Below are positions 1-59,814 of a stretch of 59,814 nucleotides of DNA, in pieces. This DNA comes from Cryomorphaceae bacterium (lineage in GTDB: Bacteria > Bacteroidota > Bacteroidia > Flavobacteriales > Schleiferiaceae). The notes beneath the pieces were generated by a model that was given only the letters and a program-made list of their open reading frames with translations, was not told the DNA's origin and made no database searches. The position numbers and the translations under genes were made by a program. The DNA lies in NCBI GenBank assembly GCA_021298655.1, contig JAJTFK010000010.1, positions 1-59,814 of the forward strand. The letters are read 5' to 3'. Positions within the stretch are counted from its first letter, which is position 1; every line of letters starts with the position of its first letter.

Positions 1-758
1 GGGGCGTCGTTGGTGATGTAGTGCAGGACGCAGGCGTTGGCGCCCGAACCAATAATGGGCGTGTAGGCAAATCCGTGGGACCGGCGGCGCACAAACTCGT
101 GAAGGAATTCCGCCTCGAGCTCGTACTCCCACACGCCGGGCTTGAGGAAGCGGAGCACGCGGTCGTAGCCGGCGGCGGTGATGTCGGCGGCCACCTGCAT
201 GATCTGGACTTCTTCGGGGTCCTTGACGGCGCGCAGCAGGTTCATCGCCGGTGCCGAGCGTTCGTATTCGTGGTTCGGGAAGCGGCGGCGCAGCTCAGCC
301 CCAAAGCGGTCTTCGCGGGTTTCGACCGGGTTATTTCGGCGAATGTGCTCGTGGTTGAGCAGGTAGACGTGGTGGGCGTGGGCCATGACGTCGCGCAGGA
401 TGCGCTCGAAGTCGCTCAGCCAGTGAATGCTCTGGATTCCGCTCAGGGCGCGGGCCTCGTCTTTGGAAAGCTTGGCGCCTTCCCAGCGGGCGATGAGGTC
501 GTTGGTTTCGACCAAAAACAGCATCTCGCGCTGCTCGGGCTTGGGGGCATCCGGAAAGAGCACCAGAATGGACTCCTCTTGGTCCACGCCACAGAGCCAC
601 AATAAGTCGGTGGCCTGCTTGAAGGGAAGGCTCCCGTCGGCCGAGGTCGGATAGATGTCGCTGGAGTTAAAAAAAGCGACGGAGTTCGGCTTAAGTGCTG
701 CCGTGAAGCGGGCCCGATGGCGGGCGTAGAGGTCCGATTTAAGGGGTTCGTAGCGCAT
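1..758 (-). CDS. pepP: Xaa-Pro aminopeptidase (aminopeptidase P), 5' part only
   Basis: The gene starts at the ATG at 758 and runs off the left edge, leaving about 252 codons. The protein begins MRYEPLKSDLYARHRARF. It carries the aminopeptidase P N-terminal domain (roughly residues 1-140) followed by the start of the pita-bread metallopeptidase fold, including LLRAVKDPEEVQIMQVAADI and GFAYTPIIGSGANA. The family removes N-terminal residues that precede proline, using a dinuclear metal centre; the metal ligands would lie in the missing part. A TACCTTCG element sits 5 nt before the start. It is divergent from sdhC. Function is well supported; the full length cannot be judged. Confidence 0.9.
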   Translation of the reverse strand, partial: MRYEPLKSDLYARHRARFTAALKPNSVAFFNSSDIYPTSADGSLPFKQATDLLWLCGVDQEESILVLFPDAPKPEQREMLFLVETNDLIARWEGAKLSKDEARALSGIQSIHWLSDFERILRDVMAHAHHVYLLNHEHIRRNNPVETREDRFGAELRRRFPNHEYERSAPAMNLLRAVKDPEEVQIMQVAADITAAGYDRVLRFLKPGVWEYELEAEFLHEFVRRRSHGFAYTPIIGSGANACVLHYITNDA

Positions 759-763
759 GCGAA

Positions 764-771
764 CGAAGGTA
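764..771 (-). promoter_or_regulatory. -7 element of pepP promoter (TACCTTCG)
   Basis: On the minus strand this matches the Bacteroidetes -7 consensus TAnnTTTG with one change. It lies 5 nt from the pepP start, so transcription should begin at or next to the start codon. No TTG was found at the -33 spacing. Confidence 0.45.
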
Positions 772-790
772 CGGCTCGCGCTGTTATGGA

Positions 791-821
791 TTGGTACGAG
801 GCCGTTTGGCCCCTACCTTTG
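791..821 (+). promoter_or_regulatory. Bacteroidetes-type promoter of sdhCAB
   Basis: TTG at 791-793, a 20-nt spacer, then TACCTTTG at 814-821, which is a full match to the TTG / TAnnTTTG promoter of this phylum. The sdhC start codon follows 22 nt later. Confidence 0.75.
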
Positions 822-843
822 GCCCACCAAAAGTCACAACAAA

Positions 844-1518
844 ATGGCATCGCAACGCGGATTGTTTGGGTCGTCTCTGGCCCGCAAGTACTGGATGGCC
901 CTCACGGGCCTCTTTTTGATTACGTTCCTCGTTGTCCACCTGCTGGGCAACCTGGCCATCGTATTTGGCACCGGCGAAGACTTTAATGCCTACGCGGCGT
1001 TCATGACGAGCTTCCCGCCGATTAAAATCGTGAGCTACCTCCTGTATGCCTCGATTGTGCTCCACGCGGCCGACGGCATTGCGCTGGCCCGCCAGAACCG
1101 CGCGGCGCGTCCGGTCGCCTACGGAACCTACCACGGCGCAGCGAACGCGGGCTGGGCTTCGCGCAACATGGCCTTGCTCGGAATCTTCACCCTGCTGTTC
1201 ATCTTGGTGCACATGAAGAGCTTCTGGTACGAAATGCACTTCGGCAGCCTCGGCCTCGACGCCAACGGCAACAAGGACCTCTTTACCCTGACCACCGCTG
1301 CGTTTGAGCAGGTTTGGTACACGGCCTTTTATGTGGTGGCCATGTTGGCCCTTGGGTTTCACCTCTGGCACGGTTTCCAGTCGGCCTTTCAGACGATGGG
1401 CTGGACCCACCCGACCTACACCCCCATCGTTCAGTTCGTCGGCCGCGCCTTTGCGGTGGCGGTGTGCGGCGCCTTCGCCCTGATCCCCCTGTACGTTCTG
1501 ATTTCGCCCAACGTTTAA
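844..1518 (+). CDS. sdhC: Succinate dehydrogenase cytochrome b subunit
   Basis: This 224-residue membrane anchor of complex II carries electrons from the iron-sulfur subunit to menaquinone through haem b. It has five hydrophobic segments, as in the single-anchor Bacteroidetes/Wolinella type. Histidines in VVHLLGN, VLHAADG, LVHMK and FHLWHGF are likely haem ligands. I chose ATG 844 rather than the in-frame upstream codon at 757 because 844 follows the promoter at 791-821 and gives the usual MASQRGLFGSSLARKYWMAL N-terminus. sdhA follows after 12 nt, so sdhCAB form one operon. Confidence 0.93.
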   Translation: MASQRGLFGSSLARKYWMALTGLFLITFLVVHLLGNLAIVFGTGEDFNAYAAFMTSFPPIKIVSYLLYASIVLHAADGIALARQNRAARPVAYGTYHGAANAGWASRNMALLGIFTLLFILVHMKSFWYEMHFGSLGLDANGNKDLFTLTTAAFEQVWYTAFYVVAMLALGFHLWHGFQSAFQTMGWTHPTYTPIVQFVGRAFAVAVCGAFALIPLYVLISPNV

Positions 1519-1530
1519 GCGTGTTGTACC

Positions 1531-3540
1531 ATGTCAAGTAAATTGAATTCCCGCATTCCCGAGGGGCCCATTTCCGAAAAATGGACCAAGCACAAGGGCA
1601 CGATTCCGCTCGTGAGCCCGGCCAACAAGCGCCGTATTGACGTGATCGTGGTCGGTACCGGCCTGGCGGGCTCGTCGGCCGCCGCCTCCCTGGCGGAGTT
1701 GGGCTACAACGTCAAGGCCTTCTGCTTTCAGGATTCGCCGCGCCGCGCGCACTCCATTGCCGCACAGGGCGGAATCAACGCCGCCAAAAACTACCAAAAC
1801 GACGGGGACTCGGTATTCCGCCTGTTTTACGACACGGTCAAGGGCGGGGACTACCGCAGCCGCGAGGCCAACGTGCACCGCCTTGCCGAGGTTTCGGCCA
1901 GCATCATCGACCAGTGCGTGGCCCAAGGGGTTCCCTTTGCCCGCGACTACGGCGGCCTGCTCGACAACCGCTCTTTTGGCGGAGTTCAGGTGAGCCGCAC
2001 CTTCTACGCCAAGGGCCAAACCGGCCAGCAGCTGCTGCTCGGTGCCTATTCGGCCCTGGAACGCCAAGTGGCTAAGGGCCGCGTGAAAATGTACGCCCGC
2101 CACGAAATGGTCGACCTCGTCGTGGTCGACGGCAAGGCCCGCGGAATCATTGCGCGCAACCTGGTCACCGGCGAGCTGGAGCGCCACAGCGCCCACGCCG
2201 TGATTTTGGCCTCGGGCGGATACGGCAACGTGTTCTACCTGAGCACCAACGCCATGGGTTCCAACGTGACCGCCGCGTGGAAGGCCCACAAAAAGGGCGC
2301 CTTCTTTGCCAACCCCTGTTTTACGCAGATTCACCCGACCTGTATTCCGGTGAGCGGCGAATCGCAATCGAAATTGACCCTCATGTCGGAGTCCCTGCGC
2401 AACGACGGACGCATCTGGGTTCCGGCCAGCCTCGAGGACGCCAAGGCGATCCGCGAAGGCCGCTTGAAGCCAACCGACCTTCCCGAAGAAAAGCGCGACT
2501 ACTACCTCGAGCGCCGCTACCCGGCCTTTGGTAACCTGGTTCCGCGCGACGTGGCTTCGCGCGCCGCCAAGGAGCGCTGCGACGCGGGCTACGGTGTGAA
2601 CAAGACCGGCGAGGCCGTGTACCTCGACTTTTCGGCGGCCATCATGCGCTACGGCCAAGAGCAGGCCAACCTAAAGGGCATGCACCAGGCCTCCGAGGCC
2701 GAAATCCGCGCCCTGGGCACCAAGGTGGTGGAGTCCAAGTACGGCAACCTCTTCCAGATGTACGAGAAGATCACCGACGAGAATCCCTACGTAACCCCGA
2801 TGAAGATTTACCCCGCGGTACACTACACCATGGGCGGACTTTGGGTGGACTACAACCTCATGTCGACCGTACCGGGCTTGTTTGTGGCGGGCGAGGCCAA
2901 CTTCTCGGACCACGGCGCCAACCGCCTGGGTGCCTCGGCGCTGATGCAAGGCTTGGCCGACGGCTACTTTGTGCTGCCGTACACGGTTGGAACCTTTTTG
3001 GCGGACGACATCCGCACCGGAAGCATTTCCACTGACCTTCCCGAGTTTGCTGAGGCCGAAGCCGCAGCCAAGGCCCGCTTCGAAGGCTTCTTGAAGGCCA
3101 AGGGTTCGACGCCCGTGGAGGTGTTCCACCGCCGCTTGGGTAAAATCGTTTGGGATAAAATCGGCATGGCCCGCAACGAAGCCGGCCTGAAGCAGGCCAT
3201 CGAAGAAATCCGCGCCCTTCGCGAGGAATTCTACCGCGACGTCAAGGTCCTCGGCGGCATGTACGAAATGAACCCCGAGCTCGACAAGGCCAACCGCGTT
3301 GCCGACTTTATGGAACTTGCCGAACTCATGGCGCTCGACGCCCTGACGCGCAACGAATCCTGCGGCGGCCACTTCCGCGAGGAATACCAGTCCGAAGACG
3401 GCGAAGCCCTGCGCCAAGACGAAGAGTTTGCCTTTGTTTCGGCCTGGGAATTCACCGACAACGACCCCGGAAAAGCTACCCTTCACAAAGAAGATTTGGT
3501 GTTTGACAACGTTAAACTCGTAACACGCTCCTACAAGTAA
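1531..3540 (+). CDS. sdhA: Succinate dehydrogenase/fumarate reductase flavoprotein subunit
   Basis: This 669-residue catalytic subunit of complex II oxidises succinate to fumarate. The FAD-binding fold starts near residue 36 ([19 protein letters not shown]). His74 in [13 protein letters not shown] is the expected covalent FAD attachment site. A second FAD/substrate motif, [15 protein letters not shown], lies near residue 470. Length and sequence style match the Bacteroidetes fumarate reductase-like SdhA. The stop codon overlaps the sdhB start by one base (TAATG), which implies translational coupling. Nothing in this subunit looks damaged, unlike its partner sdhB. Confidence 0.97.
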
Positions 3541-4034
3541 TGAACCTCACGCTTAAAATCTGGCGCCAAAAGAACGCCCAAGACCAAGGCTCGTTTGCGA
3601 CCTACGCGGTGCGCGACATCTCGCCCGACATGTCCTTCCTCGAAATGATGGATGTGCTCAACGAGCAGCTCATTGCCCAGGGCGTGGAGCCGGTGGTTTT
3701 CGACCACGACTGCCGCGAAGGCATTTGCGGAATGTGCTCGATGTTCATCAACGGCGAGGCCCACGGCCCCGACCGCGGCGTAACCACCTGCCAGCTGCAC
3801 ATGCGCAAGTTCAAGGACGGCGACACGATCACCGTGGAGCCCTGGCGCGCCAAGGCCTTCCCCGTGGTGCGCGACCTGATGGTGGACCGCAGTGCCTTCG
3901 ACCGCGTCATTCAGGCGGGCGGCTACATTTCGGTCAACACGATGGGCAACCTGCCCGATGCCAACGCGACTCCGATCGAGAAGCACGACGCCGACGCCGC
4001 ATTTGACGCGGCGACCTGCATCGGCTGCAGGTGA
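3540..4034 (+). CDS. sdhB: Succinate dehydrogenase iron-sulfur subunit, truncated by an internal deletion
   Basis: This 164-codon reading frame is the front two thirds of SdhB. The [2Fe-2S] cysteines are present (C58, C63, C66 and C84, in [10 protein letters not shown] and TTCQ). It then reaches CIGC (C160, C163), the first half of the [4Fe-4S] ligand set, and stops after one more codon. Relatives continue for 19 more residues (usually GACVA.CKNGSAMLF.S.K) before [10 protein letters not shown], which here resumes in another frame at 4031. About 55 bp therefore appear to be missing between 4028 and 4029. Without them the protein would lack [4Fe-4S] and [3Fe-4S] cysteines and complex II could not work, so an assembly error is as likely as a real mutation. 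Confidence 0.9.
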
Positions 4035-4231
4035 GCCAATTCGCCCTGCTGCCCCAAGGCCAGGTTGAGGCCGCCGACCGGGTGCGCAACATGGTGCACC
4101 AAATGGACCTCGAGGGCTTTGGCAACTGCACCAACACGGGTGCCTGCGAAGTCGAGTGCCCCAAAGGCATTTCGATCGAGAACATTGCCCGCATGAACCG
4201 CGAATACCTCAAAGCCTCCATAACCGCCTAA
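4031..4231 (+). pseudogene. sdhB: Displaced C-terminal part of sdhB
   Basis: This frame encodes [19 protein letters not shown] followed by [18 protein letters not shown], the final cysteine cluster of SdhB that ligates the [3Fe-4S] and [4Fe-4S] centres. It is not an independent gene. It opens on a GTG that is normally an internal valine codon, has no promoter, and is the exact continuation of the frame that ends at 4034. Restoring about 55 bp at 4028/4029 would give a normal SdhB of about 249 residues. Confidence 0.88.
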
Positions 4232-4286
4232 ATATCCGCAACGTGGCACGGGCTTTGCCGTTCTGCGCTCCATTAACTACCGCAAC

Positions 4287-4790
4287 ATGACCAAACACCT
4301 ATTCTTCGCCGCAGCGGCCGTTGCCGCCCTGGCTTCGTGCCGCCCCGATCCCACGCTCGACGAGCAGTTGGCCGGAACCTGGAACCTCAGCGACCTGAGC
4401 ATGTCGGGTACCATTCAGTCACCGCTTGGCGCCATTCCGTTCACCATTACCGACTCGCTGATTCGCCCCAACAGCACGATGGAATTGGCCATCAACGAGG
4501 ACGCCACGCAGACCATCCTGTGGAACCTTGACGTGCGCGCCACGCTCACGGCAGCCGCCCTCGGTTCGTTTGGTGTGGACATTCAAGACACCGTGAGCGG
4601 TTCGTGGTACGCGGTCGACGGCGGCGGCGTGACGCCCGACTCCGTGTACATTACCGCAGACGGCGAAAAGACCGGCTACGAAATCTTGAGCTTCCTCGAG
4701 ACCAGCCTTCGCCTGCGCAGCGTGCAAACGATCAACGATCCCGACCTGGGCTCGCAGACCGTAACGCAGGAAGTTACCTTCATTAAGTAA
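4287..4790 (+). CDS. Lipocalin-like lipoprotein of unknown function
   Basis: A 167-residue lipoprotein: the signal peptide MTKHLFFAAAAVAALASC has a lipobox with acylated Cys18. The mature part opens with LAGTWNLSDLSM, the L.GTW pattern of lipocalin-like domains, and continues as alternating polar/hydrophobic strands (IPFTITDSL, MELAINEDA, GYEILSFLETSLRLRSV). It probably sits at the outer membrane as a small beta-barrel. No ligand or substrate can be named. It stands alone after sdhB and is followed by a clear terminator. Confidence 0.8.
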   Translation: MTKHLFFAAAAVAALASCRPDPTLDEQLAGTWNLSDLSMSGTIQSPLGAIPFTITDSLIRPNSTMELAINEDATQTILWNLDVRATLTAAALGSFGVDIQDTVSGSWYAVDGGGVTPDSVYITADGEKTGYEILSFLETSLRLRSVQTINDPDLGSQTVTQEVTFIK

Positions 4791-4810
4791 GCAAACTGCG
4801 CGCAAACACA

Positions 4811-4840
4811 AAGCCCGGGGCCAGCGCCTCGGGCTTTTTA
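4811..4840. terminator. Rho-independent terminator between the lipoprotein gene and thiL
   Basis: AAGCCCG (4811-4817) pairs with CGGGCTT (4830-4836), followed by a T-run. It lies between convergent genes, so it serves the plus-strand gene and may serve thiL too. Confidence 0.8.
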
Positions 4841-4851
4841 TTTTTGGCGGA

Positions 4852-7301
<2,450 letters not shown>

Positions 7302-7323
7302 GCTTCGCTTCACCGCACACAAA

Positions 7324-7356
7324 AAACCCCGGGCTCGCGCCCGGGGTTTCTTTTTT
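7324..7356. terminator. Strong terminator after gdhA
   Basis: AAACCCCGGGC (7324-7334) pairs perfectly with GCCCGGGGTTT (7339-7349), with T-rich sequence after it. It separates convergent gdhA and the beta-barrel gene. Confidence 0.85.
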
Positions 7357-7377
7357 AGGTCTGCCTTAACCTAGAAC

Positions 7378-8490
7378 CTAAAAGAGGCGAACGGTGGCGA
7401 AGACCGAGGCGTTGTAGAAATTGGGTTGGGAATCCAAGGAAATATTGGCCGGAAGCACCGCCTCGTTAAAGGGCTTATTGAAATTCTGGCGCACGCCCAC
7501 CGTGAACTGACGGAAGCCGAGCTCCGCCTGAAGACCGTAGGAAAGCAGCGAACCGTAGAACTGTCCGTTGGTGTTTTCGGTAACTCGGCCCATACCCGCT
7601 GCGCGGTAGACCACTTGGCGCGTACCTCCGAGGCGAATCCCCGCAAAACCACCCGCAGACAGGTTTAGTCCTTTGCCGCGGCGCGAAGGGTTGATCACAA
7701 ACGAAACGGGCACCTCGAAATAGGTCATGGAAAGATTTGATCGGCGCAAATCCACCGTGGACGGCGCGAGTGCGTAGCCACCGCCCGTAGGGGGATCAAG
7801 CTGCAAAATGTTCTGTCCAAAGTCGTATGTGTAGCTGGTAAAACCCCAACCGCTGCGCAACCACAACGGCGTCTTGTTGAGGCGCCACTGGTTGGTGAAG
7901 TGGAGCCCGAACGTGGCCGAATTCGCGCCGGCGGGATGCCAAAGACCCGAGTAGGGGTCGGCCGCTACAAGGTCGGTTGTCGGCGTCGTCAGCAGCGTAT
8001 TCGTTCCCACGAGCAAGACCAGGCCGTTGATTTTCTTCTTGAACTTCTTCTTTTTGGGCTCCGAAGGCTTAATGTTCAGGGTCAGGTCGTCCCCCAAATT
8101 GAGCTCGAGGTTCTCAATCGACTCCTCGAGGTTGTCTGCCCAAGCCTCGGCCATTTCTTCGATGGCTTCAAGGCGGGCTTCGAGGCGGTCTGAAAGCTCC
8201 TTGCGGCGGCGTTCGGCGTCTTCTTTAGAAATGTCTTTGTCCCGAATTTGCTTTTCGAGCGCAGCCATGTCCTTGGTGTATTCGCTTATGGCGGCGGCAA
8301 TTTCGGCGCTCATGCGGGCGGCACGGGACAGGGTGCTGTCGCTCCCTGAGGCTTTGCTGCTGTCGGACCCCGCGCGGACTTCGGCGGGGGGCGTCGGCAT
8401 GGCCGGCGGAGTGTCCTGGGCGCTAAGCTGCGGCGCAGCCGCAGCAAATACGGCACTTAGTGCAAGTGCTTTGATTGAAAAGTGGACCAT
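7378..8490 (-). CDS. Coiled-coil plus outer-membrane beta-barrel protein, sigma-factor operon
   Basis: A 370-residue secreted protein of unknown function. It has a signal peptide cleaved after about residue 24 (APQLSA-QDTPP), then a charged coiled-coil stretch at about 55-135 (KQIRDKDISKEDAERRRKEL), a lysine-rich linker (KKKKFKKK), and a C-terminal half of alternating strands ending in ASVFATVRLF. The terminal aromatic residue is typical of outer-membrane barrels (PorT/OMP_b-brl class). Its first 34 nt overlap the upstream gene, so it is the last gene of a sigma factor / membrane protein / barrel unit. The arrangement suggests it is a target or sensor partner of the sigma factor; that is inference. 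Confidence 0.8.
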   Translation of the reverse strand: MVHFSIKALALSAVFAAAAPQLSAQDTPPAMPTPPAEVRAGSDSSKASGSDSTLSRAARMSAEIAAAISEYTKDMAALEKQIRDKDISKEDAERRRKELSDRLEARLEAIEEMAEAWADNLEESIENLELNLGDDLTLNIKPSEPKKKKFKKKINGLVLLVGTNTLLTTPTTDLVAADPYSGLWHPAGANSATFGLHFTNQWRLNKTPLWLRSGWGFTSYTYDFGQNILQLDPPTGGGYALAPSTVDLRRSNLSMTYFEVPVSFVINPSRRGKGLNLSAGGFAGIRLGGTRQVVYRAAGMGRVTENTNGQFYGSLLSYGLQAELGFRQFTVGVRQNFNKPFNEAVLPANISLDSQPNFYNASVFATVRLF

Positions 8491-9179
8491 GATTCAGTGA
8501 GGTTTTCTGCCAGCTCTTTGGTTTGATTGATGCGCTGAAGCACGGCGGCTGGCACGTGCACTTCAACGATTACTTGGGGCGAAGCTTCCGACTCGCGCAG
8601 GCTGCGGACGGTCGACCATACGTCCTGAAGGTTGTTGGCTAACTCCGCGTAGCGTCGGCGCGGAGCCTCTGGGTGGATCGCGTAGGCTGCTGCTTCAGCC
8701 GGGCGCAATCGGGGCGGAATAAGCGGCACCCATTCCTCGGTTTCCACCGGACTCATGCGTTCCAGGAACGCCACGTCGGCGCGTGCGGATTCGAACTTGT
8801 TGGGCATCGGGCAGTCCAAGGCGTGAACGGATGGACCTGGGGAGCTCAACGGTTGCTGCGTCGCGGGCGCGGGAACGGGCGCCGGTTCCGTTTGAACTTC
8901 TGCCGACTCGGACGGCAGCGCGGCGACCGCCAATTGCGCCGCCGGCATGGCAGAGGACGGGATTTCAGGGCGCGCCCACCACCATGCTGCTGCAGCGAGG
9001 ACCACCGACGCGACCGCCGCATAGCGGTACCAAAGCACGCGACGCTTCGGCTTGGCTGGCGAGTTTGCGGGCTCGCTGGTCAAGCCCGCGGCCACGCGGG
9101 CCCAGGATTCGGGCCGCGGCTCCGCCCGGCCCTCACCGAGGGCATCGCGAAACAGCGTATCGAGGTCCTTCTGGCTCAT
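8457..9179 (-). CDS. Single-pass membrane protein, probable anti-sigma factor
   Basis: A 240-residue protein with a cytoplasmic N-terminus (MSQKDLDTLFRDALGEG and a following PESWARV), one membrane segment at about residues 50-67 (YAAVASVVLAAAAWWWA), then a proline/alanine-rich periplasmic region and a helical end. The LFR.AL...PRPESW start followed by a basic patch and one membrane helix resembles Bacteroidetes anti-sigma-like proteins, although no zinc (HxxxCxxC) anti-sigma motif is present. It overlaps the sigma factor stop (ATGA at 9176-9179), so the two are translationally coupled. The anti-sigma role is inferred from context. Confidence 0.72.
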   Translation of the reverse strand: MSQKDLDTLFRDALGEGRAEPRPESWARVAAGLTSEPANSPAKPKRRVLWYRYAAVASVVLAAAAWWWARPEIPSSAMPAAQLAVAALPSESAEVQTEPAPVPAPATQQPLSSPGPSVHALDCPMPNKFESARADVAFLERMSPVETEEWVPLIPPRLRPAEAAAYAIHPEAPRRRYAELANNLQDVWSTVRSLRESEASPQVIVEVHVPAAVLQRINQTKELAENLTESWSTFQSKHLH

Positions 9180-9633
9180 TGCACATTGAAGTTAGTGAGG
9201 CGGCGCTGCAGCCACTGCCGGGCTCGGCTCAATTGGGACTTGCTCGTGGCCTCGCTGATGCCGAGCTGCTCGGCGATCTCGGCATGGCTGTAGCCCTCGA
9301 TCGCATAAAGATTGAACACACTGCGGTAGCCCCCGCCTCGGGCAGGTCGGCCTCATCCAGACGTTCGGTCCTGCGCTTGCGCAGCTCCATGAGGCACTCG
9401 TTCACGGCCGTCCGGCGCAGCCAGGCCGGCAGGGCCTTGGGCTCGCGAATCGTCGGGAGTTGCTGGAACATGGTCGTCATCGTTCGTATCATGGCGTCTT
9501 CGGCGTCGGCTTCGTCGGCGAAGTAGCGTTTGCAGGTATGCAGCACACGGGGCGCAAGCGCTTCATAAAGAGCGCGCTGCGCATCCAATTGGCCGTGCAG
9601 CGAGCCATGAATGTGTGCGTACCAAGCTTCCAC
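9176..9633 (-). CDS. RNA polymerase sigma-70 family (ECF-like) sigma factor with an apparent frameshift
   Basis: Two frames together encode one sigma factor of about 152 residues. From the GTG at 9633 the first frame gives region 2: ALYEALAPRVLHTCKRYFA, DEADAEDAMIRTMTTMFQQL, and RRTAVNECLMELRKRR. At a run of five C (9330-9334 on the plus strand) the frame is lost. A second frame then reads GYRSVFNLYAIEGYSHAEIA and EQLGISEATSKSQLSRARQW (region 4 helix-turn-helix), stopping at 9176 in an ATGA overlap with the next gene. One extra base in the run restores LPEAGGYRSVFNLY. The correct overlap suggests the second frame is native, so a homopolymer error or very recent mutation is likely. Confidence 0.85.
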
Positions 9634-9753
9634 TAGATCGGGGCGGAATCCGCAAAAAAGATGCGCTTCCTAACACAAAGGTTGCATTGCCCCCCTAAAA
9701 TTGTGCGACCTTTACCTAAACACGCCCAGAAATAGCCCCAGAATTCCGCCTAG

Positions 9754-12168
9754 ATGCCCAAAAGAGGACCCAAGATTAACAAAGCCCACCGCTCGATGGA
9801 CGCGGTATCGCTGGCCAACCGCCTGCTCCGATTTTTTCAAAAGCGCCCCGGGCGCAAGTTCACGGCCGCCGACTTGGCGTTTGAAACGGGCATGAACGAG
9901 CGGACCGGCAAGAGCCTGGTTGCCAGCGCCCTCGAAATCCTCAGCCGAACGGACCAAATTCAGGCAGACGGCGACGGGTTCCGCCTAAAAATGGACCTCG
10001 CCTACGCCACCGGAACCATGGAGCTTACCTCGAGCGGTGCCGCCTACGTGGTGCGCGGACCGGGGCTCGACGACGTCTACGTTCGCCAAGGAAGCACGGG
10101 AATGTCGTTTGGCGGCGACCGCGTGAAGGTGCTCGTCTACCCCCAAAAGGCGGGCAAAAAATTCGAAGGCGAAGTGGTCGAAGTCCTGAGCCGCGCCCGA
10201 AGCCGCTACGTCGGCGAAGTTCAGGCCCATGCCCAAGGCGCCTTCATTCTCACCGACGGGCGCAAGGTGGGTCGGGACTTTTTTGTGCCAAAGTCCCAGC
10301 TGGGCGGCGCCGAGGCCGGGCAGATGGTGGTGCTCGAGCTCGTGGAATGGACCGACGCCGAACGCGCTCCGGTCGGCAAGGTGGTCGAAATCCTCGGGGA
10401 GCGCGGCGAGCACGAAACCGAGATCCACGCCATCATGGAGGAATTTGGGCTCCCCTGGACCTTCCCCGCCGAGGTGGAGGCCGAGGCCGCGCGCATTCCG
10501 CTGGTGCTGGATCCGCTCGAAATCGCCAAGCGCCGCGACCTGCGTACCACGCTGACCTTCACCATCGACCCGGTCGACGCCAAGGATTTTGACGACGCGC
10601 TGAGCATTCGTCCGCTTGAAGACGGGCTGTGGGAGGTCGGCGTGCACATCGCCGACGTGACCTACTACGTGCGTCCCGGCAGCCAGCTCGAGCAGGAAGC
10701 CATTGAGCGCGCAACCTCGGTCTACCTCGTGGACCGCGTGGTGCCGATGCTGCCCGAAATCCTGTCGAATCAGGTCTGTTCGCTGCGTCCGCGCGAGGAC
10801 AAGTTTACGTTTTCGGCCATTTTCGCCATGGACGAGTCGGGGTCGGTGCACGACCGCTGGTTCGGGCGCACCGTAATCCACTCGGACCGCCGCTTTGCCT
10901 ACGAAGAGGCTCAGGCGGTACTCGAGGGCGACGACGATCCCCTAGCGACCGAGCTGCGGCTGATGGACCGAATGGCCAAATCACTCCGCGCCCAGCGCAT
11001 GAAGGACGGGGCCATCGCCTTTGACCGGGCCGAGGTGAAGTTCCGCCTCGACGCCAACAACCAGCCCATCGGTGCGTATGTGAAGGAAGCCAAGGATTCC
11101 AACAAGCTGATCGAAGAATTCATGCTTTTGGCCAACCGCGAGGTGGCGGCCTTTGCCGGCGGCAAGAAGCCCAATGCACGCACCAAGCAGGCTCCGCGCA
11201 CCATGGTCTACCGAATCCACGACCAACCCGATCCCGAAAAACTGATCGCCCTGAGCCAGTTTGTGCGCCCGCTGGGCTACCAGATGCAGGTCGACAGCCC
11301 CGGCAACGTGCGCCGCTCGATCAACGACCTGCTTCGCCAAGTCAAGGGAACGCCCGAGGCCAACATGCTTGAAACGCTTACGGTGCGTACCATGGCCAAG
11401 GCGGTGTACAGCACCCAAAACGTGGGGCACTACGGCCTCGCATTCGACGACTACACCCACTTTACGTCGCCGATTCGCCGCTACCCCGACATGATGGTGC
11501 ACCGCCTGCTTCAGGACACGCTCGACGGCAAGCCCTCGCCCAAGGCCGACCCGCTCGAAGAGCTCTGCCAGCACAGTTCGCAGCGCGAGCAAAACGCCGC
11601 CGACGCCGAGCGCTCGTCAATCAAGTACATGCAGGCCGTGTACATGGAGCAGTTCCTGGGCGAGCAGTTTGACGGAATCATTTCGGGCGTCACCGACTGG
11701 GGCGTCTTCGTCGAGGTACCCGAAACCGCCTGCGAGGGCTTGGTGCGCCTGCGCGAGTTCCGCGACGACTACTACAGCGTGGATTCCGAGCGCCACTGCC
11801 TGGTGGGCGAGCGCTGGGGCAAGGAGTTTCGCCTTGGCGATCCGCTGCGCATCGTGGTCAAGGAAGTGGACGTGGTCCGCAAGACCATCGATTTTGGGGT
11901 GGCGAGCGACCGCGGCGGTTCGCATGCTTCGGGCGGAACCTTTAGCCGTCCTTCGGGGCGATCGACCGCACCAACCCGCGGGCAGTTCGACGAGACCCGG
12001 CCCGCCGAAGCCGGCAGCCGCTGGGGTGCGCCGCGCCGCTCGGGGGGTTCCGATTCCGGTTTTGGTCGCTCATCGTCCAGTGGTCCGGGCAAGACCCGTG
12101 GAAAAGGCGGCGGCAAAGGCCACCGCAAGGGACCGAACAGCACGGCGGCCAAGAAGAAGCGTCGGTAA
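9754..12168 (+). CDS. rnr: Ribonuclease R
   Basis: An 804-residue 3'-to-5' exoribonuclease of the RNB family that degrades structured RNA. Order: an N-terminal helix-turn-helix-like region, cold-shock/OB domains, and the RNB catalytic domain starting with TIDPVDAKDFDDALSI (acidic metal ligands) and including HYGLAFDDYTHFTSPIRRYP. A C-terminal S1 domain follows (DGIISGVTDWGVFVEVPE). The last 80 or so residues are a Ser/Gly/Arg/Lys-rich disordered tail ending AAKKKRR, longer than in E. coli-like enzymes and probably RNA-binding. Stand-alone gene, convergent with ribF 15 nt away. Confidence 0.95.
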   Translation: MPKRGPKINKAHRSMDAVSLANRLLRFFQKRPGRKFTAADLAFETGMNERTGKSLVASALEILSRTDQIQADGDGFRLKMDLAYATGTMELTSSGAAYVVRGPGLDDVYVRQGSTGMSFGGDRVKVLVYPQKAGKKFEGEVVEVLSRARSRYVGEVQAHAQGAFILTDGRKVGRDFFVPKSQLGGAEAGQMVVLELVEWTDAERAPVGKVVEILGERGEHETEIHAIMEEFGLPWTFPAEVEAEAARIPLVLDPLEIAKRRDLRTTLTFTIDPVDAKDFDDALSIRPLEDGLWEVGVHIADVTYYVRPGSQLEQEAIERATSVYLVDRVVPMLPEILSNQVCSLRPREDKFTFSAIFAMDESGSVHDRWFGRTVIHSDRRFAYEEAQAVLEGDDDPLATELRLMDRMAKSLRAQRMKDGAIAFDRAEVKFRLDANNQPIGAYVKEAKDSNKLIEEFMLLANREVAAFAGGKKPNARTKQAPRTMVYRIHDQPDPEKLIALSQFVRPLGYQMQVDSPGNVRRSINDLLRQVKGTPEANMLETLTVRTMAKAVYSTQNVGHYGLAFDDYTHFTSPIRRYPDMMVHRLLQDTLDGKPSPKADPLEELCQHSSQREQNAADAERSSIKYMQAVYMEQFLGEQFDGIISGVTDWGVFVEVPETACEGLVRLREFRDDYYSVDSERHCLVGERWGKEFRLGDPLRIVVKEVDVVRKTIDFGVASDRGGSHASGGTFSRPSGRSTAPTRGQFDETRPAEAGSRWGAPRRSGGSDSGFGRSSSSGPGKTRGKGGGKGHRKGPNSTAAKKKRR

Positions 12169-12183
12169 ACGACTGCCCAGTAC

Positions 12184-13128
12184 CTAGTTGCGGGCAAGCC
12201 TGGCCCGTGCCTCCGCGACATCCCGCGCAATCTGTTCCTGAAGCGCTTGGGGCGTTTCAAAACGTTGCTCTGCCCGAATGAAGTCGATGAAGCGAACCGC
12301 TACGGGGCGCCCGTAGCCCTGGGCTTCGATGTCGAGTAGGTGGACTTCGAGCACGGGCTCCGAACCGCTTCCAAAACTTGGGCGTACCCCGTAGTTGGCG
12401 ACGCCGGCTAGGTTGCGCGGACCGGCTTCGTCGCAAAAATCCAAGCGAACCGCGTAGACTCCGAAGGCGGGCATGGCCTTGTCGGGATGAATACCGCCGA
12501 CGTTGGCGGTTCGGTACCCCAGGTTGCGGCCAATTCCGCGCCCGGGAACCACTTCGCCGCGCACAAAGTGCGGACGGCCCAAGCTCGCTGCCGCATCGCG
12601 CACGCGCCCCTCGGCAACCGCCGCGCGGATTTTGGTTGACGATAAGGCCGTGCCGCCCGCGTTCACGGCTTCGACCTGCTCGAGGCCGAACTCAAAAACA
12701 TGGGAAAACTCCTGAAGTTGGGCAAAATTGCCCTCGCGGTTCCGCCCGAAGCGGTGGTCGTGGCCCACGATAAGGTGCTTCATGCCCAAGTGACCGACCA
12801 AATCCCGACGCACGAATTCCAGCGACGAGGTATTCGCAAACTCCGCGGTAAAGGGATGCTCGATCAGGGCGTCCAAGCCCGCGGCCGCCAGCAATTCGGC
12901 GCGCTCTTCGGGCAAGGTTAAGCGTGCTAAAACGAAATCAGGGTGGATCAGCTTGCGGGGGTGGGGCTCCAGGGTGAGCAAGACGGCGGTTCCGCCCAAG
13001 GACCGCGCAGCCAAAACCGCCCGCGAAATCAGCGCCTGATGTCCGAGGTGCACCCCGTCAAAGGTGCCCAAGGTTACCACGGTGGGTCCGTGGGGTACGA
13101 AATCCGAAAGCTGGCGATAAATATGCAC
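12184..13128 (-). CDS. ribF: Bifunctional riboflavin kinase/FAD synthetase
   Basis: A 314-residue enzyme that phosphorylates riboflavin to FMN and adenylylates FMN to FAD. The N-terminal nucleotidyltransferase domain holds TLGTFDGVHLGHQALI and the HDHRFGRNREGN loop. The C-terminal kinase domain holds GRGIGRNLGYRTANV and VANYGVRPSFG. I chose the GTG at 13128 (VHIYRQLSDF) because a TATCTTTG -7 element lies 17 nt upstream, whereas longer frames would run through that promoter. Divergent from the membrane protein at 13171. Confidence 0.92.
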   Translation of the reverse strand: MHIYRQLSDFVPHGPTVVTLGTFDGVHLGHQALISRAVLAARSLGGTAVLLTLEPHPRKLIHPDFVLARLTLPEERAELLAAAGLDALIEHPFTAEFANTSSLEFVRRDLVGHLGMKHLIVGHDHRFGRNREGNFAQLQEFSHVFEFGLEQVEAVNAGGTALSSTKIRAAVAEGRVRDAAASLGRPHFVRGEVVPGRGIGRNLGYRTANVGGIHPDKAMPAFGVYAVRLDFCDEAGPRNLAGVANYGVRPSFGSGSEPVLEVHLLDIEAQGYGRPVAVRFIDFIRAEQRFETPQALQEQIARDVAEARARLARN

Positions 13129-13145
13129 GTCCTGAGGGTCGGGGG

Positions 13146-13153
13146 CAAAGATA
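13146..13153 (-). promoter_or_regulatory. -7 element of ribF promoter (TATCTTTG)
   Basis: Minus-strand match to TAnnTTTG, 17 nt before the chosen GTG start; it is the main support for that start. No TTG at the -33 spacing. Confidence 0.5.
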
Positions 13154-13170
13154 TTTCCGAACTTCGCGCC

Positions 13171-15425
<2,255 letters not shown>

Positions 15426-15437
15426 TCCAGGTACTGC

Positions 15438-15677
15438 ATGGCACTTCAGGTTGACATCATCACGCCCGAGCGCAAGCTTTTCTCGGGAGCAGCGAACGCC
15501 GTTCAGCTCCCGGGTTCCGAGGGTTTGTTTCAAATTCTGACGGACCACGCACCGCTCATGGCCGCGTTGACTTCGGGCAACGTCAAAATTGACCTCGCAA
15601 ACGGAAGCGAACTCGTCGCCATCGACGGGGGCGTCGTCGAGGTATCGGGCAACGTAGTTACCGTACTGGCCAAGTAG
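15438..15677 (+). CDS. atpC: ATP synthase F1 subunit epsilon (short form)
   Basis: A 79-residue subunit, starting MALQVDIITPERKLFSG, that has only the N-terminal beta-sandwich (GSEGLFQILTDHAPLMAAL). The C-terminal inhibitory helices found in E. coli epsilon are absent, as is common in Bacteroidetes. It follows atpD by 12 nt. Lack of the helices implies that hydrolysis is not controlled by epsilon extension in this enzyme, an inference from length. Confidence 0.93.
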   Translation: MALQVDIITPERKLFSGAANAVQLPGSEGLFQILTDHAPLMAALTSGNVKIDLANGSELVAIDGGVVEVSGNVVTVLAK

Positions 15678-15700
15678 GTTTTTTGCGCGCCAAAAGCTTA

Positions 15701-15729
15701 AAAGCCCGGGACCATCCCGGGCTTTTTTT
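15701..15729 (+). terminator. Rho-independent terminator of atpDC
   Basis: AAAGCCCGGG (15701-15710) pairs with CCCGGGCTTT, followed by seven T. It ends immediately before the DUF4271 promoter. Confidence 0.85.
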
Positions 15730-15741
15730 ATGCGTATCGGC

Positions 15742-15749
15742 TACCTTCG
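15742..15749 (+). promoter_or_regulatory. -7 element (TACCTTCG) of the DUF4271-hemD-rnpA unit
   Basis: TAnnTTYG match 4 nt before the ATG at 15754, right behind the atpC terminator. It both supports that start and predicts a leaderless mRNA. Confidence 0.45.
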
Positions 15750-15753
15750 CGTC

Positions 15754-16353
15754 ATGTACGGAACCCCTTTTGTCCCCATATCCTGGTGGTGGTATGCCCT
15801 GGGCGTGGCGGGCCTGTGGATCCTCGCTGCGCTTTGGGTCCCGAATGCCCAAGGTCGACGGCTCGTGGTTCGTTGGGGCGTTCAACTATGGGTCGAAGGT
15901 TGGCCCGTCGCTTGGGGCAACGCCATAACCTTGCTGTCCATGGGGCTGGCCGTCGGACTGCTCTACCTCGCGGCGAGGTTGCACCCGCTGCGCACCGGAC
16001 TGGTACTGGTCGCCCCCTGGCTGGTGCACAGCCTCGCCGGGTTTATTTGGAACGCCGTTCGCGCCCACCAAGCCTACCATCAGTTTCGCATGGTGTTGGT
16101 GCCCATTTTGCTGGTGCTGGCCGTTCCTTTTGCGTGGTGGCGCGCGGCCGGTCAGGAGCCCAATCCAAACCTGAGCTTGGCGGTCCTTTCGGGCCTCTTT
16201 GGTGTCTTGTATATAACTTCCTTATTTCGTGCCTCGTACATTTATATAACCTCGGGACCCGGGCCGTTATACTTCAGAATTGCGTACCTTTGCACCCTGG
16301 AAGCGATTCCCTGGTTATGGATCTATCATTGGCTGAACGCAAGCGCAAAGTAA
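15754..16353 (+). CDS. DUF4271 family integral membrane protein
   Basis: A 199-residue protein starting MYGTPFVPISWWWYALGVAG, with about six membrane segments and no soluble domain. It matches the Bacteroidetes DUF4271 pattern, including a characteristic C-terminal region (GPLYFRIAYLCTLEAIPWLW) and position directly before the uroporphyrinogen-III synthase-like gene. An upstream ATG at 15730 is inside the terminator tail, so I take 15754. Its 3' end overlaps hemD by 37 nt. The function of this family is unknown; conserved linkage to hemD hints at haem or envelope work. Confidence 0.78.
   Translation: MYGTPFVPISWWWYALGVAGLWILAALWVPNAQGRRLVVRWGVQLWVEGWPVAWGNAITLLSMGLAVGLLYLAARLHPLRTGLVLVAPWLVHSLAGFIWNAVRAHQAYHQFRMVLVPILLVLAVPFAWWRAAGQEPNPNLSLAVLSGLFGVLYITSLFRASYIYITSGPGPLYFRIAYLCTLEAIPWLWIYHWLNASAK
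16285..16292 (+). promoter_or_regulatory. Internal -7 element for hemD (TACCTTTG)
   Basis: Perfect TAnnTTTG inside the 3' end of the DUF4271 gene, 24 nt before the hemD ATG; probably an internal promoter for hemD-rnpA. Confidence 0.5.
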
Positions 16354-17093
16354 AGAGCATTTTGGTCTCCCAGCCGGAGTCCCAGGCGGGCAATAACCCC
16401 TACCTGCTCTTGGCCGAAAAGCACAAGATTAAGATCGACTTTAGGCCCTTCATTCAAGTAAAAGGGGTTTCTGCTGCGGAATTCCGCAAGGAGAAAATTG
16501 CCCTGGGTGATTTTAAGTCCTTCATTTTTACCAGCCGCAACGCCATCGACCACTTCTTTCGCATGTGCGAAGAAATGCGGGTAAGCATTAACCCCGAATG
16601 GAAGTACTTCTGCACTTCCGAGGCGGTCGCTTTTTACCTTCAGAAGTTTGTCCCCTACCGCAAGCGCAAAATCTACCCCGCCAAGGCCAACATCACCGAC
16701 TTGGTCCCGACACTCAAAAAACAGCGGGGAGAGCATTTTTTAATGCCCACCTCGGACGTCCTCAACCCGGAGGTTCCGGCAGCGCTTGAATCGGCCAACA
16801 TCAAATGGACCCGTGCGGTGATGTACCAGACGGTGGCCTCGGACCTTAGCGACTTGAGCGACGTGAAGTACGACATGCTCGTGTTCTTTAGTCCCGAAGG
16901 AATCAAGTCGCTGTTCAAGAATTTTCCCGACTTTGTGCAGGACGGAACGCGCATCGCGGCCTTTGGCAGCACCACGCACCAAGCCGCCAAGGAGCACAAC
17001 CTGATTTTGGACGTGCCGGTTCCGTCGCCCAAGTTTGCCTCGATGGCCCAAGCCCTTGAAGCCTACGTCGACGAAGCCAACAAAAGCAAGTAA
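16317..17093 (+). CDS. hemD: Uroporphyrinogen-III synthase
   Basis: A 258-residue protein of the HemD family, which cyclises hydroxymethylbilane to uroporphyrinogen III in tetrapyrrole synthesis. Visible features are VKSILVSQPES near the start, the conserved FIFTSRNAIDHFF, a central KANITDLVPTL, and the C-terminal-domain motifs YDMLVFFSPEGIKSLFKNFP and RIAAFGSTTHQAAKEH. The ATG at 16317 overlaps the preceding gene but follows the TACCTTTG at 16285. No other haem gene is nearby. rnpA overlaps its stop codon (TAATG). Confidence 0.85.
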   Translation: MDLSLAERKRKVKSILVSQPESQAGNNPYLLLAEKHKIKIDFRPFIQVKGVSAAEFRKEKIALGDFKSFIFTSRNAIDHFFRMCEEMRVSINPEWKYFCTSEAVAFYLQKFVPYRKRKIYPAKANITDLVPTLKKQRGEHFLMPTSDVLNPEVPAALESANIKWTRAVMYQTVASDLSDLSDVKYDMLVFFSPEGIKSLFKNFPDFVQDGTRIAAFGSTTHQAAKEHNLILDVPVPSPKFASMAQALEAYVDEANKSK

Positions 17094-17470
17094 TGACCGA
17101 CGTGCGCTTCCCCCGCGAGGAGCGCCTAAAGTCGCGAACCTCCATCGGAATTTTATTTAGCCGGGCATCGCGCAGCACCGCCGAAGCCGGACTGCGGCTG
17201 GTGTGGACCGCGTCCCCCGAACCCCTGCCGCGCGGGGTTCAGGTTTTGGTTGCGGCGCCAAAAAAACACTACCGTCGCGCCGTGGTTCGCAACCGAATTA
17301 AGCGGTTGCTTCGCGAAGCCTGGCGCCTCGAACGCGGAAGCCTGCCGCAGCAGTGGCTCGAGGCCCAGGAGCCCAAACTCCTGGGGTTGATTTTCACCGG
17401 GAGCCCCGACCCGGCCCTGTCGGAACTTCGAACGCTGCTGCGGCAATTGCTCGACCGGGCGAAGTGGTAA
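17093..17470 (+). CDS. rnpA: Ribonuclease P protein component
   Basis: A 125-residue basic protein that assists the RNase P RNA in 5' tRNA maturation. The diagnostic RNR motif RAVVRNRIKRLLREAWR is at about residues 59-75, preceded by VLVAAPKKHYR. The start overlaps the hemD stop by one base. Here rnpA is not beside rpmH or dnaA as in many bacteria but behind hemD, the usual Bacteroidetes arrangement. Confidence 0.93.
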   Translation: MTDVRFPREERLKSRTSIGILFSRASRSTAEAGLRLVWTASPEPLPRGVQVLVAAPKKHYRRAVVRNRIKRLLREAWRLERGSLPQQWLEAQEPKLLGLIFTGSPDPALSELRTLLRQLLDRAKW

Positions 17471-17474
17471 GCCC

Positions 17475-18590
17475 TTAGCGCCAGGTTCCGTCGATGCGAC
17501 GCGGCAAGCTGTGGTAGAGTGCGGTCGCCACCAAAACAACGCCCATCGCCCGTTCGAGCATCGACTCGGTAAGCAGCATCAGCACCAGCGTTAGGGCCAG
17601 GGCCTGAGCCCCGCGGTTCCACGAGGATCTTCGGGCGCAGTAGGCCAGTCCGAGGGCCCAAACTCCCAGGCCCCACAGGCCGATCCCGGCCCAAAGTTGA
17701 AGAAATTGGTTGTGTACGTTGAGGTGGCGCCTTAGACCAAATCGGTAGTTCCACTCGGCGTAGACCCGGTCAAGCCGGTCCTGAACGGCATCGGCACCCA
17801 CACCCCGCCAGGGATCTGAAGATATCACCGTCCATGCCGCCTTGGCCTGCACCACCCGGGTGTCGACGGAACCCGTAGCCCAGTAGGGATCGGCCTTGGT
17901 GAGCTTGCCCAGGCTGCGTTCCGAAGGAACAAGGGCCACGGCCACCAGCATGACCGCGGCCAAACCGACAGCCCAAGGCAGAAGGCGGCGCGGTGCCGTC
18001 CGCCCCGTATACCACCAAAGTCCGCCCAAAACGACCGCGCCAAGACCCATGCGGCTCCCCGCCAGTACCGCAACCAGGGCAAACAGCCCCAGAAGCAGCG
18101 GGCGGATCATGCCGCGAAACCGGAGGTCCGTCGCCAAGGCGGCCCCCGAAAGTCCGAGGTAGAGGGTGACGTAGCTGTGCTGGTGCGCCAGCTGGGCAAA
18201 ATCGCGGTAAAACAGCGGATCCCAACTCTGGGCGCGAAGGGCGGCCCAAACCGCGTTCCCCATCAGCACCAACGACAGCAGGATTCCCCCGGCAATCAAG
18301 CCTTCGTGGCAGGCTCGGTGCTGCCGGCGAAGGGCCAGGGGGATCCACAGCAGGGGCGACCAGCGCAGGAGGGTTTCCAAGCTGGGGGCCTGCGTCCACA
18401 GGGCACTCGCCGCCAAGGCCGCAAAGCCCGACCAAAGCGCCACGTCCACCGGAAGGGCCTTCCAGCGTCCGCGGGCCGAACGCAGCGAAATCAGCGCGGC
18501 GAGGGCAAGCGCAGCCCCCGTGCCCAGGTCCCACCAGGGCATGAGCACGGCCGCCGCGCGAACTAAAAAGGCGATAATTTGACGCTCCAC
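17475..18590 (-). CDS. O-antigen ligase-like (Wzy_C family) membrane protein
   Basis: A 371-residue protein with about ten membrane segments. The motif HNQFLQLWAGIGLWGLGVW, after a large periplasmic loop (LDRVYAEWNYRFGLRRHLNVH), is the hallmark of the Wzy_C superfamily (O-antigen ligase WaaL / polymerase). Likely role: ligating or polymerising lipid-linked glycans at the periplasmic face of the inner membrane. It is the last gene of a tdk, murF/alr run, 15 nt behind murF/alr. Substrate and the WaaL-versus-Wzy choice cannot be told from sequence alone. Confidence 0.82.
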   Translation of the reverse strand: MERQIIAFLVRAAAVLMPWWDLGTGAALALAALISLRSARGRWKALPVDVALWSGFAALAASALWTQAPSLETLLRWSPLLWIPLALRRQHRACHEGLIAGGILLSLVLMGNAVWAALRAQSWDPLFYRDFAQLAHQHSYVTLYLGLSGAALATDLRFRGMIRPLLLGLFALVAVLAGSRMGLGAVVLGGLWWYTGRTAPRRLLPWAVGLAAVMLVAVALVPSERSLGKLTKADPYWATGSVDTRVVQAKAAWTVISSDPWRGVGADAVQDRLDRVYAEWNYRFGLRRHLNVHNQFLQLWAGIGLWGLGVWALGLAYCARRSSWNRGAQALALTLVLMLLTESMLERAMGVVLVATALYHSLPRRIDGTWR

Positions 18591-18605
18591 ACGGAGAAAG
18601 ATAGC

Positions 18606-20927
18606 CTACAGACCGTTGGCGACCAAGCGCGGAAGTCGGGGAGACAGCCCCGTAAGCACCTCATAACTAATGGTTCCGCAGGCCCGAGCCACATCCTCTA
18701 AGCGAACGTGGCGGCCCAGCAACTCCACGCGGTCGCCGACATTTAGGTTGGCCAAGGTGGCGTCCACCATCAACATATCCATGCACACCCGGCCGACTAC
18801 GGGCATAAACACCCCATTCGCAAAGGCCGAACCCACGCCGTGGCTCAGTGCGCGCGGAATGCCGTCGGCATAACCAATGGGAAGGGTAGCGATGACGCGA
18901 TCGGTGGGGGCTGCGTCGGTAGCACCGTACGAAATCCCTACGCCGGCCGGAACCAAACGGAGCTGGCTCACGGTGGTCGTCACGTGAACCACCGGCTGCA
19001 GCGCCGCGGCGTCGGTCGGGTCCAGCGACGTGCCCATTAACCCGATGCCCAAGCGGACCATGTCCCCCGCCGCCCAGGGATGGCGCGCTACGGCTGCCGT
19101 ATTGGCCATGTGGCGCCAGATTCTGGTTCCGAGTCCGCGCTCCAAGGCGTCGGCAAATTCGGTGAACTTGGTCCACTGCTCGCGGGTAAACGCGTCCTTC
19201 TCGGGAACTTCAGCCGCCGCAAAATGGCTTAACACCGAAGCCACGCGAACGCCGGGTAGGCCGCGCAGAACTTCGGCCACGGCTCCGCCCTCGTGGGGCG
19301 CAAAACCCAATCGGTGCATGCCCGTATCGACCTTGACGTGCACCAAAACTTCGCCCAAGGAATCCGGATGGCGCGCAAAGGCCTCGGCAAAGGCACGCAG
19401 CCGGTCCCAGCTAAACAGCTCGGGTTCCAGCCGGTGGCGAAGCATCAGCTCAAACGACGGTTCGCCGGGGTTCAGCACCATGATGGGCGTTCGAATGCCG
19501 GCTTCGCGCAGCTCGCGGCCCTCTTCGGGGTAGGCTACGCCCAAATAGTCCAGCCTGTGGCGCTCCAGGACCCGGGCCACGGGAACCGCACCCAATCCGT
19601 AGGCGTTGGCCTTCAGCATGGCCATGATGCGGGTACCCTCGGGCAGCAGCGATCGGTAGTGCCTCAGGTTGGCCTCGAGTGCGTCGACGTCGAGTTCCAC
19701 GGTGCTGTCGTGCTGGTTGGCAACGCGGGCCTCCAGGGCCGCGTCCACGCCGTGCCCCTTAAGCAGCACTGCCCCTTCTTCGCCCAGGCCCAAGGCGGAG
19801 TCCTGGGGCCTGCAGATTTGAACGCTAAGGCCCGGAAACTGCATGGCCCAGCGGGCGAGGGCCGCCCTCCAGCGTGCGGAGTCGGCGTCAAAAATGAGGG
19901 CCGTCCGGGGCGTCGCGGGTTCTTGGGCCAGTAGTTCGAGGGCCTCTTGGGCCGAGGCCTCGTCGAGCGCGTAGCGGTCGACGAGCAGCGCGCCGCCGGC
20001 CCAGCGGGCGGCGCGCCGTTCCAAGCGCAACGGGCCGCGCGGGCGGCTGTCGAAATCGTGGGGGATCCGGCCAAGCACATAACAGGCCGCCAGCGCAAGC
20101 CCGGCGTTGGACCGCTCGGCCTCGGATTCCCGGGGGATCGCAAACGACTGCCCGTCGGGGCCGATCCAGTTCGCGCCTTCGGTGCGCAGTACGTCACCGG
20201 GAACGAGCGACGGAATGCTGGTTTCCAGCTGCAGGGTTCCAACGGGAATGGATTCCGACCAAAGGAGGCGTTGGACTCCGTTGAACAGCGACCGCTTCTC
20301 CGCGAGTTTGGCTTCACGACTCGGGAAGCCCGCGTCGTGGGCGTCCCCAAGACCGGTGAAGATCCCGTGGGTTGGCTTGAGCCAGGGGGTGAAGCGCGCC
20401 ATGTCGCCGGTTTCCGAAACGCCGACTTCTACGATCCACATCGACGCGTCAAGCGGAAAGTGCAGTACCGAAAGGGGTACGCCCAATCTGGAATTGTAGC
20501 TGCGGGGACTGCGGGCGACCGTGGGGTCGCCCAGCACGTGGGCCAGTTGTTCTTTGACGCTGGTTTTTCCGTTGGAGCCGGTGACGGCCACCACCGGGCC
20601 GCGGAACGCGGCCCGGTGGACCTCCGCCAGCCGATACAAGGCCTTCCACACGTCGTCAACGACCAATACGTCCAATCCCGCCACGGCGTGTGCGGCCCAT
20701 CCGGTTGCCGACACCACCGCCGCCGCACAACCGCGCTCCGCAGCCTCAGCAAGGTGCTTGTGTCCGTCGCCCGAAGAAGTAGTCAACGCCCAAAACAGCG
20801 CAGGCTCCGTCTGGGTAGTGCGCGAATCGGTGGCCATGCGGCGCAGCACGCGCTCGGGATTCGACGTGTGAAGTTCCGCCCCCAGCACTTCGGCCAACCG
20901 CCGCAGGGTCCAACTCGGCGCGTTCAT
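18606..20927 (-). CDS. murF/alr: Bifunctional MurF (UDP-MurNAc-tripeptide:D-Ala-D-Ala ligase)/alanine racemase
   Basis: A 773-residue fusion. The first 400 or so residues are a Mur ligase: VVAVTGSNGKTSVKEQL is the ATP loop, and SYNSRLGVPLSVLHF the following element. The last 367 residues are alanine racemase: PLP lysine in AMLKANAYGLG, VDTGMHRLGF, catalytic tyrosine in GISYGATDAAP, and GRVCMDMLMVDAT. It would make D-alanine and add D-Ala-D-Ala to the peptidoglycan precursor. I take the ATG at 20927 (MNAPSWTLRRLAEVLG), one base past the tdk stop, not the upstream in-frame codon inside tdk. This fusion is known in Bacteroidetes. The C-terminal part of the Mur half looks diverged. Confidence 0.92.
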   Translation of the reverse strand: MNAPSWTLRRLAEVLGAELHTSNPERVLRRMATDSRTTQTEPALFWALTTSSGDGHKHLAEAAERGCAAAVVSATGWAAHAVAGLDVLVVDDVWKALYRLAEVHRAAFRGPVVAVTGSNGKTSVKEQLAHVLGDPTVARSPRSYNSRLGVPLSVLHFPLDASMWIVEVGVSETGDMARFTPWLKPTHGIFTGLGDAHDAGFPSREAKLAEKRSLFNGVQRLLWSESIPVGTLQLETSIPSLVPGDVLRTEGANWIGPDGQSFAIPRESEAERSNAGLALAACYVLGRIPHDFDSRPRGPLRLERRAARWAGGALLVDRYALDEASAQEALELLAQEPATPRTALIFDADSARWRAALARWAMQFPGLSVQICRPQDSALGLGEEGAVLLKGHGVDAALEARVANQHDSTVELDVDALEANLRHYRSLLPEGTRIMAMLKANAYGLGAVPVARVLERHRLDYLGVAYPEEGRELREAGIRTPIMVLNPGEPSFELMLRHRLEPELFSWDRLRAFAEAFARHPDSLGEVLVHVKVDTGMHRLGFAPHEGGAVAEVLRGLPGVRVASVLSHFAAAEVPEKDAFTREQWTKFTEFADALERGLGTRIWRHMANTAAVARHPWAAGDMVRLGIGLMGTSLDPTDAAALQPVVHVTTTVSQLRLVPAGVGISYGATDAAPTDRVIATLPIGYADGIPRALSHGVGSAFANGVFMPVVGRVCMDMLMVDATLANLNVGDRVELLGRHVRLEDVARACGTISYEVLTGLSPRLPRLVANGL

Positions 20928-20928
20928 G

Positions 20929-21501
20929 CTAGGATTGCCGGTTGCGTTCGCGAACAAATTCCGCCCGTGAAAGGGGCTCGTAGGTGCGGCGATCGCCCAA
21001 CATCACCTGGTTGGGATCCGCCGTTAGCCGGTGGGAGTAGTGGGCAAGCGTTCCGCTCCGCACGCAAATGGCGTGAACCTTGGTCACAAATTCCGCCACC
21101 GCCATCAACTGGGGCATGGGGCCGAAGGGGACGCCGTTGTAGTCCATGTCCAGTCCGGCCACAATCACCCGCTTTCCGCGGTCCGCCAGCTGGTTGGCCA
21201 CGTCCACAATTCCTTCATCGAAGAACTGGGCCTCGTCCAAACCGACGACCTCGGCCTCGAGGGCCGCATCCAAAATTTCGTGTGAAGCGGCCACCGGGCG
21301 GGCTTCCATGCGCCCTTCGTCGTGGGTGACCACCGCATTTTCGGCGTATCGGTTGTCGGTTAGTGGTTTGAAAACCATCACCTTAAGCTGCGCAATTTGG
21401 GCCCGCTTGAGCCGGCGAATCAGCTCTTCGGTCTTTCCCGAAAACATGGAGCCCGCGATCACTTCAATGTGCCCTGATCGGGGCGCAGGCTCTTGGAACA
21501 T
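20929..21501 (-). CDS. tdk: Thymidine kinase (type II)
   Basis: A 190-residue enzyme phosphorylating thymidine to dTMP. P-loop: EVIAGSMFSGKTEELIRRL at about residues 14-32. GLDEAQFF is the Walker B-like lasso region and VIVAGLDMDYNG follows. The usual zinc cysteines of type II enzymes are mostly replaced (AICVRSGTLAHYSHR, YEPLSRAEF). I read this as the normal Bacteroidetes form rather than decay. Start chosen at 21501 (MFQEPAPRSG), since longer versions would overlap the divergent gene at 21542. First gene of the tdk, murF/alr, O-antigen ligase-like run. Confidence 0.93.
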   Translation of the reverse strand: MFQEPAPRSGHIEVIAGSMFSGKTEELIRRLKRAQIAQLKVMVFKPLTDNRYAENAVVTHDEGRMEARPVAASHEILDAALEAEVVGLDEAQFFDEGIVDVANQLADRGKRVIVAGLDMDYNGVPFGPMPQLMAVAEFVTKVHAICVRSGTLAHYSHRLTADPNQVMLGDRRTYEPLSRAEFVRERNRQS

Positions 21502-21541
21502 TTCGTACTTTTCCACTTCTGCTAAACTACGGCTTTCCACC

Positions 21542-22108
21542 ATGAGCACCGCCCTCTCTTCGGCCCTTTCTGGCCTCTCTTCTGCCCTACATTCTGAGGT
21601 TCCGAACGACGCGGAACTCTCCCAACTCGAATCGCTTTTGGTGCAGGCCCACCAGGTTAAATTCCGCGCCGAAGTCGCTGCGGCCAAAGCCCAGGCCGAA
21701 GCCCAATTCGCCGCAACCCAAGCGGAACTCGCACAGGCTCAAGCACTGACCCAGGCGGCCGCCCAGCAGGCCGCCCAGGAACAGCTTCAGGCCCAACTCG
21801 CAGCCGCCCAGGAGGCCGCCGAAGCCCGACTTACCGCCGCCGTAACTGCCCAAATCGAGGGCCTAACCGGCGGCCAACCAGCAACTAGTAACCAGCAACC
21901 CGCAACTAGCAACCAGCAACCAGCAGCTAGCAACCCGCAACCAGCAGCTCAAGACTACCAGCGCATCGTGGCCTACTTGGCGACGCTGGAATCCAAGTCC
22001 GAGTGCGAAACCTTCATTCGCGAAGCCGTGCAGCCCGAATACGACTGGAGTAAGAGCCCCGACGTCGCGGAGCGCTTCATGGCCCTCGTCTACGCCCGCT
22101 TCGAGTAA
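21542..22108 (+). CDS. Ala/Gln-rich coiled-coil protein of unknown function
   Basis: About 188 residues, beginning MSTALSSALSGLSSALHSEV. Residues about 35-105 are a low-complexity helix built of A, Q and E (AQAEAQFAATQAELAQAQAL). Then comes a repeat-derived linker (units of QPATSNQ) and a C-terminal region of more ordinary composition (YQRIVAYLATLESKSECETF). The helix probably forms a coiled coil. No signal peptide. I cannot assign a function. It abuts rsmI (TAA followed directly by ATG) and so heads the eight-gene plus-strand run. Confidence 0.7.
   Translation: MSTALSSALSGLSSALHSEVPNDAELSQLESLLVQAHQVKFRAEVAAAKAQAEAQFAATQAELAQAQALTQAAAQQAAQEQLQAQLAAAQEAAEARLTAAVTAQIEGLTGGQPATSNQQPATSNQQPAASNPQPAAQDYQRIVAYLATLESKSECETFIREAVQPEYDWSKSPDVAERFMALVYARFE
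21880..21955 (+). repeat. Degenerate tandem repeat of AACTAGCAACCAGC type inside a coding region
   Basis: About six imperfect 12-to-14-nt units (for example GCAACTAGTAACC, GCAACTAGCAACC, GCAGCTAGCAACC) encode the ATSNQQP linker of the surrounding gene. A related block with ACTAG and TAGCAAC cores lies at 38622-38655, at the end of the dCMP deaminase gene. Confidence 0.6.
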
Positions 22109-22807
22109 ATGGGCAAACTCGTGCTCGTACCGACTCCGCTGGGCAACCTCGGAGACGTCACCGACCGCGCCAAAACCGCGCTGGTCGAAGCGGACGTGGT
22201 GCTGGCCGAAGACACCCGAACTACGGGCAAGTTGCTGAAATTGTTGGGGTTAGAAGCGAAGCTTCGCCCCTACCACATGCACAACGAACACGCCCAAGCG
22301 GCAGCCCTGGTGCGCCTGGTCGCCGAGAGCTCGGGCCACGTAGCCCTGGCCAGCGACGCGGGGACACCGGGAATCAGCGATCCGGGCTTTTTGCTGGTTC
22401 GTGCCTGCATCGAGGCGGGCTTGGTCGTCGAAGCCTTGCCGGGCCCTACCGCGCTCATTCCCGCCTTGGTCGCCAGCGGATTTCCCTGCGATCGGTTTGT
22501 GTTTGAGGGCTTTGTTCCGCAAAAAAAGGGACGGCAAACGCGCATCCAAAGCTGGCGAACCGAGCCGCGTACCCTCGTAGCCTACGAGTCCCCGCACCGC
22601 CTGCGCAAGCTGCTCGACGAAGTGGTGGCCTGGCTCGGACCGGACCGCGGAATGTGCGTCGTTCGCGAACTTTCTAAGGTGCACGAAACCTACCACCGCG
22701 GCACGGCCGCCGAGCTGCAGGCCTATTTTGCGCAGGTTGAACCTCGGGGCGAACTCGTGGTTATTCTTGAGGGCGCATCAAGCCCCCAAAAAACCACTGA
22801 ATCATGA
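22109..22807 (+). CDS. rsmI: 16S rRNA (cytidine-1402-2'-O)-methyltransferase
   Basis: A 232-residue SAM-dependent enzyme of the tetrapyrrole methylase fold that 2'-O-methylates C1402 in the 30S P site. Motifs: LVPTPLGNLGDVTDRAK at the N-terminus, VLAEDTRTTGKLLKLLG, LASDAGTPGISDPGF, and LPGPTALIPALVASGFP. It overlaps the next gene by four bases (ATGA at 22804-22807). Confidence 0.94.
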   Translation: MGKLVLVPTPLGNLGDVTDRAKTALVEADVVLAEDTRTTGKLLKLLGLEAKLRPYHMHNEHAQAAALVRLVAESSGHVALASDAGTPGISDPGFLLVRACIEAGLVVEALPGPTALIPALVASGFPCDRFVFEGFVPQKKGRQTRIQSWRTEPRTLVAYESPHRLRKLLDEVVAWLGPDRGMCVVRELSKVHETYHRGTAAELQAYFAQVEPRGELVVILEGASSPQKTTES

Positions 22808-23913
22808 GTGCTGCAGCGCGCCGCCACCGTCCGTTTGGCCATTGGAGTCCCGAATCGGGCGAGCCCTGGGTCATTGCCGGACCGTGCTCCGCCGAGTCGC
22901 TGGACCAGGTACTTGAAACGGCACGGGCGCTGAAGGCCGACGGCCGTACCCAACTTTTTCGGGCGGGAGTGTGGAAGCCGCGAACCCGGCCCGGAGCCTT
23001 TGAGGGCGCCGGCTACAACGCCCTGGAGTGGCTGCAAATCATGCGCGCCGAGGTTGGCTTGCCCTTTGTGGTCGAAGTCGGAAACCCGCTCCATGCCGAA
23101 CGCGCCTTGGCCGCCGGTGCCGATGCGGTCTGGCTGGGTGCGCGAACCACCGTCAATCCGTTTTATGTTCAGGAAATTGCCGAAGCGCTCAAGGGTTCGG
23201 CCGTGCCGGTTTTGGTTAAAAACCCGATCCACGCCGACCTGGGACTTTGGGTTGGGGCTATTGAACGCCTGGACAAAATGGGGCTTAGCGACTTGGCCGC
23301 CGTGCACCGCGGATTTTTTGCGACGCACCCCGAGCCCTACCGCAACGATCCGCGCTGGGAACTGACCTTTGAGCTGCGTCGACTGGCCCCGGAACTTCCC
23401 ATTTTTTGCGACCCAAGCCATATTGCGGGCCAGCGAGACCTCGTGGAGTCGGTCGCCCAAATTGCCATGGATTTGGCGCTTGACGGGCTCATGATCGAGA
23501 TCCACCCCCAGCCCGACGAGGCCTTGAGTGATGCCGCCCAGCAACTGACGCCCGCTCGTTTTGGGGCGCTGCTTGACCGACTCGCCCGCTACATGGAATC
23601 GGCCGACCCGGTTGCCCTTGCCCAAAGCTTGAGCGCCGACCGCGAAGCCCTCGATCAGATTGACGCCCAGTTTGTGGACCTCATTCAGCAGCGCCAAGCT
23701 ATTGTCGAGCGCTTGGCCCACCGGAAGCTCGAGCAAGGCGCCAGTGTGTTTCAAATGGACCGCTGGGTCGACATGCTCGAACAGCGTGAGGCGCAGGCTG
23801 CGAATCAAGGCCTTGACCCGAACTACGTCAAGGCGTTTTTTGAGCTGGTTCACCGGTATTCGGTGCAGCACCAAGCGGCCGTGTACCAAGATCAACGGCG
23901 CGACGAGGCATGA
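22804..23913 (+). CDS. Bifunctional DAHP synthase (AroAI-beta type)/chorismate mutase
   Basis: A 369-residue fusion acting at the first step of the shikimate pathway and at the phenylalanine/tyrosine branch. The N-terminal 270 residues are a KDO8P-synthase-like DAHP synthase: WVIAGPCSAESLDQV, FRAGVWKPRTRPGAFEG, VPVLVKNPIHADL, and FCDPSHIAGQRDLV. The C-terminal 90 residues are an AroQ-type chorismate mutase (DREALDQIDAQFVDLIQQR, ... YVKAFFELVHRYSV). In this family the mutase domain usually mediates allosteric feedback. Overlaps both neighbours by ATGA. Confidence 0.93.
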   Translation: MSAAARRHRPFGHWSPESGEPWVIAGPCSAESLDQVLETARALKADGRTQLFRAGVWKPRTRPGAFEGAGYNALEWLQIMRAEVGLPFVVEVGNPLHAERALAAGADAVWLGARTTVNPFYVQEIAEALKGSAVPVLVKNPIHADLGLWVGAIERLDKMGLSDLAAVHRGFFATHPEPYRNDPRWELTFELRRLAPELPIFCDPSHIAGQRDLVESVAQIAMDLALDGLMIEIHPQPDEALSDAAQQLTPARFGALLDRLARYMESADPVALAQSLSADREALDQIDAQFVDLIQQRQAIVERLAHRKLEQGASVFQMDRWVDMLEQREAQAANQGLDPNYVKAFFELVHRYSVQHQAAVYQDQRRDEA

Positions 23914-25616
23914 GCCGTTTTCGCCGCAAGTGGTGGACCCTTCCGCCCAAACCCGATGCCGAGGCCGTAGCCGCGCTCGAACAGCAAATGGATCGCCCCA
24001 TGGCGGAACTCCTTGCGCTGCGCGGATTCCGCAGCCTCGATGCCGTACGGGACTGGATTCAGGGAACGGACCCCGACGAAGTCAACCCCATGGACATGGC
24101 CGGAATGCCCGCGGCAGCCGAGCGCCTGGCGATGGCCCGAGCCCAAGGCGAGCTCGTCTTTCTGTTTGGTGACTACGATGTAGACGGTACTACCGCCGTT
24201 TCGGTGGGCACCCTGGCCCTTCGGGCCGGCGGCTGGCGGAGCGAGGCCTACATCCCCGACCGCTACCGCGAAGGCTACGGATTGTCTAAAGCGGGGATTG
24301 ACCGCGCGGTGGAACTGGGCGCCAAAGTGCTGGTTGCGCTGGATTGCGGGGTCAAGGCCTTCGATGAGATTGACTACGCGGTAGCCTGCGGGCTCGACGT
24401 CATCGTGGCGGACCACCACCAACCCGAGGACCGCCTGCCCAACGCGCTGGCCGTGCTGGACCCCCTTCGAAGCGACTGCCAATTTGGCCATACCTACTTG
24501 TCGGGTTGCGGCGTTGGGTTTCTGCTCTGGCGCAGTGCCTACGAAGCCGCCGGACTGGACTCGGCCCCGCTGGACGCCCATTTAGACCTTCTGGCCCTGA
24601 GCATAGCCGCCGACATGGTCCCCATGGTCGGACTCAACCGCCGCTGGCTGATGCAGGGGATGGACCTGATCAACACCAACCCAAGGCCCGCCCTAAAAGC
24701 GCTGATCGGCGAGCGGCGCGGTCCCGTGAGTGCCCGCGATTTGAGCTTCAGTGTCGCACCCAAAATCAATGCAGCCGGCCGCATGGACCACGGACTGCGG
24801 GCTGTTCAGCTGCTTACCGCCGACGAACTCGGCCCCATTGACCGGTTCAGCCAGGATTTGCACGACCTCAATACCACGCGGCGCAGTACCGAACGGCGCA
24901 TGGTCGACGAGGCCCTCGAAATGGCCGAGGGGCTGGCCGACGACCTGGCCTTGGTGCTCTACCACCCGGATTGGCACAAGGGCATTGTTGGGCTGATCGC
25001 CCAGCGCGTGGCCGAGCGCTTTTACCGCCCCGTGGTGGCCTTTACCGAACACGAAGGCGTGCTCTCCGGAAGTGCGCGAAGCGCCCCAGGCCTCGACCTC
25101 TACGCCGCCCTGGACGACGCGAGCGCACACCTCATCCAATTTGGCGGACACAAAGCAGCGGCCGGAATGACCTGCAAGCCCGAGAATCTCAACGACTTTC
25201 GGGTAGCCCTGAACGCCGCCGTCGATCGCCGGTGGCCCGAATCCATGCGGCAACCCCAAATCGAGGTCGATGTCGTGCTGCGCATCGACGAGGTTACGCC
25301 GCGGCTGCTTCAGCTTCAGGACCGGCTCGAGCCCTTTGGGGTGGGAAATCCCGCGCCCGTTTGGGGCGTGCGGGGAGTCGAATTAGCCTACACCAAAAAC
25401 GTCGGCGCCGAAGGCGAACACCTTCAGGTTGAGCTATTTGACCCCTTTCGCCAGCGCTCCCTGCGCGGAATCCATTTTCAGTGGGGCGACGACCCGATCC
25501 CCGAAGGCTTGGTCGACGCGGCCTTCCAGCTTTCGTGGAACGAGTACCGCGGCGAGCGCACGGTGCAGGCGCGGCTCCTTGACCTGCAGCCAACCTCGGG
25601 CCAGGCCTACCTTTGA
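23910..25616 (+). CDS. recJ: Single-stranded-DNA-specific exonuclease RecJ
   Basis: A 568-residue 5'-to-3' ssDNA exonuclease of the DHH superfamily used in recombination and mismatch repair. Conserved motifs: FGDYDVDGTTAVSVGTLAL (metal ligands) near residue 88, VALDCGV, the DHH motif in VIVADHHQPED, and PKINAAGRMDHG. The DHHA1 domain motif is GSARSAPGLDLYAALDD followed by QFGGHKAAAGMT, with a C-terminal OB domain. Normal length. Starts within the preceding stop codon. Confidence 0.95.
   Translation: MSRFRRKWWTLPPKPDAEAVAALEQQMDRPMAELLALRGFRSLDAVRDWIQGTDPDEVNPMDMAGMPAAAERLAMARAQGELVFLFGDYDVDGTTAVSVGTLALRAGGWRSEAYIPDRYREGYGLSKAGIDRAVELGAKVLVALDCGVKAFDEIDYAVACGLDVIVADHHQPEDRLPNALAVLDPLRSDCQFGHTYLSGCGVGFLLWRSAYEAAGLDSAPLDAHLDLLALSIAADMVPMVGLNRRWLMQGMDLINTNPRPALKALIGERRGPVSARDLSFSVAPKINAAGRMDHGLRAVQLLTADELGPIDRFSQDLHDLNTTRRSTERRMVDEALEMAEGLADDLALVLYHPDWHKGIVGLIAQRVAERFYRPVVAFTEHEGVLSGSARSAPGLDLYAALDDASAHLIQFGGHKAAAGMTCKPENLNDFRVALNAAVDRRWPESMRQPQIEVDVVLRIDEVTPRLLQLQDRLEPFGVGNPAPVWGVRGVELAYTKNVGAEGEHLQVELFDPFRQRSLRGIHFQWGDDPIPEGLVDAAFQLSWNEYRGERTVQARLLDLQPTSGQAYL
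25608..25615 (+). promoter_or_regulatory. Possible -7 element for trmB (TACCTTTG)
   Basis: Perfect TAnnTTTG, 4 nt before trmB, but it also encodes the last residues of RecJ, so it could be coincidental. Confidence 0.3.
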
Positions 25617-25619
25617 TTC

Positions 25620-26294
25620 ATGGGAAAAGGCAAACTCGCGAAGTTCGCCGAGCTGGACGCCATGACCCATGTGGTCCAGCCGAGCAAAGACGAGATACTA
25701 CAGCATTTCCGCCTTCGTGGGGCGTGGAAGGCGGACTTTTTTAAATCGGAACGCCCGCTGGTGGTCGAACTGGGCTGCGGCCGAGGTGAATACACCGTGG
25801 CCCTGGCGCGGCGCGAACCCGGTACGAACTACCTCGGCATTGACGTCAAAGGCGCCCGCATCTGGAAAGGCGCCAAGGAAGCGCTGGCCGACGGGCTGGA
25901 CAACGTGGGCTTCCTGCGCACCCGCATCGAATGGCTCGAGCAGGCCTTTGCCCCGGGCGAAATCGACGAGATCTGGATCACCTTTCCCGACCCGCAAATC
26001 AAGTACCAGCGCGCCAAGCACCGCATGGTCAACCCGGAGTTTTTAACGCGCTACCGGCGGCTGCTCAAGCCCGGAGGACTGCTGCACCTCAAAACGGACA
26101 GCGAGTTCCTGCACGGATACCTGCACGGAATTTTGGAACTCCAGGGCCACGAGGTGCTGGAAAGCTACCACGACGTGTACCGGCAACTCGAGCCCTACCC
26201 CGATCATGTGGCGTTCGCATGCCAGACCTACTACGAGCGCTTTTTTATGGACAAGGGCAAAACGATTACCTACCTCAAATTCCGCTTTGCGTGA
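25620..26294 (+). CDS. trmB: tRNA (guanine-N7-)-methyltransferase
   Basis: A 224-residue enzyme that forms m7G46 in tRNA variable loops. SAM motif I is VVELGCGRGEYTVALARR at about residue 45. The family signatures are DEIWITFPDPQIKYQRAKHR and PGGLLHLKTDSEFLHGY. The start is 4 nt past the recJ stop; the last codons overlap the next gene (GTGA). Confidence 0.94.
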   Translation: MGKGKLAKFAELDAMTHVVQPSKDEILQHFRLRGAWKADFFKSERPLVVELGCGRGEYTVALARREPGTNYLGIDVKGARIWKGAKEALADGLDNVGFLRTRIEWLEQAFAPGEIDEIWITFPDPQIKYQRAKHRMVNPEFLTRYRRLLKPGGLLHLKTDSEFLHGYLHGILELQGHEVLESYHDVYRQLEPYPDHVAFACQTYYERFFMDKGKTITYLKFRFA

Positions 26295-26623
26295 GCGCCC
26301 CCGAGTCGGACTTTTTTCAGCGGGTCTACGCGGTAGTTCGCCAAATTCCACCCGGACGCGTCACGAGCTACGGCGCCATTGCGCGCTACCTGGGCAGCAC
26401 CGGCGGAGCGCGAACCGTGGGCTACGCCATGAATGCCGCACACAGCCTGCCGGACGTTCCCGCCCATCGGGTCGTCAATCGCCTCGGAGTCCTCACCGGA
26501 AAACACCATTTTGGCGGATTCACCGCCATGCAGCAGCAGCTCGAAGCCGAAGGGATCCGCGTCGTCGACGACCAAATCCAGCATTTTGCGCAGCACTTTT
26601 GGGACCCAATGAGCGAACTTTAG
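26291..26623 (+). CDS. Alkyltransferase-like protein (MGMT DNA-binding family) lacking the acceptor cysteine
   Basis: A 110-residue protein with the winged-helix domain of O6-methylguanine-DNA methyltransferase: QRVYAVVRQIPPGRVTSYGA, YLGSTGGARTVGYAMN, then DVPAHRVVNRLG. The acceptor motif PCHRV is PAHRV here, so the methyl-accepting cysteine is alanine. Such proteins bind O6-alkylguanine and flip it out but cannot repair it directly, handing it to nucleotide excision repair; that role is known for PWHRV members and assumed here. Starts with GTG overlapping the trmB stop. Confidence 0.87.
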   Translation: MSAPESDFFQRVYAVVRQIPPGRVTSYGAIARYLGSTGGARTVGYAMNAAHSLPDVPAHRVVNRLGVLTGKHHFGGFTAMQQQLEAEGIRVVDDQIQHFAQHFWDPMSEL

Positions 26624-26627
26624 TACC

Positions 26628-26987
26628 GTGAACCGCGATGAAGCCCTTGCCTACGCATCCGAACTTCCCTACGCCGAGGTAACGACCCCTTTTGGCCCGG
26701 ACCATTTGGTCCTGAAAGTGGCTGGGAAGATGTTTGCCATTCTTCCGCTTGACGAACCCGAGCCCGTGGGCATGGCCCTAAAGTTTCCGCCCGACCAGCT
26801 CGAGGACCTAAGGGCGGAGTTTCCCTGCCTTGAGCGCGCTTCGCACATGAGTCCCGTGCACTGGAGCGCCGTGCGCCTTGACGGTTCAGCCCCGTCCCGA
26901 ACGGTGGCTTCTTGGATTCGGCAATCGTATAACTTGGTCGTGCGCGGCCTACCCAAAAAAACCCAAGCCCATTACCCCCTCCTATGA
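26628..26987 (+). CDS. MmcQ/YjbR family protein
   Basis: A 119-residue protein starting at GTG 26628 with MNRDEALAYASELPYAEVTT. Family features are FGPDHLVLKVAGKMFAILPL, the substrate-pocket-like MALKFPPDQLEDLR, and HWSAVRLDG near residue 82, followed by SYNLVVRGLPKK. The CyaY-like fold of MmcQ/YjbR proteins is thought to bind DNA, without known catalysis. It lies between a DNA-lesion-binding ATL and a DUF502 membrane gene, overlapping the latter by ATGA. Confidence 0.85.
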   Translation: MNRDEALAYASELPYAEVTTPFGPDHLVLKVAGKMFAILPLDEPEPVGMALKFPPDQLEDLRAEFPCLERASHMSPVHWSAVRLDGSAPSRTVASWIRQSYNLVVRGLPKKTQAHYPLL

Positions 26988-27538
26988 AAAACCGCATCAT
27001 CAACTACTTTATTCAGGGGCTTCTGTATACCACGCCCCTTGCCCTGACCGGATACGTGCTCTATTGGGCCCTCAGCCGGCTTGATTCCATTTTGCCCTTT
27101 GACATACCGGGGCTCGGCCTGTTGACGCTCCTGGTGGGCATTACCCTGGTGGGCTTTTTAGGGAACTTCATGGTTAAAAACCCCCTGGTCAAGCTGGTCG
27201 ACGGAATACTCGAAAAGCTGCCCTTGGTCAAGCTGGTCTACAGCTCGACCAAAGACGTCATGAAAAGCCTAACGGGCAAAAAGAAGGGCTTCGAAAACGC
27301 GGTCTTGGTGCGAATGGCTCCCGACAGCGAAGTGCGCAAGGTCGGTTTTGTGACCGACGATACCCTTAAGGAGCTCGGCAACGCCCCCGAGGGCTTCGTG
27401 ATGGTGTACGTTCCCTTGGCCCTGACCATCATGGGCGACATGTACGTGGTGCCCCAAACCTACGTGGAGCAGCTAAACGGCAAAACCGGCGACATCATGA
27501 AGTACATCATCGCCGGGGGGGTTGTCGGACAGGCGTAG
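26984..27538 (+). CDS. DUF502 family membrane protein
   Basis: A 184-residue protein with two membrane segments near the N-terminus (FIQGLLYTTPLALTGYVLYW and LLTLLVGITLVGFLGNFMV), then a soluble domain containing IYSSTKDV-like VYSSTKDVMKSL, the family hallmark, and VYVPLALTIMGDMYVVP. The family is widespread and its function is unknown; a plant homologue (COV) affects vascular patterning. Last gene of the plus-strand run; convergent with the holin-like gene 14 nt away. Confidence 0.85.
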   Translation: MKNRIINYFIQGLLYTTPLALTGYVLYWALSRLDSILPFDIPGLGLLTLLVGITLVGFLGNFMVKNPLVKLVDGILEKLPLVKLVYSSTKDVMKSLTGKKKGFENAVLVRMAPDSEVRKVGFVTDDTLKELGNAPEGFVMVYVPLALTIMGDMYVVPQTYVEQLNGKTGDIMKYIIAGGVVGQA

Positions 27539-27552
27539 GTTTTAGTCGGAAC

Positions 27553-27927
27553 CTACTTAACGCGGGCTACCCGCAGCTTCCACTGCCCTTCGAGCATGCT
27601 TGAAAGGGCGGAATACACGATGCTGAACGCCAGGGCGGACCAAAATCCGCTTACCGAAAAGCCGTCGATCCAGTCGCTCGCCAGCAGCACCACGCCGGCG
27701 TTGATAACCAACAGAAAGAGCCCAAAAGACACCACCGTCAACGGAATGGTCAGCAGAATCAGTATGGGCTTGATGGTCGAATTGAGCAGCGCCAAAACCA
27801 CCGAAAGCCAAATGGCTGTGGTAAACTTATCAATATCAACCCCGGGAAGCATCCACGCGGTACCAAATGCCGCGAGGGTGCGGGCAATCAAGCGGACTCC
27901 CCACGAAGGACGGGTAGTAGGATTCAT
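27553..27927 (-). CDS. Phage-holin-4-2-like (YvlD family) membrane protein
   Basis: About 124 residues with four membrane segments and little else: FGTAWMLPGVDIDKFTTAI, ALLNSTIKPILILLTIPLTV, GLFLLVINAGVVLLAS, and GFWSALAFSIVYSALSSML. The NSTIKPIL...PLTVVSFGLFLLVINA pattern marks the family, which occurs in normal chromosomes and is not evidence of prophage. I take ATG 27927 over the GTG three codons upstream. Function unknown. It lies 19 nt downstream of dnaG on the same strand. Confidence 0.8.
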   Translation of the reverse strand: MNPTTRPSWGVRLIARTLAAFGTAWMLPGVDIDKFTTAIWLSVVLALLNSTIKPILILLTIPLTVVSFGLFLLVINAGVVLLASDWIDGFSVSGFWSALAFSIVYSALSSMLEGQWKLRVARVK

Positions 27928-27946
27928 AGGGCGCACGCTGCAACCA

Positions 27947-29887
27947 TTATACCACGCGCTGCAATTCCGCCCTTAGGGCATTACGAAGCGTTTGAATTCG
28001 CATGAACTCGGCCAATTTGACCTCGCGCGCCTCCGGCTCGGTCAGCTGGGCAAGCTCGGCTACCGCCTCCCGAATTCGGTCCTCAAGTCGGTGCTCCTTG
28101 AAGCGCAGCAGGCACTCGTGCACGTGATTCGACAGCTGGTCCTCCACGGAGCCAATATAAATACTCTTTCGGGACCAATCCGCCAGCTGGTGCCGCTCGG
28201 TCAAGCACTCCGCCGCGGTTGCGGCCATTTCGGGATCCACATGGCGCACAAAATGTTCCGGTCCCAAAATCCGCTCTTCGGCGGACCAAATTCGCAGCAT
28301 TTCGGCATAAATGCGCTGGTAGGCATCGTGACCAAATGCCAGTTCGTCGGCACTTAAGTCATCCAAAATCAGGGCGGCCGCCGCATCTTCGTGTTCGCGA
28401 CCGTCGGGGCCAAGCCAGGTAATGCGGTCGCTGCCGTGCTGCAGGAGCACCCGAATTAGGGATTCCTCGACGGCCAGCGGGCGCGGAGCCTGCGGGCGCT
28501 GCACCTGCATTTCCGGCGGGGTCGGGTCTTCGTAGGGATCGCGGTCGGGACGGCGCTGGCTCGCGTTCTTCAGCTCGCTTCCGCGAATGCGCTCCATCTC
28601 GGCGTAGAGGCTGCGCTCCTCAATTCCCAGGCGCTGGGCGCTGTCCCTGAGGTACACTTCGCGCAAAATAGCATTGGGAATTTTGGCCACGGACTGCACC
28701 ACGTCGCGCACCACTTCGGCACGGCGAATGGGATCCTGAGCCTGACCCTCTTCGGTCAAAGCCTCCACCTTGAACTGCATGAAATCCACTTCATGTTCGC
28801 TGAGGTAGGCCGCTAGGGCCTCCGCGTCCATGCTGCGGGCCAGCGAGTCCGGGTCTTCGCCGGCCGGCAAGGGCACGGCACGCACGTACAGTCCTTCTTC
28901 GAGCAGCAAGTCAATTCCGCGAAACGAAGCGCGGATGCCCGCCTTGTCGCCGTCGTAAAGCAGCGTTACGTGCTCGGTCAAGCGCTTGACGAGGCGAATT
29001 TGTTCCAGGGTCAGGGCGGTTCCGCTCGACGAAACGACGTTGTGCACGCCCGCTTGGTGCATGCTGATCACGTCGGTGTAGCCCTCGACCAGGTACACCT
29101 TGTTGGCCCGACTTATCGCTTGCTTGGCCTGAAAGAGGCCATAAAGCACCTGAGACTTGTGGTAAATCTCGGACTCGGGGCTGTTCAAGTACTTTGCGGT
29201 CTTGGCGTCGCTGCGGAGCACACGGCCCCCAAAACCCACGACCCGTCCGCTCAGCGAATGAATGGGGAACATGGCCCGCCCCCAAAACCGATCGACGAGT
29301 CCACCGGTTTCGCGCTTGATGCACAGGCCAGTCGACTCGAGAAATTCTTCTTGGTAGCCCGCTTTTTTGGCCGCCTGCGCCAAGGTGTCGCGTCCCTCCA
29401 GGTGGTATCCCAACTCAAACTTGCGAAGGATTTCGTCGGTAAAACCCCGCTCCCGGAAGTAGGCTAAGCCCACGGCACGGCCGTGTTCCTCGTTCCACAT
29501 CCACTCGCTGAACTGCTTCAGCGCAAAAGCATTAACCGCAAACATGCTCTCGCGGCGATCCCGCACGGCGTCCTGTTCGGGCGAGGTTTCCTCTTCCTCT
29601 ACCTCAATCTGGTACTTTTTGGCGAGCCAGCGCAGGGCGTCGGGGTAGGAGAGCTGCTCGTGCTCCATCAAAAAGGTCACCACCGAACCGCCCTTGCCCG
29701 ACGAAAAGCACTTAAAAATGCCCTTTGACGGAACTACATAAAACGAGGGGGTCTTCTCCTGCGTGAAGGGGCTGAGGCCGCGAAAGCTGCCCCCGCTGCG
29801 CTTCAGGGTTACAAACTCACCCACGACTTCTTCGATGCGTGCGGCATCGAGAATACGGTCAACGGTTGCGGGTGAAATGAGTCCCAT
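27947..29887 (-). CDS. dnaG: DNA primase
   Basis: A 646-residue primase that makes RNA primers at the replication fork. The TOPRIM domain includes KVYLVEGYTDVISMHQAG and LLYDGDKAGIRASFRGIDL, with metal-binding acids. The N-terminal zinc-binding (CHC2) fold is recognisable in FRGLSPFTQEKTPSFYVVP, but the ligands are Ser39, Thr42, Cys60 and Ser63, so zinc cannot be bound in the usual way. The same loss is known in other Bacteroidetes. Follows the polyprenyl synthase gene by 20 nt. Confidence 0.95.
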   Translation of the reverse strand: MGLISPATVDRILDAARIEEVVGEFVTLKRSGGSFRGLSPFTQEKTPSFYVVPSKGIFKCFSSGKGGSVVTFLMEHEQLSYPDALRWLAKKYQIEVEEEETSPEQDAVRDRRESMFAVNAFALKQFSEWMWNEEHGRAVGLAYFRERGFTDEILRKFELGYHLEGRDTLAQAAKKAGYQEEFLESTGLCIKRETGGLVDRFWGRAMFPIHSLSGRVVGFGGRVLRSDAKTAKYLNSPESEIYHKSQVLYGLFQAKQAISRANKVYLVEGYTDVISMHQAGVHNVVSSSGTALTLEQIRLVKRLTEHVTLLYDGDKAGIRASFRGIDLLLEEGLYVRAVPLPAGEDPDSLARSMDAEALAAYLSEHEVDFMQFKVEALTEEGQAQDPIRRAEVVRDVVQSVAKIPNAILREVYLRDSAQRLGIEERSLYAEMERIRGSELKNASQRRPDRDPYEDPTPPEMQVQRPQAPRPLAVEESLIRVLLQHGSDRITWLGPDGREHEDAAAALILDDLSADELAFGHDAYQRIYAEMLRIWSAEERILGPEHFVRHVDPEMAATAAECLTERHQLADWSRKSIYIGSVEDQLSNHVHECLLRFKEHRLEDRIREAVAELAQLTEPEAREVKLAEFMRIQTLRNALRAELQRVV

Positions 29888-29894
29888 AGGACGA

Positions 29895-29902
29895 ATGAAG
29901 GT
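29895..29902 (-). promoter_or_regulatory. Possible -7 element for dnaG (TACCTTCA)
   Basis: Degenerate TAnnTTYG-like match in the 20-nt gap between the polyprenyl synthase and dnaG, 7 nt before the start. Weak. Confidence 0.25.
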
Positions 29903-29907
29903 AGGAA

Positions 29908-30870
29908 TTATTTGGCCCGCTGGCCAACGAAATCAACGAGAAGTTCCAGCGAACTGCGCGCCTCACCCGCAGGGAATTCCGCCAAAATACGGCGCGCCGA
30001 ATCCAGGTAGGCATCGCGGCGAAGCATGGCGTACTCCAATCCGCCCAGCCGAGCAACTTCCGTCATCAAGGTTCGGATGTGCTCGGGGTCGTTGGACTTG
30101 CGGCGCACAATGCGCATCAACTCCTTTTTTTGTGCGGAATCCGCACGGCGCAGCGCGTAAATAAGCGGCAAAGTCATTTTTTGTTCGCGCACATCGATAC
30201 CCGACGGCTTGCCGCTTTGGCCGTAGGCTTGGTAATCGAGCAGGTCGTCTTGAATTTGGAATCCCATACCCAGGGCATTGCCAAACTGGGCAGCCTGCTT
30301 GACCGCGGCCTCATCTGCCCCAACCGAAACCGCGCCCACGGCGCAGCACGAGGCCATGAGCGAAGCTGTTTTTTTCTCAATAATCTCGTAGTAAACGGAC
30401 TCATCGATGTCCAATCGGCGCGCCTTCTCGATTTGAAGGAGCTCCCCTTCGCTCATGGACCGAACGGCCGAACTCACGGCCTGAAGCAGGTCGTGATCCC
30501 CAGACTCCACCGCCAAAAGCAAAACCTTGGACAGCATGTAGTCGCCAACGAGCACGGCGATTTTGTTTTTCCAAAGCGCATTGATGGAGAACATTCCGCG
30601 CCGAACCGCCGACTCGTCCACGACGTCGTCGTGAACCAACGTAGCCGTGTGCATCAGCTCAACCAATGTTGCGCCGCGGAAGCTCCGCGGTCCAACGGTC
30701 CCAAAAGCCTTAGCCACCAGAAAAACCAGCGAAGGACGCAGCTGCTTGCCTTTCTGCCGCACCATGTAGCGCAGGATGAGGTCCAAAAGCGCCACCTTGG
30801 AGCGGAACGCCTCGGGGAAGTCCTTGTTGAATTGGGCCAATTCGGCGCGGATGGGGTCGCGAAAGTCCAT
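29908..30870 (-). CDS. Polyprenyl (octaprenyl/solanesyl-type) diphosphate synthase
   Basis: A 320-residue trans-prenyltransferase that builds the isoprenoid side chain of quinones, here most likely menaquinone. First aspartate-rich motif: LVHDDVVDESAVRRG near residue 80. Second: GFQIQDDLLDYQAYG near residue 205. Basic substrate-binding residues occur in GKQLRPSL. Product length cannot be read reliably. The TerB/DnaJ gene ends 2 nt upstream, so the two are co-transcribed. Confidence 0.92.
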   Translation of the reverse strand: MDFRDPIRAELAQFNKDFPEAFRSKVALLDLILRYMVRQKGKQLRPSLVFLVAKAFGTVGPRSFRGATLVELMHTATLVHDDVVDESAVRRGMFSINALWKNKIAVLVGDYMLSKVLLLAVESGDHDLLQAVSSAVRSMSEGELLQIEKARRLDIDESVYYEIIEKKTASLMASCCAVGAVSVGADEAAVKQAAQFGNALGMGFQIQDDLLDYQAYGQSGKPSGIDVREQKMTLPLIYALRRADSAQKKELMRIVRRKSNDPEHIRTLMTEVARLGGLEYAMLRRDAYLDSARRILAEFPAGEARSSLELLVDFVGQRAK

Positions 30871-30872
30871 AC

Positions 30873-31601
30873 CTACTTAATGCCGCGGGCGCCACAAAGT
30901 TCTTCGTAGGCCCCCTGAATTTGCCGAAATGTTGCTTCAGCTTCCTTAACTACGTCGTCGCCCATGCCCTGCAGCGCGTCAGGGTGGTACTTTTTCACCA
31001 ATTTTCGGTAGGCCGACTTGACCTCCGCATCGGTAGCCGAAGGCGATATGCCGAGTACTTCATAGGGGTCTCGCCGCTTCTCTGCGGGTCGGTGCAGCAA
31101 CTCCTGGCGGCTAAAATCGTGTTGGTTGAGGCCGAGGTACTGCGCAATCCGGGCAATCACCGCGCGTTCCGAAGGCTGCAGGCTTCCGTCGGCGTAGGCC
31201 AAGGCAAACAAAAATCCGACGATTTGAATTCGGCCCTGAAGGCTCATGTGGCTTCGAACTTCGGCACAAACCGACGTGAGCGCCGGCTGCTCCTGGACGA
31301 CCTTTTTGAAAAACGAAAACGCTTCGTTGGCGCGTTCTACGCCAAACCACTGCCGAAACTGATCCCGAACAAAGTTCAGCTCCCGATCGTCGACCTTCCC
31401 GTCGGCCTTGATTACCATCGACGCCAAAACGAGCAGCGACGCGTGAAAATCGCGCTCGGACGGAGATACCGCCGCACCGCGTTCGTCTCGGGTCCAAAAA
31501 TCGGTAAGTGCGTTTCCGACGGCTGCACCCAGAAGCGCCCCAAGGGGTCCGCCCAATGCCCAGCCCAGGCCCCCTCCAAGCCAAGTCGTCCAACGCTTCA
31601 T
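30873..31601 (-). CDS. TerB-like plus DnaJ-domain protein (DjlA-like)
   Basis: A 242-residue co-chaperone. A glycine/alanine-rich hydrophobic N-terminus ([20 protein letters not shown]) probably inserts in a membrane. A TerB-like helical domain follows (about 50-160; [39 protein letters not shown]). The C-terminal J domain ([20 protein letters not shown], with the HPD of [10 protein letters not shown]) would stimulate DnaK ATPase. This is the architecture of DjlA. A good promoter lies just upstream. Confidence 0.87.
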
Positions 31602-31607
31602 GCGAAG

Positions 31608-31638
31608 CGAAGGTACGTTCGCGCGTTTAGGTGCTCAA
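31608..31638 (-). promoter_or_regulatory. Promoter of the TerB/DnaJ operon
   Basis: Minus-strand TTG (31638-31636), 20-nt spacer, TACCTTCG (31615-31608), 6 nt before the start codon. One of the few candidates here with both elements correctly spaced. Confidence 0.6.
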
Positions 31639-31788
31639 GTAGTACGCCAAAGTTCCCACGATACCCAGAATCACGACCAATACCACAATTTGGGTTGTGG
31701 TCGCTGCCTTGTCGTGTTCTTCTTCTTCGTGCCGGTGCCGCTGGCGGAGCTCATCCACGTCGCGACGGTTATCTTGTTCTCGGGCCAT
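31627..31788 (-). CDS. 53-residue single-pass membrane protein
   Basis: A short open frame from ATG 31788 to TAA 31627-31629. It begins [18 protein letters not shown], continues with a charged histidine/glutamate stretch ([15 protein letters not shown]), and ends with one hydrophobic helix ([18 protein letters not shown]). The charged head and tail anchor look like a genuine small membrane protein. Its end overlaps the -33 region of the TerB/DnaJ promoter. Function unknown. Confidence 0.6.
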
Positions 31789-31855
31789 GGTTTCCTGTGT
31801 TTTTGAACTACGTCAAGATACACAAATTCCTGAAATGCAGCGTTTAATGAAAATG

Positions 31856-31883
31856 AAAAATGCCTACACAGGGTAGGCATTTT
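31856..31883. terminator. Terminator after nrdA
   Basis: AAATGCCTAC and GTAGGCATTT form a perfect 10-bp stem with a short loop; on the minus strand it is followed by a T-rich stretch, 24 nt past the nrdA stop. It can act in both directions. Confidence 0.8.
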
Positions 31884-31906
31884 AGGCAATTAGTCCACAA
31901 ATCTGC

Positions 31907-34345
31907 TTACGACCCGCAGGCTTCGCAGGCTTCTGGATTATCCAAGGAACAGGCCACCGCCTCTTCCGCAGAATAAATTTTTACCTCAGGGGTATCCATC
32001 GCCGCGAGCGCTTCCTGCTGCTGCTTCAGCTGGTCCACTTCGCTAAATACCTCTTCGGCGGGCGCTGCCTCGTTGCGCTTCTTCACGGTGAACTTAATCG
32101 CCGCCGAAGCCGCCTTGGTGCGGAGGTAGTACATGCCCGTCTTGAGGCCCTTCTTCCAGGCGTAGAAGTGCATCGACGTGAGCTTGCCCATGTTGGGGGA
32201 TTCGACAAAGAGGTTGAGCGACTGGGACTGATCAATGAAGAGTCCACGGTCCGCAGCCATGTCAATGATGTCGCGCATCGAGAGCTCCCAAACCGTTTTG
32301 TACAGCTCCTTGATGTTGTCGGGAATGCCGTCGATGGCCTGAATCGAACCGTTGTTGGCCATAATGGCGTTCTTCAGGTCGTCGTTCCACAGTCCGAGCT
32401 TCACCAAATCGATCAGCAGGTGCTTGTTCACCACAATAAACTCGCCCGAAAGCACGCGGCGGGTGTACAGGTTGCTCGTGTAGGGCTCAAAGCACTCGTT
32501 GTTTCCGAGGATTTGCGAGGTCGAAGCCGTCGGCATCGGAGCTACCAGCAGTGAGTTGCGTACCCCGTGCTTCATGACCTCCTTGCGGAGCGCCTTCCAA
32601 TCCCAGCGCCCGCTGAGTTCGTCTTCGCTCACACCCCACAGGTTGAACTGGAACTGGCCCTCACTGATTGGCGAGCCCTTAAACGTTTCGTAGGCCCCGT
32701 CCTTCTTGGCCATATCGCAGGATGCGGTTACGGCGGCAAAGTAGATGGTTTCAAAAATATCCTTGTTCAGCTGGCGCGCTTCGGGAGACGTGAAGGGCAA
32801 GCGCAGCTTGATGAAGGCGTCCGCGAGACCCTGTACCCCCAAGCCCACCGGGCGGTGGCGCATGTTGGAATTGCGCGCCTCGGGAACCGGGTAGTAGTTC
32901 TGGTCGATGACGTCGTTCAGGTTGTGGGTCACCTTGTACACCACGTCGTAGAGCATTTGGTGATCGAATGCTCCGTTCTCAACGTACTTCGGCAGTGCGA
33001 TCGATGCCAGGTTGCAGACCGCAATCTCGTCGGGCGCCGTGTACTCCAGGATCTCGGTACAGAGGTTCGACGAACGAATTACCCCGAGGTTCTTTTGGTT
33101 GGACTTGGCGTTGGCCGCGTCCTTGTACAGCATGTAGGGGGTGCCGGTCTCAATTTGGCTTTCGAGAATCTTGGTCCAAAGCTCGCGGGCCTTAATCGTG
33201 CGGCGGCCTTTCCCTGCGCGCTCGTAGGCTTCGTACTTCTCCTTGAAGGCATCTCCGTAGGTGTCGTAGAGGCCGGGGCACTCGTTGGGGCACATCAGCG
33301 TCCACTCGGCGTCGGCTTCAACCCGTTCCATGAACAGGTCCGAAATCCACATGGCGTAGAACAAATCGCGGGCGCGAAGCTCTTCCTTGCCGGTGTTCTT
33401 CTTGAGGTCCAGAAAGTCAAAAATATCGGCGTGCCAGGTTTCGAGGTAGACCGCGAACGAGCCCTTGCGCTTGCCGCCGCCTTGGTCTACGTAGCGGGCC
33501 GTGTCGTTGAACACGCGCAGCAACGGAATCAGGCCGTTCGAGGTTCCGTTGGTACCGCGGATGTAGGATCCCGTGGCGCGCACGTTGTGGATGCTCAAGC
33601 CAATTCCTCCCGCACTCTGCGAAATTTTGGCGGTCTGCTTGAGCGTATCGTAGATGCCGTCGATGCTGTCGTCGGCCATTTGAAGCAAAAAGCAGCTCGA
33701 CATCTGCGGCTTGGGGGTTCCGGCATTAAACAGCGTCGGGGTTGCGTGGGTGTAGAGGCCGCGCGACATGCCGTCGTAGGTTTCAATGGCCGCCTGAATG
33801 TCGTCTTTGTGAATGCCCAGCGATACGCGCAGGAGCATCTGCTGGGGACGCTCGGCGATTCGGCCGTTCGTGCGCAGTAAGTACGAGCGCTCTAGGGTCT
33901 TGAATCCGAAGTAGTCGTAGCTGAAGTCTCGGTCGTAAATCACCGTCGAATCCAGGAGTTCCGAGTTTTTCTCGATGAGCTCCATCACGTCGTCGGCGAT
34001 GAGCGGGGCGGCCTGGTTCGTCTTGGGGTTGACGTACTGGTGCATGGCCCGCATCGTCTCGGTGAACGACTTGTTGGTGTTCTTGTGCAGGTTGCTCACG
34101 GCAATGCGGGCCGCGAGTTGCGCAAAGTCCGGGTGGCGAACCGTCATGGACGCGGCAACCTCGGCCGCGAGGCTATCCAACTCGCTCGTGGTCACGCCGT
34201 CGTAGAGGCCTTCGATCACGCGAAGGGCCACCGCGACAGGGTCTACCAGCGGACTGAGTCCGTAGCAGAGCTTCTGGATACGGGCCGTAATCTTATCGAA
34301 TTTAACGGCTTCCTTGCGGCCGTCGCGCTTGATAACGTGCATCAT
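31907..34345 (-). CDS. nrdA: Ribonucleoside-diphosphate reductase, class Ia alpha subunit
   Basis: An 812-residue catalytic subunit that reduces ribonucleoside diphosphates. It has an N-terminal ATP-cone ([20 protein letters not shown]) for allosteric control of overall activity. The active-site regions are [40 protein letters not shown], and [20 protein letters not shown]. The C-terminus carries the mobile redox pair (CEACGS). It follows nrdB by 12 nt on the same strand, so the order is nrdB then nrdA. Confidence 0.96.
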
Positions 34346-34357
34346 GTTCGTGCTCGA

Positions 34358-35350
34358 CTAGAAATCAGAATCAAACGAGAACGCGTCGGCCTTGGACTCC
34401 ACTTCGGCACCCACGCCTGCTTTGCGGTAGTCCGAAACGCGCTTTTCAAAAAAGTTGGTTTTGCCTTCGAGCGAAATCATGTCCATGAAATCGAAGGGAT
34501 TTTCCTTGTTGTACACCTTTTCGCAGCCGAGTTCCGAAAGGAGGCGGTCGGCGACAAATTCAAGGTATTGGGCCATGAGTCGGCTGTTCATTCCGATCAA
34601 ATCCACCGGCAGGGACTCCGTAATGAATTCGCGCTCGATATCCAAGGCCTCCACAATGATCTGGGTGATGCGCTTTTTCGGCACCTTGTTGATTAAGTGG
34701 TGGTTGTGAAGGTGAACCGCGAAATCGCAGTGCATGCCCTCGTCGCGGCTGATAAGCTCGTTCGAGAAGGTAAGCCCCGGCATCAAGCCGCGCTTCTTCA
34801 TCCAGAAAATCGAACAGAACGCCCCGCTGAAGAAGATGCCCTCAACCGCCGCAAAGGCAATAAGGCGCTCGGCAAACGAAGGAGACTGAATCCAGCGAAG
34901 GGCCCAATCCGCCTTCTTTTTGATGGCTTCAAACGTATCAATCGCATTGAACAGTTGATGGCGCTCCTGCGGATCCTTCACGTAGGTGTCGATCAGCAGC
35001 GAATAGGTCTCGCTGTGGATGTTCTCCATCATGATCTGGAATCCGTAGAAAAACTTGGCCTCGGTGTACTGCACCTCGTTCACGAAGTTCTCGGCCAGAT
35101 TTTCGTTAACGATGCCGTCCGAAGCCGCGAAAAAGGCCAGGATGTGCTTGATGAAGTAGCGCTCGTCGTCGGTGAGCTTGTTCTCCCAATCGGTAACGTC
35201 CTGGTGCAGGTCAATCTCCTCCGCAGTCCAAAAACTTGCCTCGGCGCGCTTGTAGATTTCCCAGATGTCGTTGTGCTCAATGGGAAAGAGCACGAAGCGG
35301 TTTGGGTTCTCCTTGAGTATCGGCTCGTTAGTGTTGGTAGTGTTGCTCAT
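34358..35350 (-). CDS. nrdB: Ribonucleoside-diphosphate reductase, class Ia beta subunit
   Basis: A 330-residue radical-generating subunit. Metal ligands and the radical site appear in order: [29 protein letters not shown], then [15 protein letters not shown], where the tyrosine is the expected radical residue. [20 protein letters not shown] and [13 protein letters not shown] carry the later ligands. First gene of the nrdBA operon. The conserved tyrosine argues for class Ia rather than the tyrosine-free Ic type. Confidence 0.95.
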
Positions 35351-35515
35351 CGTTCAAATTCTTTTTTCGTATCCTCTTGAATAACAAAACATTAGCATTT
35401 CGAAGCGAACGGGCTTACCGTGAGGGGCTGTTTTGCGCCTTACAAAAGTTTAAAACTCTTCCCTCGCACACAAGGGATAGATTTGAACATTATACCATAG
35501 TTTTCAACAAAGCCC
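35351..35515. other. Intergenic region upstream of nrdB
   Basis: 165 bp, comparatively AT-rich, between the DUF3109 stop and nrdB start, both on the minus strand. It must hold the nrdBA promoter. The best candidate on the minus strand is TTG followed about 18 nt later by TAAACTTTTG, an imperfect -7. TTTG also lies 4-5 nt before the nrdB ATG without the TA. I found no clear NrdR-box pair, no terminator with a T-run, and no plausible small gene. Confidence 0.4.
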
Positions 35516-36097
35516 CTAGGCCCTGCCGCGCTCCTGCTCGAGCGCCGCGTGGACGAGCTCTGCTTCTTCGTACCATGCTGATCCATAAGCTCTTATGAGC
35601 GGATCCTTCAGAAAACGAAAAACCGGAACCTTGAGCGCCTGGCCCAGGCTGCACGCGGGTTCGCAGACCGACCAGCGGTCGACATTCAGGGCGTCGTAGG
35701 CCCGGTACGATGTGACCCGAATGGGGTACAAATGGCAGGACAGGGGCTTCGGCCAATCCACCGCCCCGTCGCGGTAGGCGCGCTCGATGCCGCAGTACGC
35801 GGTTTCGCCCTCAAAAACCACGTACGCGCATTCCTTGCCGCCAACCAAGGGGGTAACCCATTCGCCGTCGGTATCGCGCACGTAGTTGCCCTGTTCGGCG
35901 AGCGCAGCCAAGCCTTCGGGCCGGAGGTAGGGCGCCACGGCCGGCCCAATACGGTCCAGCACCGCCAGCTCGTCGTCGCGCAGGGGCGCCCCGGCGTCGC
36001 CCGCCACGCAGCAGGCACCTTGGCACTTGCTGAGGTCGCACACAAAGGCCTGCGAAAAAACGTCGTCCGAGGCCAGGGTCGTTCCGATCGAGATCAT
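35516..36097 (-). CDS. DUF3109 family cysteine-rich protein
   Basis: A 193-residue protein of the YkgJ-like zinc/iron-chelating superfamily. Eight conserved-looking cysteines occur in VCDLSKCQGACCVAGD, GKECAYVVF, AYCGIERAY, LSCHLYPIRV and SVCEPACSLG. The arrangement is typical of DUF3109, common and chromosomally conserved in Bacteroidetes; it probably binds a metal or Fe-S cluster, but its function is unknown. Start at 36097, 4 nt after a TACTTTTG element. Divergent from marC. Confidence 0.85.
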   Translation of the reverse strand: MISIGTTLASDDVFSQAFVCDLSKCQGACCVAGDAGAPLRDDELAVLDRIGPAVAPYLRPEGLAALAEQGNYVRDTDGEWVTPLVGGKECAYVVFEGETAYCGIERAYRDGAVDWPKPLSCHLYPIRVTSYRAYDALNVDRWSVCEPACSLGQALKVPVFRFLKDPLIRAYGSAWYEEAELVHAALEQERGRA

Positions 36098-36101
36098 GCC
36101 G

Positions 36102-36109
36102 CAAAAGTA
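36102..36109 (-). promoter_or_regulatory. -7 element of DUF3109 gene (TACTTTTG)
   Basis: Minus-strand TAnnTTTG 4 nt before the start codon; predicts a leaderless transcript. Confidence 0.5.
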
Positions 36110-36130
36110 GCCGCTCCGCCGGCAGCACAC

Positions 36131-36138
36131 TACCTTTG
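36131..36138 (+). promoter_or_regulatory. -7 element of marC-glyS (TACCTTTG)
   Basis: Perfect TAnnTTTG, 7 nt before the GTG start at 36146 and supporting it. Only 21 bp separate it from the divergent DUF3109 element. Confidence 0.5.
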
Positions 36139-36145
36139 TGCCGTC

Positions 36146-36715
36146 GTGAATTTTTCGGAAATCCTCAGCGTTACCATGGTCCTGTTTGCGGTGATCGACA
36201 TCATCGGAAGCATTCCCGTGATTATTTCGCTGCGGAACCGCGTGGGCCACATTCAAAGCGAAAAAGCCACCGTAGCCGCCACGGCCATCATGATTCTTTT
36301 TCTCTTCGTTGGCGAAGGAATCCTTCAACTTTTTGGCGTGGACGTGGCCTCCTTTGCCGTGGCCGGTTCGCTGGTCCTGTTCTTCCTCGCCCTCGAAATG
36401 ATTTTGGGCGTTCGCATATACAAGGAGGCGGAACCCGAGTCCGCCAGCATCGTGCCCATTGCCTTTCCGCTGATTGCCGGAGCGGGCACCCTGACCACCC
36501 TGATTTCCATCCGTTCGGAGTACGAAACCGCCAACATCATCGCGGGCATACTGATCAACGCCGTGCTGGTATTTCTCGTGCTGAAAAACACGCACCACCT
36601 CGAGCGCTTTTTGGGCAAAAACGGCATCAACGTACTGCGCAAAGTATTTGGAATCATTTTATTAGCCATTTCGGTCAAGTTGTTTGCCACCAATTTGCCC
36701 ACCCTGTTATCCTAA
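36146..36715 (+). CDS. MarC family integral membrane protein
   Basis: A 189-residue protein with six membrane segments. It starts at GTG 36146 (NFSEILSVTMVLFAVIDIIG). MarC family signatures are VIDIIGSIPVIISLRNR and PIAFPLIAGAGTLTTLISIR. Despite the name, the family has not been shown to export drugs and has no proven function. The start choice rests on the TACCTTTG upstream and on the family's usual length. glyS follows 7 nt later. Confidence 0.87.
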   Translation: MNFSEILSVTMVLFAVIDIIGSIPVIISLRNRVGHIQSEKATVAATAIMILFLFVGEGILQLFGVDVASFAVAGSLVLFFLALEMILGVRIYKEAEPESASIVPIAFPLIAGAGTLTTLISIRSEYETANIIAGILINAVLVFLVLKNTHHLERFLGKNGINVLRKVFGIILLAISVKLFATNLPTLLS

Positions 36716-36722
36716 CTCCGCC

Positions 36723-38273
36723 ATGTCCAACTTGAGCCCCGAAGAAGCCTTTAAGCGCGTCATCGCCCACGCCAAAGAGTACGGTTTTATTTTTCAATCC
36801 AGCGAACTCTACGATGGGTTGAGCGCAGTCTACGACTACGGTCAAAACGGCGTGCTGCTGAAAAACAACCTGCGCACCTACTGGTGGAAGGCGATGGTCC
36901 AGCTTCAGGGCAATGTAGTCGGATTGGATTCCGCCATTTTTATGCACCCTACGGTGTGGAAGGCGAGCGGCCACGTCGACGCCTTCAACGATCCCATGAT
37001 CGACAACAAGGACAGCAAGAAGCGCTACCGCGCCGACGTGCTGGTCGAGGACTACGCCGAAAAACTCCGCCAAAAGGCCGACAAAGAAGTGGAAAAGGCC
37101 AAGGAGCGCTTTGGGGCGTCCTTTGATGAAGCCCTGTACCGAAGCACCAATCCGCGCGTGGTCGAGTACCGAAGCAAGGCCGACGCGGCCCTTACGCGCT
37201 TCAACCAAGCGCTTGAGGCGGGTAACTTGAGCGAAGCGCGCCAAGTGATCATCGACGAAAAAATCACCTGCCCGGTGAGCGGAAGCGCCAACTGGACCGA
37301 ACTGCGCCAGTTCAACCTGATGTTTGCCACCAAAATGGGCTCGGTGGCCGAAGAGGCGAGCGACCTCTACCTGCGCCCCGAAACGGCTCAAGGGATTTTT
37401 GTCAACTTCCTGAACGTGCAAAAGACCGGGCGCATGAAGCTGCCCTTCGGGATCGCCCAAACGGGTAAAGCGTTTCGCAACGAAATCGTGGCGCGCCAGT
37501 TCATTTTTCGGATGCGCGAGTTCGAGCAGATGGAGATGCAGTACTTCGTCCGCCCCGGCAGCGAAATGGAATGGTACGCCCACTGGAAGGACGCGCGCAT
37601 GAAGTGGCACCTCGCGCTGGGCCTCGGCGCGGAGCGCTACCGATTCCACGACCACGAGAAGTTGGCCCACTACGCCAACGCCGCAGCCGACATCGAGTTT
37701 CAGTTCCCCTTTGGCTTCAAAGAGCTCGAAGGGATTCACTCGCGCACGGACTTTGACCTCCGCCGCCACGAAGAGTACTCGGGCCGCAAGGTGCAGTACT
37801 TTGACCCGGAAACCAACGAGTCCTACACCCCCTATGTGGTGGAAACCTCGGTGGGCCTGGATCGCCTGTTCTTGGCTGTGCTGTCGACCGCCTTGGACGA
37901 AGAGGTGCTCGAGGACGGCTCAACGCGCACGGTCTTGAGGTTGCCCTATGCCGTGGCGCCCACGCAGGTTGCCATTCTGCCGCTGCTCAAAAAAGATGGG
38001 CTCCCCGAGCTCGCCCAGCAGGTATACGATGAGTTGCGCTGGGATTTTCAGGTTGCGGTCGACGAAAAAGACGCGATCGGAAAACGCTACCGCCGCCAAG
38101 ACGCCGTGGGTACTCCGTACTGCATTACGGTTGACCACCAATCCTTGGAAGACGGGAGCGTCACGCTCCGCGACCGCGACAGCATGAAGCAAATTCGACT
38201 GAAAATCAGTGATTTGAAGTCAAACCTGCACGATTCGGTGTCGATGACTTCGCTACTAAAAAAATTGATTTAA
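36723..38273 (+). CDS. glyS: Glycine--tRNA ligase, eukaryote-type (dimeric alpha2)
   Basis: A 516-residue class II synthetase that charges tRNA-Gly. Class II motifs: RPETAQGIFVNFLNV, FRNEIVARQFIFRMREFEQM (motif 2), VETSVGLDRLFLAVL (motif 3), and a C-terminal anticodon-binding domain (PTQVAILPLLKKDGLPELAQ). This is the single-chain type shared with eukaryotes and archaea and used by Bacteroidetes, not the glyQ/glyS tetramer. Start at 36723 (MSNLSPEEAFKR). Confidence 0.94.
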   Translation: MSNLSPEEAFKRVIAHAKEYGFIFQSSELYDGLSAVYDYGQNGVLLKNNLRTYWWKAMVQLQGNVVGLDSAIFMHPTVWKASGHVDAFNDPMIDNKDSKKRYRADVLVEDYAEKLRQKADKEVEKAKERFGASFDEALYRSTNPRVVEYRSKADAALTRFNQALEAGNLSEARQVIIDEKITCPVSGSANWTELRQFNLMFATKMGSVAEEASDLYLRPETAQGIFVNFLNVQKTGRMKLPFGIAQTGKAFRNEIVARQFIFRMREFEQMEMQYFVRPGSEMEWYAHWKDARMKWHLALGLGAERYRFHDHEKLAHYANAAADIEFQFPFGFKELEGIHSRTDFDLRRHEEYSGRKVQYFDPETNESYTPYVVETSVGLDRLFLAVLSTALDEEVLEDGSTRTVLRLPYAVAPTQVAILPLLKKDGLPELAQQVYDELRWDFQVAVDEKDAIGKRYRRQDAVGTPYCITVDHQSLEDGSVTLRDRDSMKQIRLKISDLKSNLHDSVSMTSLLKKLI

Positions 38274-38283
38274 GTGTAACCCC

Positions 38284-38313
38284 TTGCACGACATAAAAAT
38301 TGCACTACCTTTG
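38284..38313 (+). promoter_or_regulatory. Strong promoter of the small acidic lipoprotein gene
   Basis: TTG at 38284-38286, a 19-nt spacer and TACCTTTG at 38306-38313. Both elements match the Bacteroidetes consensus. The start codon lies 44 nt downstream, after an A-rich leader as seen in highly expressed genes of the phylum. Confidence 0.75.
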
Positions 38314-38357
38314 CAGTGGATTTCGAAGTCCTAAACAATTAAAAACCAAAACCCAAA

Positions 38358-38552
38358 ATGAAAAAAGTAAGCTTTTTTCTGAGCGCCCTGGCCCTGGTTG
38401 CCTTCGCCGCCTGCAACAACGCCGCTGAAGAAGCAGTAGTTGAAGAGACGGTAGACACGACCGTGGTTGAAGAGGTAGTTACTGAAGACACCACCGCTGT
38501 AGAAGCTACCGAAGAGGTTGCTGCTGAAGGCGAAGAGGCTGCTGCTGAGTAA
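38358..38552 (+). CDS. Small acidic lipoprotein
   Basis: A 64-residue lipoprotein: signal peptide MKKVSFFLSALALVAFAAC with lipobox Cys19. The mature 46 residues are almost only E, V, T, A and D (AAEEAVVEETVDTTVVEEVV). No fold or catalytic residue can be expected; it is probably disordered, strongly acidic and attached to the envelope. It has the window's best promoter, an A-rich leader and its own terminator, all suggesting high expression as a monocistronic message. Function unknown. Confidence 0.82.
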   Translation: MKKVSFFLSALALVAFAACNNAAEEAVVEETVDTTVVEEVVTEDTTAVEATEEVAAEGEEAAAE

Positions 38553-38576
38553 TTTTTCTCTAGAGCTCTAAAGAGA

Positions 38577-38606
38577 GAAGCCATCCGGGAGGGTGGCTTT
38601 TTTTTA
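38577..38606 (+). terminator. Terminator of the small lipoprotein gene
   Basis: AAGCCATCC pairs with GGGTGGCTT (one wobble) around a short loop, followed by eight or more T. Confidence 0.8.
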
Positions 38607-38621
38607 TTCCCCCTAATCGAG

Positions 38622-38655
38622 AAACGAGTTACTCGTAACTAGTTGCTAGTTCAAC
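38622..38655 (-). repeat. ACTAG/TAGCAAC-type short repeat at the 3' end of the dCMP deaminase gene
   Basis: On the minus strand it reads GAACTAGCAACTAGTTACG followed by AGTAACTCG. It shares the AACTAGCAAC and GCAACTAGT cores with the repeat at 21880-21955, and provides the last codons (ELATSYE) and stop of the deaminase. Confidence 0.4.
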
Positions 38656-39057
38656 TTCCACGCCCGCTTTGCGCAGGAACTCGACGCCCGAAAGGTCTTT
38701 GTATTCTGAGGCATACACCACCCGGCGAATGCCTGCCTGGTGAATGAGTTTGCTGCACTCGCGGCAGGGTGACATGGTTAAGTACAGCGTCGCCCCGTCG
38801 CAGGACTGTGTGGTTGCCGCCACCTTGAGAATGGCGTTGGCCTCCGCGTGGAGCACGTACCACCGCGTGTAGCCCTCCTCGTCTTCGCAAAAATTCTCGA
38901 AGCCGCTGGGCGTGCCGTTGTACCCGTCTGAAATAATGCTGCGTCCCTTGACAATTAATGCCCCCACCTGTCGGCGCGTGCAATAGGAAAGCTTGGACCA
39001 CTCGGCCGCCATCCGCAGGTAGGCTGCGTCGTATTTTGCGGTTTTTGCGTCAGCCAT
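38629..39057 (-). CDS. dCMP deaminase (ComEB family)
   Basis: A 142-residue zinc enzyme of the cytidine deaminase superfamily. The zinc site is HAEANAILKV plus MSPCRECSKLIHQAG. The N-terminal SYCTRRQVGALIV and SDGYNGTPSGFENFCE motifs are those of dCMP deaminases (dUMP supply for dTMP synthesis). It fits with tdk and nrdBA in the same window. The end of the reading frame is formed by a short repeat, so the last seven residues may not be ancestral. Confidence 0.9.
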   Translation of the reverse strand: MADAKTAKYDAAYLRMAAEWSKLSYCTRRQVGALIVKGRSIISDGYNGTPSGFENFCEDEEGYTRWYVLHAEANAILKVAATTQSCDGATLYLTMSPCRECSKLIHQAGIRRVVYASEYKDLSGVEFLRKAGVEVELATSYE

Positions 39058-39079
39058 AAGCTACTGAGAGGGATCCTTG

Positions 39080-39160
39080 TGCCCAGGGCGGGAATCGAAC
39101 CCGCACTCCAGGGGAACACGAGTTTGAGTCGTGCGCGTCTACCAATTCCGCCACCTGGGC
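39080..39160 (-). tRNA. tRNA-Leu (anticodon CAA)
   Basis: The minus strand folds as a cloverleaf: acceptor GCCCAGG/CCTGGGC with discriminator A, and a D-arm with GGTAGA. The anticodon stem CACGA/TCGTG encloses the loop CTCAAAC, giving anticodon CAA. A variable arm (TTCCCCTGGAGT) and T-arm GCGGG-TTCGATT-CCCGC follow. The 3' CCA is not encoded. The extended variable arm and GGTGGCGGAATTGGTAGACG start are characteristic of leucine tRNAs. Confidence 0.93.
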
Positions 39161-39169
39161 AAGGGAAGG

Positions 39170-39177
39170 CAAAAGTA
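39170..39177 (-). promoter_or_regulatory. -7 element of the tRNA-Leu promoter (TACTTTTG)
   Basis: Perfect minus-strand TAnnTTTG 9 nt before the tRNA 5' end. Confidence 0.6.
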
Positions 39178-39190
39178 CACAATAAATTCG

Positions 39191-39198
39191 TACATTTG
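39191..39198 (+). promoter_or_regulatory. -7 element of prs promoter (TACATTTG)
   Basis: Perfect TAnnTTTG, 21 nt before the prs ATG, and 13 nt from the divergent tRNA-Leu element. Confidence 0.6.
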
Positions 39199-39219
39199 CA
39201 CCCCCTGAAGAAATCTCTG

Positions 39220-40152
39220 ATGCAACCAACGGCTAAACTCTTTGCTGGAACCGCTACCGCCTCACTCGCTCAAGCGATTGCGACGGAGTACGGTGCGCCC
39301 ATGGGCAAAGTGGCCATGCAGCCCTTCAGCGACGGGGAATACGTGCTGTGGTTTGAGGAATCGGTGCGCGGTCGCCGCGTGTTTTTGATCCAAAGCACGA
39401 TGCCTTCGGCCGAGAACTTGTTTGAGCTGCTGCAAATGATCGACGCCGCCAAACGCGCTTCGGCACGCCACATTACGGCGGTCATTCCCTACTTCGGCTA
39501 CGCCCGTCAGGACCGCAAGGACAAACCCCGGGTTCCCATTACCAGCAAGTTGGTAGCCAAGCTGCTCGAAGCAGCCGGCGCCACGCGGGTGATGACGATG
39601 GACCTCCACGCCGACCAGATTCAGGGTTTCTTTGAGATTCCGGTCGACCACCTTTACAGCAGCTCGATTTTCATTCCGGACATTGAAGCGCTTGGCCTGG
39701 AGAATTTGACCATTGCGTCGCCGGATGTCGGCGGATCAAAGCGCGCTTCAGCCTACGGCAACCAGCTCGGAGCGGACGTCGTGATTTGCTACAAGCAGCG
39801 CAAAAAAGCCAACGTGGTCGATAAGATGACCGTGATTGGCGATGTTAAGGACCGCCACGTAATCCTTATGGACGACATGGTGGACACCGCGGGAACCCTG
39901 ACCAAGGCGGCCGACATGCTCATGGATGAGGGCGCTAAGTCGGTTCGGGCCTACTGCACCCACGGCGTCCTCTCGGGCAACGCCATCGAACGCATTGAAG
40001 CCTCTGCGCTCAAAGAACTTGTCATAACCGACACCATACCCCTGAAGCGGAACAGCGACAAAATCCGCACCCTGAGCGTAGCACCCTTATTTGCCGCGGT
40101 GATGCGCAAAGTCCAATCCAACGAGTCCATCAGCGACCACTTTTTGTTCTAA
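39220..40152 (+). CDS. prs: Ribose-phosphate pyrophosphokinase
   Basis: A 310-residue PRPP synthase that links pentose phosphate to nucleotide, histidine and tryptophan synthesis. Motifs: FSDGEYVLWFEESVRG, YFGYARQDRKDKPRVPITSK (ATP site), TMDLHADQIQGFF, and the PRPP-binding loop VILMDDMVDTAGTLTKA. Start at ATG 39220 (MQPTAKLFAGTATASLA), after its TACATTTG promoter; the longer frame would cross the tRNA gene. rplY follows 18 nt later. Confidence 0.95.
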   Translation: MQPTAKLFAGTATASLAQAIATEYGAPMGKVAMQPFSDGEYVLWFEESVRGRRVFLIQSTMPSAENLFELLQMIDAAKRASARHITAVIPYFGYARQDRKDKPRVPITSKLVAKLLEAAGATRVMTMDLHADQIQGFFEIPVDHLYSSSIFIPDIEALGLENLTIASPDVGGSKRASAYGNQLGADVVICYKQRKKANVVDKMTVIGDVKDRHVILMDDMVDTAGTLTKAADMLMDEGAKSVRAYCTHGVLSGNAIERIEASALKELVITDTIPLKRNSDKIRTLSVAPLFAAVMRKVQSNESISDHFLF

Positions 40153-40170
40153 ACCTCGATTTCTTTAGCC

Positions 40171-40782
40171 ATGCAATCCGTAACCCTCCAAGGCACCGTC
40201 CGCACCGATTTGGGCACCAAGTACGCCAAGCAGCTCCGCGAACAAGGCCACGTTCCCTGCGTGATGTACGGAGGTGAGCAGCCCGTTCACTTCTACGCTC
40301 CGACCCTCGCATTCCGCGACCTGGTTTACACCGCCGAAGCGCGCATGGCGTCCATCGAACTCAACGGCAAAACCTACCAAGCCGTAATTCAAGACATGCA
40401 GTTCCACGTGCTCAACGATGCGTTGACCCACGTTGACTTCATTCAAGTTCTTGACGGAAAGCCGGTAACCATTCAGGTTCCGATGATCCTGACCGGTAAC
40501 GCTCGCGGTGTACGCAGCGGCGGTAAGATGAAGTTTTCCCTGCGCAACCTCAAGGTTAAGGGCCTGATCAACGACCTTCCCTCGTCGATTGAGCACGACA
40601 TCACCGAACTGCGTATTGGTCAAGCCATCCGGGTTTCGGACATCAAGGCCGGCAAGCCCTACGAAATCCTCAACGCCGACAACGCCGTAGTCGTTTCGAT
40701 TGCCATGTCGCGTAACGCCGTGGCCGATACCGACGACGAGGTCGCCGAAGAAGCGGCTCCTGCCGAGGCCAGCGCGGAATAA
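40171..40782 (+). CDS. rplY: 50S ribosomal protein L25/general stress protein Ctc
   Basis: A 203-residue two-domain CTC-form bL25 that binds 5S rRNA. N-terminal L25 domain: TVRTDLGTKYAKQLREQGHV and CVMYGGEQPVHF. The C-terminal TL5-type beta domain includes LTHVDFIQVLDGKPVTIQVP. It ends in an acidic tail (EVAEEAAPAEASAE). The prs-rplY-pth order is widely conserved. It directly abuts pth. Confidence 0.94.
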   Translation: MQSVTLQGTVRTDLGTKYAKQLREQGHVPCVMYGGEQPVHFYAPTLAFRDLVYTAEARMASIELNGKTYQAVIQDMQFHVLNDALTHVDFIQVLDGKPVTIQVPMILTGNARGVRSGGKMKFSLRNLKVKGLINDLPSSIEHDITELRIGQAIRVSDIKAGKPYEILNADNAVVVSIAMSRNAVADTDDEVAEEAAPAEASAE

Positions 40783-41346
40783 ATGAAAAAGTTCCTCGTG
40801 GTGGGGCTGGGTAATCCGGGCAGCGAGTATGCCCGTACCCGCCACAACATTGGGTTCGACCTACTGGACGCCTGGGCTTCGGCCCACTCGGCGTCCTTTT
40901 CTGTTTCGCGCCTGGGCGATCGCGCGCAGTTTAGCATCAAGGGCCGTACGGTGGTGCTGATCAAACCCAGCACCTTCATGAACCTTAGCGGCAAGGCGGT
41001 TCGGTACTGGATGGAGGAGGAGAAAATTCCGCTTGAAAACCTGGTGGTAGTGGTCGACGAGCTCGCGCTGCCCGTGGGCCACGTGCGCCTCAAACTCAAG
41101 GGTTCCGACGGTGGACACAACGGCCTCAAAGACATTCAGGCGACGCTTGGACGCCAGGACTACGCTCGGCAGCGCATTGGGATCGGGCAGCACTTCCCCA
41201 AAGGCCACCAGGTTGACTTTGTCCTCGGGCGCTGGACGCCCGAAGAGCTGGAGTTCCTGAACCCGGGGGTGGAGCGGGCCATCAAGCAGCTTGAAGCCTT
41301 TATGTTGGCGGGTCCCAGCATGGCGATGACGCAGTACAATCAGTAG
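40783..41346 (+). CDS. pth: Peptidyl-tRNA hydrolase
   Basis: A 187-residue enzyme that recycles peptidyl-tRNA by cleaving the ester. Motifs: VVGLGNPGSEYARTRHNIGF (catalytic His in RHNIG), LIKPSTFMNLSGKAV, VDELALPVGHVRLKLKGSDG, and GGHNGLKDI. Start is the base after the rplY stop codon. Confidence 0.95.
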   Translation: MKKFLVVGLGNPGSEYARTRHNIGFDLLDAWASAHSASFSVSRLGDRAQFSIKGRTVVLIKPSTFMNLSGKAVRYWMEEEKIPLENLVVVVDELALPVGHVRLKLKGSDGGHNGLKDIQATLGRQDYARQRIGIGQHFPKGHQVDFVLGRWTPEELEFLNPGVERAIKQLEAFMLAGPSMAMTQYNQ

Positions 41347-41376
41347 TCCGTCCCATTCGGGCAAAAACAGCCTTTT

Positions 41377-41403
41377 TTGGGTATTTTGAAACGGAATACC
41401 CAA
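41377..41403 (+). promoter_or_regulatory. 9-bp perfect inverted repeat, candidate operator of the TonB-dependent receptor gene
   Basis: TTGGGTATT (41377-41385), 9-nt centre, AATACCCAA (41395-41403). It lies just upstream of a TAATTTCG -7 element and covers its -33/spacer region, the usual place for repressor binding. No T-run follows, so it is a poor terminator for pth. Confidence 0.5.
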
Positions 41404-41404
41404 G

Positions 41405-41412
41405 TAATTTCG
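41405..41412 (+). promoter_or_regulatory. -7 element of the TonB-dependent receptor gene (TAATTTCG)
   Basis: TAnnTTYG match ending 4 nt before the ATG at 41417. Confidence 0.4.
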
Positions 41413-41416
41413 CGCC

Positions 41417-43807
41417 ATGAAATTTTGGATTTGGGCATTTTTAGTTATCGGAACCGCGCTGGGAATGCAGGGCCAGGCACAGTTTAGGGGCCAAATTGTA
41501 TTTACCCAGGGCGGAGCCAAGGCCGCAGCAGGCTGGAACGTGGTCCTCACGACCAGTCCGAACATCCAGGAATTTCGAACCACAACCGACGCCGAAGGAC
41601 GATTTTCCTTCACCAACCTGCCTTCGGGGCTGGCCAACCTGACGGTGACCGGCGACGAGGGATTGTACGTGAAAACCGTGCACGAACTTTGGATCAACGC
41701 GGTAAAGCCCAACGAACTGCTCATCGAAATCGAAGCAATTCAAAGCCTGGGCGAGGCGGTGGTCACGGCCGATGCCTTCCGCAGCACCAGCGAATCGCCG
41801 CTGAGCATTAAGTCCATTGGATGGGCCGAAATGCAGCGCATGCCGGGTGCGGTCCTCGACCTTTCCAAAGTCATTCAATCCTTTCCCGGAATTCTGCCCA
41901 AACCGAGCTTCGGCTACGCCATTTCGCTGCGGGGCGGGGCGCCGTCCGAAAACGGATACCGGTTTGACGGCATTGACGTGCCCACCATCAACCACTTTTC
42001 GATTCAGGGAGCGAGCGGCGGTGCGGTGAGCCTGATCAACCTGGACCACGTCCAAAACACCGAGCTCCAGACGGGTGCCTTTGCCAGCAACTTCGGCAAC
42101 GTCCTCAGCGGAACCCTTTCGATGGAAGGCCGAAACGGACGCTCGGACCGCTTGGGGCTTCGCCTGAGCCTGGGTCAAACCGACTACGGAGCGACGCTCG
42201 AGGGTCCGCTCGGGAAGAAAACGCGCTTCACCGCCAGCGCGCGCAACTCGTTCAGCCAGTACTACTTCCGACTGTTTAAGATTCCGGTTTTGCCCGCCTA
42301 CCAAGACGCCCAAGTCAGGGTGCACCACCAAATCGACGCGCGCCGCGACCTGACGCTGTTGGCCATTGGCGGTTGGGATCGCTACACCCTTTACCCAGCG
42401 GACACCAACGCATCGGACGCCCTACTGTACAACGTCGGCTACATCCCCGAAGGCACGCAGCGCACCGAAGTGGGCGGATTGCGCTACCGCAGCTTCGACG
42501 AGCGCGGACAGTGGACTGCCGTAGTCAGCCAAGACCGCATCGCCAATAAGGCCGCCAAGTTCAACGGGAATTCGGGCCTCGAGTCCGACCGACAGCTGCG
42601 CTACGACGCCGGCGAAACCAACCAACGACTGCGCGTGGAACGCCGCCAAAATCCGAGCGCCCACGGCGGATACGCGAGCTACGGTGCCAGCCTGGAACGC
42701 CGAGCCTACCACCTGGACATGTGGAATGTTCGGTGGACCGGAACCCAAATAGATACCGTCACCTTGGCCGACACCGCGGCCTTCGCGACCGGCGCCGTGT
42801 TCGGATCCTGGGTACAGCCCCTGGGCGCCCGATGGACGGCTACCTTGGGACTCCGCGCCGATGCGGCGAGCCTGTCCGCGTCTACGGCCAATCCGCTTCA
42901 CAACCTGTCGCCCCGACTCGCACTGCGCTACCTGCTGGGCGCGCACTGGACCGCCAACGCCAACGTCGGTCAGTACAGCCAGCTTCCGCCGGCCATTATC
43001 CAAGTTGCGAACTCCGCTCAAGGCCGTCGCGACGACCTCGCCAGTGCCTTGGTGCAGCAGATTGCGGGCGGCGTAGAGTACCAAAACGGCCAGACCTACC
43101 GCGTGAGCATCGAAGGCTACTACAAGGGCTACCGCCGCTACCCCTTCCTGGTTCAGGATCAAATCAGCTACGCCAACGCCATTGGGGCCTACGTCGCCGT
43201 CGGGGACCAAGCTTCCACCCCAACGAGCACGGGGCGGGCCTACGGCCTCGAGGTCTTTCTTCAGCAAAAGCTCAAGGGCAAGTACTGGTGGATGGCGTCC
43301 TACCACTACGGCAAGTCGGAATTCCAGACGCGCAACGCCGAATGGGCCCCGTCGGTATGGGACAGCCGCCACAGCGGTTCGGTTACGGCCGGACGCGTAT
43401 GGGGCAAGGGCTGGCAGGCGGGCATTAAGGCGCGCTACTCCAGCGGAACGCCCTTTACGCCCTTTGATGCCGCCACTTCCGCGCTGCGCGGCAACTGGGA
43501 CGTACTCCAGCGCGGCGTCTTTGATTACGGCCGGGTGAACAGCGAGCGCCTCGCCAGCTTTAGCCAAATCGACTTCCGCATCGACAAGGTGACGGCGCGC
43601 AAAAACCACAGCATTACGTGGTACCTCGACCTGCAAAATTTGGGATCCAACGACTACCCGCTCATGCCCTACCTGAGTGTGGTGCGCGACGCGCAGAGCA
43701 AGCAGCCGATCGTTGACCCCAACGACCCGAACCGCTACCAAATGCAGTTGCTTCGCAGCGACACCGGGCGGACGCTGCCCACCCTCGGGTTTATTCTCGA
43801 ATTTTAG
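41417..43807 (+). CDS. TonB-dependent receptor with carboxypeptidase-like N-terminal domain
   Basis: A 796-residue outer-membrane receptor. Signal peptide cleaved near residue 22 (MQGQAQ). Then a CarboxypepD_reg-like beta-sandwich (about 24-110; TTDAEGRFSFTNLPSGLANL), a plug domain (VLDLSKVIQSFPGI, AISLRGGAPSENGYRFDGID), and a barrel ending in GFILEF with a terminal Phe. There is no SusD partner beside it, which argues against a SusCD polysaccharide system and for a siderophore, cobalamin or similar ligand, or a substrate unknown. Possible regulation through the inverted repeat upstream. Confidence 0.9.
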   Translation: MKFWIWAFLVIGTALGMQGQAQFRGQIVFTQGGAKAAAGWNVVLTTSPNIQEFRTTTDAEGRFSFTNLPSGLANLTVTGDEGLYVKTVHELWINAVKPNELLIEIEAIQSLGEAVVTADAFRSTSESPLSIKSIGWAEMQRMPGAVLDLSKVIQSFPGILPKPSFGYAISLRGGAPSENGYRFDGIDVPTINHFSIQGASGGAVSLINLDHVQNTELQTGAFASNFGNVLSGTLSMEGRNGRSDRLGLRLSLGQTDYGATLEGPLGKKTRFTASARNSFSQYYFRLFKIPVLPAYQDAQVRVHHQIDARRDLTLLAIGGWDRYTLYPADTNASDALLYNVGYIPEGTQRTEVGGLRYRSFDERGQWTAVVSQDRIANKAAKFNGNSGLESDRQLRYDAGETNQRLRVERRQNPSAHGGYASYGASLERRAYHLDMWNVRWTGTQIDTVTLADTAAFATGAVFGSWVQPLGARWTATLGLRADAASLSASTANPLHNLSPRLALRYLLGAHWTANANVGQYSQLPPAIIQVANSAQGRRDDLASALVQQIAGGVEYQNGQTYRVSIEGYYKGYRRYPFLVQDQISYANAIGAYVAVGDQASTPTSTGRAYGLEVFLQQKLKGKYWWMASYHYGKSEFQTRNAEWAPSVWDSRHSGSVTAGRVWGKGWQAGIKARYSSGTPFTPFDAATSALRGNWDVLQRGVFDYGRVNSERLASFSQIDFRIDKVTARKNHSITWYLDLQNLGSNDYPLMPYLSVVRDAQSKQPIVDPNDPNRYQMQLLRSDTGRTLPTLGFILEF

Positions 43808-43815
43808 CAGCCGAC

Positions 43816-44832
43816 TTAGTCGACCCCATCGCCCTTAAACGGCGAACGGAGTTCGTAGGTGGGCAACCGCAGCATCCACCGGCGGTAGCCGGCTACCAGC
43901 CAGCGCATCCAACTGCAGGTAGTAACGAACACAAAGCTGTTTTCAACCGGCCGCGCGCCCAAGGTGCTCTTGATCTCGGTGGCGGTCCGGCCCATGTTGA
44001 CCCGCGCCACCCCCAGGCTGATGCCCAAGGCCACGACGTCCATCATGCTTCGCTGGTAGAATTGGGTTTCGCGCGCAAACTCCGGCTCAAAACCCATGTG
44101 CAGTGCGTACAGCGTATCGCCTTCGTGAAGCGCCGTAATGAAGCCAACCCATTGACCGTTGCTTCGGTACCCAAAGACGTGAAAATCCTCGCCGTACACG
44201 CGCTTGAAGGTGGCCAAGAGCTCCCGCAAATTCTCCGGGAGGGCGATGACCTTGTCGGCTAGGGTTTTGCCCAGGAGCTCCGCCGCCCACGTCAGCCATT
44301 CCGCATCGGGCCAGTTGGTGCAGGACTGCTGTTCGCAATGGGCCGAAAGCGTCATGGCCCGCTTTGCGCGCGTTCGATACTTGGTTTTCATGGCCGCGAG
44401 GTAGTCGTCAAAGGAAGACCAAGCGGGATCCAGCTCAAGCACCATAAAGGGCTCGGCCGGAACCGTTACCCCATCCCGGATGCGCGGATTGCCCAGCACG
44501 TTGGCCGCGACCGCCGAATAGCCCTTGGGCCAAATGGGGATCTGTGCCGCACCTCGGGTCGAATCCAATTCCGCCAAAATGAGGCCTGGAGCGCCCGCAT
44601 GCCCCAAGGTCCGCACGCCCCCGTGTTCCAGAAGCCGCGAAGCCAGCTGAAGCAGTACCCGGTGCACGTACTTGCCCGTGGGCCGGTGAAGCGATACAAA
44701 CGAGTGGGGAATGGTCTGGCCGTTGACGCGCAGCATGCCTGCGTAGCCCGGAAGCTGCTGAATAAGTTGGTTCAAACGCACACCACTCCTAACCGGAGCC
44801 GACGGCAAAGGTTCGGAGGCCGTCACGCCCAC
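43816..44832 (-). CDS. GNAT/FemAB-like acyltransferase
   Basis: A 338-residue protein starting at GTG 44832 and overlapping the sulfotransferase stop by 10 nt. The C-terminal half has the GNAT_6/FemAB-like pattern: YLAAMKTKYRTRAKRAM, HVFGYRSNGQWVGFITALHE, YALHMGFEPEF, and the signature NMGRTATEIKSTLGARPV. Members transfer acyl or aminoacyl groups, often onto polysaccharides or peptides; the acceptor here is unknown. Coupling with a sulfotransferase suggests both modify the same surface molecule or small metabolite. Confidence 0.75.
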   Translation of the reverse strand: MGVTASEPLPSAPVRSGVRLNQLIQQLPGYAGMLRVNGQTIPHSFVSLHRPTGKYVHRVLLQLASRLLEHGGVRTLGHAGAPGLILAELDSTRGAAQIPIWPKGYSAVAANVLGNPRIRDGVTVPAEPFMVLELDPAWSSFDDYLAAMKTKYRTRAKRAMTLSAHCEQQSCTNWPDAEWLTWAAELLGKTLADKVIALPENLRELLATFKRVYGEDFHVFGYRSNGQWVGFITALHEGDTLYALHMGFEPEFARETQFYQRSMMDVVALGISLGVARVNMGRTATEIKSTLGARPVENSFVFVTTCSWMRWLVAGYRRWMLRLPTYELRSPFKGDGVD

Positions 44833-45671
44833 AGCGCCAAATCAATGGATTCCGGATAGCGCGCGGCCAATTCCGCATTGGATTCCGCGAAAAGCGGCTT
44901 CAGCGCCTTGGTTTCGGCCTTAAGGGCCGCGTCGGCGGTGGGACGCCCCGCGCCGTTGAGCTTTAGGTAGAGCGGCAGCAGCACGTCCTGAACCGCGAGG
45001 GGAATCATGGACTGGAGCCGCAAGCCCAGGCGATGCAGGCCCTTGCTGCGGATCGCCAGCGTTTCGTTGCGCACCGCAAAATCGTAGCTGCCATAAAACT
45101 CGGGGTCGATGCCCAAGCGCAGGGCCAGCGATTTCATGGCGGCCTGCGGGTCGCGCATCACCTGCTCAAATTGCCAAATGACCAAATTTTCACGGCCCAA
45201 AGCCGCTTCCCACGAACGCAGGTAGCGGACGTAGTGGCCGTGGTCGAGAATGTGGGGCTCCTTGAGGTAGTCCGCAAAACTCCCGCTCACCCTCCCCGTG
45301 CGGTGGGTTTCGAATAAATACTGGCTTTGGGTACGGGCAGCGGGCTCGCGCAAAATGAACAAAACCGTTGGTTTTTCGGGCAGCGAAGCCAAACCTTCCC
45401 AAGCCGTGGAATAGTAGATGTAGGGCGCCGTGGCCTCAAATCGGACCTTAGCGTGGGCCGTGTGCGCAAAAAGGGAGGCGTAGGCCTCCGCACCGTGCTC
45501 CAGGGCGTTGCACCGGGCGTTGAAGCGGTTCACCTCGGGTGCCCAAAAAAACGTTTCTTTTTCGCGGCTTGGCGCCACTTCGGGGTGAGCCGCAAGCCAG
45601 AAAAAGAGGCTGCTCGTGCCGCACTTGGGGGCGCCGGCTACGACCAAATTGGGATGCACGGGGGATTTCAC
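44823..45671 (-). CDS. PAPS-dependent sulfotransferase
   Basis: A 282-residue Sulfotransfer_1-type protein. The 5'-phosphosulfate loop is VVAGAPKCGTSSLFFWLAA at about residues 9-27; the 3'-phosphate loop is FILREPAARTQSQYLFE near residue 107. These bind PAPS; the acceptor is unknown. No signal peptide, so it acts in the cytoplasm. It starts at GTG 45671, 5 nt from a TACCTTTG element, and overlaps the acyltransferase gene. No sulfate activation genes (cysDNC) are in the window. Confidence 0.85.
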   Translation of the reverse strand: MKSPVHPNLVVAGAPKCGTSSLFFWLAAHPEVAPSREKETFFWAPEVNRFNARCNALEHGAEAYASLFAHTAHAKVRFEATAPYIYYSTAWEGLASLPEKPTVLFILREPAARTQSQYLFETHRTGRVSGSFADYLKEPHILDHGHYVRYLRSWEAALGRENLVIWQFEQVMRDPQAAMKSLALRLGIDPEFYGSYDFAVRNETLAIRSKGLHRLGLRLQSMIPLAVQDVLLPLYLKLNGAGRPTADAALKAETKALKPLFAESNAELAARYPESIDLALWA

Positions 45672-45676
45672 GGCGC

Positions 45677-45684
45677 AAAGGTAG
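45677..45684 (-). promoter_or_regulatory. -7 element of the sulfotransferase gene (TACCTTTG)
   Basis: Perfect minus-strand TAnnTTTG, 5 nt before the GTG start. Confidence 0.5.
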
Positions 45685-45740
45685 CCCCGAGGTGCAACCT
45701 TTAGCCCAGATGCCGCATCTTTACGGCAAACTACACCCCA

Positions 45741-46319
45741 ATGCTACGGACCTTGACCCTCACCCTTCTCGCCGCAACCCTTTCCGCAACTGCCCAAGTC
45801 CGCTGGGATACCGAAATCGGCCTCCGAACCCCACCCCCCACAGGCGGAATGTTTGGCACCTTTGTGAACTACCAAATTTTGGTCAAGGCCAGTCCCCGAA
45901 AGGCCTTGGGCGAACCCGGAACCGGCCGCTACGCCCTGCGCTTCCGCACGTGGCAGAACGCGCTGAACTTTTCGCACAGCGAGTCCAATCCCAACTTTTG
46001 GATGAACGCCAACGGAATGCTCGGTTTTGAGCGCATTAATCGCCCTAAGCGCGCACTTTCAGGCTATTGGGGTGCCGAACTCGGCGGAAGCATGGGGGCC
46101 TACGCCAGCTCCAGTGGGGACTATTTTTATGGCGGACCTTGCGCAAGCCTGATTTACGGCATTCGCTACCGCGTTAAGCCACGTTGGACCCTCGCCGTTG
46201 AAGTTGCCCCAACCGCTTCGCTGTGGTACACCAAAACCAACGGAACCTGGCAAAGCCCGGCAACCCAGGTTAGCCTTTCAGGGCAATCCCTCGGCTTGAG
46301 CTGCGTGTACCGGCTTTAA
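45741..46319 (+). CDS. Secreted or outer-membrane protein of unknown function
   Basis: A 192-residue protein with a signal peptide (MLRTLTLTLLAATLSATAQ). The rest alternates short strands with turns (GYWGAELGGSMGAYASSSGD, YGIRYRVKPRWTLAVEVAP) and ends GLSCVYRL, suggesting a small outer-membrane beta-barrel. I recognise no family. It stands alone on the plus strand between the sulfotransferase pair (divergent) and glmS (convergent). Confidence 0.72.
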   Translation: MLRTLTLTLLAATLSATAQVRWDTEIGLRTPPPTGGMFGTFVNYQILVKASPRKALGEPGTGRYALRFRTWQNALNFSHSESNPNFWMNANGMLGFERINRPKRALSGYWGAELGGSMGAYASSSGDYFYGGPCASLIYGIRYRVKPRWTLAVEVAPTASLWYTKTNGTWQSPATQVSLSGQSLGLSCVYRL

Positions 46320-46321
46320 GC

Positions 46322-48160
46322 CTACTCCACCGTCACGCTCTTCGCCAGATTCCGCGGCTGATCCACATTACAGCCGCGCAGCACGGCGACGTGGTAGCTC
46401 AGCAGCTGAAGAGGTACCGTGGTCAAAAGCGGCGACAGCGCTTCGTCGGTAGTCGGAATGGCAATGAGCTCGTCGCTGACCGAGGCGATGGCCTCGCTGC
46501 CCTCGCCGGTGATGGCGTAGATGCGTCCTTTTCGGGCCTTCACCTCTTGCACGTTGCTCACAAGCTTCTCATAAAGCTCCCCAAACGGCGCGATAACCAC
46601 GACGGGCATGTGTTCGTCGATTAGCGCAATCGGTCCGTGCTTCATCTCGGCCGCCGGGTAGCCCTCGGCGTGGATGTAGCTGATTTCCTTGAGTTTTAGG
46701 GCGCCCTCTAAGGCCACGGGGAAGTTGTAACCGCGGCCCAAAAACAACGCGTTCGTTGCCGAGACCATGGTTTTCGCGATTTCGCGAATCTTTGCGTCGA
46801 GCTTCAGCACCGTTTCGATTTTGGCGGGAATCCCCTGAAGCTCGTGAGCCAGTTCCGCGGCGCGTTCTGCCGAGAGCACGCCCTTTTTCTGCCCCAGCCA
46901 CATGGCAATCAGGGTAAACACGGTAACCTGGGCGGTAAAGGCCTTGGTTGAGGCCACGCCGATTTCGGGGCCCGCGTGGGTATAGGCTCCCGCGTGGGTT
47001 TCTCGGGCGATGGACGAACCTACCACGTTGCAGATTCCAAACACCGTGGCCCCGTTGGCCTTGGCCATTTTAATGGCCGCCAGGGTGTCGGCGGTTTCGC
47101 CGGACTGCGACACGGCGATCACCACGTCGTTCGGACCAATAATGGGGTTGCGGTAGCGGAACTCGCTGCCGTATTCAACCTCAACGGGAACGCGGGCGAG
47201 GTCCTCAATCAGGTATTCACCGACGAGGCCTGCGTGCCAGGACGTTCCGCACCCAATGACCAAAATGCGCTGCGCAGCCAAGAGCTTGTCGCTCACGGCG
47301 TCAAGCCCCGCCATCTTGACTTCACCTGTTTGGAAATTGAGGCGTCCGCGCACCGTATCCATGATGGACTTGGGCTGCTCGAAGATTTCCTTGATCATGA
47401 AGTGATCAAATCCGCCCTTTTCAATGGCCGCAAGGTCCAGCTGCAGTTGATGGATGACGCTGTCGACAGGAAGGTCGTTGGCAATCTTGCGCACCACTAC
47501 GCCGCTTCGCTGCACCACCGCCATTTCACCGTCTTCGAGGTAAATGACTTTTTTGGTCGAATCAATGAAGGGCGTCGCGTCGCTTCCCACAAAAAACTCG
47601 TTGTCGCCCAAACCCAAAACCAGGGGCGAACCAAGGCGTCCCACCACCATTTGGTCGGGCTCGTCGGTGCTCAGCACCGCAATGGCGTAGGCTCCGACCA
47701 CTTCATTCAGGGCGAGCCGCACTGCCTGCTGCAGGTTGACCTGTTCCTCGTTTTGAATGAACTCAATGAAGTTGACCAGGACTTCGGTATCGGTGTCGCT
47801 CGCGAAGGTGTAGCCCTTGGTCGCGAGCAGCTCCTTTAGCTGGGCGTAGTTCTCGATGATGCCGTTGTGCACAATCACCAATCGGCCGGAGTTGGATCGG
47901 TGCGGGTGGGCGTTGCGGTCGCTTGGGGCTCCGTGTGTGGCCCAACGCGTGTGGCCAATGCCCAGGGTTGCGTGCGGACGCTTCGCGTCGGCTACGGCCT
48001 CTAGGGCCGAGACCTTGCCCATTTTTTTAAATACCTCCAGGCCGCCGTTCATCAAAGCCACGCCCGCCGAATCGTAGCCGCGGTATTCTAAGCGCTTTAA
48101 ACCCTGAATGAGAATCGGGTACGCCTCACGGGGCCCGATGTAGCCGACAATGCCGCACAT
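46322..48160 (-). CDS. glmS: Glutamine--fructose-6-phosphate aminotransferase (isomerising)
   Basis: A 612-residue enzyme making glucosamine-6-phosphate for peptidoglycan and lipid A. The N-terminal glutaminase has the catalytic Cys after Met1 (MCGIVGYIGPREAYPI), GHTRWATHGAPSDRNAHPH, and the two C-terminal SIS domains include VIGCGTSWHAGLVGEYLIED, VIAVSQSGETADTLAAI, and AEGYPAAEMKHGPIALI. The C-terminus is DQPRNLAKSVTVE. It follows DUF4270 by 7 nt as the last gene of a three-gene unit. Confidence 0.96.
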   Translation of the reverse strand: MCGIVGYIGPREAYPILIQGLKRLEYRGYDSAGVALMNGGLEVFKKMGKVSALEAVADAKRPHATLGIGHTRWATHGAPSDRNAHPHRSNSGRLVIVHNGIIENYAQLKELLATKGYTFASDTDTEVLVNFIEFIQNEEQVNLQQAVRLALNEVVGAYAIAVLSTDEPDQMVVGRLGSPLVLGLGDNEFFVGSDATPFIDSTKKVIYLEDGEMAVVQRSGVVVRKIANDLPVDSVIHQLQLDLAAIEKGGFDHFMIKEIFEQPKSIMDTVRGRLNFQTGEVKMAGLDAVSDKLLAAQRILVIGCGTSWHAGLVGEYLIEDLARVPVEVEYGSEFRYRNPIIGPNDVVIAVSQSGETADTLAAIKMAKANGATVFGICNVVGSSIARETHAGAYTHAGPEIGVASTKAFTAQVTVFTLIAMWLGQKKGVLSAERAAELAHELQGIPAKIETVLKLDAKIREIAKTMVSATNALFLGRGYNFPVALEGALKLKEISYIHAEGYPAAEMKHGPIALIDEHMPVVVIAPFGELYEKLVSNVQEVKARKGRIYAITGEGSEAIASVSDELIAIPTTDEALSPLLTTVPLQLLSYHVAVLRGCNVDQPRNLAKSVTVE

Positions 48161-48167
48161 ATGCGTT

Positions 48168-49502
48168 CTAGTTTGGTTTGGTGTACCACAAATTTAGCGA
48201 CATCGGCTCCACCGCGTCGGCGCTTCCGTGCAGCACGGCGCGCGCAGGTGACGAAGCCATGCGCTCCGGAACCAGCATCATTTTAAAGCTGGCCGTGTCG
48301 CCGTAGCGCAGCAAATCCTGCACGTGGCGCGTGACCACAAAGCGGTAGGCCCCCTTGCGAAGAACCCCTGAGGCCGTAAAGGTTCCGCCCGGATTTCCGC
48401 GCAGGTAATCGCGGATGAGCGTTTTTGTGGAACCATTGACCTGTAAAATACTCAGGGACGACGGCGCGGCGTATCGAACGTTGGACCCCTCGCGCACGGG
48501 AACCACGAGCTCCGCATAGTTCACGACGTAGCCGCTATCCAGCAGGGTTTTGAGTCCGTCCAAGCGAAGAACGGTAACCGCCCCGCCCAAACCCTGAATG
48601 TGGGCCGTCGACTCGCCGAGTACGGTGTCTTGGGTGGCCAAGTTGAGGGAGGCATTGCTGCGGTCGTAGGTGATGCGGTTGAAGCTCTGTACGCCCGACG
48701 ACAGGGCCAGTTCATAAAGGCCAAAATCTTTGCCGGAAGCCGACGTGTCGTTGCGGATGCTGTCGTTGGTGTAGTAAATGCGCACTCGGGCGGCCGGGTC
48801 CCCGGCGTTGAATTGGTACATCGCCTGGTTTTGGTCCGAGCCCGAAACCACGATGCCCCGGAAGTACTCAATGAACGCCGCATTGCTCGAGAAATTCCCG
48901 GGTCGAACCCCGGCTTCATCGACGATCCACTGCTGCATGCGGTCGGGGGCCAAGCGCAAGGCCAACGCCGCCTTGCCCGCGCGCACGCCGGTTTTCAGCG
49001 TTTTCACGATGGCACCCGGTTTAAACGTGGTGTCGCAAAGGGGCATTCCCAAGCTGAACGAACTGAAGCCGTAGTACACCGAATCCGTGAGCGGCACGGC
49101 GCTGCGGTGCACCGAGACCGTGAACTCCGAAGTGGTGTCCCCGTACCAGCCCGAGTAGGGTAGAATCATAAACACCGAATCCACCGTTGGGTTGGTTCCG
49201 AACTTGGGTGAAACCGAAGCCATGATGAGTTGGGTAGCGAAGGCCGCGTTGGGGCGACCAAAAATGGGGTCGTCGTAGCCGCCGACGATCAAGCTGTTGG
49301 GCCGAAGGGTCAGCAGGGAATCGTACTCTTCGGTCCACGAGCGGATGGCCACCGATTTCTTGGCGCCAAACGCAAGCTCCGAACCGTCGACAAATTCAAT
49401 TCCGACGGTTCCGTTGGATTTCTCGCAGGCGGTCAGCGCAGCAAGTCCGAGTAGGGCCATTGCCCCAAAAAGTCGCGATGTCTTACGCAAAAAGCGACTC
49501 AT
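48168..49502 (-). CDS. DUF4270 family lipoprotein
   Basis: A 444-residue lipoprotein. Signal peptide MSRFLRKTSRLFGAMALLG with lipobox Cys26 (ALTACEKS). The DUF4270 pattern is visible: a conserved start (VGIEFVDGSELAF), SLIVGGYDDPIFGRPNAAF, and late strands such as PSSLSILQVNGSTKTLIRD. These proteins are Bacteroidetes-specific and uncharacterised, and nearly always lie between glgA-like and glmS genes. I take the ATG at 49502, which overlaps the upstream glgA-like gene by about 20 nt; an ATG three codons upstream is possible. Confidence 0.85.
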   Translation of the reverse strand: MSRFLRKTSRLFGAMALLGLAALTACEKSNGTVGIEFVDGSELAFGAKKSVAIRSWTEEYDSLLTLRPNSLIVGGYDDPIFGRPNAAFATQLIMASVSPKFGTNPTVDSVFMILPYSGWYGDTTSEFTVSVHRSAVPLTDSVYYGFSSFSLGMPLCDTTFKPGAIVKTLKTGVRAGKAALALRLAPDRMQQWIVDEAGVRPGNFSSNAAFIEYFRGIVVSGSDQNQAMYQFNAGDPAARVRIYYTNDSIRNDTSASGKDFGLYELALSSGVQSFNRITYDRSNASLNLATQDTVLGESTAHIQGLGGAVTVLRLDGLKTLLDSGYVVNYAELVVPVREGSNVRYAAPSSLSILQVNGSTKTLIRDYLRGNPGGTFTASGVLRKGAYRFVVTRHVQDLLRYGDTASFKMMLVPERMASSPARAVLHGSADAVEPMSLNLWYTKPN

Positions 49503-50283
49503 AAAAGGCATCCAATAGCGCGGGTTGGTCAAGGAAGGCTTTGCCGTCGTGCACCGGAACCCCTGCCTCTTTAGCCGCCGCCAGGGCGGCCGCAGGAACA
49601 TGATCCGTCATTTGAAGCACCGCGTCCACGTGGCGGACAGCGCCGCTGTACAGCGACTCCGACGTTGGATTGGTGAAGGACTCCATGTTTTGTACTCCGT
49701 CAAAAGCCATGCCCTCCTGCATGCCGGGGTCGAGCTGGCCTGCGAAGCCGTTGTCGAAGAGGCTGTATACCACCTTGGTTCCGGCGAAATGGGGATCGTC
49801 GCCGTGAAACTGGCGCAGGTACACGGGCAGCGGCGTCGACATCCACCCCATGACGTGTACCACGTCGGGTTGCCAACCGAGCTTTTTGATGGTCTCGATG
49901 ATGGACTTACTGAAAAACAGTGCGCGGGCTCCGTTGTCGTCGTAAAACGTTCCTTGGGCATCCTCCCAGGTCCCCTTGCGCTTGAAGTACTCTTCGTTGT
50001 CGATGAAGTAAACCTGAATGCGGGCGCCGGGAACCGAGGCCACCTTGATGATGAGGGGCTGGTCGTAGTCGTTGATCACCACGTTGATGCCGCTAAGGCG
50101 GATCACTTCGTGAAGTTGATGGCGTCGCTCGTTGATGGTGCCAAAGCGCGGCATGAAGGCTCGGATTTCGTGCCCGAGTTCGTTCATTTTCTTGGGGAAG
50201 GCCAGGGCCATTTCAGCCAGCTCCCCGTCTGGGAAGTAAGGCTTTATTTCGTGAGAAACGTATAAAATCCGCCGCTTTGCCAT
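49483..50283 (-). CDS. Glycogen/starch synthase catalytic-domain protein (short form)
   Basis: A 266-residue protein corresponding only to the N-terminal glycogen synthase domain (Glyco_transf_5). Motifs: ILYVSHEIKPYFPDGELAEM (compare the KVGGLADV loop), LGHEIRAFMPRFG, and QPDVVHVMGWMSTPLPVYL. The C-terminal GT1 domain that completes the ADP-glucose site is missing. Such short proteins are widespread in Bacteroidetes, so this is not a truncation. Whether they are active enzymes is unclear. It opens the glgA-like, DUF4270, glmS unit and is divergent from panC. Confidence 0.85.
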   Translation of the reverse strand: MAKRRILYVSHEIKPYFPDGELAEMALAFPKKMNELGHEIRAFMPRFGTINERRHQLHEVIRLSGINVVINDYDQPLIIKVASVPGARIQVYFIDNEEYFKRKGTWEDAQGTFYDDNGARALFFSKSIIETIKKLGWQPDVVHVMGWMSTPLPVYLRQFHGDDPHFAGTKVVYSLFDNGFAGQLDPGMQEGMAFDGVQNMESFTNPTSESLYSGAVRHVDAVLQMTDHVPAAALAAAKEAGVPVHDGKAFLDQPALLDAFYESLFA

Positions 50284-50316
50284 AATCTAATCTTATTGTG
50301 CCAATAAAAAGGCCAA

Positions 50317-50324
50317 CAAAGGTA
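50317..50324 (-). promoter_or_regulatory. -7 element of the glgA-like/DUF4270/glmS unit (TACCTTTG)
   Basis: Perfect minus-strand TAnnTTTG, 33 nt before the ATG at 50283, in the 77-bp divergent gap with panC. Confidence 0.55.
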
Positions 50325-50360
50325 CGAAATTCTCTCGAGGCGCTCTAGATTTGGGCTGTT

Positions 50361-51239
50361 TTGACTCATTCCCTGACGGTTTTAAAAAAGCGCTCCGACC
50401 TGGAGGCCTGGCGTGCCCGTCAATCAGCGGTAGCCTTGGTGCCCACGATGGGAGCCCTTCACGCCGGGCACTTGGCCCTTGTGGACCGTGCGGCCTCCGA
50501 CGGCTTGGCGGTGCTGGTCAGCATTTTTGTGAATCCCACGCAGTTCAACCGCGCCGAAGACCTGGCCAGCTACCCAAGGGACGAGCAGGGCGATCTGGCC
50601 ACGCTTGCGCAATCCAAGGCCCAGGCCGTGTGGTTTCCGGAGGTGGGCGACCTCTACCCGGATGGGGTTTCGAGCACGCACTACGACTTACTCGAGCTGG
50701 ACACGCGCCTCGAGGGGGCGTTGAGACCGGGTCATTTTCAGGGAGTTGCTACGGTAGTCGACCGGCTTTTTGCGGCCTGTCGCCCCGAGAAGGCCTACTT
50801 TGGTCTCAAGGATTTTCAGCAGGTTGCGGTGGTACGGCGCCTGGCGGAGCTGCGCGGCGGGAGCCCCATAATCGTTTCCTGCCCCACAACCCGCGAGCCC
50901 GATGGCCTCGCCATGAGTTCGCGCAATCGGCTGCTTACGAAGGCGCAGCGAGCTGCGGCTCCGGCGATTTACCGCGCACTCCAGTGGGCTGCGCGGGAAG
51001 TTGCGGAATTTCCCGTTCCGCCCAAGGCCCTAAAACGCGAGCTCCGCAAGGAGATCGAGCGGGAGCACGAGCTTAAGGTTGAGGCGATTGACTTTATTTT
51101 TTCGGATAACCTCGAGGCCCTAACCGACCCCGACCGCCCCGTAGACCGGTACGGTCGAAGCGTTCAAACGCTTATATCCGTTTATGCGGGGGAAGTCCGA
51201 CTCATCGACAACGCGCCGTTGTACCTTTGCCGGCGATGA
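50361..51239 (+). CDS. panC: Pantothenate synthetase (pantoate--beta-alanine ligase)
   Basis: A 292-residue enzyme that joins pantoate and beta-alanine with ATP. Motifs: VPTMGALHAGHLALVDRA (HIGH-like), SIFVNPTQFNRAEDLASYPR, RPGHFQGVATVVDRLF, YFGLKDFQQ, and AMSSRNRLLTKAQR (KMSKS-like). It appears to start at TTG 50361 (MTHSLTVLKKR); there is no suitable ATG nearby. It overlaps panD by ATGA. Confidence 0.93.
   Translation: MTHSLTVLKKRSDLEAWRARQSAVALVPTMGALHAGHLALVDRAASDGLAVLVSIFVNPTQFNRAEDLASYPRDEQGDLATLAQSKAQAVWFPEVGDLYPDGVSSTHYDLLELDTRLEGALRPGHFQGVATVVDRLFAACRPEKAYFGLKDFQQVAVVRRLAELRGGSPIIVSCPTTREPDGLAMSSRNRLLTKAQRAAAPAIYRALQWAAREVAEFPVPPKALKRELRKEIEREHELKVEAIDFIFSDNLEALTDPDRPVDRYGRSVQTLISVYAGEVRLIDNAPLYLCRR
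51222..51229 (+). promoter_or_regulatory. Possible -7 element for panD (TACCTTTG)
   Basis: Perfect TAnnTTTG inside the end of panC, 6 nt before the panD ATG; may be coincidental as it encodes YLC. Confidence 0.3.
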
Positions 51240-51589
51240 CGATTGAGGTACTGTACAGCAAAATTCACCGGGTGCGTGTCACCGGCGCCGAACTCAACTA
51301 CATTGGCAGCATCACGCTCGATAGCGACCTCATAGATGCCGCAAAACTAGTTGAAGGTCAAAAGGTTACCATTGTCAACATCGACAACGGCGAGCGCTTT
51401 GATACCTACGTAATCCGCGGTGGAAAAGGCAGCGGTGAGGTCACCCTCAACGGCCCGGCTGCCCGCCGCGTCCAAAAAGGCGACGTCATTATCGTCATTG
51501 CCTACGCCGCGATGTCGGTGGACGAAGCCCGCGACTTCCAGCCCACCCTGCTCTTTCCCGAGGAGCCGACCAACCGCCTTCGGGCCTGA
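51236..51589 (+). CDS. panD: Aspartate 1-decarboxylase
   Basis: A 117-residue pyruvoyl enzyme that converts aspartate to beta-alanine, the other substrate of PanC. The proenzyme is cleaved between Gly24 and Ser25 in NYIGSITLDSDL; Ser25 becomes the pyruvoyl group. NGPAARRVQKGDVIIVIAYA is also conserved. Start at ATG 51236 in the panC stop (ATGA). Co-transcribed with panC. Confidence 0.95.
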   Translation: MTIEVLYSKIHRVRVTGAELNYIGSITLDSDLIDAAKLVEGQKVTIVNIDNGERFDTYVIRGGKGSGEVTLNGPAARRVQKGDVIIVIAYAAMSVDEARDFQPTLLFPEEPTNRLRA

Positions 51590-51591
51590 TC

Positions 51592-52566
51592 ATGAAGTTT
51601 CCAAAAGTTCCTAGCTGGCTAAAAACCCTGCTTTTTGCCGCGCTGGGATTGGGCCTCCTGTACTTCGCGTTTCGCGGGGTTGACCTGAAGGCCGTGGGCC
51701 AAGAAATGGGCCGCGCCAAGCTTTACTGGTTCGCCGTAAGCGTCGCCGTCGGATACTCCGCCGTCATTTCGCGCGGAATGCGCTGGAAGCTCGTCCTGGA
51801 TTCCATGGGCTACCAAACGACCTCGTGGCGGGCCACCCACGCCATCGGCATCGGCTACTTAATCAACATGGTTTTCCCGAGGGCCGGGGAAGTTGCGCGG
51901 GCAACGGCCTTGCGCCGCAGCGACAAGATCCCCGTGGACATTCTGCTCGGAACCGTGATTGTCGAGCGCTTGATCGACCTGATTATGATGGCCATTTTGC
52001 TCGGAATCACCGTCATGCTGACCTACCCCGAGCTGCAAAAACTCTTGGCCAGTACCCAGTCCGCCCCGACGGAGGAAGGCGGAGGATTTCCGTGGATCGG
52101 CGCGATCGTCTTGGCCCTTGGGCTCGCCTTCTGGTTGTTGCGCCACCGGTTTTTTGAAACCGCCGTAGGCCAACGCGTCCAGGCTTTTTTGCGCGGACTT
52201 GCCCACGGATTTACCAGCATTCTTCGCCTGCACAACCCCTGGGCCTACCTCGGCCACACCCTGTTTATTTGGGGTGCCTACTTCGTGATGGTGTACGTCT
52301 GCTTTTTTGCCATGCCCGCCACCGAAAACATTGATATTGAGCAGGGGCTGTTTGTCATGATGGCCGCGAGCCTTGGGGTGGTGGTTCCGGTTCCGGGCGG
52401 AGTCGGCGCCTACCACTACCTGGTTGCTAAAGCGCTTGAGGTGCTGTCCATTCCCTATGTCGAGGGCCTCGCCTTCGCCACCTTGGTGCACGCTTCACAG
52501 GCCCTGATGCTGATGTCCACCGGCGTTATTGGGTTCATCGGGTTAAGCCGTTTTAAAAACGACTAA
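51592..52566 (+). CDS. Lysylphosphatidylglycerol synthase TM-region/UPF0104 flippase-like membrane protein
   Basis: A 324-residue protein with about eight membrane segments and no soluble synthase domain. Family motifs: VISRGMRWKLVLDSMGY, IGYLINMVFPRAGEVARATA, TVIVERLIDLIMM, and VPVPGGVGAYHYLVAKAL near the C-terminus. UPF0104/LPG_synthase_TM proteins are thought to flip or transport lipids; the substrate is unknown. Follows panD by two bases. Order panC-panD-this gene-radA is common in Bacteroidetes. Confidence 0.87.
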   Translation: MKFPKVPSWLKTLLFAALGLGLLYFAFRGVDLKAVGQEMGRAKLYWFAVSVAVGYSAVISRGMRWKLVLDSMGYQTTSWRATHAIGIGYLINMVFPRAGEVARATALRRSDKIPVDILLGTVIVERLIDLIMMAILLGITVMLTYPELQKLLASTQSAPTEEGGGFPWIGAIVLALGLAFWLLRHRFFETAVGQRVQAFLRGLAHGFTSILRLHNPWAYLGHTLFIWGAYFVMVYVCFFAMPATENIDIEQGLFVMMAASLGVVVPVPGGVGAYHYLVAKALEVLSIPYVEGLAFATLVHASQALMLMSTGVIGFIGLSRFKND

Positions 52567-52581
52567 GCCGCGCCGGGTACG

Positions 52582-52589
52582 TACCTTGG
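52582..52589 (+). promoter_or_regulatory. Possible -7 element for radA (TACCTTGG)
   Basis: TAnnTTGG, a near match to TAnnTTTG, 7 nt before the radA ATG. Confidence 0.3.
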
Positions 52590-52596
52590 CGGAACC

Positions 52597-53943
52597 ATGG
52601 CCAAGCTAAAAAAAGCCTTCGTTTGCCAGTCCTGCGGAACCAACTACCCGCAGTGGGCTGGCCAGTGCCGCAGCTGCGGCGAGTGGAATACGCTCGTCGA
52701 AGAGGTCATGGAACGCGCTCCGGCCGAGCAGGCTTGGGTTGGACCCGGGCATAGCCGTGCACTCACCCTGGATCAGGTAGACCGCAGCGCCGAACGCCGC
52801 GTACCAACCGGCGACGCGGAACTCGATCGAGTCCTCGGCGGCGGATGGGTTCCGGGGTCGCTCAGCCTCTTGGGCGGAGAGCCCGGAATCGGCAAGTCGA
52901 CGCTCATGCTCCAGGTTGCCCTTCAGGCAGGGGCCAAGGCCCTGTACGCCAGCGGCGAAGAAAGTGCCGAACAAATCCGAATGCGCGCGGAACGCATCGG
53001 GTTCCATGGCCCCGGCTGCCACGTGCTCGCCGAAGTTTCGACTTCCAAAATCCTTCAGGCCGCCGAGCAGCTCCAACCCGACTTGCTGGTCATCGACTCG
53101 ATCCAAACAGCCTACAACCCCCAGCTGGAGTCCGCCGCGGGAAGTGTGGGCCAGATTCGGGAGTCCGCCGCCGAATTTTTGCGCTACGCCAAGGCGCGCC
53201 ACGTGCCGGTTGCGCTGATCGGCCACATTACCAAAGAGGGCACGCTGGCAGGGCCCAAGGTGCTCGAGCACATGGTCGACGTGGTGCTGCAGTTCGAAGG
53301 CGACAAACACCACCTTGTGCGCACGCTTCGGGCCCTTAAAAACCGCTTTGGGTCGACGCAGGAACTCGGACTCTATGAAATGGCCGAAAAGGGCCTGAGG
53401 CCCGTCGCAAACCCCTCGGCGTGGCTGCTTGGCCAGCGGGGCGAGGGCTTGAGCGGTTCCGCCATCGGAATTACCGCCGAAGGGCTGCGTCCGCTTTTGG
53501 TCGAAGTCCAGGCCCTGGTATCGACGGCGGTGTACGGAACGCCCCAGCGAAGCTGCACCGGATTCGATACCCGGCGACTCAACATGCTGCTTGCGGTGCT
53601 GGAAAAGCGCTGCGGATTCCACCTCGCGAGCAAGGACGTGTTCCTCAACGTAACCGGCGGACTGCGCGTCGACGATCCGGCCCTGGACTTGGCCGTGTGC
53701 GCCGCCATTTTATCGAGTCAAGAAGACCGGCCCATCCCGCCGGGCGTGGCGTTTGCCGGCGAAGTGGGCCTGGGCGGAGAGCTGCGCCCCATCGCCCGAA
53801 TGGAAGCCCGAATTCACGAAGCCGGACAGCTCGGATTTGAGTACGTGTGGGGGGCGAAAACGCCCGGACTTCCCAAGCGCGTTCAGGGCGTGCACGTGGT
53901 GGCACTGGACCGCATCAGCCAGGTGGTCGATAACCTTTTTTAA
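52597..53943 (+). CDS. radA: DNA repair protein RadA
   Basis: A 448-residue RecA-like branch-migration protein. N-terminal zinc finger: Cys10, Cys13, Cys24, Cys27 (FVCQSCGTNYPQWAGQCRSC). Walker A: LLGGEPGIGKSTLMLQ near residue 95. Walker B region: LLVIDSIQTAYNP. RadA-specific motif: LKNRFGSTQELG. C-terminal Lon-protease-like domain (DVFLNVTGGLRVDDPALDLA; no protease catalytic dyad visible). Normal length; end of the panC-to-radA unit. Confidence 0.95.
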   Translation: MAKLKKAFVCQSCGTNYPQWAGQCRSCGEWNTLVEEVMERAPAEQAWVGPGHSRALTLDQVDRSAERRVPTGDAELDRVLGGGWVPGSLSLLGGEPGIGKSTLMLQVALQAGAKALYASGEESAEQIRMRAERIGFHGPGCHVLAEVSTSKILQAAEQLQPDLLVIDSIQTAYNPQLESAAGSVGQIRESAAEFLRYAKARHVPVALIGHITKEGTLAGPKVLEHMVDVVLQFEGDKHHLVRTLRALKNRFGSTQELGLYEMAEKGLRPVANPSAWLLGQRGEGLSGSAIGITAEGLRPLLVEVQALVSTAVYGTPQRSCTGFDTRRLNMLLAVLEKRCGFHLASKDVFLNVTGGLRVDDPALDLAVCAAILSSQEDRPIPPGVAFAGEVGLGGELRPIARMEARIHEAGQLGFEYVWGAKTPGLPKRVQGVHVVALDRISQVVDNLF

Positions 53944-53945
53944 CG

Positions 53946-53973
53946 AAAAACGGCCAGCCCTACAGGCCGGCCG
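53946..53973 (-). terminator. Terminator of the ompA-family gene
   Basis: On the minus strand CGGCCGGCC pairs with GGCTGGCCG (one wobble), then TTTTT. It lies 21 nt past the stop of the OmpA-domain lipoprotein. Confidence 0.75.
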
Positions 53974-53993
53974 CTCGAGGAAGTTCGCGGATA

Positions 53994-54968
53994 CTATCCG
54001 TTGATGAGCTCGGCCAATTCGCCCAAGTTGGGCGTGATGATGATTTCGGTTCGGCGGTTTTTGGCCTTGCCCTCGGGGCTGTCGTTGGGCGAAATCGGCA
54101 GGTGCTCGCCGCGGCCGGCAGCCTGCACCCGCTGGGGTTTAACGCCCTGCTTCACGAGGATTTTGACCACGCTCGTGGCGCGCATCACCGAAAGGTCCCA
54201 GTTGTCCTTGACGGCCGTCTTGCCGTTGAATTCGTCGGAGTCGGTATGGCCCTCAACGGCGATTCGCAGGTCCTTGTTCTCGTTGAGCACCTTCGCGAGT
54301 TCGCCCAAGGCACTGGCCCCGTCGGGCTGCACGTCCCAGGATCCGCTCGCAAACATCAACCGGTTATCGAGCGAAACGTAGACCTGCCCGTTGCGCATCG
54401 AAACGGTGAGTCCGCGGTCCTTGAATCCGAGCAGGGCGTCGGCAAGACGCTGGCGGAGGTAGGCGGCTGCGCTGTCCTTGCGGCTGATGAGGCGCTCCAA
54501 TTCCGCCACGCGCAGTTCGCGTTGGTTCAGGGCCTGTTCAAGTTCGTAGAGCCGGTCTTGCTCGCGCTTGAGCGAATCTTCTTTAGCGGCAAGGCGCACC
54601 GCCAAGCCTTCCATGCGCTCGAGCATGGCCTTGTTCTCGGTCAGGTTCTGCTGCACCAAGCGGCTGTTGTTCTGAAGGGCGTACTCGTAGTTCGAGTTCA
54701 GGTCGCGGTAGGCGCGCTGCAGCTTGCGCATTTCAACGCCTTGCGCCAGGGTGTCTTTGACCGCCGCATCCAGGGCGGCTAGGGCTTTGGATTTTTGGGC
54801 CTCGCTTTCGCTGGCGGCAATGCGCGCCTTCTCGGCGTCCACCTTCAAGGCCTCGGCCCGCTGAACGGAGGCATCGTAGGAGGTCTGAAGTTCGGTGTAC
54901 TTTTTGGGAGAAACGCAGGCGCTGAGGAGCGCAAGAGCGGTCATGGCCGCGGCAACTTGGATACGCAT
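53994..54968 (-). CDS. OmpA-family lipoprotein with long periplasmic coiled coil
   Basis: A 324-residue lipoprotein. Signal MRIQVAAAMTALALLSAC with lipobox Cys18. Residues about 25-180 form a long coiled coil (LKVDAEKARIAASESEAQKS, ... RDLNSNYEYALQNNSRLVQQ). The C-terminal OmpA domain binds peptidoglycan: VEGHTDSDEF, NWDLSVMRATSVVKIL, and AAGRGEHLPISPND...KNRRTEI. It would tether the outer membrane to the wall over a spacer. Start at ATG 54968, 4 nt from TACCTTCG; a longer frame runs into the exonuclease gene. Confidence 0.9.
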   Translation of the reverse strand: MRIQVAAAMTALALLSACVSPKKYTELQTSYDASVQRAEALKVDAEKARIAASESEAQKSKALAALDAAVKDTLAQGVEMRKLQRAYRDLNSNYEYALQNNSRLVQQNLTENKAMLERMEGLAVRLAAKEDSLKREQDRLYELEQALNQRELRVAELERLISRKDSAAAYLRQRLADALLGFKDRGLTVSMRNGQVYVSLDNRLMFASGSWDVQPDGASALGELAKVLNENKDLRIAVEGHTDSDEFNGKTAVKDNWDLSVMRATSVVKILVKQGVKPQRVQAAGRGEHLPISPNDSPEGKAKNRRTEIIITPNLGELAELING

Positions 54969-54972
54969 AGCA

Positions 54973-54980
54973 CGAAGGTA
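54973..54980 (-). promoter_or_regulatory. -7 element of the OmpA-family gene (TACCTTCG)
   Basis: TAnnTTYG match in the 13-bp gap behind the exonuclease III stop, 4 nt before the start. Confidence 0.4.
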
Positions 54981-54981
54981 G

Positions 54982-55725
54982 TTAACTCCAGCGGAGTCGC
55001 ATTGGGGCATGGTCCGAAAATCGGGCCAAGGCGTCGTAGGATGCTTCGAGGACGCGTTCGGGGGCATTGGTTACCCAGTGGTCGATGCGCCAGCCTTTGT
55101 TTCGTTCCCGGGCTGCAGAACGCATGCTCCACCAGCTGTACACCTCGACGGCATTGGGGTGCTTCATCCGAAAGGCGTCCTGCCAACCGGACGCCTGCTG
55201 GGCCGCGAACCACGCGCGCTCGGCCGGCGTAAATCCGGGTTGCCCATCCAGCCGCTTGGGGTCGTGGACGTCTCGCGCTTCGGGAGCCAGGTTCCAGTCT
55301 CCGCCAAGGACCACCGGAGCGGTTTGTGCGGCCATCCACTCCGCCAACCGCTCGAGGGCCTCCATCTTAAGATCTTGGCGATCAGGGCCTTGACTTCCCG
55401 AAGGAAGGTAGAGGTTAAGCCAGGTTACCCCTTCGCGGCGCAGGGCCAGGTAGCGGCCTTCGGCGACTAGTCCGCTCGGAAGCTCGGGTGCCGTTGTGGG
55501 TTCCAGCGCAACGCGGCTCAATGTGAGCACGCCGCTGTAGCCTGGCTTGGTTGCCAAGCTGCTGTAGCTGTGCCAGCCCGGGAAGGCCGCCCGAACCGCC
55601 CCTTCGTCGTTCCACTTGACTTCCTGTAAAAAAACAAGGTCCGGATGCTCGACCTCAAGCCAAGCGTCCAGACCCTTTCGCAGCGCGGCCCGCAGGCCGT
55701 TTGCATTCAGGCTTATTGCCTCCAC
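54982..55725 (-). CDS. xth: Exodeoxyribonuclease III (AP endonuclease)
   Basis: A 247-residue endonuclease/exonuclease/phosphatase-fold enzyme of base excision repair. Motifs: SLNANGLRAALRKG, VFLQEVKWNDEG (catalytic Glu), VVLGGDWNLAPEARDVHDPK, WRIDHWVT, and RFSDHAPMRLRW (catalytic His). It starts at GTG 55725 directly behind the preceding stop codon. Slightly diverged from E. coli Xth but the full set of catalytic residues is present. Confidence 0.9.
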   Translation of the reverse strand: MEAISLNANGLRAALRKGLDAWLEVEHPDLVFLQEVKWNDEGAVRAAFPGWHSYSSLATKPGYSGVLTLSRVALEPTTAPELPSGLVAEGRYLALRREGVTWLNLYLPSGSQGPDRQDLKMEALERLAEWMAAQTAPVVLGGDWNLAPEARDVHDPKRLDGQPGFTPAERAWFAAQQASGWQDAFRMKHPNAVEVYSWWSMRSAARERNKGWRIDHWVTNAPERVLEASYDALARFSDHAPMRLRWS

Positions 55726-56604
55726 TTAGTTCAGCACCAGCGTCGAAGTGCCAATCTTGGCGTTGTCGCTGAACACCTCAACCGTGTAGGTTCCGGGCTT
55801 CAGGGTGCTGTTTAGGTCAAAGGCGGCGCAGCTCTGTACTTGCTTGCCCTCGTAAACAATCTCGGTTTTAGCGGAGAAGTAAATGGTTTCGTTCCCCACC
55901 TTCATGCTGCGCTCCTCGCTCTGGCTCGGAAGCACGCGGCCGTCGGGCGTGTTGATGCGCATGTAGAGCGTTCGCTTCGACGACTCGGCAATGGCGTTTT
56001 GGGCAACCGTGAAGCAGGCCTTAACGCGGTTCGCCTTAGCGGCCGTGGTCGTCGGTTTTTCAACTCCTTTGCTGCTCACGCGCACGGCCGTAGCCTCCAG
56101 GGCCGAAAGCTGAAGCTTCAGGGCGGTAGCGACTTTGCTGCTCAGGTTGCTGTTTTGGGCATTCAGTTCGGCGTTTTTGGCTTGCTCACTGCCCAGCTGG
56201 GCATCAACTTGAGCCTTGGCCTCGCCGAGCACGGCGTAGGCTTTGTTCACCGAATCAACCTGGCTGGTCAGGCGCGCCACCATCTTGCGCAGGTCGTTCA
56301 CCTGGCTGCGGTACTTGGCCAACTCAGACTGCGACGCATTCTTAAGGTTGGTGATTTCCTCGATAGCCGCATTCAAGCGTGCGGTCTCGGCGATGATGTA
56401 GCTGTTCATGCTGTCGTTAGCCGCCACCTGACCGATCAGGTCGCGCTTGTACTCTTCGAGCTCGCTTACCAAAATCGCTTTTTCCTCCTCGAGGTTTTGT
56501 ACTGCGGAATTGCGGTTAAGGGCAAAAAATCCCAAAACCAAGATCAGGGCGACCAGCAGGCCAATAACTGTTTTTTGACGTTTAGCGGACGAATCGTTGC
56601 TCAT
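55726..56604 (-). CDS. Membrane-anchored coiled-coil protein with C-terminal beta domain
   Basis: A 292-residue protein. One membrane helix near the N-terminus (TVIGLLVALILVLGFFALN), then about 120 residues of coiled coil (VQNLEEEKAILVSELEEYKR, ...). A short disordered linker (VEKPTTTAAKANRVKAC) leads to a beta-sandwich-like end (RTLYMRINTPDGRVLPS, LKPGTYTVEVFSDNAKIGTS). The family is conserved in Bacteroidetes and sometimes labelled a chromosome-partitioning protein without evidence; I would leave it as unknown, likely periplasmic. Upstream TACATTTG. Confidence 0.8.
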   Translation of the reverse strand: MSNDSSAKRQKTVIGLLVALILVLGFFALNRNSAVQNLEEEKAILVSELEEYKRDLIGQVAANDSMNSYIIAETARLNAAIEEITNLKNASQSELAKYRSQVNDLRKMVARLTSQVDSVNKAYAVLGEAKAQVDAQLGSEQAKNAELNAQNSNLSSKVATALKLQLSALEATAVRVSSKGVEKPTTTAAKANRVKACFTVAQNAIAESSKRTLYMRINTPDGRVLPSQSEERSMKVGNETIYFSAKTEIVYEGKQVQSCAAFDLNSTLKPGTYTVEVFSDNAKIGTSTLVLN

Positions 56605-56621
56605 TGCATTCAGAATTTGTG

Positions 56622-56629
56622 CAAATGTA
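56622..56629 (-). promoter_or_regulatory. -7 element of the coiled-coil protein gene (TACATTTG)
   Basis: Perfect minus-strand TAnnTTTG, 17 nt before the ATG at 56604. Confidence 0.5.
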
Positions 56630-56636
56630 CCACATT

Positions 56637-57293
56637 ATGCGACGCGCTGTAATTCACCTGATTCCCCTTCCCTGTGCGTGCTGCGGCGACCCCGTCGTGC
56701 ACAGTGCGGAACCCCTTTGCGCCGGGTGCTGGGGAGCGCTTCACCTGGCCGCGAGCCCGAAGCGCATTCAAATTTCCTTTGCTGGAGACGGCACCGCCTG
56801 GCTACCCTACGGAACCCCTACCGTCAAGCGCTGCATGGCGGCCATCAAATTCCGCGGATTGGACACGCTGGCCGTAGCGCTGGGTCGGGTGATGGCCCAA
56901 AACCTGGCTCGACCCACGGTGGATGCGCTCGTACCCATTCCGCTCGCCGCTTCCCGCTTGTACGTTCGGGGGTACAACCAAGCCGAGCGCTTGGCCCACG
57001 GGCTCCACCAGGTTTGGGGCATACCCCTTGCTTCGGACTTGTTGATCCGGCCCAACGCGGGTTGGTTCACCCCAAAGCAATCCGCTCGGTCGGAGGCCGA
57101 CCGGAGCAAAATTTACGGGGCTTACGATGTGCGCGACCGCGAAAGGTGGGCCGGGGCGCGCCTTGCCCTCGTGGACGATACGTTTACCACGGGAAGCACC
57201 CTAAACGCTGCGGCCGAAGTATGCATTAAAAAAGCCAAGGTGGCGGAAGTCATACCGCTCACCTTGGCTTATACTGCGCGCCGCGCAACCTGA
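56637..57293 (+). CDS. ComF family phosphoribosyltransferase-like protein
   Basis: A 218-residue protein with an N-terminal cysteine set (LPCACCGDPV, PLCAGCWGAL) and a C-terminal phosphoribosyltransferase domain: DALVPIPLAASRLYVRGYNQ and LALVDDTFTTGSTLNAAAEV (PRPP loop). ComF proteins are linked to DNA uptake and to recombination at natural transformation in some bacteria, but the enzymatic activity is not established. Start at ATG 56637 (MRRAVIHLIPLPC); the longer frame from 56604 overlaps the divergent gene. Confidence 0.87.
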   Translation: MRRAVIHLIPLPCACCGDPVVHSAEPLCAGCWGALHLAASPKRIQISFAGDGTAWLPYGTPTVKRCMAAIKFRGLDTLAVALGRVMAQNLARPTVDALVPIPLAASRLYVRGYNQAERLAHGLHQVWGIPLASDLLIRPNAGWFTPKQSARSEADRSKIYGAYDVRDRERWAGARLALVDDTFTTGSTLNAAAEVCIKKAKVAEVIPLTLAYTARRAT

Positions 57294-57309
57294 GTCGCGC
57301 CCCGCGGGT

Positions 57310-59814
57310 CTAGCGCTCGATCACCAGGCGCTGTACGCCGACGGCATCCTCGGTTTGCACCTCGAGCAGGTACATTCCCGAGGCAAGTCCGCGGAGATCA
57401 AGATCTATGCTTTGCGTTCCGGCCGAGAATAGGCCGCGCTGCACGGCCAATTGGGTTCCAGCAACCGAAATCACGCGCACTTCGGCCTCACCGCCCACGA
57501 GCATGGGGAATTCGATGCGGACCAAACCGCTGGTCGGATTCGGGAACACGCGAAGCGTAGCCAGTGCGTTTTCGCCCATGCCCACGGTAAAGTTGAGCGT
57601 GGTGTTTGCCGAACCGCAGTCGTTGGTCGCAGTGACCACCGCCGAAGCCGGGCCGTTCGTACCAAAGGTCTGTACCGTGCTTGCGCCGGTTGCGGTACCG
57701 CCGTTGCTAAAGGTCCAGTTCACGCTGGTGGCGTTGCCCGCCGTGGCCGTAAACTGAATCGTTACGGGATTCAAGGAAAGCACCGAATACGTCGCCGTTA
57801 CCGTAGGCTGCGGCGCATTGGCCGTGGTTACCGTCGCCGGCGAAGACCACGAACTCGTGCCCGAGCTGCACACCGATTGCACGTAAACCTGGTAGGTGGT
57901 GTTGGGCGTCAAGCCGGTGAGGTTGGTGGTTCCGCCCGTAATTCCCGTAAGAAGCGTTCCAGAACCCGGCGTAAATCCAGTTACCCCGTACTCCAACTTG
58001 CTGCTGGCAGCGGAACTCGGCGCGGTCCACGTAACCGTGGTCGACGTACAGGTCGTGTTGCCCGAGGCGTTCACGCCAACCGGCACGGCACAGGGAGAGC
58101 ACTGGGCCACAAAACTGTTCCAAGTGGCACCGCTGACCAAGGTCGAGTTGTAGGGCATGTTTGACAGGGTGTCGCCAAAGGGTCCGACCAAGTCAAAGCC
58201 CATTTCACCGGGGTAGGCGCCGGCGCTGGTCACCATCATGCGCACGGAGTCGCCGGCACAGAAGCGCACGGAGTCCGTGGCCGCACTGCCCGTCGTAAAC
58301 GTGAAGCTCTTGACGTTAACCCAGTTGCCCGATATCTTTTGCTGGGCCGTGATGACGCCGCCGTTCCAGCCATCGCCCCACGAGTCCTTCATGTACATGG
58401 TTGACGTACACTGATTGGACGGGGGACAGAGTGCGGTGGTCACCGCGTAGGGGCCCGCCCACGAAGACTTGTCGGTAGCCGAACAGCTGTCGCGAATGTA
58501 GACATCGTAGGAACTGCCCGCGGTTAAGCCGGTGATGGTGTAGGGCTTGGTCACGTTCCACGCCGTCGTTCCGTTGGCTCCAGTGCCGGTGCCGGTCCAG
58601 AATCCAGCAGGACCCCACTTGACGTTGGATCCGGCCGGTGTGCCCGAAACATGGGTCCAGTTTACGCCCACAGAGGTTGTGGAAATCGTACCCGTGAGAA
58701 TGCTTCCGATTGGCGCGGGGCAGGTTGGGATGGCCTCGACCACCAAGTTGTCAAAGAAGACGTCCGGACCAAAACCCGAGTTGGCCACAAAACGGAATAC
58801 CGCTTGGCTGCCAACCCACGAGGTGGGAAGAAATACCGTGGTATCCACAAAGGTTCCGGGTGTCGTGGTTCCGGCGCCCGTTGAGTTAAACGACGGTCCG
58901 GCAAGCTTGACCAGGGTATCCCAGCTGGTGGCCGTAAGGGTTTTGCCCAAGAGGTAGAGTTTGTCGTTGGGGTAAAACGACATGTACTGGTGCGACCATT
59001 CGAAGGTGGCCTGGGCCGCCGCCGAAATCGTTACCGGACGCGAAGAAATCGTCGCGAAGTTGCCGTCGGTCCACGACCAGAAGTTGCCGCGCATGGCTTG
59101 ACCTGTGGGCATCGCGTACTGCATCATCGTTTTCGTTCCGCCGTTGGTCCAGCACTGAAGCGGGTTCAGGTCGAAGTTCTCGGTGTAGGGCATCGCCACG
59201 CCAAGGCAGCTGGTGGTGAAGTTGATGGGGCCGTGCCAGGGTGCGCGGGAGGAAGCCCCGCAGGAGTCCGCAATCCATACCGTGTACGGAGTATTCGGTG
59301 CGAGGCCCGTAATGGTGTAGCTGGTACCTGAGGTGTTGCCTACAAAGGGAATAACACCGGTTCCGGGGTTAAAACCAGAGGGACCCCACGCGATGGTGGC
59401 ACCGGGCGTGTTGACTCCGCCGTGCGTCCAGGTTACCACGGCGTTGTTCGCGCCGGCCGTAGCCGCTCCGCCCGTAGCCGGCAAGCAAGCTGGCTGGGCT
59501 TCGTACACCACGTCGTCGATATTCGCCGTTACCCACGAACCCGTGGTACGGATCGCAATGTGCTTAAAACCGGCAGGAACCACGGGGAAGGGCACCGTGT
59601 ATTCGTCCCAACTATCGGTAAGCGGAATGGTAGAAACCAGCACAAACGACGACGGGTTCGCAGGCGACGCAAGCACGCCAACCTGGATGCTCATAGTAGA
59701 CCACGTAAAGGCCTTCTTGGCACGGAATCGGATCTGACCGGTCCCGGTCGGAAGGTCGTTGAACATGGGCGAAATGATGCCTCCGCCGGCCGTTGAACCC
59801 GAGAAGAATTCCGC
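57310..59814 (-). CDS. Large T9SS-secreted surface protein with fibronectin type III repeats, 3' part
   Basis: The gene enters from the right edge (835 codons seen, no start). From N to C: a MAM/choice-of-anchor-like beta domain, an Fn3 domain (SYTITGLAPNTPYTVWIADS), and a choice-of-anchor J-like domain (PYTENFDLNPLQCWTNGG). Then come a second Fn3, a Ser/Thr-rich domain starting STMYMKDSWGDGWNGG, a third Fn3, and a PKD-like domain (VNWTFSNGGTATGAS). It ends in a type A T9SS sorting domain (LRVFPNPTSGLVRIEF ... LASGMYLLEVQTEDAVGVQR). It is an exported adhesin or degradative-enzyme scaffold; no catalytic domain is visible here. It ends 16 nt from comF, convergently. Confidence 0.88.
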   Translation of the reverse strand, partial: AEFFSGSTAGGGIISPMFNDLPTGTGQIRFRAKKAFTWSTMSIQVGVLASPANPSSFVLVSTIPLTDSWDEYTVPFPVVPAGFKHIAIRTTGSWVTANIDDVVYEAQPACLPATGGAATAGANNAVVTWTHGGVNTPGATIAWGPSGFNPGTGVIPFVGNTSGTSYTITGLAPNTPYTVWIADSCGASSRAPWHGPINFTTSCLGVAMPYTENFDLNPLQCWTNGGTKTMMQYAMPTGQAMRGNFWSWTDGNFATISSRPVTISAAAQATFEWSHQYMSFYPNDKLYLLGKTLTATSWDTLVKLAGPSFNSTGAGTTTPGTFVDTTVFLPTSWVGSQAVFRFVANSGFGPDVFFDNLVVEAIPTCPAPIGSILTGTISTTSVGVNWTHVSGTPAGSNVKWGPAGFWTGTGTGANGTTAWNVTKPYTITGLTAGSSYDVYIRDSCSATDKSSWAGPYAVTTALCPPSNQCTSTMYMKDSWGDGWNGGVITAQQKISGNWVNVKSFTFTTGSAATDSVRFCAGDSVRMMVTSAGAYPGEMGFDLVGPFGDTLSNMPYNSTLVSGATWNSFVAQCSPCAVPVGVNASGNTTCTSTTVTWTAPSSAASSKLEYGVTGFTPGSGTLLTGITGGTTNLTGLTPNTTYQVYVQSVCSSGTSSWSSPATVTTANAPQPTVTATYSVLSLNPVTIQFTATAGNATSVNWTFSNGGTATGASTVQTFGTNGPASAVVTATNDCGSANTTLNFTVGMGENALATLRVFPNPTSGLVRIEFPMLVGGEAEVRVISVAGTQLAVQRGLFSAGTQSIDLDLRGLASGMYLLEVQTEDAVGVQRLVIER

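What the first reader, a model, noticed from the sequence alone, without database searches (positions are those of the whole stretch)
4015..4045. About 55 bp missing from sdhB, removing most of the [4Fe-4S] motif of complex II
SdhB stops one codon after CIGC, and the family continuation [10 protein letters not shown] resumes in another frame only 2 nt on. In relatives the two are separated by 19 residues (57 nt). The retained AG fits the Lys codon that normally precedes the VSQ, so the missing piece is close to 55 bp and not divisible by three. The junction makes CTGCAG. sdhA and sdhC are intact. A true loss would abolish complex II in what looks like an aerobic organism, so either the assembly collapsed a short stretch or this is a striking recent mutation.
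Basis: partly seen in the sequence, partly recalled or inferred. Interest (0 to 1): 0.6.

Follow-up and report, generated by a model that had tools for sequence, protein, structure and literature searches.

The report
Assembly gap inside sdhB
A respiratory-enzyme gene in this draft genome looks broken because 55 bases are absent at one point, but the same draft shows similar short losses and wrong gap lengths in other genes, so this is most likely an assembly fault and not a real mutation.

Summary
In detail: sdhB (from 3540) ends CIGCR-stop at 4034, and the rest of SdhB ([10 protein letters not shown]...) is intact in another frame from 4031. Against congeners the loss is exactly 55 nt at 4028|4029, with no shared bases at the junction in six of six. 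sdhC and sdhA are intact. In a 47% sample of the same draft I found four more frame-breaking losses of 35 to 167 nt in conserved genes, against none of 24 nt or more at the same threshold in a congener over the same compared length. One spans a run of N in dnaE that is 148 nt too short. Another, in glcD, lies at base 1 of a second contig. A further one (67 nt, sigma factor) is 5.3 kb from sdhB in the window. Both halves of sdhB are under purifying selection (3' part: 20 synonymous, 0 non-synonymous differences from L002), so a real loss would be very recent. The sdhB junction itself has no duplicate contig end, so only reads can close the case. Ordinary artefact; low interest.

The parts
844..1518 (+). 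sdhC, membrane subunit, intact (224 aa)
   Evidence: full-length match, 83-96% identity to the 224-226-aa protein in L113, L114, L116, L117, L118
1531..3540 (+). sdhA, flavoprotein subunit, intact (669 aa)
   Evidence: match without stops in congeners, over all 669 residues in the closest ones
3540..4034 (+). sdhB 5' piece, 164 aa, ends CIGCR*
   Evidence: residues 1-163 align to relatives
4028..4029 (+). junction at which 55 nt present in relatives are absent; no shared bases
4031..4231 (+). sdhB 3' piece (66 aa, [10 protein letters not shown]...), other frame, intact to its stop
   Evidence: 20 synonymous and 0 non-synonymous differences from L002
9179..9687 (-). second broken gene of the window: ECF-type sigma factor lacking 67 nt near 9331
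   Evidence: 155 nt between two anchors against 222 nt in three of three congeners; family by NCBIfam TIGR02937 on the congener's protein

Best explanation
The sdhB break is an artefact of the draft assembly. Two pieces of assembled sequence that lie 55 nt apart in the real genome were joined end to end, without the missing bases and without N. The gene in the living organism is most likely whole and complex II normal. Shown: the loss, its junction without shared bases, selection on both halves, other losses of the same kind in the same draft, one break at a contig edge, and N runs whose lengths differ from relatives by up to 148 nt. Inferred: that the sdhB junction arose in the same way. The program step (a join at a gap estimated as zero or negative) is also inference.
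For: 1) Frame-breaking losses of 24 nt or more in genes: 5 of 12 listed clusters in the sampled part of G000 (glcD 35, sdhB 55, sigma factor 67, dnaE 148 across N, TPR protein 167), 0 of 2 clusters in G020 by the same test, 365,800 and 366,930 bases covered. 2) The glcD junction C5:617|618, as the aligner places it (uncertain by about a base), is base 1 of contig C15, which repeats C5:398-617 at 219 of 220 positions. 3) dnaE (DNA polymerase III alpha) holds 63 N where G020 has 211 nt; C16 holds 79 N where seven of seven congener loci examined have 191 nt. 4) No shared bases at the sdhB junction in six of six congeners. 5) The 3' part has dN 0 against dS 0.69 to L002, the 5' part dN 0.012 against dS 0.49: no trace of decay. 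6) A single sdhB and sdhA match in a genome with a haem-copper oxidase subunit I, so a real loss would be costly.
Against: No reads were available. The sdhB, sigma-factor and TPR junctions have no second contig end in G000, so for them the case rests on analogy. A deletion present in only some strains could also make an assembler stop at its edge, so the glcD coincidence is strong but not proof. The third N run (C12, 33 N) errs the other way: flanks overlap by 9 nt in seven of seven congener loci examined. The glcD, TPR and dnaE losses were sized against G020 alone. 5 against 0 is a small count; one lower-identity, probably intergenic case would make it 5 against 1 (see Tried and rejected).
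Confidence: 0.91

Rival explanations
1. A real and very recent 55-nt deletion has inactivated sdhB in the sampled population, so that complex II is absent.
For: The window holds no N and the flanks read cleanly. No duplicate contig end exists at this junction.
Against: Four other frame-breaking losses in the sampled part of the same draft, one across an N run in dnaE and one at a contig edge. No shared bases at the junction, whereas slippage-type deletions usually have short repeats (recalled). No decay of either half.
Confidence: 0.04
2. Strain mixture: some cells carry the deletion and the assembler chose that path.
For: C5 and C15 differ by one base in their 220-position overlap and diverge beyond it, which could be strain variation; a fork between strains would also put a contig edge at a junction.
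Against: It needs several damaging deletions at high frequency in one draft, and does not explain N runs of the wrong length.
Confidence: 0.04
3. The two pieces are made as separate polypeptides or joined by frameshifting, giving a split SdhB. The GTG of the second overlaps the TGA of the first.
For: GTGA overlap at 4031-4034.
Against: Two cluster cysteines and 18-19 residues would still be missing; the 15 relatives translated have them in one frame.
Confidence: 0.005

Closest known systems
Succinate dehydrogenase/fumarate reductase iron-sulfur subunit (NCBIfam NF005746, PRK07570; PDB 9lay chain B)
   Same: Both pieces of the window gene match the intact congener protein L118:8315-9058, which scores 437.9 bits to NF005746 (cut-off 243) and E 7e-114 to 9lay_B.
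   Different: The window copy lacks 55 nt and is split over two frames.
Spurious pseudogenes made by assembly (Cooley and Wright 2024, PMC11017572; abstract and outline seen)
   Same: Conserved genes appear broken in an assembly through errors of assembly.
   Different: The abstract speaks of frameshifts and internal stops in general; here the breaks are losses of 35 to 167 nt, one at a contig edge.
Negative or mis-sized scaffold gaps (Meraculous, PMC3158087; passages seen)
   Same: Gaps between contigs can be estimated as negative although the contigs were not joined in the graph.
   Different: That program closes such gaps with reads and reports 97% within 4 bp of the estimate; which assembler made this draft is unknown.

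Membership tests
SdhB (NF005746) | one continuous frame of about 248 aa with three Fe-S cluster motifs | tested here: not met
   164-aa frame plus 66-aa frame; two motif cysteines absent
SdhB (NF005746) | sequence of the two pieces matches the family | tested here: met
   5' piece 95% and 98%, 3' piece 98.5% and 98.5% identical to SdhB of G020 and G017 (L113, L118); the G017 protein passes the family cut-off. The pieces themselves were not scanned.
SdhB (NF005746) | operon with sdhC and sdhA | tested here: met
   844-1518, 1531-3540, 3540 on
assembly join artefact | other losses of the same kind in the same draft, absent from a control | tested here: met
   5 against 0; small numbers
assembly join artefact | junction coincides with a contig edge | tested here: inconclusive
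   met for glcD; not seen for sdhB, sigma factor, TPR
assembly join artefact | reads disagree with the junction | not testable with these tools
   no reads held
old pseudogene | relaxed selection on both pieces | tested here: not met
   dN far below dS in both pieces against L002-L007

The most novel reading that the evidence does not exclude
A Bacteroidota population with a haem-copper oxidase has just lost complex II by a 55-nt deletion without flanking repeats in sdhB and lives with a broken citric acid cycle.
Probability: 0.04. Interest if true: 0.45.

Novelty: not a real feature. Interest (0 to 1): 0.07.

Why it matters
It keeps a doubtful gene loss out of metabolic reconstructions of this species. 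It also shows a cheap check: a break in a vital gene is suspect when the same draft has similar breaks and wrong gap lengths elsewhere, even when no N is printed at the break.

Tried and rejected
Constant-length idea: 55 equals a common last k-mer of metaSPAdes (recalled), so I looked for other losses of exactly 55 nt. The others are 35, 67, 148 and 167, so a fixed k-mer trim is not supported.

Backup complex II: none found; one sdhB and one sdhA match in G000 at E 0.001 or better.

Rows set aside: one search read no loci (wrong file pattern) and was rerun. One search was a first, smaller census, repeated on the larger sample as (60% identity; 68%, all ORFs). One search listed a -35 shift in C6 that on DNA alignment lies in a poorly aligned stretch and was dropped. 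It also listed a +167 and a matching -167 shift between C1 (L184) and G020 (L113), at about 64% identity over the longer part; the place, L113:7444-7470, is at the end of a gene on the other strand (6153-7448), so it is probably an intergenic length difference. I did not resolve it, and it fell below the threshold; if counted, it would be one loss in the control. In-frame gaps of 8 residues or more: 8 rows in G000, 3 in G020, not used. One search missed the sigma factor because my ORF filter had kept an antisense ORF. One search was too permissive (132 events one way; output cut) and was discarded. The other 7 clusters in G000 and both in G020 are shifts of one base; I did not sort them into real indels and overlaps of neighbouring genes, except an apparent one-base loss in an amylase-like gene.

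Structure prediction was not run: it could not tell artefact from mutation.

Full report
What is there. The window is contig C40 of a 1.60-Mb draft in 45 contigs, 97% complete. The succinate dehydrogenase operon reads sdhC 844-1518, sdhA 1531-3540, sdhB from 3540. The sdhB frame ends CIGCR-stop at 4034. The rest of the protein is open in another frame, 4031-4231. The 15 relatives translated have 19 residues between CIGC and VSQ. BLASTN aligns 692 window bases with 747 in five relatives, so exactly 55 nt are absent at 4028|4029. No base is shared between the junction and either end of the missing piece in six of six congeners.

Distribution. Of 60 genomes searched (G000 among them), 53 have an sdhB match; apart from G000 (172 aa) and G004 (59 aa) the open frames there are 249 to 319 aa. 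G004 has only the first 50 codons, at a contig end. Of 22 genomes of the genus, G000 included, 20 have sdhA. G003 and G007 have neither gene, and G014 has only part of sdhA; these are drafts of 170, 170 and 360 contigs. No second genome of the same species was found in what I searched.

Selection. Against the closest relative (L002) the 5' piece has 38.5 synonymous and 4.5 non-synonymous differences, and the 3' piece 20 and 0. The gene was under selection as a whole until very recently, or still is.

Other breaks in the same draft. Comparing the window with congeners showed a second lesion, a sigma-factor gene on the minus strand near 9331 lacking 67 nt against three of three congeners. I then sampled 749,903 nt of this draft, the window included, and 854,689 nt of congener G020 and asked for gene matches that change frame or lose 24 nt or more. 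One search gave 12 clusters in G000 and 2 in G020 over about 366 kb each; losses of 24 nt or more were 5 and 0. They are glcD 35, sdhB 55, sigma factor 67, dnaE 148 and a TPR protein 167. The identity threshold was 68% for both parts; one unresolved lower-identity case that could count in the control is told under Tried and rejected.

Why these look like joins. dnaE, the replicative polymerase subunit by NCBIfam, has a run of 63 N where G020 has 211 nt. C16 has 79 N where seven of seven congener loci examined have 191 nt, and C12 has 33 N where the flanks should overlap by 9 nt. So the three N runs in the sample have lengths that differ from the relatives by -148, -112 and +42 nt. At the glcD break, C5:617|618, contig C15 starts at the first base beyond the junction as the aligner places it and repeats 219 of 220 positions. 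A join of contigs predicts this; a deletion carried by some strains could also make an assembler stop there, so it is strong but not proof. In addition C1's end repeats window 1-114 exactly, and C2 and C17 share 42 nt at their starts in opposite orientation, so pieces that overlap were left apart. For sdhB, the sigma factor and the TPR gene no second contig end was found.

Reading. The simplest account of the five breaks is one fault of the assembly: neighbouring pieces set end to end at the wrong distance, in dnaE with N, in the other four without. Which program did so is unknown. Under this account complex II is whole in the organism.

Known context. That assembly makes false pseudogenes is documented (PMC11017572, abstract and outline seen), and scaffold gaps can be estimated as negative (PMC3158087, passages seen). 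Both came from two paper searches. Nothing here is novel biology.

Limits. Reads are not held. Three of the five losses were sized against a single congener. About half of the draft was not compared. The sdhB junction is judged by its company.

Noticed in passing
window 9179-9687 (-): ECF-type sigma factor gene lacks 67 nt near 9331 and is split over two frames; three congeners examined are intact.
   Followed up: yes
window 1-114: Identical to the last 114 nt of contig C1 (L184:12573-12686): two contigs of the draft overlap but were not merged.
   Followed up: partly
L138:9903-9965 (G000:C14): Run of 63 N inside dnaE, 148 nt too short against G020.
   Followed up: yes
L193:10710-15059 (G020): DNA polymerase III alpha carries an N-terminal exonuclease (epsilon-like) domain in one 1450-aa protein.
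   Followed up: no
L129:1-391 (G000:C5): The first 391 nt of C5, beyond the stretch shared with C15, matched none of the four G020 stretches tested, although C15 goes on matching there: a further wrong join or strain variation.
   Followed up: partly
L182:10301-10325 (G000:C11): Amylase-like gene with an apparent one-base loss against G020.
   Followed up: partly
L167:7116-7132 (G000:C3): TPR-type protein (NCBIfam matches to YbgF and BamD models, below cut-off to PorW/SprE) lacks about 167 nt against G020.
   Followed up: partly
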